This document shows, piece after piece, positions 1 to 44,667 of a stretch of DNA of 44,667 nucleotides. Under the pieces are notes generated by a model. That model saw nothing but the letters and a program-made list of their open reading frames with translations, was not told the DNA's origin and did not search any database. Made by a program: the position numbers and the translations under genes. Source of the DNA: Bacillus sp. AFS055030 (GTDB lineage: Bacteria > Bacillota > Bacilli > Bacillales > Bacillaceae_G); assembly GCF_002574545.1 (NCBI RefSeq), contig NZ_NUGT01000084.1:1-44667 (forward strand). Reading direction: 5' to 3'. Every line of letters begins with the position of its first letter. The stretch's first letter is position 1.

Positions 1-43
1 ACTCTATAGGGTACATTTTAAAAAGGACATGCTTTTTTGTTTA

Positions 44-820
44 TTATATTTCGTCGCTTCCAAAGAAGTCTTTGAAAGATTGAATTGTTGTTGCACGGTT
101 TAACGCTGCAATTGAAGTAGTTAAAGGAATACCTTTTGGACAAGATTGTACGCAGTTTTGTGAGTTACCACAGTTTGATAGTCCACCGTCTCCCATAATT
201 GCATGTAGACGTTCTTCCTTATTCATTTCTCCAGTTGGATGAGCATTAAATAAACGTACTTGTGAAAGCGGAGCTGGTCCAATAAAGTTAGATTTACTAT
301 TAACGTTTGGACAAGCTTCTAAACATACACCACAAGTCATACATTTTGATAATTCGTAAGCCCATTGACGTTTTCTTTCAGGCATTCTTGGTCCAGGACC
401 TAAGTCATGCGTTCCATCAATTGGAATCCACGCTTTAACTCGTTTTAAAGAATCGAACATACGACTACGATCAACTTGTAAGTCACGTACTACAGGGAAT
501 GTACTCATTGGCTCAAGACGAATTGGTTGTTCCAATTTATCAATAAGCGCAGAACATGATTGTCTTGGTTTACCGTTGATAATCATAGAACATGCCCCAC
601 AAACTTCTTCAAGACAGTTCATGTCCCAAGAAATTGCAGTCGTTTCTTTTCCATTTGAATTAACAGGATTTTTACGAATTTCCATTAAAGCCGAGATTAC
701 GTTCATATTCGGACGATAAGGGACAGTAAATGTTTCTTCATATGGCGCAGTGTTCGGTGAATCTTGACGTTTAACAATTACAGTAATTGTCTTTTCAGCA
801 GTCATTGTTCCATTATGCAT
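44..820 (-). CDS. sdhB: Succinate dehydrogenase iron-sulfur subunit
   Basis: Iron-sulfur subunit of membrane-bound succinate dehydrogenase (complex II). It carries electrons from the flavin of SdhA to the cytochrome b subunit SdhC. The protein shows the [2Fe-2S] cysteines C69, C74, C77 and C89, then two ferredoxin-type groups (C160, C163, C166, C170 and C217, C223, C227). The ATG at 820 lies 9 nt after GGAGG (830-834) and overlaps the sdhA stop by 8 nt, so translation is probably coupled. A second ATG at 805 would give 253 aa, which I recall as the usual Bacillus length, but it has no good ribosome site. Last gene of sdhC-sdhA-sdhB. Confidence 0.97.
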   Translation of the reverse strand: MHNGTMTAEKTITVIVKRQDSPNTAPYEETFTVPYRPNMNVISALMEIRKNPVNSNGKETTAISWDMNCLEEVCGACSMIINGKPRQSCSALIDKLEQPIRLEPMSTFPVVRDLQVDRSRMFDSLKRVKAWIPIDGTHDLGPGPRMPERKRQWAYELSKCMTCGVCLEACPNVNSKSNFIGPAPLSQVRLFNAHPTGEMNKEERLHAIMGDGGLSNCGNSQNCVQSCPKGIPLTTSIAALNRATTIQSFKDFFGSDEI

Positions 821-2579
821 TTGCTTTGTCCTCCTTCTTCTTAGAATAATCTCGTTTTCTTGGTTGAATTAATGACGTATCAACATCTTCGTAATGGAAT
901 AATGGTGAATTAGATTTTTCATCAAATTTAGCCATTGTAGTTTTTAAGAACTCCTCATCATTACGCTCTGGGAATTCAGGTTTATAGTGAGCTCCACGGC
1001 TCTCATTACGGTTATATGCACCTAATGTGATCACACGTGATAAGTGGAGCATGTTTTCAAGTTGACGAGTAAATGAAGCACCTTGGTTACTCCATTTAGC
1101 TGTATCATTAATATTAATGTTTTGATAACGCTCATAAAGTTCTTGAATTTTTTCATCAGTTTTTAATAAGCGATCATTGAATCGAACTACAGTAACGTTG
1201 TCTGTCATCCACTCTCCAAGCTCTTTATGAAGAAGGTATGCATTTTCTTTACCGTCCATTTTATAAATACGATTCATTTTTTCTTTTTCTTCATTAGCAT
1301 TTGATTCAAATACAGTAGAAGCCACATCATCTGAAGATTTAGCTAAACCATTTACGTATCGTACAGCATTTGGTCCAGCAACCATTCCACCGTAAATAGC
1401 AGAAAGTAATGAGTTAGCTCCTAAACGGTTAGCTCCGTGCATTGAGTAATCGCACTCACCAGCTGCAAATAAACCAGGAATTGTAGTCATTTGGTCATAG
1501 TCAACCCATAATCCACCCATTGAGTAGTGAACTGCTGGGAAGATCTTCATTGGAACTTTTTTCGGATCATCACCTGTGAATTTTTCATAAATCTCGATGA
1601 TTCCACCTAGTTTTACATCAAGTTCATGTGGATCTTTATGTGAAAGATCTAAATAAACCATGTTTTCACCATTGATACCAAGTTTGTGGTCAACACATAC
1701 AGAGAAAATCTCACGTGTAGCAATATCCCTTGGTACAAGGTTTCCATATGCAGGATATTTTTCTTCTAAGAAATACCATGGTTTTCCGTCTTTATACGTC
1801 CATACTCGTCCACCTTCACCACGAGCACTTTCACTCATTAAACGGTTTTTATCATCTCCAGGAATCGCAGTTGGATGGATTTGAATAAATTCACCATTTG
1901 AATAAACGGCACCTTGACGATATACAGCTGCAGCAGCTGAACCAGTGTTGATAATTGAGTTTGTCGTTTTACCAAAGATAATACCAGGGCCACCAGATGC
2001 CATAATTACAGCATCCGCAGGGAAACTTACGATTTCCATTGAAGTTAAGTTTTGTCCAACGATTCCACGACAAACTCCTTCATCATCAACTACAACTCTT
2101 AAAAATTCCCAGCCTTCATACTTTTGAACAAGACCTTCAGATTCGTAACGACGAACTTGCTCATCTAATGCATATAATAATTGTTGTCCAGTCGTAGCAC
2201 CAGCAAATGCTGTACGGTGATGTTGCGTTCCACCGAAACGACGGAAGTCTAATAGTCCTTCAGGCGTACGGTTGAACATTACACCCATACGGTCCATCAT
2301 ATGAATGATGCCCGGTGCTGCTTCTGCCATTGCCTTTACAGGTGGTTGGTTTGCTAAGAAATCTCCACCATAAATTGTATCATCAAAGTGCTCCCAAGGA
2401 GAGTCACCTTCACCTTTTGTATTAACCGCACCATTAATTCCACCTTGAGCACATACTGAATGTGATCGTTTTACGGGAACTAATGAAAATAAATCTACTT
2501 TTGTGCCAGCTTCAGCGGCTTTAATTGTTGCCATAAGACCAGCTAATCCGCCACCGACGATAATTATTTTCCCACTCAT
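813..2579 (-). CDS. sdhA: Succinate dehydrogenase flavoprotein subunit
   Basis: Catalytic flavoprotein that oxidises succinate to fumarate in the TCA cycle and respiratory chain. The 588 aa start with a GGGLAG dinucleotide-binding loop (about residues 9-14). H40, in the SHSVCAQGG segment, is the expected site of covalent FAD attachment. GGTQHHRTAF, HPTAIPG and RGEGGRVW are family substrate-site motifs. AAGGAG precedes the ATG. The sdhC stop is 12 nt upstream and the sdhB start overlaps the 3' end, as in the usual Bacillus sdhCAB operon. Full length, no defect seen. Confidence 0.97.
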   Translation of the reverse strand: MSGKIIIVGGGLAGLMATIKAAEAGTKVDLFSLVPVKRSHSVCAQGGINGAVNTKGEGDSPWEHFDDTIYGGDFLANQPPVKAMAEAAPGIIHMMDRMGVMFNRTPEGLLDFRRFGGTQHHRTAFAGATTGQQLLYALDEQVRRYESEGLVQKYEGWEFLRVVVDDEGVCRGIVGQNLTSMEIVSFPADAVIMASGGPGIIFGKTTNSIINTGSAAAAVYRQGAVYSNGEFIQIHPTAIPGDDKNRLMSESARGEGGRVWTYKDGKPWYFLEEKYPAYGNLVPRDIATREIFSVCVDHKLGINGENMVYLDLSHKDPHELDVKLGGIIEIYEKFTGDDPKKVPMKIFPAVHYSMGGLWVDYDQMTTIPGLFAAGECDYSMHGANRLGANSLLSAIYGGMVAGPNAVRYVNGLAKSSDDVASTVFESNANEEKEKMNRIYKMDGKENAYLLHKELGEWMTDNVTVVRFNDRLLKTDEKIQELYERYQNININDTAKWSNQGASFTRQLENMLHLSRVITLGAYNRNESRGAHYKPEFPERNDEEFLKTTMAKFDEKSNSPLFHYEDVDTSLIQPRKRDYSKKKEDKANA

Positions 2580-2591
2580 GACTCTCTCTCC

Positions 2592-3227
2592 TTACAAATT
2601 CGCTAGTTGTGGATCAATGAATGCAAAGATAGCACGTAATCCAACGATTGATAATACTACGAAAACACCTAATGTAACATATGTTGAAATACGTTGTGAT
2701 CTAGGTGTTACAGTAATTCCCCAAGAAACGAAGAATGACCATAATCCATTAGCAAAGTGGAAAATTGTTGAAATAACACCTACTATATAGAAAACTAACA
2801 TAAATTTCGAACTAAAAATATCAGCCATCATATTATAATCAACCGTTGCTCCTAGTTGAGCAGCGATACGTGTTTGCCATACGTGCCAAGTAATAAAAAT
2901 TAAAGTAATTACACCAGAAATACGTTGGAATAAATATAACCAGTTACGTAAGTACCCATAATTTTTAACATTGCTAGTTCCAGTGAACGCAATGTATAGT
3001 CCGTATATTGCATGGTATAAAATTGGTAAGAGAATAATAAAAATTTCTAAAAAATAGCGGAATGGTAAATTCGCCATAAAATCAGCAGCTTTGTTGAACG
3101 ATGTTGCTCCATTTGTTGCAAAATGATTGACAACTAAGTGCTGTGTTAAAAAGATTCCAACCGGAATAACGCCTAGCAATGAATGAAGTTTTCTAAAGAA
3201 AAACTCCCTTCCATTCTTGTTGCTCAT
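2592..3227 (-). CDS. sdhC: Succinate dehydrogenase cytochrome b558 subunit
   Basis: Membrane anchor of succinate dehydrogenase that binds two haems and reduces menaquinone. The 211-aa protein has about five hydrophobic segments. H30, H72, H115 and H157 are offset by two from the four known B. subtilis haem ligands (28, 70, 113, 155), so all ligands are present. The open frame runs upstream to 3314, but I place the start at the ATG at 3227: it has a G-rich ribosome site (AGGGG) just upstream, and the N-terminus MSNKNGREFFFRKLHSLLGV then matches the family. First gene of the operon, with a leader of roughly 115 nt. Confidence 0.95.
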   Translation of the reverse strand: MSNKNGREFFFRKLHSLLGVIPVGIFLTQHLVVNHFATNGATSFNKAADFMANLPFRYFLEIFIILLPILYHAIYGLYIAFTGTSNVKNYGYLRNWLYLFQRISGVITLIFITWHVWQTRIAAQLGATVDYNMMADIFSSKFMLVFYIVGVISTIFHFANGLWSFFVSWGITVTPRSQRISTYVTLGVFVVLSIVGLRAIFAFIDPQLANL

Positions 3228-3351
3228 GTAAACCCCTGCCCCCTTTAGTTTGTGCACATGAAAATTTGATTCCTCTATTATTCTAAAAAAATAGAATAAT
3301 TTAGTAATACGCATAAAAAGTCGAAATTTTTATGACATTTATCTACAACCC

Positions 3352-3380
3352 ATTTTACTCCTGATAATATAGCAGGTCAA
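3352..3380 (-). promoter_or_regulatory. Sigma-A promoter of sdhCAB
   Basis: On the minus strand, TTGACC (3375-3380), a 17-nt spacer and TAAAAT (3352-3357) form a good sigma-A promoter. Transcription would begin near 3345 and leave a leader of about 115 nt before sdhC. Confidence 0.75.
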
Positions 3381-3459
3381 GAAAACGCGTACATTTTTAT
3401 TTACTGAAAAAACTTCTCAATTAGATTGGTAATCCTTGTAATCTACAATTGTCGAATTG

Positions 3460-3489
3460 TTGTTTTTACTAGTAAATATTGTATATAAT
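3460..3489 (+). promoter_or_regulatory. Sigma-A promoter of yslB
   Basis: TTGTTT (3460-3465), 18 nt, TATAAT (3484-3489), about 40 nt before the yslB ATG and divergent from the sdh promoter. Confidence 0.65.
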
Positions 3490-3527
3490 AAAAACATGTT
3501 TTTTAGGAAAGGGAGAGTTATCCGACC

Positions 3528-3974
3528 ATGACGAACGGCATTGAAAATTTAAATATTCCGGGAAATATTTCTGGTTTTGGCTATGAGCTTATACGAAACG
3601 ATCTATTGAGTGATTTATTAGGAAAAGAGCAAAATGATATTTTATATTGGGCGGGTAAAATGCTTGCCAGAAAATATCCATTAGCAACTTTTGAAGAAAT
3701 CATTGAATTTTTTGACCAAGCTGGTTGGGGTACTCTTACTGTTGAAGAAGAAAAGAAGCAAGAAGTTCATTTAACATTATCTTCTGAATTAATTACATAT
3801 AGAAATCAACAAAAAAAGAACGTATCTTACCAATTAGAAGCTGGATTTTTAGCGATGCAAATTCAACAGCAAATCGATGTAATTGCTGAAACATATGAAG
3901 AGCAAAGTAAAAGAGGCGATAAAGTAAAATTCCAAGTAAAATGGGATTTAAAGGATCCTATTACAAGAAAATAA
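3528..3974 (+). CDS. yslB: YslB family protein (DUF2507)
   Basis: Conserved Bacillus protein of unknown function, 148 aa, without signal peptide or membrane segment. It belongs by sequence and position to the YslB/DUF2507 family, which has a haem-NO-binding/4-vinyl-reductase-like fold; the N-terminal ISGFGYELIRNDLLSDLLG and AGWGTL segments are what I recognise. It lies between sdhC and lysC, as in B. subtilis. GGGAGAG is about 10 nt before the ATG. It has its own promoter and a strong hairpin follows the stop, so it is monocistronic. No ligand can be assigned. Confidence 0.85.
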   Translation: MTNGIENLNIPGNISGFGYELIRNDLLSDLLGKEQNDILYWAGKMLARKYPLATFEEIIEFFDQAGWGTLTVEEEKKQEVHLTLSSELITYRNQQKKNVSYQLEAGFLAMQIQQQIDVIAETYEEQSKRGDKVKFQVKWDLKDPITRK

Positions 3975-3978
3975 AATG

Positions 3979-4018
3979 AAAACACCACAAGGAAATTTTT
4001 ATTCCTTGTGGTGTTTCA
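3979..4018 (+). terminator. Hairpin terminator after yslB
   Basis: A stem of about 16 bp (AACACCACAAGGAA paired with TTCCTTGTGGTGTT) around a short AT loop, starting 5 nt after the yslB stop. The T-run is broken, so termination may depend mainly on the stem. Confidence 0.7.
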
Positions 4019-4083
4019 TTAGGATGATTTTTTCATAAAAAATTGAAATATAAGTTCAAATACTTTAAGAAAAGTTCAACGTC

Positions 4084-4278
4084 CTACCCCTGCTCTTTCC
4101 TTTCATTACTTTGATCCTGTCTTCTAATTCTCTCAAAATTTTTGTTTCTCTTAACTCCTTTGATAATAGAATTTAATAAGATTAAACAAATAGAAACAAA
4201 AAACAAAATGGCGAGTATTAATAGAACAAACTGTAGCACAATTTCTCCAAATCTGAACGCAAGTAAACTATGCCTCAT
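4084..4278 (-). CDS. Small single-pass membrane protein, unknown function
   Basis: A 64-aa protein with one long hydrophobic segment (about residues 12-37) followed by a strongly basic and polar tail rich in K, R, N, Q and E. This suggests an N-out anchor with a cytoplasmic tail. The ATG at 4278 is chosen because AAGGAGG (4287-4293) lies 8 nt upstream; the longer frame starting at 4296 would run through that site. I do not recognise it with confidence; the size and layout resemble short DUF4083-type Bacillus proteins. No function can be given. Confidence 0.6.
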   Translation of the reverse strand: MRHSLLAFRFGEIVLQFVLLILAILFFVSICLILLNSIIKGVKRNKNFERIRRQDQSNERKEQG

Positions 4279-4370
4279 TATTAATACCTCCTTCATTTAT
4301 TCACCATTTAGCCGTTCTCCTTACTTATTTTAAATTTACAGAATCTTTATATAATTTATTCGCTTAACGA

Positions 4371-4500
4371 ATAAAAAACCCTTTAAAGCGCGATCTCTAT
4401 ACTATATAAGCTTAGGTAAATGGACGTGATCAATATTGATTAACTCAATATTTCAAGCCTATATAAATAAGAAAGTATACGCCTAAAAGGGTTTATTTTT
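4371..4500 (-). repeat. Long imperfect inverted repeat; lysC 3' structure and terminator
   Basis: The ends of this 130-nt stretch are complementary: AACCCTTT near 4378-4385 pairs with AAAGGGTT at 4487-4494, extended by the adjoining GCG/CGC bases. Inner blocks near 4400-4415 and 4456-4470 (both containing TATATAAG/CTATATAA-like sequence) also pair, with an AATATTGATTAA/TTAACTCAATATT hairpin at the centre. T-runs flank both outer arms. It directly follows the lysC stop, so it at least serves as lysC terminator. The size is unusual for a simple terminator. Confidence 0.55.
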
Positions 4501-4505
4501 TCTAT

Positions 4506-5012
4506 TTAGTTTTCTACTACTACTGCTTCATTAATTCGATCTAGTTGATAGCCGTTATGAAGAGCATGAACTGCTTCTTGTAAATTTGATTTTGGTATTA
4601 CTGTTGATACTTTAATTTCAGAAGTACTTACCATTTTTACAGGGATTTTACTTTCTGCTAAAAATTTAAACATTTTCGCAGCAACACCTGGATTTGAAAC
4701 CATTCCACTGCCGACAATTGATACTTTAGCTAGTTCACTTTCAAAATCAAATGAGCGGTAACCTAAAAACTCTTTCTTTGATTCTAAAACTGTTATTGCT
4801 TCCATCATATTTTCAGATTTGATCGAAAATGAAAGATTTACTAAGTTATCTGATGTTACGCTTTGGATGATAATATCTACATCGATTCCTTCACTTGCTA
4901 GTAAAGTAAAGATTTTAGGCAATAAATCTACATGGTTATTCAAACCATTTAAAGTCATCCTTGTTACATTCGATTCGAATGCGATTCCTCTTACGACTGA
5001 TTGTTGTTCCAT
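4506..5012 (-). CDS. lysC: Aspartokinase beta subunit from internal start
   Basis: Codon 246 of lysC is an ATG (5010-5012) preceded by GGGGAGG with 8 nt between GGAGG (5021-5025) and the ATG. Translation from here gives 168 aa comprising the ACT regulatory region only (MEQQSVVRGIAF...). In B. subtilis aspartokinase II the beta subunit is known to be made from exactly such an in-phase internal start and to assemble with alpha. The site is therefore a real second start by analogy; production here is inferred. Confidence 0.75.
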   Translation of the reverse strand: MEQQSVVRGIAFESNVTRMTLNGLNNHVDLLPKIFTLLASEGIDVDIIIQSVTSDNLVNLSFSIKSENMMEAITVLESKKEFLGYRSFDFESELAKVSIVGSGMVSNPGVAAKMFKFLAESKIPVKMVSTSEIKVSTVIPKSNLQEAVHALHNGYQLDRINEAVVVEN

Positions 5013-5747
5013 TTCTGTTTCCTCCCCAATAAATGTACCGATTTCATCGTGTTGACTTGAACGAACTTGAATAATTAAATGATAATTTTTTGCGAATTCT
5101 ACCGCTCTAGGATGTAAAACTGCAGCTCCTAACGCTGCAAGCTCTAGCATTTCATCATAAGAGACATGGCTTAATTTAGATGCTTTTGGTTCAACTCTTG
5201 GATCCGTAGTGTAAACCCCTAATACGTCCGTGTAAATATCACAACGTTCTGCATTTAAAGCAGCAGCCAATGCTACCGCTGTAGTATCTGAGCCACCTCG
5301 GCCTAATGTTGTAATGTCATTGCTTTCACTTAATCCTTGGAAACCAGCAACAATGACGATATATCCTTCATTAAGTAATTGTTGAATTCGTTTTGTATCA
5401 ATTGTTTCTATACGCGCATTCCCATGGACAGATTCAGTTTGAATTCCAGCTTGCCAACCAGTAAGAGAAATAGCTTTAAAACCTAGTGCTTGAATTGCCA
5501 TTGCTAATAATGAAATTGAAACTTGTTCGCCTGTTGTCAGTAACATATCTAATTCACGTTTACTGTTTTGTGGACTTATTTGAGCTGCTAAACTAACTAG
5601 TTCGTCTGTATGATGTCCCATAGCAGATACGACTGTAACTACTTGGTTTCCTTCTTTATATGATTTAGTTACTGTTTTTGCAACATGCTGAATTCGTTCA
5701 ATTGAGCCTACTGAAGTACCACCGAATTTCTGGACAATAATTCCCAT
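4506..5747 (-). CDS. lysC: Aspartate kinase, lysine-sensitive type
   Basis: Aspartokinase, first step of the aspartate pathway: phosphorylates L-aspartate toward lysine, diaminopimelate, threonine and methionine. The 413 aa begin with the KFGGTS nucleotide/aspartate signature (residues 7-12) and carry TTLGRGGSDTTAVALAAAL in the kinase domain. Two ACT domains fill the region from about residue 260. A lysine riboswitch and strong promoter precede it, so expression should fall when lysine is plentiful. An in-frame start at codon 246 has its own ribosome site and should give the separate beta subunit. Position next to uvrC matches B. subtilis. Confidence 0.96.
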   Translation of the reverse strand: MGIIVQKFGGTSVGSIERIQHVAKTVTKSYKEGNQVVTVVSAMGHHTDELVSLAAQISPQNSKRELDMLLTTGEQVSISLLAMAIQALGFKAISLTGWQAGIQTESVHGNARIETIDTKRIQQLLNEGYIVIVAGFQGLSESNDITTLGRGGSDTTAVALAAALNAERCDIYTDVLGVYTTDPRVEPKASKLSHVSYDEMLELAALGAAVLHPRAVEFAKNYHLIIQVRSSQHDEIGTFIGEETEMEQQSVVRGIAFESNVTRMTLNGLNNHVDLLPKIFTLLASEGIDVDIIIQSVTSDNLVNLSFSIKSENMMEAITVLESKKEFLGYRSFDFESELAKVSIVGSGMVSNPGVAAKMFKFLAESKIPVKMVSTSEIKVSTVIPKSNLQEAVHALHNGYQLDRINEAVVVEN

Positions 5748-5783
5748 TTTTCCTCATCCTCACTTTTTACTTAAAAAAGAATA

Positions 5784-6022
5784 CAAAAAAGCGCGTGAAG
5801 CAATGTTCACGCGCCTAATTTACAAATAAAATAGACAAATCATCAACATCTCTTCAATAGCTCCCCGCATAATTATTATGCGACAGTACTACATTTCTTA
5901 AATGCAGTCCCAACAAAATGAATTGTGGATTCATTTTATTTCGGCAAAACTCCCTTTCAACTGTCCATCACAACGCCACACGTCTATGACAGCATACTCT
6001 TAAGTTTTGCACCTCTATTACG
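5784..6022 (-). promoter_or_regulatory. Lysine riboswitch (L box) with intrinsic terminator
   Basis: Leader of lysC. On the minus strand it contains the L-box hallmark GAGGTGC (6009-6015) followed by an AGAGTATG element, several internal helices (such as CGCATAATAATTATGCG near 5867-5882), then GGGGAGCTATTGAAGAG as the 3' side of the aptamer. A G+C-rich terminator follows: GCGCGTGAA (5806-5814) pairs with TTCACGCGC (5791-5799), with six or more T after it. Lysine binding should stabilise the terminator and shut off lysC. Confidence 0.92.
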
Positions 6023-6048
6023 AGAGAAAATCATTTAATTTTAACTAA

Positions 6049-6077
6049 AATATAAATTATTTTGAAAATAGTGTCAA
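6049..6077 (-). promoter_or_regulatory. Sigma-A promoter of lysC
   Basis: Consensus-like on the minus strand: TTGACA (6072-6077), 17 nt, TATATT (6049-6054). It sits just after the uvrC stop and upstream of the riboswitch. No terminator separates it from uvrC, so uvrC transcripts may also read into the leader. Confidence 0.85.
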
Positions 6078-6093
6078 GATAAATTTATTGGTA

Positions 6094-7869
6094 TCACTCT
6101 TTATGGAAATGCTGAAAAATTTCTTCTGCAACATTTTTTGGCATTTTAGCAGCAATTAACTCATCGATTGATGCCTCTTTTATTTTTTTAACTGATCCAA
6201 AATGTTTAAGAAGGGCTTTCTTTCTTGTTCCACCAACACCCGCTATGCCATCTAAAGCAGATTGAACCATTGATTTACTATGAAGCTGACGATAGAATTC
6301 AATCGCAAATCTGTGTACCTCATCTTGAATTCTTTGTAATAAAAAGAACTCTTGGCTTTGTCTACCAAGTTGGACAATTTGAGGTGGTTGTCCTATTAAT
6401 AACTCTGAAGTGCGGTGTTTTTCATCTTTTACAAGACCGGCTGTTGGAATGAATAAAGCTAACTCATTTTGAAGTACATCTTCAACTGCAGCTAGATGTC
6501 CTTTCCCACCATCCACAATTATTAAGTTAGGTAAAGGTAAATTTTCTTTTAGAGCTCTTGAATATCTTCTACGAACTACCTCACGCATTGAATCATAATC
6601 ATCTGGTCCTACAACCGTTTTGATTTTATATTTGCGATAATCCTTTTTTGAAGGTTTTCCATCTATAAAGACAACCATTGCTGAAACAGGATTTGTTCCT
6701 TGTATATTTGAATTATCAAATGCTTCTATTCGATATGGTGTTTCAATATTTAAAATCTCTCCTAATTTTTCGATTGCTTTTACGGTTCTTTCCTCATCAC
6801 GTTCAATTAATTTAAATTTCTCACCGAGTCCAATTTTGGCATTTTTATTTGCTAATACAACTAGTTCCTTTTTTTGACCTCTTTTTGGTTGGAATACAGG
6901 AATTTTTAATAAACCTTTTAAAATTTCAGTATCCACTTTATCTGGTACAAAAATTTCTTTTGGTTTTATATTATGTGGTTTTTCATAAAATTGCCCAATA
7001 AATGATAAGAACTCTTCCTCAGGTTCATCGTAAATAGGAAAATAAGATACATCTCTTTCAATTAATTTTCCACTTCGAACAAAGAATACTTGAACACACA
7101 TCCAACCCTTGTCAACCGCGTATCCAAATACATCTCGATCAATTAAATCACTACTCATCATTTTCTGCTTTTCCATAGTCGTTTCAATTGATACAATTTG
7201 ATCTCGATACTCTTTTGCCCGCTCGAAATCTAATTGTTCAGATGCAGCAAGCATTTTTGCCTCTAACTCTTTTCGTATTTGATCTTCACCACCGTTTAGA
7301 AAACGGGCAATTTCATTTACTATGTCCTGATTTTGCTCATCAGTTACTTCCTTTACACAAGGCGCAAGACACTGACCAATATGATAATATAAACAAACTT
7401 TATCTGGTAATGAAGAACATTTTCGTAATGGATATAGACGGTCTAATAATTTTTTTGTTTCATTTGCGGCAGTAGCATTAGGGAATGGGCCAAAATATTT
7501 TCCTTTATCTTTTTTTACATTTCGCGTAATCAATAAGCGAGGATGTTTTTCAGCAGTTATTTTAATAAAGGGGTATGATTTATCATCCTTCAACATAATG
7601 TTATATTTCGGATCATATTTCTTAATTAAATTCATCTCAAGAATTAAAGCTTCCATATTTGAAGACGTAACAATATATTCAAAATCAGTTATCTCTTGAA
7701 CTAATCGATAGGTCTTACCATCATGTGATCCAGTGAAATAAGATCTAACTCTATTTTTTAAGACTTTAGCTTTTCCTACGTATATGATCGTCCCTTGAAT
7801 ATCTTTCATCAAATAGCAACCAGGCTGATCCGGTAGAAGCGCTAATTTTTCTTTTAAGTGATTGTCCAT
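6094..7869 (-). CDS. uvrC: Excinuclease ABC subunit C
   Basis: Nuclease of nucleotide excision repair that cuts on both sides of the lesion in the UvrB-DNA complex. The 591 aa show the N-terminal GIY-YIG nuclease ([20 protein letters not shown], from residue 17), a central UVR helix pair that binds UvrB ([16 protein letters not shown]), the RNase-H-like C-terminal nuclease ([17 protein letters not shown] and [10 protein letters not shown]), and a helix-hairpin-helix end ([20 protein letters not shown]). Full family length. GAGGTG precedes the ATG. A candidate promoter lies upstream: TTCAGT (7928-7933), 16 nt, TATAAT (7906-7911). Confidence 0.97.
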
Positions 7870-8013
7870 TTCCTCTCACCTCTTTCGTGCAATTGTACAC
7901 TTAATATTATAATCTCCACATTTGAAAACTGAAAATACTTTAATCATATTAAGTAAAAATTAAGTTTTCTAATGTAACTTTTATTTCATCTAAAAAAAGG
8001 GAGTAATGATAAG

Positions 8014-8451
8014 ATGAAAAAAGTAAGAGTAGTTCATTTTTGGATTGGTGTTATTGTATCGGTTTTCTTATTAATCGAATCGGCTACAGGAATTATCCTG
8101 TATTTCAATAAAGGTGAAGAAGAAAAGGGACGATTTCCTATGCAAAATCAGTTACCATCCGGTAGTCAGTTTAATGGAGAAGAACACTCTCAAAATAGCG
8201 TTCAAAACAATCCTCTTCAAAATGGACAAAGTGATGCTAATTTTCAAACTCCATTCCAAAATTTTGGAAAAAGACCTGAGCATTCTGCATTTTCAGCTAA
8301 AAGCTTACATACCGGCATAATTGGTCTAATTAGTGGCATCGGTCTTTTTATACTTACCGGAACAGGGTTAGCCCTATCTTGGATTTTGTGGAGTAATAAA
8401 CGTAAAATAAAAAAAAGAAAAGAAAAAGTATCAACCGCAACCGCTATTTAA
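8014..8451 (+). CDS. PepSY-associated transmembrane protein
   Basis: A 145-aa membrane protein with two hydrophobic helices (about residues 8-31 and 99-126) whose sequence (HFWIGVIVSVFLLIESATGIILYF; LHTGIIGLISGIGLFILTGTGLALSW) is of the PepSY-associated TM helix type. His residues at the start of each helix (H8, H98) are typical of that family and may bind haem or metal. Between them the usual PepSY peptide domain is replaced by a Q/N/S-rich, low-complexity linker of about 60 residues. A basic tail follows. Function unknown; iron or redox transport is often suggested for relatives. GGGAG is 10-11 nt before the ATG. Confidence 0.75.
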   Translation: MKKVRVVHFWIGVIVSVFLLIESATGIILYFNKGEEEKGRFPMQNQLPSGSQFNGEEHSQNSVQNNPLQNGQSDANFQTPFQNFGKRPEHSAFSAKSLHTGIIGLISGIGLFILTGTGLALSWILWSNKRKIKKRKEKVSTATAI

Positions 8452-8504
8452 AAAAATAAATAGATTGTCCCACAGATTTTTCATGGGAACCTTCTTTTTA
8501 AGCT

Positions 8505-8536
8505 AAAAACCATCCAAAATTCTCTGGATGGTTTTC
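8505..8536. terminator. Bidirectional terminator between convergent genes
   Basis: AAAACCATCCA (8506-8516) pairs with TGGATGGTTTT (8525-8535), flanked by A and T runs on both sides. It should end the drug-exporter operon on the minus strand and the PepSY-type gene on the plus strand. Confidence 0.85.
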
Positions 8537-8561
8537 ACTTTTATTATTACAGCTTGAGAAA

Positions 8562-10199
<1,638 letters not shown>

Positions 10200-10261
10200 T
10201 CACTTTCATATCTTTTTTCTTTTTATAATTAGAAATACAAAAAAGTATTTTGTAAAAATTT

Positions 10262-10699
10262 CTATAACTCTGCTGCAGCATTTGCAAGCTTTTCAGTAAT
10301 CTTTGCAAATTGTAATAACTCGTCGTCAGAAAGGTTAAACAAGAAACTTTCAAAAATTGCTTTTCGATCCTGTATCACTGTTTCTAATTTTTTTATACCT
10401 TCCTCAGTTAACATAATATTTACAACTCTACGGTCCTTTTTATCATGTTCTCTATATACAAAATCATTATGTTCTAGTCGATCAATCATAAATGATACCG
10501 CACTTGGTTTTACACCCATCATCTCTGCTATTTCAGATATTTTGCAGCTTTCTTTTTTTCGTAAGTACATTAAAACAAAAAATTGAGTAGCTGTTACACC
10601 ATGACTATTCATACTTTCTGTCACCTTTGGTTGCATTTTATGAATAGTATTTTGAAGTGCAATCTGAATCCGTTCAATGTACTCATTTTTGTTACCCAA
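10262..10699 (-). CDS. MarR family transcriptional regulator
   Basis: DNA-binding regulator of 145 aa with the winged-helix core of MarR proteins: KISEIAEMMGVKPSAVSFMIDRLEHNDFVYRE (recognition region) followed by the wing DKKDRRVVNIMLTEEG. Dimerisation helices lie at both ends. The start is TTG (10697-10699), with GGGGG about 9 nt upstream. It precedes a DHA2 drug exporter in one operon, the common arrangement for a repressor released by the exported drug. Its own promoter carries an 18-bp palindrome, so autoregulation is likely. The inducer is unknown. Confidence 0.92.
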   Translation of the reverse strand: MGNKNEYIERIQIALQNTIHKMQPKVTESMNSHGVTATQFFVLMYLRKKESCKISEIAEMMGVKPSAVSFMIDRLEHNDFVYREHDKKDRRVVNIMLTEEGIKKLETVIQDRKAIFESFLFNLSDDELLQFAKITEKLANAAAEL

Positions 10700-10736
10700 T
10701 AAATTTAACCCCCTTTAAAAATTAATTCAAGTAAAT

Positions 10737-10754
10737 ATTTAATGTATGTTAAAT
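10737..10754. promoter_or_regulatory. Candidate MarR operator palindrome
   Basis: ATTTAA-TGTATG-TTAAAT, a perfect 6+6 bp inverted repeat, 14 nt downstream of the -10 box of the marR-exporter promoter. The position fits a repressor binding site over the early transcribed region. Direct evidence is only the symmetry and location. Confidence 0.5.
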
Positions 10755-10768
10755 AATAATGCTTATTA

Positions 10769-10797
10769 AATATAAAACGTGACAGAAAAATAGTCAA
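10769..10797 (-). promoter_or_regulatory. Sigma-A promoter of the marR-exporter operon
   Basis: TTGACT (10792-10797), 17 nt, TATATT (10769-10774) on the minus strand. Confidence 0.75.
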
Positions 10798-10926
10798 TCA
10801 AATTTATATTAGAAATTTTTAACATTACTTTAATTGTTTATTTTACTAATGATAATGAAAACACTTTCTTTGGCTTTAGGAGATGGTTTTATCATAAGAG
10901 TTCTCGCTAGCTATTTATTAAAAATG

Positions 10927-10963
10927 CAAAAAAAAAAATGCACTCATATTATGAGTGCATTTC
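10927..10963 (-). terminator. Intrinsic terminator of trxA
   Basis: AAATGCACTCAT/ATGAGTGCATTT stem (10936-10947 with 10951-10962) and a run of 11 T on the minus strand right after it. It lies 14 nt past the trxA stop. Confidence 0.92.
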
Positions 10964-10976
10964 TTACAAATTATGA

Positions 10977-11294
10977 TTAACCAATATGTGGAGTAATTAA
11001 TTCTTCTAAAGCTTCTTTAGGTTTGAAACCTAAAGTTTTTTCAACTACTTCGCCGTCTTTAAGAACGAATAATGATGGAATGCTCATAACTTCAAATTTA
11101 GCTGCTGTTTCTTGGTTTTCATCAACATCAACTTTAACAATTTTAACTTTTTCTCCATATTCAGAAGCTAATTCTTCTAATACAGGAGCAATCATTTTAC
11201 AAGGACCACACCAAGTTGCCCAAAAATCAACTAATACTACACCTTCTTTTGTTTCTTCTGCGAACGTTGCGTTTGTTGCATTAACAATTGCCAT
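10977..11294 (-). CDS. trxA: Thioredoxin
   Basis: Small cytoplasmic disulfide reductase of 105 aa, full length. The active site WCGPC is at residues 28-32, with C29 and C32 as the redox pair, and the cis-proline loop [12 protein letters not shown] is present. It reduces ribonucleotide reductase, peroxiredoxins and other targets, using thioredoxin reductase and NADPH. GGAGG lies 8 nt before the ATG. Upstream near 11371-11379 there is an extended -10 (TGGTATACT) without a good -35. It stands alone between its own terminator and the divergent acetyltransferase; uvrC-trxA-etf neighbourhood as in B. subtilis. Confidence 0.97.
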
Positions 11295-11464
11295 TTATTT
11301 TTCCTCCTACCTGCGCAAGCTACATAAGTAAAATATGTAGATTGACATAATTTGTTATAATTTTAAAGAAAGTATACCACATGAGAATTAGCATTTTCTA
11401 TTTATTTGCTCAAACTTACTATTTCCAAACAAAAGGTTGATATACTAATGAAAGGATTAAAATC

Positions 11465-11935
11465 ATGATAACATTTGAAAGAATTACATCAGACTTAATT
11501 GAAGTAATTGAAGAAATTACAAATTCGAATCAAAATTACAATTTAATGGAGAATGGTTGTTTAACACGGACAAAAGAAGAACTAATGAAGGAATATTTTG
11601 CTTCCTCACACCAAACAGAAACTTATTTTATTAAATTAGATGATACTTATATAGGATTGATTGATTTTTTAGCGCTAAATCCAAAAGATGGTTTTCCTTG
11701 GCTAGGTCTTTTAATGATCCATCATGATTACCATGGATATGGGTTTGGAACAAACGCATTTGTGTTATTTGAAGAGCTACTCATAAAAAGAAATATCCAC
11801 GGTTTGCGATTAGGTGTGTTAATTAATAACCAACAAGCAAAATCTTTTTGGAAATCACAAGGGTTTATATATGTAGAAAATAAAACGAATGCTGATGGTA
11901 TTGAAGTAGAAGTATATGAAAAAATTTATTCATAA
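11465..11935 (+). CDS. GNAT family N-acetyltransferase
   Basis: A 156-aa acetyltransferase of the GCN5-related fold. The acetyl-CoA pyrophosphate loop is HHDYHGYGFGTNA (around residues 94-106, Q/RxxGxG/A type), followed by an NxQAKSFWKSQGF segment typical of motif B. It would transfer acetyl from acetyl-CoA to an unidentified amine. AAAGGA precedes the ATG at 11465. A TGATATACT extended -10 lies about 30 nt upstream, so the leader is short. Monocistronic, divergent from trxA. The substrate cannot be inferred. Confidence 0.85.
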   Translation: MITFERITSDLIEVIEEITNSNQNYNLMENGCLTRTKEELMKEYFASSHQTETYFIKLDDTYIGLIDFLALNPKDGFPWLGLLMIHHDYHGYGFGTNAFVLFEELLIKRNIHGLRLGVLINNQQAKSFWKSQGFIYVENKTNADGIEVEVYEKIYS

Positions 11936-12053
11936 TACTATTTAAACGGTAAATTATTACTTGACTGAACCTCAATAAATTATTGATCTAGTCCATGGGT
12001 AACAATTCCATTCGCTACTTTTGTCACAAATTCGTAATATCTCACTCGGATAA

Positions 12054-12103
12054 TTGTCAGATTTTTATGTTAATATATTATTGAATATAATAATAATATT
12101 CAA
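12054..12103 (+). promoter_or_regulatory. fbpB promoter with Fur-box-like palindrome
   Basis: TTGTCA (12054-12059), 16 nt, TATTAT (12076-12081). A perfect inverted repeat follows: TTGAATAT (12081-12088), 7 nt, ATATTCAA (12096-12103), covering the expected transcription start. The central 19 nt agree with the Fur consensus GATAATGATAATCATTATC at about 13 of 19 positions by my count, so an iron-controlled operator is plausible. Confidence 0.5.
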
Positions 12104-12131
12104 AAAACTTAACATGATAGGAGTGGCATTT

Positions 12132-12290
12132 ATGAGGAAACCTTTACGTAAAACGTTTAATCAACTAGTTAATGAGAATAGACAATCTTTATTACGAAAC
12201 AAAGAGGAAATCGAAAAAATCGAAAGAAAAATTGAAATGCGCCACGAATTATTATCAAAAAAAAGCAAACTAAACAAAGCTATTTCTTAA
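12132..12290 (+). CDS. FbpB family small basic protein
   Basis: A 52-aa basic, helical protein starting MRKPLRKTFNQLVNENRQSL and continuing with a charged K/E/R-rich helix. It matches the FbpB (Fur-regulated basic protein) pattern. In B. subtilis FbpB is made under iron limitation and helps the small RNA FsrA repress iron-rich enzymes, including succinate dehydrogenase. The ATG at 12132 is chosen because AGGAG lies 8 nt upstream; the open frame extends to 12054 but that part overlaps the promoter. A Fur-like palindrome covers the promoter and a strong terminator follows. Function here is inferred from family. Confidence 0.75.
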   Translation: MRKPLRKTFNQLVNENRQSLLRNKEEIEKIERKIEMRHELLSKKSKLNKAIS

Positions 12291-12295
12291 ATTTT

Positions 12296-12325
12296 AAGTA
12301 ATCCTGTAGCGGGATTACTTTTTTG
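12296..12325 (+). terminator. Intrinsic terminator of fbpB
   Basis: AAGTAATCC (12296-12304) pairs with GGATTACTT (12312-12320), followed by TTTTT. Starts 6 nt after the stop codon. Confidence 0.9.
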
Positions 12326-12550
12326 TTGTTCAAAAAAGATTTACCTATTTGTTAATGTTCAATGGATCCCATAAACCAAATTCCTTCTTATATATGCATC
12401 CATATTCTCCACAAAAATTCATTAAAACGTAAAGGATTCTCTCTCGTATATATATGTAGCAAAAATTCCTGAGTCAACTAAAATAGGCGAACTCTTACAA
12501 AATATAGACGTACTATATAGTACATTGGTCTAGAAATTGGAGGTAAAAAT

Positions 12551-12790
12551 ATGCATCATCCATTTTGGAATTCACATCCGCATCATCCCCAACATCCTAT
12601 TAGAAACGGTGCAGGGGGGCATATACAAAACGATCATCAATCAATCATGCAGATGTTCATCAATCTTGAAAATCAAATTACAAACCTTGTAAAAGCAATC
12701 GAAGCAAATAATGAATTACTTAGACAACTTGAACAAAAACAAAATCAAGTTGTAACAAGTGGCGGTGGATCAGTCATTGTTAGGATGTAA
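12551..12790 (+). CDS. Small His/Pro-rich protein, possible spore-associated protein
   Basis: A 79-aa protein that I do not recognise firmly. Residues 1-30 are rich in H, P and N (HHPFWNSHPHHPQHP). Residues 30-68 form an amphipathic helix (SIMQMFINLENQITNLVKAIEANNELLRQLEQ) likely to be a coiled coil, and the end is VVTSGGGSVIVRM. His-rich small proteins with coiled coils are common in the Bacillus spore coat, but that is only a suggestion. TTGGAGG lies 7 nt before the ATG. A perfect 14-bp palindrome (GTACTATATAGTAC, 12510-12523) lies just upstream. The gene stands alone with its own terminator. Confidence 0.65.
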   Translation: MHHPFWNSHPHHPQHPIRNGAGGHIQNDHQSIMQMFINLENQITNLVKAIEANNELLRQLEQKQNQVVTSGGGSVIVRM

Positions 12791-12824
12791 TGACAATGGC
12801 TTGTAAACGAATAGAAGAACCATA

Positions 12825-12860
12825 AAGGAGGTGGTTAAATATTTTTAGCCCCTCTTTTTT
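12825..12860 (+). terminator. Intrinsic terminator
   Basis: GAGG-T-GGTTAAA (12828-12839) pairs with TTTAGCCCCTC (12844-12854) with one bulge, followed by TTTTTT. It ends the small His/Pro-rich gene. Confidence 0.75.
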
Positions 12861-12912
12861 ATTTACATTATTTTTTTTAAGGTCATTTAGGTGGTGTGCA
12901 CTTGAAAATACA

Positions 12913-12946
12913 CAAAAAACCCACAAGATACTACGCTCTTGTGGGA
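12913..12946 (-). terminator. Intrinsic terminator of the fadR-fadB-etfB-etfA operon
   Basis: CCCACAAG (12920-12927) pairs with CTTGTGGG (12938-12945); the minus strand then reads TTTTTT. It lies about 20 nt after the etfA stop. Confidence 0.9.
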
Positions 12947-12964
12947 TTATTTATAGTTTCTATA

Positions 12965-13942
12965 TTAAGAGTTAACTAATACAGCTTTAAATTCTTCTGT
13001 TAATAAAGGTAATACTTCGAATAAGTCACCAACGATTCCATAGTCAGCTACTTTGAAAATATTAGCTTCTGGATCTTTGTTAATTGCAACGATTACTTTA
13101 GAGTTTGACATACCAGCTAAATGTTGAATCGCTCCGGAAATACCACATGCAATATATAAGTCAGGTGTTACAACTTTACCAGTTTGACCAATTTGTAATG
13201 AGTAATCACAGTAATTAGCATCACATGCACCACGAGATGCACCTACAGCAGCACCTAATACTGAAGCTAATTCTTTTAGTGGATTAAAGCCTTCTTCACT
13301 CTTAACTCCACGGCCACCAGCAACGACTACTTTCGCTTCTGAAAGGTCTACACCTTCACTTGCTTTACGCACAACATCTTTGACGATTGAACGTAAGTCT
13401 TTAATTTCAACTGAAACAGTTGCTACATCACCAGTGCGAGTAGCGTCTTTTTCTAATGATGCAATGTTATTTGGACGGATTGTCGCAAAAATAAATGGAT
13501 CTACCATTACTTTTTTCTCGAATGCTTTACCTGAGTAAATCGGACGAGTGAAAACAATATTTCCACCAGCTACTTCGATTGCTGTAACATCTGAAATAAG
13601 ACCACTTTGCATACGAGCAGCAAGTTTCGGAGATAAATCCTTTCCTAAAGCTGTATGACCGAATACTAGACCTTCTGGTTTTTCTTGGTCAATAACTGCT
13701 AAAAGTGCTTGAGAATATCCATCTGAAGTATATGAAGCTAATTTTTCATCTTCAACTACGATTGCACGGTCTGCACCGTATTGAATCATTTCAGTAGCTA
13801 ATGCACTTACTGATTTACCTACTAATACAGCAACTACTTCTCCGCCCTCAGCAACTGTTTTAGCCGCACTTACTGCTTCAAATGAAACATTACGTAGTGA
13901 TCCTTCACGAACTTCGCCTAATACTAATACTTTACGTGACAT
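12965..13942 (-). CDS. etfA: Electron transfer flavoprotein alpha subunit
   Basis: FAD-binding subunit of ETF, which takes electrons from acyl-CoA dehydrogenases during beta-oxidation and passes them toward the quinone pool. The 325 aa end in the ETF-alpha FAD domain (AVGASRGACDANYCDYSLQIGQTG and LYIACGISGAIQHLAGM). The start is ATG 13942, with GGAGG 8 nt upstream; the longer frame begins at a TTG (13957) that lies within that ribosome site. It follows etfB by 67 nt. Last gene of the fadR operon, as in B. subtilis. Confidence 0.96.
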   Translation of the reverse strand: MSRKVLVLGEVREGSLRNVSFEAVSAAKTVAEGGEVVAVLVGKSVSALATEMIQYGADRAIVVEDEKLASYTSDGYSQALLAVIDQEKPEGLVFGHTALGKDLSPKLAARMQSGLISDVTAIEVAGGNIVFTRPIYSGKAFEKKVMVDPFIFATIRPNNIASLEKDATRTGDVATVSVEIKDLRSIVKDVVRKASEGVDLSEAKVVVAGGRGVKSEEGFNPLKELASVLGAAVGASRGACDANYCDYSLQIGQTGKVVTPDLYIACGISGAIQHLAGMSNSKVIVAINKDPEANIFKVADYGIVGDLFEVLPLLTEEFKAVLVNS

Positions 13943-14009
13943 GTTATTTCCCTCCAAAATTTTCTATTACGATATTAATCTATTATTTAAGTTCTACTAT
14001 TCAATAAAA

Positions 14010-14783
14010 TTAGATTACTTTTGCTTCAGAACGTAGTAACGAAACTAATTCTTTTACTTGGTCTTTTAATTCACCTGATAATACTTTGCCCGCTTCTTTC
14101 TTCGCAGGTAGGTAAATTTCAATTGTTTTCGTTTTCGCTTGAACTTCATCTTCGTCTAAATCTAAATCATCTAATTCTAATTCATCTAAAGGCTTTTTCT
14201 TAGCTTTCATAATACCAGGTAAAGATGGATATCTAGGTTCATTTAAGCCTTGTTGAGCAGTGATTAGTAATGGTAAAGATGTTTCGATGATTTCTGTATC
14301 ACCCTCTACATCACGTTCGATTGTAGCTGTCGTACCATTAATGTCAATTTTAGTAATTGTTGTCACGTAAGGAATATTTAATAATTCAGCAACGCGAGGG
14401 CCTACTTGACCAGTACCTCCATCAATTGCCACATTACCTGCTAAAATAATTGAAGGATCTTTATCTTCTAAGTATTTAGCAATAAGTTTTGAAGTAGTGT
14501 ATTGGTCAGCATTTGTAACATCATCTTCAACATTAATTAATACAGCTTTATCAGCACCCATAGCTAGTGCTGTACGAAGTTCTTTTTCACTATCTTCATT
14601 ACCAATTGTTATAACAGTTACTTCGCCACCATGAGCGTCACGAATTTGAATCGCTTCTTCAACTGCATACTCATCGTATGGATTTATAATAAATTCAGCG
14701 CCATCCTCTTGGATTGCACCATTTGAAATTGTAATTTTCTCTTCAGTGTCAAATGTTCTTTTTAATAGTACATAAATGTTCAT
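14010..14783 (-). CDS. etfB: Electron transfer flavoprotein beta subunit
   Basis: Partner of EtfA; the 257-aa beta subunit binds AMP and contacts the dehydrogenase. It starts MNIYVLLKRTFDTEEKI and has the family segments ILAGNVAIDGGTGQVGPRVAELL and TTITKI; the GLNEPRYPSLPGIMKAKKKP segment is the ETF-beta signature. GGGAGGG is about 8 nt before the ATG. Third gene of the fadR-fadB-etfB-etfA operon, so it should be derepressed together with it by long-chain acyl-CoA. Confidence 0.96.
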   Translation of the reverse strand: MNIYVLLKRTFDTEEKITISNGAIQEDGAEFIINPYDEYAVEEAIQIRDAHGGEVTVITIGNEDSEKELRTALAMGADKAVLINVEDDVTNADQYTTSKLIAKYLEDKDPSIILAGNVAIDGGTGQVGPRVAELLNIPYVTTITKIDINGTTATIERDVEGDTEIIETSLPLLITAQQGLNEPRYPSLPGIMKAKKKPLDELELDDLDLDEDEVQAKTKTIEIYLPAKKEAGKVLSGELKDQVKELVSLLRSEAKVI

Positions 14784-14839
14784 TGTTATACCCTCCCAGG
14801 AAATGTAACTACATCTATTTTTTTAAAATATTAAACTAC

Positions 14840-15610
14840 TTATTTATTAAACACTGGTTTTCTTTTTTCTAAAAATGCTGAAATACCCTCTTTTGCATTT
14901 TCAGTTGTAAAAATCTCGCCAAATAATTTTGACTCTTCTTCTACCGCTTCATGATATGAAGGCGTTCTAGTAGAAGATAGTAGTTGTAGAATATATTGAA
15001 TTGATTGCATACTTTTATTCGCAATTTTAGCTGCTAATGCATTTGCTTCGTCTAATAATGTTTCTTCTGGCACTACAATTGTAGCTAATCCAATTTTCCC
15101 AGCTTCAACACCAGAAATTGGTTCAGAAGTGGCAAGCATAACTAAAGCTTTATCTTTACCTACATAACGTGGTAATCGTTGTGTGCCAGCAAAACCAGGA
15201 ATAATTCCTAAGTTTAATTCAGGTAAACCAAGTTTTGCGTTATCTGCAACTACTCGAATATGACAGCTCATTGCAAATTCTAATCCGCCACCTAGTGCAG
15301 CTCCGTGAATTGCTGCGATGATTGGCTTAGAATAATTTTCAACGCGATCAAATACTAATTGACCTCTTCTTGCAACAGCTGCTGCATCTTCAGCATTTTT
15401 GAAAGAAGTAAATTCTTTAATATCTGCACCTGCAGAGAAAAATCTGCCTTCACCATGAACAACTAAAACGCTTACATCATTGTTAGTTTCCAATTCATCT
15501 AAACGCTTAACTAAATCAGCAAAAACAACCGAAGACATTGCATTTGCTGGTGGATTTTGAATTGTTAATAATGCAATACCATCGGATATTTTACATTGAA
15601 TTAAACTCAC
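14840..15610 (-). CDS. fadB: Enoyl-CoA hydratase
   Basis: Crotonase-fold enzyme that hydrates trans-2-enoyl-CoA to 3-hydroxyacyl-CoA in beta-oxidation. In the 256 aa, FSAGADIKEF (58-67) and GAALGGG (104-110, followed by L-E111) form the oxyanion hole region, and the two likely catalytic acids are E111 and E131 (LPELNLGIIPGFAGTQRLPR). The start is GTG (15608-15610) 7 nt after GGAGG; an ATG one base away is out of frame. Operon position after fadR supports the name used in B. subtilis. Confidence 0.93.
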   Translation of the reverse strand: MSLIQCKISDGIALLTIQNPPANAMSSVVFADLVKRLDELETNNDVSVLVVHGEGRFFSAGADIKEFTSFKNAEDAAAVARRGQLVFDRVENYSKPIIAAIHGAALGGGLEFAMSCHIRVVADNAKLGLPELNLGIIPGFAGTQRLPRYVGKDKALVMLATSEPISGVEAGKIGLATIVVPEETLLDEANALAAKIANKSMQSIQYILQLLSSTRTPSYHEAVEEESKLFGEIFTTENAKEGISAFLEKRKPVFNK

Positions 15611-15647
15611 ATCTATTCCTCCCTATTTTTCAAAATGTACTAGAACG

Positions 15648-16235
15648 TTAATTTTGGTACCCGCATCCTCTTATTAATAGTTGGTGAACTTTATCGGCTT
15701 TTGACTCTAAGTCCTGTTTTTGACCTGTCATTACCCAATGTGTCATCACTTCATCAATCGTGCCGAAGATCATTTGTCTAGCTGTTCGAATATCCAATTG
15801 TTTGTCGAACAAACCACTATTGATCCCTTCATTTAAAATGGAATCAATGATATGTAAATACTCTTTCAGTACCTCATTTATTCTTAATCTAAGGTCAATA
15901 TTTGTTTGTCTTACTTCTAATTGCATAACGATTGCTAAATGTGAATCTTTAGACATTTCATAAAAGTGAGTTTTTACCAACATTAATAATTTCGATATCG
16001 CGTCCGGTTTACCTTCTATTTTTTCACGAATTTTTTCAGTAAAATTTCCCATCTTCTCTTCAAACAGTGAAATTAAGATGGATTCTTTATTTTTAAAATA
16101 CAAATAAATTGTTCCGTCAGCTACACCAGCCTGTTTTGCAATTTTAGAAACCTGCGCCTGATGATAACCATTTTCAGCAATGACAACAACTGCAGCATCA
16201 ATTATTTGTTTATATTTTGGTTTATCTCTTTTCAT
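15648..16235 (-). CDS. fadR: Fatty-acid degradation repressor, TetR family
   Basis: TetR-type repressor of 195 aa. The N-terminal helix-turn-helix is at about residues 25-45 (VSKIAKQAGVADGTIYLYFKNKESIL); the rest is the ligand domain, which in B. subtilis FadR binds long-chain acyl-CoA and then releases DNA. A palindrome matching the FadR box lies 22 nt upstream of the ATG. AGGAG is about 8 nt before the ATG at 16235. It is the first gene of its own transcript with fadB-etfB-etfA, so the repressor controls itself and the pathway. Confidence 0.95.
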   Translation of the reverse strand: MKRDKPKYKQIIDAAVVVIAENGYHQAQVSKIAKQAGVADGTIYLYFKNKESILISLFEEKMGNFTEKIREKIEGKPDAISKLLMLVKTHFYEMSKDSHLAIVMQLEVRQTNIDLRLRINEVLKEYLHIIDSILNEGINSGLFDKQLDIRTARQMIFGTIDEVMTHWVMTGQKQDLESKADKVHQLLIRGCGYQN

Positions 16236-16257
16236 TTTTATTTACTCCTTCTAACAG

Positions 16258-16275
16258 TGAATGAATAATCATTCA
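16258..16275. promoter_or_regulatory. FadR operator
   Basis: TGAATGAATAATCATTCA is an 18-bp palindrome that fits the B. subtilis FadR box (TGAATGA, 4 nt, TCATTCA). It lies at the expected transcription start of the fadR operon, just after the -10 box, where a bound repressor would block initiation. Confidence 0.92.
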
Positions 16276-16282
16276 TATTCTT

Positions 16283-16311
16283 ATAATACAGATTTATCAG
16301 AAAATTGTCAA
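16283..16311 (-). promoter_or_regulatory. Sigma-A promoter of the fadR operon
   Basis: TTGACA (16306-16311), 17 nt, TATTAT (16283-16288) on the minus strand, with the FadR box directly downstream. Confidence 0.88.
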
Positions 16312-16464
16312 TTGTCCTGTAATATTTTTTTATGTAGATAATCTCTTTGTAAAAGATTTTATAACCCGACTATTTTTAACCTTTGTACTTTCATACTATT
16401 TTATTAGGTTTCTTTTCTAATCAATCTTAAAATTTATTTTAACATAGTTTTTATATCACTTCGA

Positions 16465-16500
16465 AGTAGAAAGAGGGATGCTTATGTCATCATCCCCCAT
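16465..16500 (-). terminator. Probable terminator of lcfA
   Basis: On the minus strand GGGGGATG (16491-16498) pairs with CATCCCTC (16473-16480) through one G-T pair, followed by TTTCTACTT. It starts 8 nt after the lcfA stop and would split lcfA from the fadR operon. Confidence 0.6.
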
Positions 16501-16506
16501 CTATTA

Positions 16507-18213
16507 CTAGATCAAATTTTCATCAGAATCATTCGGTTTCATACTTTTTAGTTTTTCTTCTTCAAGTAATGTTCTTCTTAAAATTTTACCAATCATTGTC
16601 TTTGGCAATTCACTTCTAAATTCATAAAATCTCGGAACTTTATAAGCTGCTAAATATTTCCGACAAAAGTCATCTAGTTCAGTCTCAGTCACTGATTTTC
16701 CTTCTTTTAATACAATGTAAGCTTTAACTGTTTCTCCACGATATGAATCAGGAATTCCAACTACCACTGCTTCTTTAATAGCCTCATGTTCATATAATAC
16801 TTCCTCAATATCTCTAGGGTAAACGTTAAACCCTCCTGCATTGATCATATCTTTCTTACGGTCAACGATATAAAAGAAACCTTCTTCATCCATATAACCT
16901 AAATCACCTGTATATAACCAGCCATCCTTTAATGTCCCTGCAGTTTCTTCTGGACGATTCCAATACCCCTTCATTACTTGTGGTCCAGAAACGATTACTT
17001 CACCAATTTCACGATAAGGTAATTCCTCGTCAGTTTCTAGTGATACAATTTTAGCATCTGTACTTGGCCAAGGGACTCCAATGCTACCCGTTACTCGCTT
17101 ATCCCATAAGAAATTACTATGTGTAACTGGAGAAGCTTCTGATAAACCATATCCCTCTACTAATTTTCCACCTGTCACCTTTTCAAATTGTTCTTGCACT
17201 TCGACAGGTAATGCTGCAGAACCACTTAAGCAAGCATGAATACTTGAAATATCGTAATTCTTTAATTCCGGATGATTTAATAATGCAATATACATCGTTG
17301 GTGCACCTGGGAACAATGTAGGTCGATATTTATTTATCGCTTTAAGCATTTGGGTTGCATCAAATCTTGGAACAATAATCATTTCATACGCACACATGAT
17401 TGATAAGTTCATACATGTTGTCATGCCATATACGTGAAAAAATGGTAATACAGTCAAAATCTTTTCTTGACCCTTCTTACTTTTATATAACCATTTTTCC
17501 GCCATTAACGTATTCGATGCTAAATTTTTATGTGTAAGCATTACACCTTTAGGAAATCCTGTAGTTCCTCCTGTATATTGAAGTATGGCTACATCTTCTA
17601 CACTGCTACTTGAAAGATCTTGTTCGATTGGTGCAGATATTTGCATAATAAAACTAAATTGATGAATCGAATGATCATTAGGAATTTCAGGTGCCTTTGG
17701 CTGTTTTGAATAAGGATATAAAAGCTTTTTAAAAAACGGTAAATAGTCCTTAATGGAAGTAACAAAAATATGTTGAAGATTAGTAGATTTTTTTACTTCG
17801 TATACTCTATTAATTAATAAATCTAAACAAATAATAGCGGTTGCACCACTATCATTCATTTGATATTCAAGTTCACGCTCAGTATATAGCGGATTTGTTT
17901 GGACGATAATTGCTTCAGCAAAAAGTATCCCATAATAAGCGATCACCGCTTGAGGACAATTAGGAAGCATAATTGCAACCCGATCACCTTTTTTAATTCC
18001 TAAATTCCTTAAAAAATTGGCAAACCTTAATGACTGAATATAAATTTCATTAAAGGTCATCGATTTCCCAAGGAAATTAAGCGCTTTCTTTGCTGGATAT
18101 TTTGAAGCTGTTTGCTTTAAATATGTTGGTAATAAATCAAACTGTGCGTCTATTGTAGCTGGTATTTGCTTTGGATACTGACTCACCCAAGGCCTTAATC
18201 TTGGTTCCTCCAT
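16507..18213 (-). CDS. lcfA: Long-chain fatty-acid-CoA ligase
   Basis: AMP-forming ligase that activates fatty acids to acyl-CoA, the entry step of beta-oxidation. The 568 aa contain the P-loop-like AMP-binding motif YTGGTTGFPKGVMLTHKN (about residue 210), GYGLSEASP, and the FACS-type C-terminal motif GWLYTGDLGYMDEEGFFYIVDRKKDMI. K near the end (PKTMIGKILRR) is the conserved adenylation lysine. I choose ATG 18213, preceded by GGTGGTG; the frame also has GTG codons at 18225 and 18222. It has its own promoter here rather than heading the fadR transcript. Confidence 0.93.
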   Translation of the reverse strand: MEEPRLRPWVSQYPKQIPATIDAQFDLLPTYLKQTASKYPAKKALNFLGKSMTFNEIYIQSLRFANFLRNLGIKKGDRVAIMLPNCPQAVIAYYGILFAEAIIVQTNPLYTERELEYQMNDSGATAIICLDLLINRVYEVKKSTNLQHIFVTSIKDYLPFFKKLLYPYSKQPKAPEIPNDHSIHQFSFIMQISAPIEQDLSSSSVEDVAILQYTGGTTGFPKGVMLTHKNLASNTLMAEKWLYKSKKGQEKILTVLPFFHVYGMTTCMNLSIMCAYEMIIVPRFDATQMLKAINKYRPTLFPGAPTMYIALLNHPELKNYDISSIHACLSGSAALPVEVQEQFEKVTGGKLVEGYGLSEASPVTHSNFLWDKRVTGSIGVPWPSTDAKIVSLETDEELPYREIGEVIVSGPQVMKGYWNRPEETAGTLKDGWLYTGDLGYMDEEGFFYIVDRKKDMINAGGFNVYPRDIEEVLYEHEAIKEAVVVGIPDSYRGETVKAYIVLKEGKSVTETELDDFCRKYLAAYKVPRFYEFRSELPKTMIGKILRRTLLEEEKLKSMKPNDSDENLI

Positions 18214-18237
18214 ACCATTCACCACCAGTATTTTAAA

Positions 18238-18251
18238 AGTATGTTCGTACT
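18238..18251. promoter_or_regulatory. Inverted repeat at the lcfA transcription start
   Basis: AGTATG-TT-CGTACT (one G-T pair) lies 7 nt after the -10 box of lcfA, where a FadR box might have been expected. It is a candidate operator of unknown regulator. Confidence 0.35.
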
Positions 18252-18257
18252 AAAATT

Positions 18258-18286
18258 AGTATATGTTACAAATTTCAGCTATACAA
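18258..18286 (-). promoter_or_regulatory. Sigma-A promoter of lcfA
   Basis: TTGTAT (18281-18286), 17 nt, TATACT (18258-18263) on the minus strand, about 45 nt before the lcfA ATG. Confidence 0.7.
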
Positions 18287-18338
18287 TCAAAATATTAAGA
18301 ATATTTAATCATTAGTGTTTTTTTAATTTTATTGGTAT

Positions 18339-19148
18339 TTATCGAACTAATTGGTCAATTACTTCATCGCTATCATAGTAAAAATTAGGTGATAAATCGG
18401 TACGGCTAGTCAGTAATCCAAAATTGTATTCTTCAAAGTTTTCTAACGTAAGAGATTTAACTTTCCCCTTATTTGATAATCTTTTTACAAGTTTAAAAAT
18501 AAATGAATATTGTGTGTCTATATCGTTTGTTGCAAGATGGAATATCCCTTTTAAATCATTTTCAATAATTGTTCTTACTTGCTTTGCAATTCCTGTGTCA
18601 ATTGCATGATTTAAAAAAATATTGTCATATGCTTCAATTTCTTGATCTTTTTCTATTTTCTCCTTTAATTCATTTAATCTTGGTGATTGTTTTCCCCAAA
18701 CCATCGGTAACCTTAAAACGATCCCGTTATCGCCAATCTCATTCATAATTAATTCTTCACATTTTATTTTAAATTGTCCATAATCTGATTCAGCAGCAGG
18801 TAGATCATTTTCAGCATGATGCTTTGAAACTTCTCCATCAAAAACATTTGTTGTAGAACAAAATAAAAATTTCATTGAAGTTGATTTTATTTTTTCTATT
18901 ATTCTAGCATGTGCCTCAAATTGAACATTAAAATCACCACGTAAACAAGAAACAATTACATCTGGGCATATACGATCAATCCAGACCAAAATTTTCTCAA
19001 TATCATTAATATCCCATTGTAATTGATGATCATTTTTCAAATTCAATTTTGTTTGATTAAACGTCCCATAAACGTCATAATCAGGTGAAAATTCTTTTAT
19101 TAAAGCCTTCCCAACTAGTCCGCTAGCTCCTAAAATTAATAAATTCAT
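18339..19148 (-). CDS. RmlD-like sugar-nucleotide reductase (SDR family)
   Basis: A 269-aa NAD(P)-binding protein of the extended SDR/RmlD type. It starts with the Rossmann motif NLLILGASGLVGKAL (GxxGxxG, residues 2-16). It has the FCSTTNVFDGE segment, where a Ser/Thr is catalytic in relatives, and YGQFKIKCEEL, matching the YxxxK pair. The C-terminal half is the variable substrate domain. By family it would reduce a 4-keto sugar nucleotide or act on a similar substrate, but no other sugar genes are adjacent. ATG 19148 is chosen (AAGGAG 7-8 nt upstream) over the longer frame from 19214. Confidence 0.8.
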   Translation of the reverse strand: MNLLILGASGLVGKALIKEFSPDYDVYGTFNQTKLNLKNDHQLQWDINDIEKILVWIDRICPDVIVSCLRGDFNVQFEAHARIIEKIKSTSMKFLFCSTTNVFDGEVSKHHAENDLPAAESDYGQFKIKCEELIMNEIGDNGIVLRLPMVWGKQSPRLNELKEKIEKDQEIEAYDNIFLNHAIDTGIAKQVRTIIENDLKGIFHLATNDIDTQYSFIFKLVKRLSNKGKVKSLTLENFEEYNFGLLTSRTDLSPNFYYDSDEVIDQLVR

Positions 19149-19302
19149 TGTCTCTCTCCTTTTTACAAAATATTTAATAAATTTGTGATATATTGAATGT
19201 ATCATAATTAGCAATGTTTACAAAGTTCATAATTTTAAAGTCCAGACTAGATGAAACTTTTAATCGAGCAGACTAAAAAAGATAACAGAAGGTGGGGATT
19301 AT

Positions 19303-20187
19303 ATGAAAACAAAAGTTCTTTTAAACAATCGTATTGTCGATTTAAAATCTGCAAATGTAAATATTTTAGATCGAGGTTATCAATTTGGAGATGGCGTTTA
19401 TGAGGTTATTCGTTTTTTCAATAAGTCATATTTTGAACTTGATGCACATTTAATTCGCTTAAAGGAAAGCTGTGAAAAAATATTAATACCATTTAAAATG
19501 CACTTAAAAAAACTTGAAAGTGATTTAGTTTATTTAATGAATACTTGTGATTATGATAATGGATATGTTTATATCCAAATTAGTAGAGGTGTAATGAACC
19601 GCAATCATATTTACCAAGACGAAGCTAATTTAAAGCCACAACTTATTGCTTATACAGTAAGAGAAGATCATCGACCATTAAAGCAAATGGAAAAAGGAAT
19701 CACTGCTTATTTAACGAATGATATTCGATGGCTCCGCTGTGATATAAAAAGTTTAAACCTATTAGGTAGTGTTTTAGTAAAAAACGAGGCATATGCTAAA
19801 GGAGCGAAAGAAGCAATTTTGCATAGAGATGGGATCATAACAGAAGGGTCAGCAACAAACGTATTTATCGTAAAAAACTCTACTTTATTCACCCACCCTG
19901 CCAATCACTTAATTCTAAATGGCATTACCCGAAAAGTAGTACTTGAAATTGCAAAAAAAGAAAGAATCGAAGTAAAAGAGATTCCATTCTCAATTGACGA
20001 ACTTTTAAATGCAGATGAAGCTTTTACAACAGCATCAGTTTCTGATATCTTACCTGTTACTTCCGTTATAATTGATGAAAAAACTTATTCAATTGGTTTA
20101 GGAAAGCGCGGAGAATTAACAAAGAGAATTCAAGATGCATACACTTGTTTAATTGATAAAATTCCACAAGATCAGTCAACAAACTAG
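19303..20187 (+). CDS. dat: D-amino-acid aminotransferase
   Basis: PLP enzyme of fold type IV that exchanges D-alanine and 2-oxoglutarate with pyruvate and D-glutamate, supplying D-glutamate for peptidoglycan. In 294 aa: DRGYQFGDGVYEV (23-35), RGVMNRNH (95-102; the R-N-H triplet is typical of D-amino-acid enzymes rather than branched-chain ones), PLP lysine K149 in RCDIKSLNLL, and ITEGSATNVF. AGGTGGGG lies 5-7 nt before the ATG. A small membrane protein gene follows 25 nt later and is probably co-transcribed. Confidence 0.92.
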   Translation: MKTKVLLNNRIVDLKSANVNILDRGYQFGDGVYEVIRFFNKSYFELDAHLIRLKESCEKILIPFKMHLKKLESDLVYLMNTCDYDNGYVYIQISRGVMNRNHIYQDEANLKPQLIAYTVREDHRPLKQMEKGITAYLTNDIRWLRCDIKSLNLLGSVLVKNEAYAKGAKEAILHRDGIITEGSATNVFIVKNSTLFTHPANHLILNGITRKVVLEIAKKERIEVKEIPFSIDELLNADEAFTTASVSDILPVTSVIIDEKTYSIGLGKRGELTKRIQDAYTCLIDKIPQDQSTN

Positions 20188-20212
20188 ACTGCATATAGGG
20201 GAGTGACTTCAT

Positions 20213-20506
20213 TTGGCAATTGTTATAGCAATCTTGATCGCCATAATTGGTGCAGCTCTTGCTCACATTTTTACGAAAGGACAATCTAAAAAAAGAAAAT
20301 ACATCATATGGGGTATCGCAAATATGGTAGCCATTGGGCCATTTTTGTCATTTGCCATTGGAATAACGTACGCTATTATCGAAGGAAATGGCTGGGCAGC
20401 GATGTTGATGTGGGTATTGTACCCAATCATATTTGTTATTGGACTCATTCTGTTAATAATAGGGATTTTCATGAAAAATAGTGCCAATACAAATAGTTAT
20501 CAATAA
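20213..20506 (+). CDS. Small membrane protein with three predicted helices
   Basis: A 97-aa hydrophobic protein that I do not recognise. Predicted helices are near residues 2-18, 32-55 and 63-87, separated by a basic loop (KGQSKKRKY) and a short glycine-rich loop. The start is TTG (20213), with GGGGAG 9 nt upstream. It sits 25 nt after dat without a terminator between and ends before a strong bidirectional hairpin, so it is the second gene of a dat operon. A role linked to cell-wall precursors would be a guess from position only. Confidence 0.65.
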   Translation: MAIVIAILIAIIGAALAHIFTKGQSKKRKYIIWGIANMVAIGPFLSFAIGITYAIIEGNGWAAMLMWVLYPIIFVIGLILLIIGIFMKNSANTNSYQ

Positions 20507-20551
20507 CTTTAGTTGCCTATTTAAGTGTTATTCCAATACCTTAACACAAAC

Positions 20552-20602
20552 AAAAAAATAGATCTCAAAAAGTCAGCAATTTGACTTTTGAGATCTACTT
20601 TT
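20552..20602. terminator. Bidirectional terminator
   Basis: TAGATCTCAAAAAGTCA (20559-20575) pairs with TGACTTTTGAGATCTA (20582-20597) with one bulge, flanked by A7 on the left and a T-run on the right. It ends the dat operon and the convergent ABC operon. Confidence 0.92.
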
Positions 20603-21835
20603 TTATTGTCTTTTTAATAATCTAGCTACATCTTTCCATTTTACCTTTTCACTGTAATACATTACTCCATTAACATAAATACGGCTAGCAACACGAGTTA
20701 AAATCATTATTGAAACGATTAAAATTAATATACTAGCACTTATTTCTACCAAATTCATTTCCCCACTTACAAATCTAGAAAATGCTACAAGTGGCGCAAA
20801 AAACGGAATATATGAGCTAATTTGGACAAATGTACCATCAGGATTTACTAATGCATTAATACTAATAAAGAATGCCGCTATAACTAAAATAGTAATTGGC
20901 ATTAGAACCATTTGGAGCTCTTCTGTTCTTGAAACTACTGATCCAATTGCAGCGTATAGTAATCCATAAAGTAAATAACCTAATAAGAAATAAACTACAA
21001 ATGCAATGATTGTTGTAGTATCTAATGCCTCTAAATCGATTTTCATTCCAAAAAATGATATTGCATCAGAGTTCACCCAGCCTAATAAATTGGCAAATAG
21101 AAAACCTAATCCTAATACAACAAGTTGTGCACATGCTACAAAAAATACTGCAATAACCCTTCCATATAAAGTCACAACAGGACTTACTTTAGGTAGTAAT
21201 ACTTCCATTACTCTAGAAGACTTTTCGGCAACAATTCCAGTTGCGATTGAATTTCCATAAATTAATAGAAACATATATAGTAAAAAACCAAAAAAGTAAG
21301 CTATTCCAAATGTAGCCATCGGATCTTCTAGAACATTTTCATTTACTTCTACTTTTTGTAATAACTTTGTTGCTGATTCAGGCGATAGCTTTAAATCTTG
21401 GGCAGTTTTATTTAAGTAATCTTGCTGTAAAGTCATATTCATTACTGAGAGCACTTCACTATTTGAAAACTTTTTATATGTATATTGAATTGACGGGACA
21501 TTGTTCTTTTCTGATAGAATAATCAGTCCATCTTTTGATCCATCTTCAACCTGATTTTTAAATTCTTTTTCTTTTGATCCATCGCTCTGCTCAATTTTTG
21601 CGGATTTAATTGTTTTGTTTAAACTAGCAATATCTACCGAATAATTTTTCGAATGATTGATTAAAACAATTTTATCTTTATCATCCTTATTACTCTTTTC
21701 TGTACCTGCAAAATATTTTTGTACTCCAAATACTCCAACGACTAATAAAAATAAAATAACACTCATAATCAACGTTGCTTTTGCCAAAAGACCTTCACGT
21801 AAATGAAAGAAAAAGACAGTACTAAACTTCTTCAT
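20603..21835 (-). CDS. ABC transporter permease, YhaP/NatB type
   Basis: ABC-2 type exporter permease of 410 aa. One N-terminal helix (about 20-40) is followed by a large extracytoplasmic domain (about 45-170, charged and K/D/S-rich) and then five or six helices from about residue 175 to 390. The layout and the motif GIVAEKSSRVMEVLLPKVSP are those of YhaP/NatB-like permeases. Its start abuts the stop of the ATPase gene (TAAATG), so the pair is translationally coupled. B. subtilis YhaQP is the likely counterpart; the substrate (sodium or an antibiotic in relatives) cannot be told. Confidence 0.87.
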   Translation of the reverse strand: MKKFSTVFFFHLREGLLAKATLIMSVILFLLVVGVFGVQKYFAGTEKSNKDDKDKIVLINHSKNYSVDIASLNKTIKSAKIEQSDGSKEKEFKNQVEDGSKDGLIILSEKNNVPSIQYTYKKFSNSEVLSVMNMTLQQDYLNKTAQDLKLSPESATKLLQKVEVNENVLEDPMATFGIAYFFGFLLYMFLLIYGNSIATGIVAEKSSRVMEVLLPKVSPVVTLYGRVIAVFFVACAQLVVLGLGFLFANLLGWVNSDAISFFGMKIDLEALDTTTIIAFVVYFLLGYLLYGLLYAAIGSVVSRTEELQMVLMPITILVIAAFFISINALVNPDGTFVQISSYIPFFAPLVAFSRFVSGEMNLVEISASILILIVSIMILTRVASRIYVNGVMYYSEKVKWKDVARLLKRQ

Positions 21836-22720
21836 TTATTTCGCCCTCTCTATAAAGATATCATTTAGTGTAGGCTCTAATAATTGGAACTTCTTTATAG
21901 AACCCAAGTCTGACTTAATACGATTTAAAATCGAAAAAGCTTCCTCATCACTTTTTACCTTTACGTAAATTCCTAATTGCTTTTGTTCATAACTGACATG
22001 ATTTGAATCGAGTATTTGTTTAATCGATGTTAGATCTTCTAAGATTAAATTTCTATACCCATAATCCTCTTTTAATCTATTTAAACTACCTTCTGCGACT
22101 ACGTTACCGTTCTTAAGTATACAAACATGCTCACAAAAAGCTTCCACTTGATCCATACGGTGGCTTGATAATATAACCGTTTTCCCTTTCTGAATTTGTT
22201 CGGTAATAATTGAAGCCATTAACTCCGCATTAACTGGATCTAGACCACTGAATGGCTCATCTAGAATAATCAACTCAGGGTTATGTAATAAAGTTACGAT
22301 AAGTTGAATTTTTTGTTGGTTACCTTTTGAAAGTTCTCCTGCTTTTTTATTTCGATAATGCGGTATTTCTAATCGGTCTAGCCAATATGTTATAGCAACA
22401 TCAACCTCTTTATTAGACATACCTTCTAATTTACCGAAATATTTAAGCTGATCAACAACCTTGCTTTTCGTAAATAATCCTCTTTCTTCAGGTAAATACC
22501 CTATCTTAACTTTATCTGAATCAAAAGGGCTCCCTTTCCAGGTTATTTCTCCTTTTGTAGGTGTAAGAAGACCTAATAACATTTTAATAGTGGTCGTTTT
22601 GCCTGCTCCATTTCTACCTAATAAACCTAGTACTCTTCCTGTAGGCAAAGTCAATGACAATTCGTTAACGGCAATCGTTTCTCCAAAATTTTTAGATAGC
22701 TGTTTTATTTCTAAAGTCAA
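21836..22720 (-). CDS. ABC transporter ATP-binding protein, YhaQ/NatA type
   Basis: ATPase of the same exporter, 294 aa. Walker A GLLGRNGAGKTTTIKML is near residues 33-49; the signature is LSKGNQQKIQLIVTLLHNPEL, followed by Walker B LIILDEPFSGLDP and the switch histidine (LSSHRMDQV). The C-terminal extension ending ILNRIKSDLGSIKKFQLLEPTLNDIFIERAK is typical of this group. The start is TTG (22718-22720), 7 nt after AGGAGG. It is the first gene of the pair. No clear promoter was found in the 140 nt upstream. Confidence 0.9.
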   Translation of the reverse strand: MTLEIKQLSKNFGETIAVNELSLTLPTGRVLGLLGRNGAGKTTTIKMLLGLLTPTKGEITWKGSPFDSDKVKIGYLPEERGLFTKSKVVDQLKYFGKLEGMSNKEVDVAITYWLDRLEIPHYRNKKAGELSKGNQQKIQLIVTLLHNPELIILDEPFSGLDPVNAELMASIITEQIQKGKTVILSSHRMDQVEAFCEHVCILKNGNVVAEGSLNRLKEDYGYRNLILEDLTSIKQILDSNHVSYEQKQLGIYVKVKSDEEAFSILNRIKSDLGSIKKFQLLEPTLNDIFIERAK

Positions 22721-22861
22721 CGCTCTTCCTCCTTTTCGAAGTTTTAAGTAAAAAAATACCTAAATTTTCCTATACATTAAGCATACATTTAATAGAATTT
22801 TAATGAAAGGTAAAAATCGTAATTTGTTTGTCAATTTATTTTACAATTATAGATCACAATG

Positions 22862-22899
22862 AAAAAATGAGAATACTGATCTAGCATTCTCATTTTTTT
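22862..22899 (-). terminator. Intrinsic terminator of the DUF350 operon
   Basis: AAAAAATGAGAAT (22862-22874) pairs with ATTCTCATTTTTT (22886-22898); the hairpin starts right after the DUF350 stop on the minus strand and ends in TTTTTT. Confidence 0.9.
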
Positions 22900-22900
22900 A

Positions 22901-23302
22901 TTAATATGAAATACTACCTGAAATTAATAAACCTACTGTTACACTTAAAGTAAACAATAAAGCAGCTACTGCAATATTTCCTTCTTCAACTTTTTTCGCG
23001 AACGATATTTTCGGAAATAATACAAATTCTGCAATCCAATAAGTAACCATTTGAGCTATAATACCAATTAAGCTCCATATAATGAAATCACCATAGTTAA
23101 CTGAATACTTTGCAGATGACATAATAACAATTGCTAATCCTACTAATTTTCCCGCTAATTTCAATGCAACGGCAATATTGCCATCATCTAAAATTAATTT
23201 TTGTTCACTCATCTTTGTCGTAAAAGTGAAAGCTAAAAATCCAATAAATAAAAGAATAAGTCCCGATCCTAAATACATCAACGTACTAACAATACTTTCC
23301 AT
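22901..23302 (-). CDS. DUF350 (UPF0719, YshE-like) membrane protein
   Basis: A 133-aa integral membrane protein with four hydrophobic helices (about 6-28, 44-64, 72-96, 106-130), matching the DUF350/UPF0719 family. B. subtilis YshE, found in the same place between lcfA and mutS2, belongs to it. Conserved-looking features are two repeats of a GNIAVA segment (residues 41-46 and 108-113), which suggests internal duplication of a two-helix unit. Third gene of an operon with a lipoprotein and an ATP-grasp ligase, 21 nt after the ligase. Its biochemical role is unknown. Confidence 0.88.
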   Translation of the reverse strand: MESIVSTLMYLGSGLILLFIGFLAFTFTTKMSEQKLILDDGNIAVALKLAGKLVGLAIVIMSSAKYSVNYGDFIIWSLIGIIAQMVTYWIAEFVLFPKISFAKKVEEGNIAVAALLFTLSVTVGLLISGSISY

Positions 23303-23323
23303 TTATTCTCATCTCCTTACTAA

Positions 23324-24568
23324 TTAATTATGTTCTTCAACGATTCCTACTGGTAAAAAACAACTTTCGTTTCCAGTAATAATATTACCGGCACGTACAC
23401 CAATTGCACCGTATTCTTCTTTAATTAAAAAACTACCAATTAATACATGCAAATCTAACATTCCATCAGGAGTCATAACTTTTCTAATAGGTAAAGGTGA
23501 ATATTGTTGAAATACCATCACTTGATCATGATAGTTATTTTGTTTGCTAGTTTGACTTTGCTCCCCGTTAATAATCTTAATTGAATCTCCTTCACGGCCA
23601 AATGCAGGTTTTACTACATATGGAATATTGTGTTCAATAAAGAAATCTGGCTCTAAAAATGTAGGTAGAAAATGTTGCTTAATTACATCATGTTCTTCGA
23701 TAGTAAAAACATCTGACTTTTCGATATGTAAATTCCAAATTAATGCTTGAACAGCTTTGGACTGTAGTAAGAATGCTGATAATGGATTGAAAATAATCAA
23801 TTTACCGTCTTTAACAAGTTCTAAAAGGGCCAGGCCAATTTTTGTTCCATCTGTGGACTGATCAAGCTCTAGGTGTTCAATTGGATAGGTTTGACGATAA
23901 AGAATGTGTATTTTCTCCCCTTTAGGAGTGTAAAGTCCATCGTTTTCAATAATCTGTAAATCCTCTAACGAAATTAATTGACTCTTCCCCTTATATAGAG
24001 ATTGAATATATTTAACTGTTTTCCAATCCTCTTCATGATCTCCATGTGCTGTAAAAACAATAATTGGTTCATCCAATCCTTTTATGCTTTTATTAACAAC
24101 ATCATTTATGACGTGAGAAAGTTTCATTTCACTATCAGCATTAGGATTCTTTAAATTAAAATAATCCGTAATGTAACCATTAACATGATGGGTTTCCATA
24201 ATAAAAGTTGGCGTGTCACTATTGCATTCATAATGTTTCCAACCATCCGCTGTACAAACAAGGTCAATTCTTCTAATGATTCCTTCACTTTCAATCGTTT
24301 TATGACGTAAAAAAGGCACGATTTCCTTTGAATAACCAAGCATATATAGAATATCATCAGGTAACTGTCTCATTAATCGAGCAGTCTTATCATAGATTTT
24401 TCCAATTTGTTCAGTAATAGAATGAACTTCATCAACTTCACTTTCAGTCAATGGATAAAAGTCTAATAAAGCATAATATGAATCTTGTAAATCCGCCCAA
24501 AAATCCGGAAGTTTTTGATATACTTCTTTTCGTTTTCGTCTATGATTCTGTAAATTCACAATATCCAT
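23324..24568 (-). CDS. Glutathionylspermidine-synthase-like preATP-grasp ligase
   Basis: ATP-grasp amide ligase of 414 aa related to the synthetase half of glutathionylspermidine synthase and to E. coli YgiC/YjfC. Visible motifs: YECNSDTPTFIMET (113-126, the E-N-D-T-P motif of the family), GDHEEDW (176-182), HILYRQTYPIEHLE (221-234), and VKPAFGREGDSI (319-330, ATP-binding lysine and glycine loop). No amidase domain is present. By family it joins a carboxylate to an amine with ATP; the substrates are not known. It starts 2 nt after the lipoprotein stop, indicating coupling. A DUF350 gene follows. Confidence 0.87.
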   Translation of the reverse strand: MDIVNLQNHRRKRKEVYQKLPDFWADLQDSYYALLDFYPLTESEVDEVHSITEQIGKIYDKTARLMRQLPDDILYMLGYSKEIVPFLRHKTIESEGIIRRIDLVCTADGWKHYECNSDTPTFIMETHHVNGYITDYFNLKNPNADSEMKLSHVINDVVNKSIKGLDEPIIVFTAHGDHEEDWKTVKYIQSLYKGKSQLISLEDLQIIENDGLYTPKGEKIHILYRQTYPIEHLELDQSTDGTKIGLALLELVKDGKLIIFNPLSAFLLQSKAVQALIWNLHIEKSDVFTIEEHDVIKQHFLPTFLEPDFFIEHNIPYVVKPAFGREGDSIKIINGEQSQTSKQNNYHDQVMVFQQYSPLPIRKVMTPDGMLDLHVLIGSFLIKEEYGAIGVRAGNIITGNESCFLPVGIVEEHN

Positions 24569-24570
24569 TA

Positions 24571-24927
24571 TTAACCACCAAATCCTCCAGATGAACCTTT
24601 TCCAAAACCACTTTTACTTGAGGACGAAGTATGCCCTGCATATTTTCTAGAAGATTTATAGCTCTTATAAGAACTACTACGATGAAGTGCATTTCTTGTT
24701 GGATAAAATATTCCGCCATGATAATAGCTATGATAGTAATGACTAGTATCATCATCACAAACCCAAACACCTTCGTCATCATCAAACTCCCAATCACGAC
24801 AATCGTCATTGTTCGGCTTATCTGGTCGATCAGCATTTTGAGTACCACAGCCAGCTAATGTACTCACTGCCAATCCACTCGTTAGTGCGATACTAACTTT
24901 TTTCATTAATAATGATGTTTTTGACAT
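24571..24927 (-). CDS. Lipoprotein with Ser/Gly-rich tail (YgiB/YjfM-like)
   Basis: A 118-aa exported lipoprotein. A signal peptide with KK near the start and a hydrophobic core ends in the lipobox LAGC, with C27 as the lipidated residue. The mature part is acidic (DDCRDWEFDDDEGVWVCDDD, two Cys), then Tyr/His/Ser-rich, and ends in repeated S/G/K sequence finishing GSSGGFGG. This composition resembles DUF1190 proteins (YgiB, YjfM) that accompany the same ligase in E. coli, though homology is not certain. AAGGAG lies 6 nt before the ATG. First gene of the operon; it may be a substrate of the ligase. Confidence 0.75.
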   Translation of the reverse strand: MSKTSLLMKKVSIALTSGLAVSTLAGCGTQNADRPDKPNNDDCRDWEFDDDEGVWVCDDDTSHYYHSYYHGGIFYPTRNALHRSSSYKSYKSSRKYAGHTSSSSKSGFGKGSSGGFGG

Positions 24928-25214
24928 TGGGATCTCCTTTCGAGTATTGTATTATTCTATTCTATACTAAACTAATCCCTCTCTTAATGTATATACAAAT
25001 CAGCATTAGCTATCCCTCTTATTCCCGTTATCTTAAAAACTAACTTCCCGAATCTCCACTACCAGTACCCCTTTTTTCAGCTGAGGAATTTGTTCTTTTT
25101 CCAATTAATTTTTTATGTTTTTAATTCACCTAAGTGAATTTAGAAATAAATACATTTCTATCCAAAACTGTGTTATATACTAATGTATACAGTATGACTA
25201 AAGGAGTTTGAACA
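24928..25214. other. Intergenic region between divergent genes
   Basis: 287 nt, very AT-rich, between the lipoprotein operon and the next plus-strand gene. A TATACT (25178-25183) upstream of 25215 could be its -10 element but has no convincing -35. I found no clear promoter for the lipoprotein operon, no hairpin and no small open frame with a ribosome site. Confidence 0.5.
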
Positions 25215-25655
25215 ATGTTTAATACAGATACTATTTTTGTTCTTGAATATCGATTAATTGATGGGGAATTTACACGACCTATCTATCATTTTCCATTTTT
25301 ATCAAAGGTCCAAATCTTTACAAGAAGATATTGTGATTACTTTATTTTAAATGGTTTCGTATACGAGAATAGAGGCTCTTATATCGAGGAAGATCGATAT
25401 GTAATTGAAGTAATTGAATCAGATATGGAAAATACTCCTTTTTACCATTTAAACAGACCGTTAGGCATTGAAATTAGAGATGTCGATTCTTTTGATGAAA
25501 TTCATTTCTATGAGAGTGGAGATGAATTAGATCTACTTTCTTGGCTCCAATCAACTTATATTACAATAAATCATCAAATATATGAGCAAACTTCAAATGA
25601 AGTTGATCAAGACCGCAATACTTACGTGATGTATGTTAAACCGTATAATAAATAA
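25215..25655 (+). CDS. Hypothetical protein
   Basis: A 146-aa soluble, acidic and aromatic-rich protein with no signal peptide or membrane segment. I do not recognise its family. It alternates beta-type segments (TIFVLEYRLIDGEF, YVIEVIES, IHFYES) and has an FTRRYCDYFILNGFVYENRG stretch; the overall pattern suggests a small alpha/beta regulatory or binding domain. AAAGGAG lies 8 nt before the ATG. It is monocistronic and ends at a bidirectional terminator. No function is proposed. Confidence 0.7.
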   Translation: MFNTDTIFVLEYRLIDGEFTRPIYHFPFLSKVQIFTRRYCDYFILNGFVYENRGSYIEEDRYVIEVIESDMENTPFYHLNRPLGIEIRDVDSFDEIHFYESGDELDLLSWLQSTYITINHQIYEQTSNEVDQDRNTYVMYVKPYNK

Positions 25656-25690
25656 CAAAAAGCTACCTAAGACTTCCTAGGTAGCTTGTT
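25656..25690. terminator. Bidirectional terminator
   Basis: AAGCTACCTA (25660-25669) pairs with TAGGTAGCTT (25678-25687), with A4 before and GTTTTAT after. It lies between convergent genes. Confidence 0.88.
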
Positions 25691-26146
25691 TTATAAATAT
25701 TGTTCTAGCTTGATTAAATCCTTACACTGTATGCCATTTTCCCAAATTTCTTCATCATAATGATCAATAAAAAAGTCATAAAAAACAGTACTGATTTGAA
25801 ATCCGCAATTTTTATATAAGGCTAATTGATGCGTACTTGAGTTACCGGTACAGATCGAAATTTTTGAATAGCCAAGTTTTTTAGCTTCTTTCATACCAAA
25901 GTGGATTAAATTTTTTCCAAATCCTTTTCCTTGGAAAGCAGGATCAATTGCAATATTTTTAATTTCAATCTCTTCACTTGAATGCTCCATTAATACTAAT
26001 ATACCGACGATTATATTATCATCTAGTACTTCATATAGATTACTCTTTTGAATATATTTATCTACCATTTCTTTTGATGGGTCAGCTAGTAACAATAGAT
26101 TCCAATGCTCTTTAGCTAGAAATTGAATTTTATTAATTTGATTCAT
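25691..26146 (-). CDS. GNAT family N-acetyltransferase
   Basis: A 151-aa acetyltransferase. Motif A is IKNIAIDPAFQGKGFGKNLIHFGMKEAKKLG (acetyl-CoA loop QGKGFG at about residues 72-77) and is followed by CTGNSSTHQLALYKNCGF, the usual motif B with a Tyr general acid. Size and layout resemble Bacillus YvbK, a possible relative. It begins 9 nt after the stop of the upstream esterase gene on the same strand, so the two form an operon. The acceptor is unknown. Confidence 0.85.
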   Translation of the reverse strand: MNQINKIQFLAKEHWNLLLLADPSKEMVDKYIQKSNLYEVLDDNIIVGILVLMEHSSEEIEIKNIAIDPAFQGKGFGKNLIHFGMKEAKKLGYSKISICTGNSSTHQLALYKNCGFQISTVFYDFFIDHYDEEIWENGIQCKDLIKLEQYL

Positions 26147-26155
26147 TGATCCTCC

Positions 26156-27025
26156 CTACTTTTTTAATCTTGCCTTTAAATAATTTATCGTATCATTGGT
26201 GGATTTTTGTATCGAAAGATTTGTAAATCCATGGTTTCCATTTTTAAGTGCAATCAACGTAACCATTTTTGGATTTTTTTTAGCAAATCGCTCAGATTGA
26301 CTGAACGGAACAAGCTGATCTCCTGTGCCATGTACGATAAAGATTGGCACTTTTGTCTTTTCTACATATTGAATAGGACTCATCCGATTATACTCATCTG
26401 TCATTTGATCAACAGAACTATTCATATATTTATCGACGATTTCTGAACTTCTTGAAGAAGTAGATTGATTCATAGTCGTTAAGTCTGTAATTGGATACCA
26501 AGCAATAATATATTTTATTTTGCTTTGTATATCGGGCTGCAAACCAGTTAATAAAGCTAAATGTCCACCAGCAGAAGCACCAGCGAGCCCGATTTTAGTA
26601 CGATCAATTCCTAATTCAGTTGAATTTTTGTAAATAAATTCGATTGCTGTTTTCACGTCACTAACTGGTATATTATACGAGTAATTTTCTTTCGAATACA
26701 GTGTATAGTCTATACTAATTGCTATATATCCATCTTTTACTACTTCATTAAAAATCGTGCTCCAACGTTTATTTAACGCTTTACTTCCATATCTCCAAGA
26801 TCCACCATGAACAAATATTAACGTAGGTGATGGACCGTGTGAATTTTTAGATCGGTATATATCAAAGGTTTGTGGAACTTGGGCAAGATTTGTGTAACGT
26901 ACATCTCTTTGTACAATAATATCTTTACTTACATCATTTATCTTCTTTTGGTGTTTATGTTGAAAACCATTAAATCCAACAAAGACAATAACAAAGATGA
27001 CTAATGCTAAAATGATTTTCTTCAA
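26156..27025 (-). CDS. Membrane-anchored alpha/beta hydrolase (esterase)
   Basis: A 289-aa serine hydrolase with an N-terminal hydrophobic segment (about residues 3-20; signal anchor) so it acts outside the membrane. HGGSW (73-77) forms the oxyanion hole of the hormone-sensitive-lipase/BD-FAE type. The nucleophile is S151 (GASAGG), the acid D236 (HGTGDQLVP) and the base H265 (NGNHGF). The start is TTG (27023-27025), preceded by AAAGGTG. It is followed at 9 nt by an acetyltransferase gene. Substrate unknown; a short-chain or polysaccharide ester is possible. Confidence 0.85.
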   Translation of the reverse strand: MKKIILALVIFVIVFVGFNGFQHKHQKKINDVSKDIIVQRDVRYTNLAQVPQTFDIYRSKNSHGPSPTLIFVHGGSWRYGSKALNKRWSTIFNEVVKDGYIAISIDYTLYSKENYSYNIPVSDVKTAIEFIYKNSTELGIDRTKIGLAGASAGGHLALLTGLQPDIQSKIKYIIAWYPITDLTTMNQSTSSRSSEIVDKYMNSSVDQMTDEYNRMSPIQYVEKTKVPIFIVHGTGDQLVPFSQSERFAKKNPKMVTLIALKNGNHGFTNLSIQKSTNDTINYLKARLKK

Positions 27026-27046
27026 GCCAATTCACCTTTCTAATTA

Positions 27047-27145
27047 AAAAGAGACTAACTCAAGTTATGTTTTCTAGTATTATTGTTATGTAAGACCTTT
27101 AACGTCTACATAAATTAATAGAAATACACTAATGATGCTAGTCTC
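27047..27145 (-). other. Structured RNA region or large-loop terminator
   Basis: Downstream of the 27-codon gene on the minus strand, GAGACTA (from 27139-27145) can pair with TAGTCTC (27051-27057) and is followed by TTTTT. Between them lies an inner hairpin (TGTAGAC and GTCTTACA with a bulge, near 27091-27113). It may be an unusual terminator of the mutS2 operon or a small structured RNA. Confidence 0.4.
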
Positions 27146-27152
27146 ATTTACT

Positions 27153-27236
27153 TTATTTAATAACTGTTACATACAAAATGCCCCAAATTAAAAATACTGC
27201 ACAAACCGCAAATAATATTTTTGCCAACTTTTCCAT
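27153..27236 (-). CDS. 27-residue single-pass membrane peptide
   Basis: A very short open frame beginning ATG (27234-27236) and ending TAA (27153-27155). The product starts MEKLAKILFAVCAVFLIW, continues GILYVTVIK and is almost wholly one hydrophobic helix with K at both ends. A GGGG ribosome-like site lies 7 nt before the ATG. It is 18 nt after the mutS2 stop on the same strand, with no hairpin between, so it may be the last gene of that transcript. It looks like a genuine small membrane protein, but there is no homology evidence. Confidence 0.5.
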   Translation of the reverse strand: MEKLAKILFAVCAVFLIWGILYVTVIK

Positions 27237-27254
27237 CTTAGAACCCCTATAACC

Positions 27255-29609
27255 TTATTTTAAATCGACAACAGTAACACCTATTCCACCCTCGGACGCT
27301 GCACCGTATCGATAGGATTTAACTGCTCTATGTTTTTTTAAGTATTCCTGTACCCCTTGTCTTAATGCACCAGTTCCTTTTCCATGAATAATATTAATTC
27401 GAGGATAGCCGGCTAATAATGCATCATCGATATATTTTTCAACACGAATTAGGGCATCTTCATATCTTTCACCTCTAAGATCCAGTTCAAGATTCACATG
27501 AAAATCCTTACCTTTTACAGATGTAACCGTTCGTTCTTTTACTTCTTTAGGTGAACTTACATATTCGATATCTTTTTCTTTAACTTTCATTTTAATAATC
27601 CCGAGCTGAACTTGCCATTCACCTTCACTAACTTGTTCAAGTAATGTACCTTTTTGATTAAAGCTAATCACTTTTACTTCGTCACCTTCACGAAGCTTTC
27701 TTTGTTTCTTTTGAGCTGGCTGTGGAATTGTTTTCTTTGGAGCATAAGGTATTGCCCCTTCCAAACGGGTTCTTGCTTCAATTAATTCATGATCTTTAAT
27801 CGAAGCTAATTGACTATTCTTTAACTCTCTAAGCTCTTTAATAATTTCCTCAGCTTCTTGTTGTGCTACTCTGACACGCTTTTTCGCTTCTTCCTGTGCT
27901 CCACGATATAATTCATCACGGTGCTCATAAAATTCCATCATTTGCTTTTGTAAATCTTTGAAAACACGCTCCGATTCTTTACGGAAATCTTCTGCTTCTT
28001 TCCACTCTGTTTCGGCACCTTTTCTACTCGTTTCTAAAGATGCAATCATATTTTCAACTTCATTACTTTCTTCACTTACATGATTTCTTGCTTTTTCGAT
28101 TACACGATTTGAAAGTCCTAGTCTTCTAGAAATCTCAAATGCATTACTTCTACCTGGAACACCAATTAAAAGTCGATAAGTAGGACTTAATGTTTCTACA
28201 TCAAATTCAACACTAGCATTCATAACGTGCTCTCGATTGTAACTATATGCTTTTAATTCAGGATAATGCGTTGTTGCTACTACTCTTGCACCGTATTCAC
28301 TTACCTCGTCTAAAATTGAGATTGCTAAAGCCGCACCTTCCTGTGGGTCAGTTCCAGCTCCTAATTCATCAAATAATACAAGACTACTATGATTAACGTG
28401 TTTTAGTATATCTACAATATTCACCATATGAGAAGAGAATGTACTTAAGCTCTGTTCGATTGATTGCTCATCCCCAATATCGGCGAAAATTTGGTCGAAC
28501 ACACAAATTTCTGAACCGTCTAAAGCAGGAATTTGTAAACCAGATTGTGCCATTAAAACACAAATACCAATCGTTTTTAAAGTAACCGTCTTACCACCCG
28601 TATTTGGACCAGTAATGACAATCGTCGTAAAATCCTTACCTAATTCAATATCATTAGCTACTACTATATCTCTTGGAATTAGAGGATGACGTGCTTTTTT
28701 TAATTTAAAATATCGATCATTATTTAAAATTGGTTTACTTGCCTTAATTGAATGTGAGTAATTAGCTTTTGCAAATAAGAAATCCATTTCAGCTAAAATT
28801 TCAACATTCTGCAATAAATCCGCTGAAGCTTCCGCTACTAAACCTGTTAAAGCCATTAAAATTTTCTCGATCTCTTGCTCCTCTTTTACTTTTGCTTCTT
28901 GTAAACTATTGTTTAATGTAACAACAGCTTGTGGCTCAATAAATAATGTTTGCCCAGAAGAAGATTGATCATGAACAATCCCACCATAAACATGTCGATA
29001 TTCTTGTTTTACTGGAATAACGAAGCGATCATTACGAATCGTTACAATTGAATCTGATAACATTTTTTGTGCATTAGCACCTCTAGTTAAACTCTCTAAT
29101 TTTTCACGAATTCGAGCTTCAGCTGTTCGAACTTGTCCACGGATCGTTCGAAGCGTCACACTAGCGTCATCTAATACTTCTCCGTTATCACCAATTGCTG
29201 CCTTTATATTTTTATCTAATTCTAGTAAAGGGATGATTTGTTCACTTAATGATTCTAAATATGGAATTTCTACTTCACTCTCAATTAAGCCTTCAATAAA
29301 ACGAATCATTTGACGACCAGCATATGTAACACCTGAAATCGCAATTAGCTCAGAAGGAGATAGCATTCCACCGATATCTGCCCTTTTTACTTGCATTCTG
29401 ATATCTGATAATCCACCAAGAGGTACATTTCCTCGTAGTCGAATAACTTTTACTGCTTCGTCAGTTGATTCATGTAGTTCGACAACTTCATCATAACTAG
29501 TACTCGGTAAAAGGTTTTTAATACGTTCCTTACCTAGTGAAGATGAAGCGTGTTTAAGTAATTGTTCTTTTATTTTATCGTACTCTAAAACTCTTAATGT
29601 ACGTTGCAT
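27255..29609 (-). CDS. mutS2: Endonuclease MutS2
   Basis: A 784-aa MutS-family ATPase with a C-terminal nuclease. Core and clamp helices (1-300) precede the ATPase: Walker [16 protein letters not shown] (about 330) and Walker [18 protein letters not shown] (about 405). A long charged coiled coil (515-630), a KOW-like segment, and a final Smr domain ([12 protein letters not shown] and [12 protein letters not shown]) follow. In Bacillus the protein is tied to recombination control and to rescue of collided ribosomes. AAGGAGG is 9 nt before the ATG. It follows polX by 14 nt. B. subtilis calls it mutSB. Confidence 0.96.
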
Positions 29610-29623
29610 ACCCCGTAACCTCC

Positions 29624-31348
29624 TTACACTCGATTACGTTTCCTTTCAATCAAACTTAAAAGTTCGTGTAATTCAAATGTATTTACAATATTTTCTCTTT
29701 TTAACCAAGCCTTCTTGGCCGCACTAACCCCAACCGTCATATGCTCTAGCATATCAATATTATGTGCATCAGTATTAATTGATAGCATGACACCAGCTTC
29801 CTGTGCCATCATTAACATTTCTTTATTTAAATCTAACCGATTTGGATTTGCATTTAATTCTAAAATTGTACCTGTTTCTTTTGCTACAGAAATTAATTCT
29901 TCAGCATTTACTTTATACCCAGCTCTTCTGCCAATTTTTCGCCCTGTTGGATGTCCAATCATGCTAACATATGGATTTCTCATTGCATTTTTTAAACGCA
30001 TCATGATTGTCTCTTCATCTTGACTAAAGCTGGAATGAATTGATGCGATAACAAAATCAAGTGAACGTAAAACATCATCTTCATAATCTAGGGAACCATC
30101 AGGTAAAATATCCATTTCTACCCCATGTAGAATTGTAAAATCAGTGTATTTTTCGTTTACACGTTGAATTTCTTCTTTTTGTTTCCATAAGCGCTCAGGA
30201 GTTAAACCATTCGCAACCTTTAAATATTGAGAATGATCTGTGATGACAATATATTTATATCCTTTAGCACGACATGCATCTGCCATTTCTTCGATTGAAT
30301 ACCCACCATCACTCCAAGTAGAGTGCATATGCAAATCAGATTTCATATCTTCTAAACGAATTAATGGATAATCGTTTGTAAAAGTTGAAACTTCCTTCCC
30401 ATCCTCTCGAATTTCAGGTGGAAAACAAGGTAAATTAAAATGGGCATAAAAATCTTCTTCATTTTCAAAAGTTAAAACTTCTCCAGTATTAACATTTTCA
30501 ACACCGTACTCACTAATTTTTTCATCACGCTCTTTAGCCAATTGGCGCATAGCTACATTATGATCCTTTGAACCAGTAAAATGATGCAAAGTTGTAGCAA
30601 ACTCCTTTGGTTGAATAATTCGGAAATCAACTGAAATCTCATACTCAACACCTTTTAAAACAAGAGAAACTTTAGTATCTCCCTGTGCAATTATTCGAAC
30701 AATTTCTGGCATCGAAAGTAATTGTTCTTTAATACTTTCCGGATTAGTAGACGCAACAATGAAGTCTAAATCTTTAACCGTTTCACGTACTCGTCGTAAG
30801 CTTCCAGCTCTTGAATACTTCTCGACATACTTCATTTCTGCTAAATAAGCTTCAATTTTATCAGCAATCGGTAGTACATCTGCTAATGGCAAGCGTTCAG
30901 GCTGCTTACCAAACTCCTCGATTGATTCTAAAATATTTTTCTCTGTCTTTTTACCGAATCCAGCTAATCCTTGTAACTTACCATTTAAGCATGCTTCTTT
31001 TAACTGCTCCATGCTCTCAATTTGTAATAATTGATATAGCTTAGCTACTTTTTTTCCACCTAATCCTGGTAGTCTAAGTAAAGGAAGTAAAGTTTTAGGT
31101 AATGACTCTTGAAGTTCCTCCAATACCGTACTTTTACCAGTTTCAATATATTCTAAAATTACTGCAGAAGTCCCTTTTCCGATTCCTTTTATGGCAGTAA
31201 AGTCGTCGATTTGTTCAAGACTTCTTTCATCTGTTTCTAATGCATTTGCCGCTTTACGAAATGCTGATATTTTAAAAGCATTTTCACCTTTTAGTTCTAA
31301 ATAAGTAGCAATTTGTTCTAACAGTTTAATTAACTCTTTTTTGTGCAT
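29624..31348 (-). CDS. polX: DNA polymerase/3'-5' exonuclease PolX
   Basis: Family X DNA polymerase used in base-excision-type repair, 574 aa. The N-terminal half has two helix-hairpin-helix segments ([22 protein letters not shown] and [16 protein letters not shown]) and the nucleotidyl-transferase acids in [17 protein letters not shown]. The C-terminal PHP domain ([26 protein letters not shown], about residue 336 onward, with H-x-H and later HGVEMDI and NTDAHN) gives manganese-dependent exonuclease activity. AGGTGA precedes the ATG. Second-last large gene of zapA-cvpA-polX-mutS2. Confidence 0.96.
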
Positions 31349-31394
31349 TTTAAGTCACCTACTTAACATAAAAATTGTTTTTCACTAAACTCGA

Positions 31395-31922
31395 TTATAG
31401 TATTTCAGAACTAGAAAATCCGTTCCATAATTCCATTAGTTGATTTGATATAAATGGTGTATGTTGGACCATAAGATACGCAATATTTGATTTATGTAAT
31501 AAAACATGAAGTGAATCGATTGGTATGATTAAAGCGATAAAAAGAGCCAAAACCGAAAATAAATAGACTTCTATAAAACCAAAAATCCCACCTAATAAGG
31601 AGTTCATCTGCTTTAGAACAGGTAATTGGAAAACTCCATTTAATAACGAACCAATAAATGAAATGACTAGTCTTGTCCCAATAAATAACAAAGCAAAAGC
31701 GATTATTTCATAGACAAACTGCTCTGGATTTACGACCTGACCACCGCTTATATGAATTGGCAATATTTTCTTTAGCGAAGTAGCGGTCTGCTCATAATAA
31801 TGATAAGCTAAGTATAAGGATAGTAAAAAACCTAGTAATCGAACAAGGCTGCTAATAAATCCTCTTTTCCAACCTGTAAAAATTCCTAAAATAAAAATAA
31901 TAAGTATAATTAAATCAATCAT
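31395..31922 (-). CDS. CvpA family membrane protein (YshB)
   Basis: A 175-aa protein of the CvpA/colicin-V-production family, with four hydrophobic segments (about 3-20, 25-44, 65-85, 105-125) and the early motif [10 protein letters not shown] typical of the family. I choose ATG 31922, which overlaps the zapA stop (ATGATTGA). This gives the N-terminus MIDLIILI as in B. subtilis YshB. The longer frame starts at a GTG at 31937, inside zapA. Coupled translation with zapA is likely. Its precise role is unknown. Confidence 0.87.
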
Positions 31923-32199
31923 TCTTTTCCTGCTCACTTTTCGTTTGTTTTTCTAATAATTTTTCGAGCATATTAGCTCTTTCTTTTAATTTCACATAAT
32001 CACTTACAATATTTAATGCTGTCAATACAGCTAATTTATTAGTATCTAATAATGGATTTTTTTTATTTATTTCTTTCATTTTATCATCTACAATTGAGGC
32101 AACATGGCGAATATGATCTGTTGACTCGTCACCAGTAATTGCATAATGTTGCCCATAAATAGTTACATTTAGTTTTTGTTTCGATGAAGAATTGGACAA
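31915..32199 (-). CDS. zapA: Cell division protein ZapA
   Basis: A 94-aa FtsZ-associated protein that bundles FtsZ protofilaments at the division site. The N-terminal beta part ([17 protein letters not shown]) is followed by [36 protein letters not shown] and a C-terminal coiled coil. An ATG at 32205 is only 1 nt after GGAGG (32207-32211), too close to use. The TTG at 32197-32199 has the proper 7-nt spacing, giving [10 protein letters not shown], close to the B. subtilis N-terminus. First gene of the zapA-cvpA-polX-mutS2 operon. Confidence 0.92.
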
Positions 32200-32238
32200 C
32201 TTCATACCTCCATTCAGCTCTTAAACATTCTAACCTTA

Positions 32239-32266
32239 ACTATAACATGAAATTCAATACAAACAA
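32239..32266 (-). promoter_or_regulatory. Promoter of the zapA operon
   Basis: TTGTTT (32261-32266), 16 nt, TATAGT (32239-32244) with an extended TG (TGTTATAGT) on the minus strand. Confidence 0.65.
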
Positions 32267-32301
32267 AAGTATTGGAAAATATCCATTTAAAGGAGAAATT
32301 T

Positions 32302-33234
32302 ATGTCAAACACTGTAATAACAGTTTCTGAGGATACTCTCTTAAAGATGAAAGAACACTACCAAAGTAGCCTTCAATCAAAAGTACCACAAGGTGGAGTA
32401 TTTATGGCCAAACCAAATGGCTGTACAATCACAGCATATAAATCAGGTAAAGTAATGTTTCAAGGCTCCAATAGTGATGCCGAAGTAAGTAAATGGCAAG
32501 GAAAATCGGCTAGCCAAACTACTAAAAAAGCAAACCCTACCAATACGAATTCAACTTTACCAAAAAACTTTTCAAGTCTTGCAGTGATCGGTAGTGATGA
32601 AGTTGGTACAGGCGACTACTTTGGTCCAATGACTGTAGTAGCTTCTTTTGTAGAACCAAGTCAATTCGAATTATTAAAAGAATTAGGCGTAAAAGATTCC
32701 AAAGAATTAACTGACGATGCCATATGCAGCATAGCAAAAAAAATTGTTCATGTCGTAACTTACAGCCTATTAGTACTCAACAATGAGAAATACAATTCAA
32801 TGCAAGAAAAAGGCTATAATATGAATAAACTAAAGGCGTTACTACATAATCAAGCAATTCGAAATACGATTTCAAAATTGGGAGATAAAAAATATGACGC
32901 CATCTTAATTGATCAATTTACTCCTCCAAATCTGTATTACAACTATTTAAAAGGGACTAAAGAAGTTATTCGTGATAAAGTTCAATTTGCTACTAAAGCA
33001 GAAGGTTTGCATCTCTCAGTTGCAGTTTCTTCGATTTTAGCCCGCTATGCTTTCCTACAGCAAATGGATCAATTAAGCGAACAAGCTGGAATGTCTTTAC
33101 CAAAAGGCGCTGGAGCAAAAGTTGATCAAGCTGCTGCAAAACTAATTAAATCCAAAGGTTTTGAAGCTTTACGAAATTTAACGAAATTACATTTTGCTAA
33201 TACTGAGAAAGCATTAAAGATTGCTAAAAAATGA
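32302..33234 (+). CDS. rnhC: Ribonuclease HIII
   Basis: Removes RNA from RNA-DNA hybrids, such as Okazaki primers and R-loops. The 310 aa have an N-terminal TBP-like domain (about 1-85; VPQGGVFMAKPNGCTITAYKSGKVMFQG) typical of RNase HIII, a variable linker, and the catalytic domain starting VIGSDEVGTGDYFGPMTV, with the acidic residues D and E and a later ILIDQF. The ATG at 32302 is chosen for AAAGGAG 6 nt upstream, rather than the frame opening at 32272. It diverges from zapA. In B. subtilis pheT/pheS come next; here other genes follow. Confidence 0.95.
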   Translation: MSNTVITVSEDTLLKMKEHYQSSLQSKVPQGGVFMAKPNGCTITAYKSGKVMFQGSNSDAEVSKWQGKSASQTTKKANPTNTNSTLPKNFSSLAVIGSDEVGTGDYFGPMTVVASFVEPSQFELLKELGVKDSKELTDDAICSIAKKIVHVVTYSLLVLNNEKYNSMQEKGYNMNKLKALLHNQAIRNTISKLGDKKYDAILIDQFTPPNLYYNYLKGTKEVIRDKVQFATKAEGLHLSVAVSSILARYAFLQQMDQLSEQAGMSLPKGAGAKVDQAAAKLIKSKGFEALRNLTKLHFANTEKALKIAKK

Positions 33235-33288
33235 GAGTTACGGAGGCTTGATATCATCTCGCTTCCTACGAAAAGTTACGAAAACATC

Positions 33289-33327
33289 AAAAAAGCTGTA
33301 TTCTAAACATTCATTTAGAATACAGCA
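33289..33327. terminator. Bidirectional terminator, overlaps a stop codon
   Basis: GCTGTATTCTAAA (33295-33307) pairs perfectly with TTTAGAATACAGC (33314-33326). A run of A lies to the left, so it works best for the minus-strand gene, whose TAA (33315-33317) lies inside the stem. It also ends rnhC. Confidence 0.85.
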
Positions 33328-33587
33328 TCTACTATAAATACAATGAATCCTAATAAGCTAGCAACTTGTTTTTGTTTTTTATAGCGAAGCATCGGTTTAG
33401 ATAATAAAAATAAACAGATCAAAAATCCAAAAGGGATCGGTAACCAAAATAACCTAAAAGGTAAAGATGCTAGTACATAATAACCGATCATTTGAAACCC
33501 AAGATTACTAACATCCCGCAAAATGGCATCTTTATAAACTGCTAACACACCAACTAACAATCCGACATAAAGTAAAAAGATTAACAT
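33315..33587 (-). CDS. Small membrane protein, unknown function
   Basis: A 90-aa hydrophobic protein with about three helices (residues 2-19, 29-60 region interrupted by prolines, 70-89). No family recognised. The ATG at 33585-33587 is chosen with GGAGG 7 nt upstream; a TTG directly before it is too close to that site. It is monocistronic, convergent to rnhC, and shares its terminator, which overlaps the stop codon. Function cannot be stated. Confidence 0.65.
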   Translation of the reverse strand: MLIFLLYVGLLVGVLAVYKDAILRDVSNLGFQMIGYYVLASLPFRLFWLPIPFGFLICLFLLSKPMLRYKKQKQVASLLGFIVFIVDAVF

Positions 33588-33706
33588 CAAGCCACCTCCA
33601 AGATTGTCCTACTAATAACCTATTCACCTATGGCTTGTCTAAAGACTCATAAAGAAAAATGTTTAAACATATCCATAATATGTAGAAACGAAGGAGGAAT
33701 ACTTAG

Positions 33707-34147
33707 ATGAATAATTTAATAAACGAATTTAGTAGTCTAATCCAATCAGTACCAAAAATCATTAGAGCCTTATCAAATACAGACTTTAAACCAAGTCTTA
33801 CAAAATGGTCTAAAAAAGAAATACTTGGACATCTTTGCGATTCTGCAACTATGAATCATAAAAGATTTATAGATCGATTGTCTTCTAATGATGAACTCGT
33901 TCTTGAGCTTTATAAACAAAATTCATGGGTAGAGCTAAATGATTATCAAAATAGCTATACCATTGAAGAAATACTTTCATTATGGACTGCTTTAAATTCT
34001 CGTTTCATAAATGTGCTATCAAACATGTCAGAAGACCAATGGAAACTACAATATATTAGTCAAAATGAAGAGGCTGTTACACTAAGTTGGTTATTTACTG
34101 ACTATATTGACCATATGAAGCACCATTTAAATCAAATATTAGGATAG
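33707..34147 (+). CDS. DinB-like superfamily protein
   Basis: A 146-aa four-helix protein of the DinB/YfiT fold. Metal-site histidines fit H42 (WSKKEILGHLCDSATMNH) and H135/H139 (DYIDHMKHH), with H51 also near. Members bind a divalent metal; some are thiol transferases using bacillithiol or similar, but most have no known reaction. GGAGG is about 9 nt before the ATG. A PH-domain membrane protein follows after 14 nt and is likely co-transcribed. Confidence 0.85.
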   Translation: MNNLINEFSSLIQSVPKIIRALSNTDFKPSLTKWSKKEILGHLCDSATMNHKRFIDRLSSNDELVLELYKQNSWVELNDYQNSYTIEEILSLWTALNSRFINVLSNMSEDQWKLQYISQNEEAVTLSWLFTDYIDHMKHHLNQILG

Positions 34148-34161
34148 GTAAAGGTATCGCC

Positions 34162-34629
34162 ATGAAATTTAAGGTGAAGAAAAATCCTCTTTTAGTCGCC
34201 CTAATTCTGAGCTTAATACCCATTATTTTTTCAGTTCCCATCGTTAGCTTTATTGAAGCCGATCGCACAGGAATCATCATAAGCTTAGTAGCCTTTGTCT
34301 TTTTATTTCCAATATTAATTACCCTAGTATACGCTTTATTCAAAACATACCATGAATTAACCGACAATGAATTCAAATCAAAATTCGGATTCATAACAAT
34401 TACAATTCCATATAGTGAAATCAAAACAATTAATTTCTCCAATAATCCAATTTCATCACCTGCATGGACCTTCAAACGTTTAAAAATTGAATATAAAAAA
34501 TACGGATATGCTTTACTATCTCTTCCAAAAGATGAAGACAGTTTTTTACAAGAAATAAAAAAACGCTGTCCAGATGCCACTATATTAAATCGTCAAAAAG
34601 AAGAAGTTTTAATTAAATATAATCTTTAA
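34162..34629 (+). CDS. Membrane protein with bacterial PH domain (bPH_4 type)
   Basis: A 155-aa protein with two N-terminal helices (about 10-30 and 36-60) and a soluble C-terminal beta-rich domain. The part from YHELTDNEFKSKFGFITITIPYSEIKTINFS to PAWTFKRLKIEYKKYGYALLSLPKDEDSFLQEIKKRCP has the pattern of the bPH_4 (DUF1200) domain, which relates to PH folds. Function unknown; probably a membrane-associated scaffold or sensor. Its AAAGG ribosome site falls in the 14-nt gap after the DinB-like gene, so the two are an operon. Confidence 0.75.
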   Translation: MKFKVKKNPLLVALILSLIPIIFSVPIVSFIEADRTGIIISLVAFVFLFPILITLVYALFKTYHELTDNEFKSKFGFITITIPYSEIKTINFSNNPISSPAWTFKRLKIEYKKYGYALLSLPKDEDSFLQEIKKRCPDATILNRQKEEVLIKYNL

Positions 34630-34680
34630 ACAAAGAAAACTCACAAGATCATACTATCCCTTGCGAGTTTTCTTTGTTTA
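34627..34680 (+). terminator. Terminator with 20-bp stem
   Basis: TAAACAAAGAAAACTC (34627-34642), continuing ACAAG, pairs with CTTGCGAGTTTTCTTTGTTTA (34660-34680) with one mismatch. The very long stem includes the stop codon of the PH-domain gene (34627-34629). Confidence 0.75.
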
Positions 34681-34767
34681 TGATTGATTTTTTGTCAGAA
34701 CCCCTCATGAGTCCTTTTCCTTTTTCCCTTACTCATAAATCCTTAATCTAAAGAAGTTAACCGATAT

Positions 34768-34801
34768 AAAAAAAAGCCTCATAAGCAATTTAACTTATGA
34801 G
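34768..34801 (-). terminator. Intrinsic terminator of yvbH-like gene
   Basis: CTCATAAG (34778-34785) pairs with CTTATGAG (34794-34801), with A-rich sequence to the left that is a T-run on the minus strand. It lies 14 nt after the stop. Confidence 0.85.
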
Positions 34802-34814
34802 ACCTCTTACATAA

Positions 34815-35429
34815 TTAATTATTAATATATTTCTCAAAAACTGATCCGAAATCTTTCACTTTGTATTGCTCTCTAGATTTCATTAACCATTCAAAAGCAG
34901 CTTCATTAATTTCTTTAAAACTGTTCACTACATTATTTTCATTTGACGTTACGCGACCTAATGTAGTAGAAGCAATTTCGATGCTTTCTTTAGCATATCC
35001 AAGTGATTTTTCATTTTCATGACTAATTTCAGCAATCATTAGTAATGCTTTATAAAGGTCCTTAACTTGTTCAATATGTTTTTTATGAACATCAATCGAA
35101 AACTCTCTACCACCCATATTGAACTTAATTTCAACATCTAAATCAATTGTACCAGCTGTTTCAAGTAAAACATGTGTGATTTTATGAGTGTGATAATTAT
35201 AACGATGAAGTGTACGTTTCTTACTGATTGCACTTGTACCGTCTAAATGAATTAAAGCCTTATTCGTAAAGCAATACTCATCTGATTTTGATTTAATTAA
35301 GAAATAAATTTTTTCATTATCTTCATGCATTACATAATCGTCAGAATCAACTTTGTCATAATTTTTCGGTTCAATAACACTACCTACATCACTTAAACCA
35401 AGCATATCTGCAGCAACTTTACCAAACAT
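34815..35429 (-). CDS. YvbH-like PH domain protein
   Basis: A 204-aa soluble protein that I match to B. subtilis YvbH, which I recall as the same length. The first part (about 1-125) is a bacterial PH-like domain (bPH_2: SDDYVMHEDNEKIYFLIKSKSDEYCFTNKALIHLDGTSAISKKRTLHRY). The C-terminal helices (130-204) match the YvbH oligomerisation region. Role unknown. GAGGAGG is 7 nt before the ATG. It is the second PH-type protein within 1 kb, but on the other strand and of another subfamily, so no shared operon. Confidence 0.82.
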   Translation of the reverse strand: MFGKVAADMLGLSDVGSVIEPKNYDKVDSDDYVMHEDNEKIYFLIKSKSDEYCFTNKALIHLDGTSAISKKRTLHRYNYHTHKITHVLLETAGTIDLDVEIKFNMGGREFSIDVHKKHIEQVKDLYKALLMIAEISHENEKSLGYAKESIEIASTTLGRVTSNENNVVNSFKEINEAAFEWLMKSREQYKVKDFGSVFEKYINN

Positions 35430-35743
35430 TTAATTTCCTCCTCTAAAATAGTAGGGTACGGCTATTTAAGTATTTATACGCCTTCAAAACCCAATTTTTA
35501 ACTGTTACACTTCTGAATTATACAGTAAATACAAAAATATGGGGATAGGCATAGTAGGGGGATATGTTTTTTTTTCCTTTTTTTTATAAGGTCTACTATT
35601 TTAATTCGGGTCTAACCCTTCCCCCCTTAATTTAATGTTGAACACATCCCCGGTTGCAGACTATAATTAGATGGTGACTGTTTAAATTCCGTTCTTTCAA
35701 TAAGAACATTATTATATGAAAAATAAAGAAAAGGTGTCGATCT
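35430..35743. other. Intergenic region with pyrimidine tract and inverted repeat
   Basis: 314 nt between divergent genes. It has a G-rich patch followed by nearly unbroken T/C on the plus strand (about 35570-35588). GTTCTT (35691-35696), 5 nt, AAGAAC (35702-35707) forms a small perfect hairpin near the ABC-F gene. TATTAT just after it could be the -10 for that gene. I found no supported open frame here. Confidence 0.5.
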
Positions 35744-37300
35744 ATGAGTATTTTAACTGTTAAAAACTTAAGCCATGGATTCGGTGATCGTGCAATTTTT
35801 AATGATGTATCTTTCCGTCTATTAAAAGGTGAACATATCGGTCTTATTGGTGCAAATGGTGAAGGTAAATCAACTTTCATGAATATCGTTACTGGAAAAT
35901 TACAGCCTGATGAAGGTAAGGTTGAATGGTCTAAAAAAGTACGTGTAGGTTATTTAGATCAGCATGCTGTATTGCAGCCAGGTATGACAATTCGTGACGT
36001 ATTAAAAAGTGCTTTCCAATATATGTTTGATATGGAAAATGAAATTAATGAATTATATGTAAAAATGGCTGATGCAACTCCAGAAGAAATGGAAAAAATG
36101 CTTGAAGATGTTGGTGTTCTTCAAGATACTTTAACAAATAATGATTTCTATATCATTGATGCTAAAGTTGAGGAAATTGGTCGTGGTTTAGGTTTAGATG
36201 AGATCGGACTAGATCGAGATGTAACTGAACTTTCTGGTGGTCAACGTTCAAAGGTTCTTCTATCAAAACTTCTTTTAGAAAAACCAGATATCTTATTACT
36301 CGATGAGCCTACTAACTATTTAGATGAGCAGCATATTGAATGGTTAAAGCGTTATTTACAAGAGTATGAAAATGCTTTTATTTTAATTTCACATGATATT
36401 CCGTTTTTAAATAGTGTTATTAACTTGATTTACCATATGGAAAACCAAGAATTAAATCGTTATGTTGGTGATTATGATAATTTCAAAGGAATTTATGAAA
36501 TGAAAAAATCACAATTAGAATCAGCATATAAACGTCAACAACAAGAAATCTCTGAACTAAAAGATTTCGTTGCACGTAATAAAGCGCGTGTTTCTACACG
36601 TAATATGGCTATGTCTCGCCAAAAGAAACTTGATAAAATGGATGTAATTGAGCTTGCACGTGAAAAGCCAAAACCAGAATTCAACTTCAAACCAGCTCGT
36701 ACTTCAGGTAAATTAATATTTGAAGCAAAAGATTTAGTAATTGGTTATGACGAGCCTCTATCTAAACCTTTAAATCTACGTATGGAACGTGGACAGAAAA
36801 TTGCTTTAGTTGGTGCGAACGGTATCGGTAAAACGACGTTAATGCGTAGTTTACTTGGTGATATTAAACCAATTTCTGGTGAAGTAGAACGCGGTGAATT
36901 CCTTCACATTGGATACTTCGAACAAGAAGTAAAAAGTGATAATAATAAAACATGTATTGATGAAGTTTGGGATGAATTTCCATCATTTACACAATATGAA
37001 GTTCGTTCAGCACTTGCAAAATGTGGTTTAACGACAAAGCATATTGAGAGTAAAGTTGCAGTTTTAAGTGGTGGAGAAAAGGCGAAAGTTCGTTTATGTA
37101 AGTTAATTAATCAAGAAACAAACTTACTTGTACTCGATGAGCCTACTAACCATTTAGATGTAGATGCTAAAGAAGAGCTAAAACGTGCACTAAAAGAGTA
37201 CAAAGGAAGTCTTTTAATTATCTGTCACGAACCTGAATTCTACCAAGGTTTAGTAACAGACGTATGGAATGGCGAAAACTGGACTACTAAGGTGTTTTAA
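35744..37300 (+). CDS. ABC-F family ATPase, YfmM-like
   Basis: A 518-aa protein with two ABC ATPase domains and no membrane segment. Domain 1: Walker A GANGEGKST (about 36-44), signature LSGGQRSKV, Walker B ILLLDEPTNYLD. A charged linker (about 250-320, KRQQQEISELKDFVARNKARVSTRNMAMSRQKKLDKMD) precedes domain 2 with GANGIGKTT, LSGGEKAKV and LLVLDEPTNHLD. ABC-F proteins bind the ribosome E site and relieve stalling or antibiotic block. The N-terminus and the 518-aa length resemble B. subtilis YfmM as I recall it. Not a transporter. It ends in a strong shared terminator. Confidence 0.92.
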   Translation: MSILTVKNLSHGFGDRAIFNDVSFRLLKGEHIGLIGANGEGKSTFMNIVTGKLQPDEGKVEWSKKVRVGYLDQHAVLQPGMTIRDVLKSAFQYMFDMENEINELYVKMADATPEEMEKMLEDVGVLQDTLTNNDFYIIDAKVEEIGRGLGLDEIGLDRDVTELSGGQRSKVLLSKLLLEKPDILLLDEPTNYLDEQHIEWLKRYLQEYENAFILISHDIPFLNSVINLIYHMENQELNRYVGDYDNFKGIYEMKKSQLESAYKRQQQEISELKDFVARNKARVSTRNMAMSRQKKLDKMDVIELAREKPKPEFNFKPARTSGKLIFEAKDLVIGYDEPLSKPLNLRMERGQKIALVGANGIGKTTLMRSLLGDIKPISGEVERGEFLHIGYFEQEVKSDNNKTCIDEVWDEFPSFTQYEVRSALAKCGLTTKHIESKVAVLSGGEKAKVRLCKLINQETNLLVLDEPTNHLDVDAKEELKRALKEYKGSLLIICHEPEFYQGLVTDVWNGENWTTKVF

Positions 37301-37308
37301 TTTAATAC

Positions 37309-37350
37309 AAAAAAGAGAGACGAAAAAATTGTTTCGATCTCTCTTTTTTT
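37309..37350. terminator. Bidirectional terminator
   Basis: AAAAAAGAGAGA-CGAAA (37309-37325) pairs with TTTCG-A-TCTCTCTTTTTT (37332-37349), with long A and T runs. It ends the ABC-F gene and the convergent nitroreductase gene. Confidence 0.92.
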
Positions 37351-37354
37351 GTTT

Positions 37355-37948
37355 TTAAAGTGAAATATTTTGACTTAGCTTTGAAGTCCATTCACTTGGG
37401 TGTTTTCTTTTCTTTGTTCCTTTTGGGATTGAATTGATATAACCGATATGAAGAGCTCCTAAAATTTTTCGATTTTCTGGTATGCCCATCTCTTTGTAAA
37501 ATTGTTTATCAAAAATATAAGGGTTTGTACGCCAAACCATTCCAATATTTTTTTCCCAAGCTGCTAATTGTAAATTTTGTACAAATGCACAGGTTGCTCC
37601 GATCGCTTCTAAATTTTTCTTTTCATTTACTGAGTGATCTGTCGTTATAATTAAGTGCAAAGGTGTGTCAACGATATACGTTTTAAAGAATTCTGTTGAT
37701 TTTTTTATTTTCTCAACTGTATATGTTTCAGTTAATTCCATTCTTTCGTAACTTTCTACAATTTTTGAAGCATAATATTCTTTTTCTTTCTCTTCTGAAA
37801 CCATAATAAATTGCCAAGGCTCTTCTTTACTGTGGAAAGGAGCATAAGATGCTGCCCCAAGTAGCTCCATAAATTCTTCCATATTAATTGGATCCTTTTT
37901 TGTATCTCTAATCGTTCTTCTATTTTTAATAAAATTTAATATCGACAT
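37355..37948 (-). CDS. Nitroreductase family protein
   Basis: FMN-dependent oxidoreductase of 197 aa. NRRTIRDTKKDPI (9-21) is the FMN-binding start of the family, AASYAPFHSKEEPWQFIMV (32-50) the middle motif, and GATCAFVQNLQLAAWEKNIGMVWRTN plus GALHIGYINSIPKGTKKRK the end. It likely uses NAD(P)H to reduce a quinone, nitro or flavin substrate. AAGGGG lies 10 nt before the ATG. A Fur-box-like palindrome covers its promoter, so iron control is likely, unusual for this family and suggestive of a role in iron metabolism. Confidence 0.88.
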   Translation of the reverse strand: MSILNFIKNRRTIRDTKKDPINMEEFMELLGAASYAPFHSKEEPWQFIMVSEEKEKEYYASKIVESYERMELTETYTVEKIKKSTEFFKTYIVDTPLHLIITTDHSVNEKKNLEAIGATCAFVQNLQLAAWEKNIGMVWRTNPYIFDKQFYKEMGIPENRKILGALHIGYINSIPKGTKKRKHPSEWTSKLSQNISL

Positions 37949-37983
37949 TGAACGTTTTCCCCTTATTCTCTTATCTTAAATTC

Positions 37984-38013
37984 ATTATAAATGTAAATGA
38001 TAATCATTTTCAA
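37984..38013 (-). promoter_or_regulatory. Nitroreductase promoter overlapped by a Fur box
   Basis: Minus strand: TTGAAA (38008-38013), 18 nt, TATAAT (37984-37989). The plus strand reads TGATAATCATTTTCA at 37998-38012, one mismatch from the 7-1-7 Fur consensus TGATAATNATTATCA, lying over the -35 box and spacer. Iron-loaded Fur should block the promoter. Confidence 0.75.
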
Positions 38014-38144
38014 CCTAACTTTGAAATTTTGATTACTTTCTTAGACGACTTAATCCTTTTTCACTACACAAAATCATTCCATAACTATGTATATGTAATT
38101 AAAATTAGAAAGACTGTGTTTTTAGTTCTGCAATCAATCCAAAA

Positions 38145-38184
38145 AGAAAACAGGTATTGAAGATCAATTTTTCTTCAATACCTG
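38145..38184 (-). terminator. Intrinsic terminator of argS
   Basis: CAGGTATTGAAG (38151-38162) pairs perfectly with CTTCAATACCTG (38173-38184); the minus strand continues TTTTCTTTTT. It begins 6 nt after the argS stop. Confidence 0.92.
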
Positions 38185-38189
38185 TTATT

Positions 38190-39878
38190 TTACATTTCTT
38201 TTGGAGCACGAATTCCTAATAATCTTAGTCCTTCTTCTAAAACAATCGAAACAACTTTAATTAATGCTAATCTACTCTCTAATTGGTCATCATTTGTTAA
38301 AATATGCGTATTTCCATAATATTTATTGAAGCTTTGTGCCAAATCTATTGTATATTTAGCAATTACAGATGGTTCAAATTGTTCAAAACTACGTGTAACT
38401 TTATTAGGGAACTCAAGGATTTGTTTTATGATGTCCCAACTATATGAATCATCTAGTCCATCTTGTTTATTTAAATCCTGTGATGAAGCTTTCTCTAAAA
38501 TTGAATTTGTTCTCGCAATTGAGTATTGTACATATGGCCCTGTTTCACCTTCAAATTTTAGCATCTGATCTAATGAAAATTCGATATTATTCATACGATC
38601 ATTTTTTAAATCTTGGAAAATGATTGCACCGACTCCAACCATTTTTGCAACTTCTTCTTTATTTTTTAATGTTGGATTTTTTTCTGCAATATTTTGACTA
38701 GCTAAACTAATCGCTTCCTCAATTACCTCTTCTAATAGAACAATTTTCCCTTTTCGTGTAGACATTTTTTTACCATTTTGTAGAATTAAACCGAATGGCA
38801 CATGTACCATTTCATTTGCCCATTCGTAACCCATTTTCTTCAAAACTGTAAATACTTGGTCAAAATGCAATGCTTGTTCTCCACCTACAACATACACCGC
38901 TTTATCAAAATCATATGTTTCTTTACGATAAAGTGCAGCTGCTAAATCTCTTGTTGCATACAGTGTAGCTCCATCAGATTTTCTAATTAAGCACGGCGGT
39001 AATTCCTTTTCCGTTAATTCAACAACATCGGCACCTTCTGATTCCACTAAAAGGTTTTTTTGCTCTAGAAGTTCAATAATTCGCTCCATTTTATCATTGT
39101 AAAATGCTTCTCCGTTGAAGCTGTCAAAGTTAACTCCTAATAAATCATAAACTAACATGAATTCTTTAAGAGACTCATCACGAAACCACTTCCATAAATG
39201 TAGGGCTTCTTCATTTTTTTCCTCTAATTGCTTAAACCAACTTCTAGCTTCTTCTTCAAGTTGGGGCTCTTTTTCAACTTCTTCATGAAATTTAACATAT
39301 AATTTTAGAAGTTCCTTGATCGGATTTTCTTTTACTGCATCTTGATTACCCCAAAGTTTATAAGCAACAATTAATTTCCCAAACTGTGTTCCCCAGTCTC
39401 CAAGGTGATTAATTTTTATTGATTTATACCCATTTTTTTCAGCTATTTTAGCAATTGAATTACCAATCATTGTTGAACGCAAGTGCCCCATCGAAAATGG
39501 CTTTGCAATATTTGGTGAGGAACAATCAATCGCAACCGTTTTGTCTTTTCCAACTACTTGGTTTCCATAATCCTTCCCTTGACCGAGAACTAATTCAATT
39601 ACTTGCTTACTAACTAGCTTTTTATTCAAAAAGCAGTTTACATACGGGCCGTTCGCTTCTACTTTTTCAATTAAATCATGATTAATCTGTAGTGCAATTT
39701 CTTTTGCAATCAGAACTGGAGATTTTTTTAATGCTTTTGCTAATTGGAAACACGGAAATGCTAAATCACCTTGATCTGCATAATGCGGTTTTTCAATAAG
39801 TGAATTAATTTCTGTTAAAGATAAAGATCCATTTAAAGCTTTTTCAATTTGTTCACTATACATATTTACATAATTCAT
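38190..39878 (-). CDS. argS: Arginyl-tRNA synthetase
   Basis: Class I synthetase that charges tRNA-Arg. The 562 aa have the N-terminal additional domain (1-105), the HIGH-like motif SMGHLRS (about 130-136) after SSPNIAKPF, the KMSKS-equivalent KMSTRKG, and the C-terminal DALR anticodon helices ending VVSIVLEEGLRLLGIRAPKEM. The ATG at 39878 is chosen: AGAGG lies 10 nt upstream, while the TTG at 39887 falls 2 nt after the site. It stands behind a T-box leader, so synthesis should rise when uncharged tRNA-Arg accumulates. It may be a second argS; this cannot be told from the window. Confidence 0.95.
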   Translation of the reverse strand: MNYVNMYSEQIEKALNGSLSLTEINSLIEKPHYADQGDLAFPCFQLAKALKKSPVLIAKEIALQINHDLIEKVEANGPYVNCFLNKKLVSKQVIELVLGQGKDYGNQVVGKDKTVAIDCSSPNIAKPFSMGHLRSTMIGNSIAKIAEKNGYKSIKINHLGDWGTQFGKLIVAYKLWGNQDAVKENPIKELLKLYVKFHEEVEKEPQLEEEARSWFKQLEEKNEEALHLWKWFRDESLKEFMLVYDLLGVNFDSFNGEAFYNDKMERIIELLEQKNLLVESEGADVVELTEKELPPCLIRKSDGATLYATRDLAAALYRKETYDFDKAVYVVGGEQALHFDQVFTVLKKMGYEWANEMVHVPFGLILQNGKKMSTRKGKIVLLEEVIEEAISLASQNIAEKNPTLKNKEEVAKMVGVGAIIFQDLKNDRMNNIEFSLDQMLKFEGETGPYVQYSIARTNSILEKASSQDLNKQDGLDDSYSWDIIKQILEFPNKVTRSFEQFEPSVIAKYTIDLAQSFNKYYGNTHILTNDDQLESRLALIKVVSIVLEEGLRLLGIRAPKEM

Positions 39879-39902
39879 AATGATCAATCCTCTCCAAAAT
39901 AT

Positions 39903-40135
39903 AAAAAACCCGTCTCTATTATAAGAGACGGGTCTAACTAATCCGCGGTACCACTCTAATTGTTCAAATATATTGAACCAGCTTAAAATTTGTTAACGAG
40001 GTCTTCCCCGGCAAAGTCCTACTATAAATTCAGACTAGCTTCTCCGAAGTGCGCTTCATCTTATTCGCTCTGTTAGGCTTCCACCATCCCCAACTCTCTA
40101 TAAGATCAACATAAGATTACTCTCTTCATCTAAAA
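39903..40135 (-). promoter_or_regulatory. T-box riboswitch leader of argS
   Basis: Minus strand. Stem I starts at about 40130 with GATGAAGAGAGTA; the upper helix ATCTTAT/ATAAGAT brackets a specifier loop containing GAAGCGCAC, where CGC (Arg) followed by A is the likely specifier codon. GATGGTGGAAGC is in the stem I loop region. The T-box core AGAGTGGTACCGCGG is at 39943-39957. The terminator CCCGTCTCT/AGAGACGGG (39909-39932) with TTTTTT follows. Uncharged tRNA-Arg should favour the antiterminator. Confidence 0.93.
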
Positions 40136-40162
40136 ATTTTCAATATTCATTTTTTCTATTTA

Positions 40163-40190
40163 ATCATATCTAATGTAGAAATTCAAGCAA
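40163..40190 (-). promoter_or_regulatory. Promoter of the argS T-box transcript
   Basis: TTGCTT (40185-40190), 16 nt, TATGAT (40163-40168) on the minus strand, about 30 nt before stem I. Confidence 0.6.
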
Positions 40191-40262
40191 GAATTTTTTT
40201 AAACTCTATGAAATGCACCAATTGTTGACAACCTTAATAACATAGAAATTGAGGTGGAATTC

Positions 40263-41348
40263 ATGAAAAAAAAACCAATAACTTTAAGTCTTTGTATGAT
40301 TGTTAAAAACGAAGAAGCTGTACTTTCCAGATGTTTATCATCTGTATCTAATATAGTAGACGAAATTGTCATTATTGATACTGGTTCAACAGATAAAACG
40401 AAGGAAATTGCTAAAAAATTTACAAATTCAATATATGATTTTACTTGGATCAATGATTTCTCAGCTGCAAGAAATTTTGCATTTTCTAAGGCAACGAAGG
40501 ATTATATTATGTGGCTAGATGCGGATGATATTATCACTGATGAAAATGCGAAGAAGTTACTTAAATTAAAAAAGTCATTAACTAAAAATGTCGACGCTGT
40601 CAAAATGAAATATCATCTAGCGTTCGATGAAAATGGTAATCCTAGCTTTAGTTCAGTAAGGAGTCGAATCGTTAAGCGCGAAAGAAACTTTAAATGGATT
40701 GGTTTCGTTCATGAATATTTAGAGGTCTACGGCGAGATTATCCAATCAGATGCCGCAATTATTCATCAAAAAGACAAAGAATATTCAGATCGAAATTTAA
40801 AAATTTATGAAAACGCAATTTCTTCCGGAAAAGAATTAAGTCCTCGCGACAAATACTATTATGCAAATGAATGCGTTGATCATCAGTTATTCGAAAAGGC
40901 AATTAAATGGTATGAATTGTTTCTTGATGAAGGCAAAGGCTGGTATGAGGATAATATTCAAGCCTGTGGAAAATTGGCAGACTGCTATTTAAATACAAAC
41001 GAATTAGAAAAAGCTATTAGCAGTTGTCTACGCTCATTTTCTTATGATGGACCACGAGGAGAAAACTGCTGTCGATTAGGATTTATTTATCTTCAACAAG
41101 GAGATTACACACGAGCAATTTCATGGTATAAACTTGCTACGCTAGTTGAAGTACCTAAAAATAGCCCTTTTATAAATATGGCTTGTTACACTTGGTTACC
41201 TAATCTACAGCTATGTCTTTGTTATAGTCGATTAGGAGATCAATTAACTGCTAGAAAATATAATGATGTGGCAGCAAGTTTTGTTCCGAATAATCCTTCT
41301 GTTCTACACAACCAAGCGTATTTCCGCTCATATTTTAAAGAACAATAA
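40263..41348 (+). CDS. Family 2 glycosyltransferase with TPR-like C-terminal half
   Basis: A 361-aa cytoplasmic sugar transferase. The N-terminal GT-A domain (1-155) starts LSLCMIVKNEEAVLSRCLSS and has IDTGSTDKT, NDFSAARN and the metal-binding DxD in WLDADD (84-89), then KWIGFVHE (144-151), typical of SunS-like and related protein glycosyltransferases. From about residue 185 repeated helices (LFEKAIKWYELFL, ELEKAISSCLRSF, DYTRAISWYKLA) form TPR-like units likely to hold the acceptor. The ATG at 40263 is chosen with GAGG 8 nt upstream. All active-site motifs are intact. The likely acceptor is the nearby collagen-like protein. Confidence 0.85.
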   Translation: MKKKPITLSLCMIVKNEEAVLSRCLSSVSNIVDEIVIIDTGSTDKTKEIAKKFTNSIYDFTWINDFSAARNFAFSKATKDYIMWLDADDIITDENAKKLLKLKKSLTKNVDAVKMKYHLAFDENGNPSFSSVRSRIVKRERNFKWIGFVHEYLEVYGEIIQSDAAIIHQKDKEYSDRNLKIYENAISSGKELSPRDKYYYANECVDHQLFEKAIKWYELFLDEGKGWYEDNIQACGKLADCYLNTNELEKAISSCLRSFSYDGPRGENCCRLGFIYLQQGDYTRAISWYKLATLVEVPKNSPFINMACYTWLPNLQLCLCYSRLGDQLTARKYNDVAASFVPNNPSVLHNQAYFRSYFKEQ

Positions 41349-41484
41349 ATCATCCTCTAATCATTATTTCTTAAACTCTACTGTTTAAAAGTCACAATAA
41401 GTGAATTGGATACTACTTATTTAGTAAATCAACATAAATAGATCATCAATCATTTAATACAAAATAATAAGAAAGGGTGATAGC

Positions 41485-42525
41485 TTGATCACAGTCAGTT
41501 TATGCATGGTTGTACAAAATAATGAAGCCACAATTGAAAGATGCCTTCGTTCAGTTAGTAGCATAGTTGATGAAATTATCATCGTTGATATGAATTCCCA
41601 CGATCGAACGATTGAGCTAGCAAGACAGTTTACAGACAATATACATGCCTTTGATGGTGTGGATGAACTAGAAGCATTAAATGTTTCAAAATCTTTGGCA
41701 ACAAAAGACTTTATACTTTTACTAAACCATAGTGAAGTTTTACTAGATCATGATCGTTTAAATTTTTCTAAGCTAAAACAGTCATTAAACAATGAAGTTT
41801 ATAATGTAGATTTTGATTATCAAATCGGTTGGAATGTAGAAAGCAAGCAAAAAACTAGTAGATTATTTAAAAGATTAAGTTCAAATAGTAGTTCTCCAAA
41901 TACAGAATCATTTTCTACTAATCTCCTTATTACTGATCTTCCTTTTACACAAAATGCAAAAGAAAATATTCAAATTTATGAACAAATGTTAAGTAATCAC
42001 ATTAATCTTTCTACGATGGATTTATTTTATTATGCAAAAGAGTTAAGTACAAATCGTCAACATGAACAATCAATAAAGTATTTTTTAAAATTTTTGAGAT
42101 TAAATCAGCCATTTGAAGAACTTAATATCCTTGCTTGTCATTATATTGCTAATTGTTATCACGAGTTTAATCTAAAAGACTTAGAAACTACTTGGTTATT
42201 AAAATCGCTTAAATATGGCAATACTCATCCAGAAACATGTTGTAGATTGGCTTATACATTTTTTGAAAAAAATAATTTTGATTCAGCCATTTATTGGTAT
42301 AAAGAAGCAACATTAAATAAGGTTAACGATCGTTTAATTCATCACAACCCATCATGTACCACTTGGCTGCCACATTTACAACTGGCAGTTTGCTATGACA
42401 GAATAGGTGAATTACGCCTTGCAAATGAGCATAATGAATTTGCCTATCAATTTTATCCAACACACCCAAGTATTCTTTCAAATAGAGAGTACTTTTCAAA
42501 TAGATTAAATAACGAAGGCAGCTGA
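41485..42525 (+). CDS. Degenerate glycosyltransferase paralogue (pseudo-enzyme)
   Basis: A 346-aa paralogue of the preceding gene: VSLCMVVQNNEATIERCLRSVSSIVDEI and the TPR-like half (SIKYFLKFLRL, FDSAIYWYKEATL, TTWLPHLQLAVCYDRIGE) align well. The catalytic positions are changed: DTGSTD became DMNSHD, the NDFSAARN helix is lost, WLDADD became LLLNHSE (residues 78-84), and the W-x-G-x-x-HE block is replaced by a Ser/Asn-rich stretch. The frame is open throughout, so it is probably a functional non-catalytic protein. TTG start with AAAGGGTGA just upstream. The two genes are 136 nt apart, same strand. Confidence 0.8.
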   Translation: MITVSLCMVVQNNEATIERCLRSVSSIVDEIIIVDMNSHDRTIELARQFTDNIHAFDGVDELEALNVSKSLATKDFILLLNHSEVLLDHDRLNFSKLKQSLNNEVYNVDFDYQIGWNVESKQKTSRLFKRLSSNSSSPNTESFSTNLLITDLPFTQNAKENIQIYEQMLSNHINLSTMDLFYYAKELSTNRQHEQSIKYFLKFLRLNQPFEELNILACHYIANCYHEFNLKDLETTWLLKSLKYGNTHPETCCRLAYTFFEKNNFDSAIYWYKEATLNKVNDRLIHHNPSCTTWLPHLQLAVCYDRIGELRLANEHNEFAYQFYPTHPSILSNREYFSNRLNNEGS

Positions 42526-42547
42526 GGATCTCTCAACTGCCTTTTCA
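42515..42547. terminator. Terminator overlapping the stop codon
   Basis: AAGGCAG-C-TGAG (42515-42526) pairs with CTCA-A-CTGCCTT (42532-42543), followed by TTCATC. The stop TGA of the upstream gene (42523-42525) is inside the stem. It also lies after the convergent glycosyltransferase-methyltransferase gene. Confidence 0.75.
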
Positions 42548-43924
42548 TCATTTTTTCTTTACTAACAAGAGCATATCATATATTTCAAGATTTGAAGTTA
42601 GTTGTTCAAGATTTATTCCAAAGCTATGAGCTAAATGAACTACTTCTTCAAAAAACAACATAATATTTAAATCTACATTTATATTTTCATTCTTTTTCCT
42701 CGTCACTTCAAATTGGTCAGTGGGAAATAGTGTATTAATTGTTGCAGATGTGAAAAATCTTATATTTTCTTTTTTCAAAATACCAGCGTGTATATAATTC
42801 CATTGACCTTGTAATAATTGAAAGAGAACTTCTCCGTGGGAAACATTTGGAACTCTACAAATAATTGAGCCAGATGGTTTTAAAAGATTAGTTATTTTTT
42901 TTATAAAACTCCAAGGATCAACAAGTTGGTTTACAATATTATCAATTATGATTAAATCAAAATACGCCTCTGGGTAACTGTGGGGAACTTCATCAATACT
43001 AATTGTATCAACCCTCTTATAAAATTGTGATGCAATTGAAGATAATTCTGAATCGCTTTCTGTTCCATATAATTCACAATTGTATAGATTTTTAATTTCT
43101 AAACCAGTTGCTCCGGCTAAGCAACCAATTTCTAAAACATTATTTATATTACCTGGTACCATTTCAATAATTTCCGTCTTTGGATACCCAATATCGATTA
43201 AATTATTTCCCCACTTTTCGATATATTTCATTCTATTTTCAACATATAGATGATTTATATTAATATCACTATTTCCATTGAATGTCATGTGCCCGTAATG
43301 ATGAACAAATGAATCTAATGCAATATGCAATTCATAGCCTTCTAAAATAGTTCTTAAACAAATATCATCATCTTCAAATGAACCTAGTTTAAACCTTTCA
43401 TCAAATCCTACTAATCGATCAATTAATTCACGTCTTACTAATAAACAAAATCCTACTAATCTTAATACTTGCTTAGACATTCCTTTAACACTTGCACAAT
43501 ATCTTAATGAAAAATCATTGATTTCTTGGTCATTTTGATAATCAACATTAATTCGCTGCAATCCACTTACATAATTACTTACAGGCCCAACCATGCCAAT
43601 TTTATCATTACTATATAAAAGAGTAAGCATTGCATCTAACCAATTTTCTGTAACGATTGTATCATTATTTAAAAATAATAGGTTATCACCTGTAGCGACT
43701 TCAATTCCTTGATTACAACCTTTCGCAAACCCCATATTGCTCTCATTAAAGATTGTAATAAATGAAGGATTATTTCTTAAATATTCTCGTGTGCCATCAG
43801 TCGATCCATTATCAATAACAATGATTTCTACTTCATCTTTCTTTGTATATTTTGCAAGACTTTCAAAGCATTTTTTCGATACCTCTAGCTGATTATAAGT
43901 TAAAATAATAATGCTAGTTTTCAT
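42548..43924 (-). CDS. Glycosyltransferase-methyltransferase fusion
   Basis: A 458-aa two-domain protein. Residues 1-245 form a GT-A family 2 glycosyltransferase: TSIIILTYNQLEVSKKCFESL, VIDNGSTDGT, the metal motif FLNNDT (84-89) and FEDDDICLR (183-191). Residues 260-400 form a SAM methyltransferase with motif I VLEIGCLAGATG (263-274), ESD and YFDLIIIDNIVNQLVDP. The fusion suggests that a sugar is transferred and methylated in one pathway, as in exosporium and flagellin glycans. AAGGTG is 8 nt before the ATG. It is convergent with the two other transferases and beside the collagen-like gene. Confidence 0.88.
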   Translation of the reverse strand: MKTSIIILTYNQLEVSKKCFESLAKYTKKDEVEIIVIDNGSTDGTREYLRNNPSFITIFNESNMGFAKGCNQGIEVATGDNLLFLNNDTIVTENWLDAMLTLLYSNDKIGMVGPVSNYVSGLQRINVDYQNDQEINDFSLRYCASVKGMSKQVLRLVGFCLLVRRELIDRLVGFDERFKLGSFEDDDICLRTILEGYELHIALDSFVHHYGHMTFNGNSDININHLYVENRMKYIEKWGNNLIDIGYPKTEIIEMVPGNINNVLEIGCLAGATGLEIKNLYNCELYGTESDSELSSIASQFYKRVDTISIDEVPHSYPEAYFDLIIIDNIVNQLVDPWSFIKKITNLLKPSGSIICRVPNVSHGEVLFQLLQGQWNYIHAGILKKENIRFFTSATINTLFPTDQFEVTRKKNENINVDLNIMLFFEEVVHLAHSFGINLEQLTSNLEIYDMLLLVKKK

Positions 43925-44059
43925 TCATTTAACACCTTCTTAGTATCTCACTTCATTAGCAAGTATGATTTCTTTTACTTTCATTTATCTAAATACCCAT
44001 GCAATAATTAATGTATTCAGTATGGAAATATTTGGTCAGCACTAATTTTTTAATAAAAA

Positions 44060-44109
44060 AATCCTCATTAATTTATTCGAATAGATTACTATTGAATAAT
44101 TAATGAGGA
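44060..44109 (-). terminator. Intrinsic terminator of the collagen-like gene
   Basis: TCCTCATTAATTTATTC (44062-44078) pairs with GAATAATTAATGAGGA (44094-44109) with one bulge. The minus strand ends in TTTTTTTATT. Confidence 0.85.
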
Positions 44110-44154
44110 CTGTCATCACCTAAATATTGGACTACTAATCTCTAAGAGTGATCG

Positions 44155-44667
44155 TTAAGAAATACGGTGAACTGACCAAGTGATACCAGCTGTATTGTTT
44201 CCACCTAAAGTAAGCTGAACCGTCAATCCGTCTGCTTCATAGAAGAGACCGATCACATCTCCGGCAGTTAATTCTAAATCTCCAGTAATCGTGACAGCTC
44301 CATCTCCTAGAATTGCTCTTAAGTTCAGTACTGCAAGTATATTTACATCTAAAATTGGTACTAAACCACTTATTAAGTCAGCAGTAGTAGGAGCAGTTCT
44401 ACGTATTACAAAAGAAGGATTTATTCCTGCTCCAATATCAGCTGTTAATGTTGCAGATGTTGAATAGTTAATTGTTGCTTCAAAAGTATATCTTCCTGTA
44501 GCAGGTACTGTAAAATTACCAAGTGTTGGATCAAAAGCCGGTGAACTGAAATGTGGACTAGCAACACTCCAGTTAGTTAATTGAGCTGTAGCAGCAGTAT
44601 TCACACTTGGAATGAATGCTGAGAATCCAGTTGAAGTTACACTTGGGCCTGTTGCTCCGTCTGCTCC
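44155..44667 (-). CDS. Collagen-like, BclA-type exosporium glycoprotein (3' part only)
   Basis: The C-terminal 170 residues of a larger gene, cut by the window edge; the frame stays open to base 44667. It enters as GADGATGPS, the end of a Gly-X-X collagen-like repeat. The rest is a beta-rich domain of about 140 residues (NFTVPATGRYTFEATINYSTSATL ... GDLELTAGDVIGLFYEAD ... GITWSVHRIS) typical of the trimeric C1q/TNF-like head of BclA and related spore-surface proteins. Such repeats carry Thr-linked sugars in Bacillus cereus relatives. The codon that looks like a start at 44604 is an internal GTG (Val). Neighbouring transferases may glycosylate it. Confidence 0.85.
   Translation of the reverse strand, partial: GADGATGPSVTSTGFSAFIPSVNTAATAQLTNWSVASPHFSSPAFDPTLGNFTVPATGRYTFEATINYSTSATLTADIGAGINPSFVIRRTAPTTADLISGLVPILDVNILAVLNLRAILGDGAVTITGDLELTAGDVIGLFYEADGLTVQLTLGGNNTAGITWSVHRIS

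Follow-up and report, generated by a model that had tools for sequence, protein, structure and literature searches.

A catalytically degenerate glycosyltransferase kept under purifying selection beside an intact SgtA-type homologue and a collagen-like gene in Gottfriedia

The window, meaning the whole stretch of 44,667 nucleotides analysed here, carries two adjacent genes on the forward strand. Gene 1 (40263..41348; start ATG at 40263; 361 amino acids) encodes an SgtA-type protein composed of a GT2 (GT-A) domain and TPR, in which the motifs DTGSTD, SAARN, WLDADD and FVHEY are all present. Gene 2 (41485..42525; start TTG at 41485; 346 amino acids) is a catalytically degenerate homologue with an open frame under purifying selection. 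As the first-pass annotation had claimed, the two genes are paralogue-like over the whole length, being collinear, full-length homologues with 36% identity over 349 columns in BLASTP (E 9e-72). The architecture of SgtA-type proteins, a GT2 N-terminus followed by a TPR C-terminus within about 360 residues, was found in both products. Pfam Glycos_transf_2 matched gene 1 with 87.9 bits and gene 2 with 31.4 bits, the latter only along residues 5-53, and Pfam TPR models matched the C-terminus of both, for gene 2 below the curated cut-offs. The structure model of gene 1 reached a pLDDT of 92.1 and a pTM of 0.82; that of gene 2 reached 86.7 and 0.54, leaving its domain placement uncertain, and its best whole-length structural matches superpose poorly (TM 0.39-0.42).

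Alignment of the upstream regions from 12 species identified a nearly invariant block of 38 bases in front of gene 1 (40225..40262, forward strand), with a GAGGTGG ribosome site at its end. Within this block, CATAGAAAT has a loose and weak likeness to the -10 element recognised by sporulation sigma factors of the mother cell, and the block is possibly a sporulation promoter plus the ribosome site of gene 1. The spacer between gene 1 and gene 2 ranges from 87 to 204 bp among the 12 species and is variable except for the ribosome site of gene 2 (AAAGGGTG, 41472-41479); no distinct conserved promoter for gene 2 was seen in this spacer in the alignment of the 12 upstream regions. This site and the start codon together span 41472..41487 on the forward strand, and every one of the 12 species copies keeps the TTG start. 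The region showed no excess of sigma-70-like sites over shuffles (20 found against 25.5 expected). A terminator-like stem-loop (42515..42543) lies where gene 2 and the P0003 gene converge, and a total of two such stem-loops were found in the region against 1.5 expected from shuffles.

P0003, a fusion of GT2 and methyltransferase (42548..43924, reverse strand), lies 3' of gene 2 in convergent orientation. Its presence next to gene 2 is conserved, as it is beside the intact orthologues of gene 2. At the contig end, the C-terminal part of a collagen-like protein is encoded on the reverse strand (44155..44667), the gene being cut there. This piece gave no Pfam match; the longer gene at loci L044 and L049 contains Pfam Collagen repeats, and a nearby collagen-like gene, as expected for the SgtA type, was thereby found both in the window and at these two loci. 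The full order at L044 and L049 is argS, gene 1, gene 2, P0003 and collagen-like genes, three of the last in L044 and two in L049. Since the closest named relatives at the locus (L043-L049) include Gottfriedia acidiceleris (two) and G. luciferensis (one) besides four labelled 'Bacillus sp.', the genome of the window was taken as Gottfriedia. Gene 1 and gene 2 are adjacent in 12 of the 13 genomes of this genus. The remaining one, G004, is without both and also without P0003, and is a distant member, of which the argS protein is only 60% identical and the surroundings are not syntenic.

In gene 2 of the window, DMNSHD (41587..41604, residues 35-40) replaces DTGSTD, and LLNHSE (41719..41736, residues 79-84) replaces WLDADD with loss of the metal-binding DxD, both on the forward strand. 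In addition, ALN is found where gene 1 has ARN, an alignment gap covers the VHE block, and the His-Glu block is absent between residues about 130 and 150. No gene 2 copy of the 12 species contains DxD, DTGS, the ARN arginine or HE, and the equivalents of D86, D88, R70, T40, G41 and H150 of gene 1 are likewise missing from all of them. Gene 1 retains the full set of SgtA-type catalytic motifs (DxD, DTGSxD, ARN and xH(E)) in 12 of 12 species and gene 2 in none of 12, so that gene 2 is a degenerate relative rather than an active SgtA-type member. The annotated loss of every motif from gene 2 stands for DxD and HE, but is slightly too strong for DTGSTD: its first D persists in 11 of the 12 copies, and every copy has its S and last D; the first Asp is lost in L003 (GMNSHD).

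The motifs were counted by alignment columns, a count by regular expression having given false losses. Outside the genus, the 105 highest-scoring matches to gene 1 (E up to 2.8e-84) were taken from 397 sampled genomes of the order; DxD, DTGSxD and the His are each conserved in all 105, ARN in 104 and HE in 81. The HE block, which had been listed as a catalytic motif, is gone from all 12 copies of gene 2 and is not universal among intact relatives either. None of these 105 matches was degenerate; within the sampled genomes, the pattern of catalytic loss is limited to Gottfriedia, and within the genus no intact DxD was found in any of the 12 copies. Sequencing error or local mutation is ruled out by the agreement of the 12 species copies. 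These copies share a common ancestor, and the catalytic loss accordingly represents one or few events. As a separate observation, relatives with 33-53% identity to the query alignment are encoded on viral contigs (L221-L231 and L280), one of which (L230) has lost DTGS and kept DxD.

Judged by its residues, gene 2 has probably lost its glycosyltransferase activity. Retention or gain of another catalysis, either metal-independent or with a different donor, appears very improbable, because DxD, the ARN arginine and the His are all gone, in L003 together with the first Asp, and because no one replacement is fixed at the DxD position (NHS in nine copies; NPS, KPS and NPN in one each).

The selection on gene 2 was estimated with a one-ratio codon model for sets of nine close species and all 12 species. 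The omega of the whole gene was 0.147 for the nine and 0.111 for the 12. Among the nine species, omega of gene 2 was 0.278 for the GT core (residues 1-105), 0.170 for the middle part (residues 106-160) and 0.093 for the TPR; within the TPR, the proximal half had 0.123 and the C-terminal half 0.068. The corresponding values of gene 1 were 0.037, 0.019 and 0.043 with 0.038 for the whole gene, and that of P0003 was 0.083. An omega of 1 was rejected for every segment of gene 2 tested, with 2dlnL ranging from 25.6 for the GT core in nine species to 755.9 for the whole gene in 12; these are the best of seven kappas, and fixing kappa at 2 changes them by at most about 7 for gene 2. No internal stop was found in gene 2, the frame being open in all 12 copies. 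The pseudo-GT part of gene 2 (41485..41964, forward strand; residues 1-160) is its most relaxed part, with omega of 1 still rejected, and is clearly relaxed because its omega stands above that of gene 1. The best-kept part is the C-terminal TPR segment (42226..42522, forward strand; residues 248-346).

The same gradient was observed for family-conserved sites, defined as those conserved in at least 90% of the 105 outside homologues. The mean retention by gene 2 was 0.86 in the C-terminal half of TPR (14 sites), 0.59 in the GT core (39 sites), 0.49 in the proximal half of TPR (16 sites) and 0.23 in the poorly aligning middle part (18 sites). The TPR half of gene 2, annotated as well kept, is thus so in its C-terminal half but not in the proximal one. 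Five family-conserved TPR sites, N202, Y217, W227, D230 and R265 in the numbering of gene 1, are gone in all 12 copies of gene 2, and substrate binding may therefore also have changed.

These observations bear on whether gene 2 is a slowly decaying copy without function. The GT core evolves with an omega seven-fold that of gene 1, and the middle part is hard to align, as would be expected of decay; the open frame and the TTG start are nevertheless kept in 12 of 12 copies, the neutral value is rejected in each segment, and the C-terminal TPR segment has an omega of 0.068. Broken members of the family look different: G146:C17:40211-41286 and G193:C4:490037-491090 are each split over two open frames. 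Decay of gene 2 is thus largely refuted, and we give it hardly any weight. Gene 2 is dead by its residues yet maintained, that is, loss of catalytic residues and purifying selection, which together define a pseudo-enzyme, are both found. The intact frame and the retained pseudo-glycosyltransferase proposed by the first-pass annotation were both borne out, and dN/dS did not approach 1 in any part.

Its picture of a simple active and inactive duplicate pair was not supported. In a FastTree phylogeny of 129 proteins, gene 2 clusters with seven intact enzymes of other genera, and the group of 19 (gene 2 copies plus these seven) has a support of 1.0 with either the full length or TPR only. Gene 1 falls with L081-L086, with low inner support on the full length and 0.929 on TPR only. 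In a tree of 36 taxa, the split of gene 1 with L081-L086 received a UFBoot of 100 and that of gene 2 with the seven a UFBoot of 95. The arrangement of gene 1 and gene 2 as sisters was rejected (dlnL 101, p-AU 1.3e-4), as was the nesting of gene 2 in the gene-1 group (p-AU 0.001), and the AU test thereby rules out gene 2 as a tandem duplicate of gene 1. A full P0003-type gene is present in the fetched stretch at six of the seven intact sisters of gene 2 against two of the 98 other loci (Fisher 1.2e-7), where absences are soft, because some loci are truncated, among them sister L103, whose contig stops 1.6 kb beyond the enzyme; L087 contains a partial P0003-type gene within a fusion. In five of the six sister loci, the P0003-type gene and the glycosyltransferase converge as in the window; L122 is an example, with a collagen-like gene on the opposite side. 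By tree and gene order, gene 2 is the orthologue of the intact, P0003-adjoining enzymes of other genera, and gene 1 comes from a different lineage. Gene 2 thus appears to be the original enzyme of this locus, now dead; its catalysis was lost within the genus, beside a second intact enzyme. At L106, an intact enzyme of the gene 2 lineage has beside it, in the same orientation, a second, distant, motif-intact GT2-TPR gene (7302-8375, reverse strand); two lineages are paired there as in the window, with both members intact.

A collagen-like ORF, defined as at least 12 consecutive Gly-X-Y with a composition filter, was detected in 66 of the 105 family loci and in 48 of the 80 loci holding 13 kb, against none of 35 stretches of 13 kb chosen at random from the same genome set. 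The other 39 family loci, 32 of which belong to the 80 with 13 kb, are without one in the stretch examined. Pfam Collagen gave no match at 1e-5 in G004 and 4-53 matched stretches in the other 12 genomes of the genus; the joint absence of gene 1, gene 2, P0003 and collagen in G004 is a single case. The annotated link to collagen-like proteins is supported by the neighbourhood, by this co-absence and by the activity of SgtA (PMC7157674). From gene order, co-absence and family function, gene 2 is probably a partner in collagen glycosylation. A total of 161 of the 397 order genomes matched P0001 at 1e-20, a count that includes more distant GT2 proteins. Members of the SgtA-type family are also encoded on nine Priestia plasmids (H2-H10), from P. 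megaterium and P. aryabhattai.

At L087, a single ORF of 1072 amino acids (4684-7899, reverse strand) combines a P0003-type GT2 (residues 5-258), an SgtA-type GT2-TPR (residues 253-612), one more GT-like domain and a methyltransferase, and adjoins a collagen-like ORF of 245 triplets. This fusion suggests that P0003-type and SgtA-type proteins share one substrate. A homologous TPR segment was also found on six enzymes of other classes, GT-D-like (L112, L113 and L114) and GT4 (L125, L129 and L147), the GT4 enzymes of L125 and L129 also carrying an FkbM methyltransferase domain. The match covers only the C-terminal half in L112-L114, lies mainly there in L147 and extends further in L125 and L129. 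Of the six loci, all but L147 contain a collagen-like ORF. The GT-D-like genes (L112:8266-9462, L113:8203-9399 and L114:8268-9446; PF22882 plus the C-terminal TPR segment) adjoin SgtA-type genes and collagen-like ORFs. Pfam TPR_P4H, the peptide-binding model of collagen prolyl hydroxylase, matches the C-termini in L112 and L113 below cut-off, and this is a lead only.

Altogether, gene 1 may be a peptide O-GlcNAc transferase of the SgtA type, the sugar being that of SgtA, and would start glycans on Thr of Gly-X-Thr repeats in the neighbouring collagen-like surface protein. Gene 2 would have lost the binding of sugar-nucleotide and metal in an ancestor within Gottfriedia and been kept as a non-catalytic partner, in which the GT-A fold would stay as scaffold and the C-terminal TPR segment would most likely dock the collagen-like chain and/or P0003. 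Such docking could give higher efficiency, processivity or order of glycosylation. A role of gene 2 as a non-catalytic docking partner in glycosylation of the collagen-like surface protein is, in our estimate, slightly better than an even bet, and both its binding partners and its effect on glycosylation are what we infer. A more specific form is possible but tentative: the original glycosyltransferase of the collagen locus may have lost catalysis once a second lineage beside it could start the glycan, surviving as a subunit that docks the collagen-like chain and offers it both to gene 1 and to P0003, the methylating extender. The C-terminal TPR segment of gene 2 might then be a general bacterial collagen-docking module of GT2, GT-D-like and GT4 enzymes, in parallel to the dead GT domain of LH3. 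The gene pair would exemplify how an enzyme can turn into a binding partner in nature, in a simple system with an active copy, a dead one, intact orthologues of the latter in other genera and an adjoining repetitive acceptor. The C-terminal TPR segment may be the part by which this widespread family of glycosylation enzymes recognises collagen.

TPR surfaces often dimerise. Gene 2 might accordingly serve mainly to stabilise or dimerise with gene 1 as a folding partner, not touching the acceptor. In the structures 7msn, 7msk and 7msp of SunS and ThuS, the glycocin S-glycosyltransferases that are the best whole-length Foldseek matches to both models, each entry contains two chains. Elsewhere, however, one full-length member was found per locus (100 of 100 loci), and the gene 2 lineage tracks P0003, not gene 1; a mere folding partner is therefore unlikely. 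SunS and ThuS share GT2 and a TPR-like part with genes 1 and 2, but with only 13-20% identity. Identity as SunS S-glycosyltransferase was rejected, the NCBIfam scores being 53.9 bits for gene 1 and 27.1 bits for gene 2 against a cut-off of 350.

The system best comparable with the window is SgtA of Clostridioides difficile, which modifies Thr in collagen-repeat peptides of BclA3 with beta-O-GlcNAc (PMC7157674). SgtA consists of 358 amino acids with a GT-A domain and C-terminal TPR, its gene lies immediately upstream of bclA3, and its activity is metal-dependent with preference of Mn over Mg (PMC7157674). It resembles genes 1 and 2 in size, domain order and collagen-like neighbour, a likeness by architecture, and the encoded ends, as translated by eye from its cloning primers, resemble those of gene 1 and gene 2. 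The TPR of SgtA is ascribed only a general role in protein-protein interaction in the part of the report available (PMC7157674). SgtA is a single intact gene, whose product was active alone as a MalE fusion (PMC7157674), and no dead partner is mentioned in that part of the report, whereas the window locus has an active and a dead gene. The activity of SgtA alone indicates that the SgtA-type family needs no partner, which counts against a partner role of gene 2.

Among solved sequences, GmaR of Listeria gave the top score with both gene 1 (7.9e-31) and gene 2 (1.1e-11). GmaR is bifunctional as transferase and anti-repressor (PMC3150276), and resembles genes 1 and 2 in having GT2 plus TPR, with a transferase that has a second, non-catalytic job. 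Gene 2 might by analogy be a regulator acting on a transcription factor, but GmaR is a working transferase with an extra C-terminal anti-repressor domain after TPR and binds MogR through residues 351-637 (PMC3150276), whereas gene 2 ends at residue 346 and lacks this domain. We regard such a regulatory role as quite unlikely.

A search of the literature on pseudo-glycosyltransferases, judged by title and abstract, gave nothing on this system, and one on Gottfriedia with collagen-like proteins found nothing. Gtf1/Gtf2 (GtfA/GtfB) of serine-rich repeat adhesins presumably differ from genes 1 and 2 in fold class. They form a two-protein complex that starts protein O-GlcNAcylation (PMC5207161); the acceptor differs from that of the window system, and the partnership in the window is only a probable one. 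In the human collagen lysyl hydroxylase LH3, the accessory (AC) domain has a non-catalytic glycosyltransferase fold and is possibly involved in collagen recognition (PMC6082870). Like gene 2, it is a dead GT fold beside an active one in collagen modification, but it is a domain of one protein and the acceptor is hydroxylysine, the likeness to gene 2 being by description and not by sequence. Non-catalytic glycosyltransferase parts with an accessory or partner role are already known elsewhere, as in the LH3 AC domain (PMC6082870) and the two-protein Gtf1/Gtf2 (PMC5207161).
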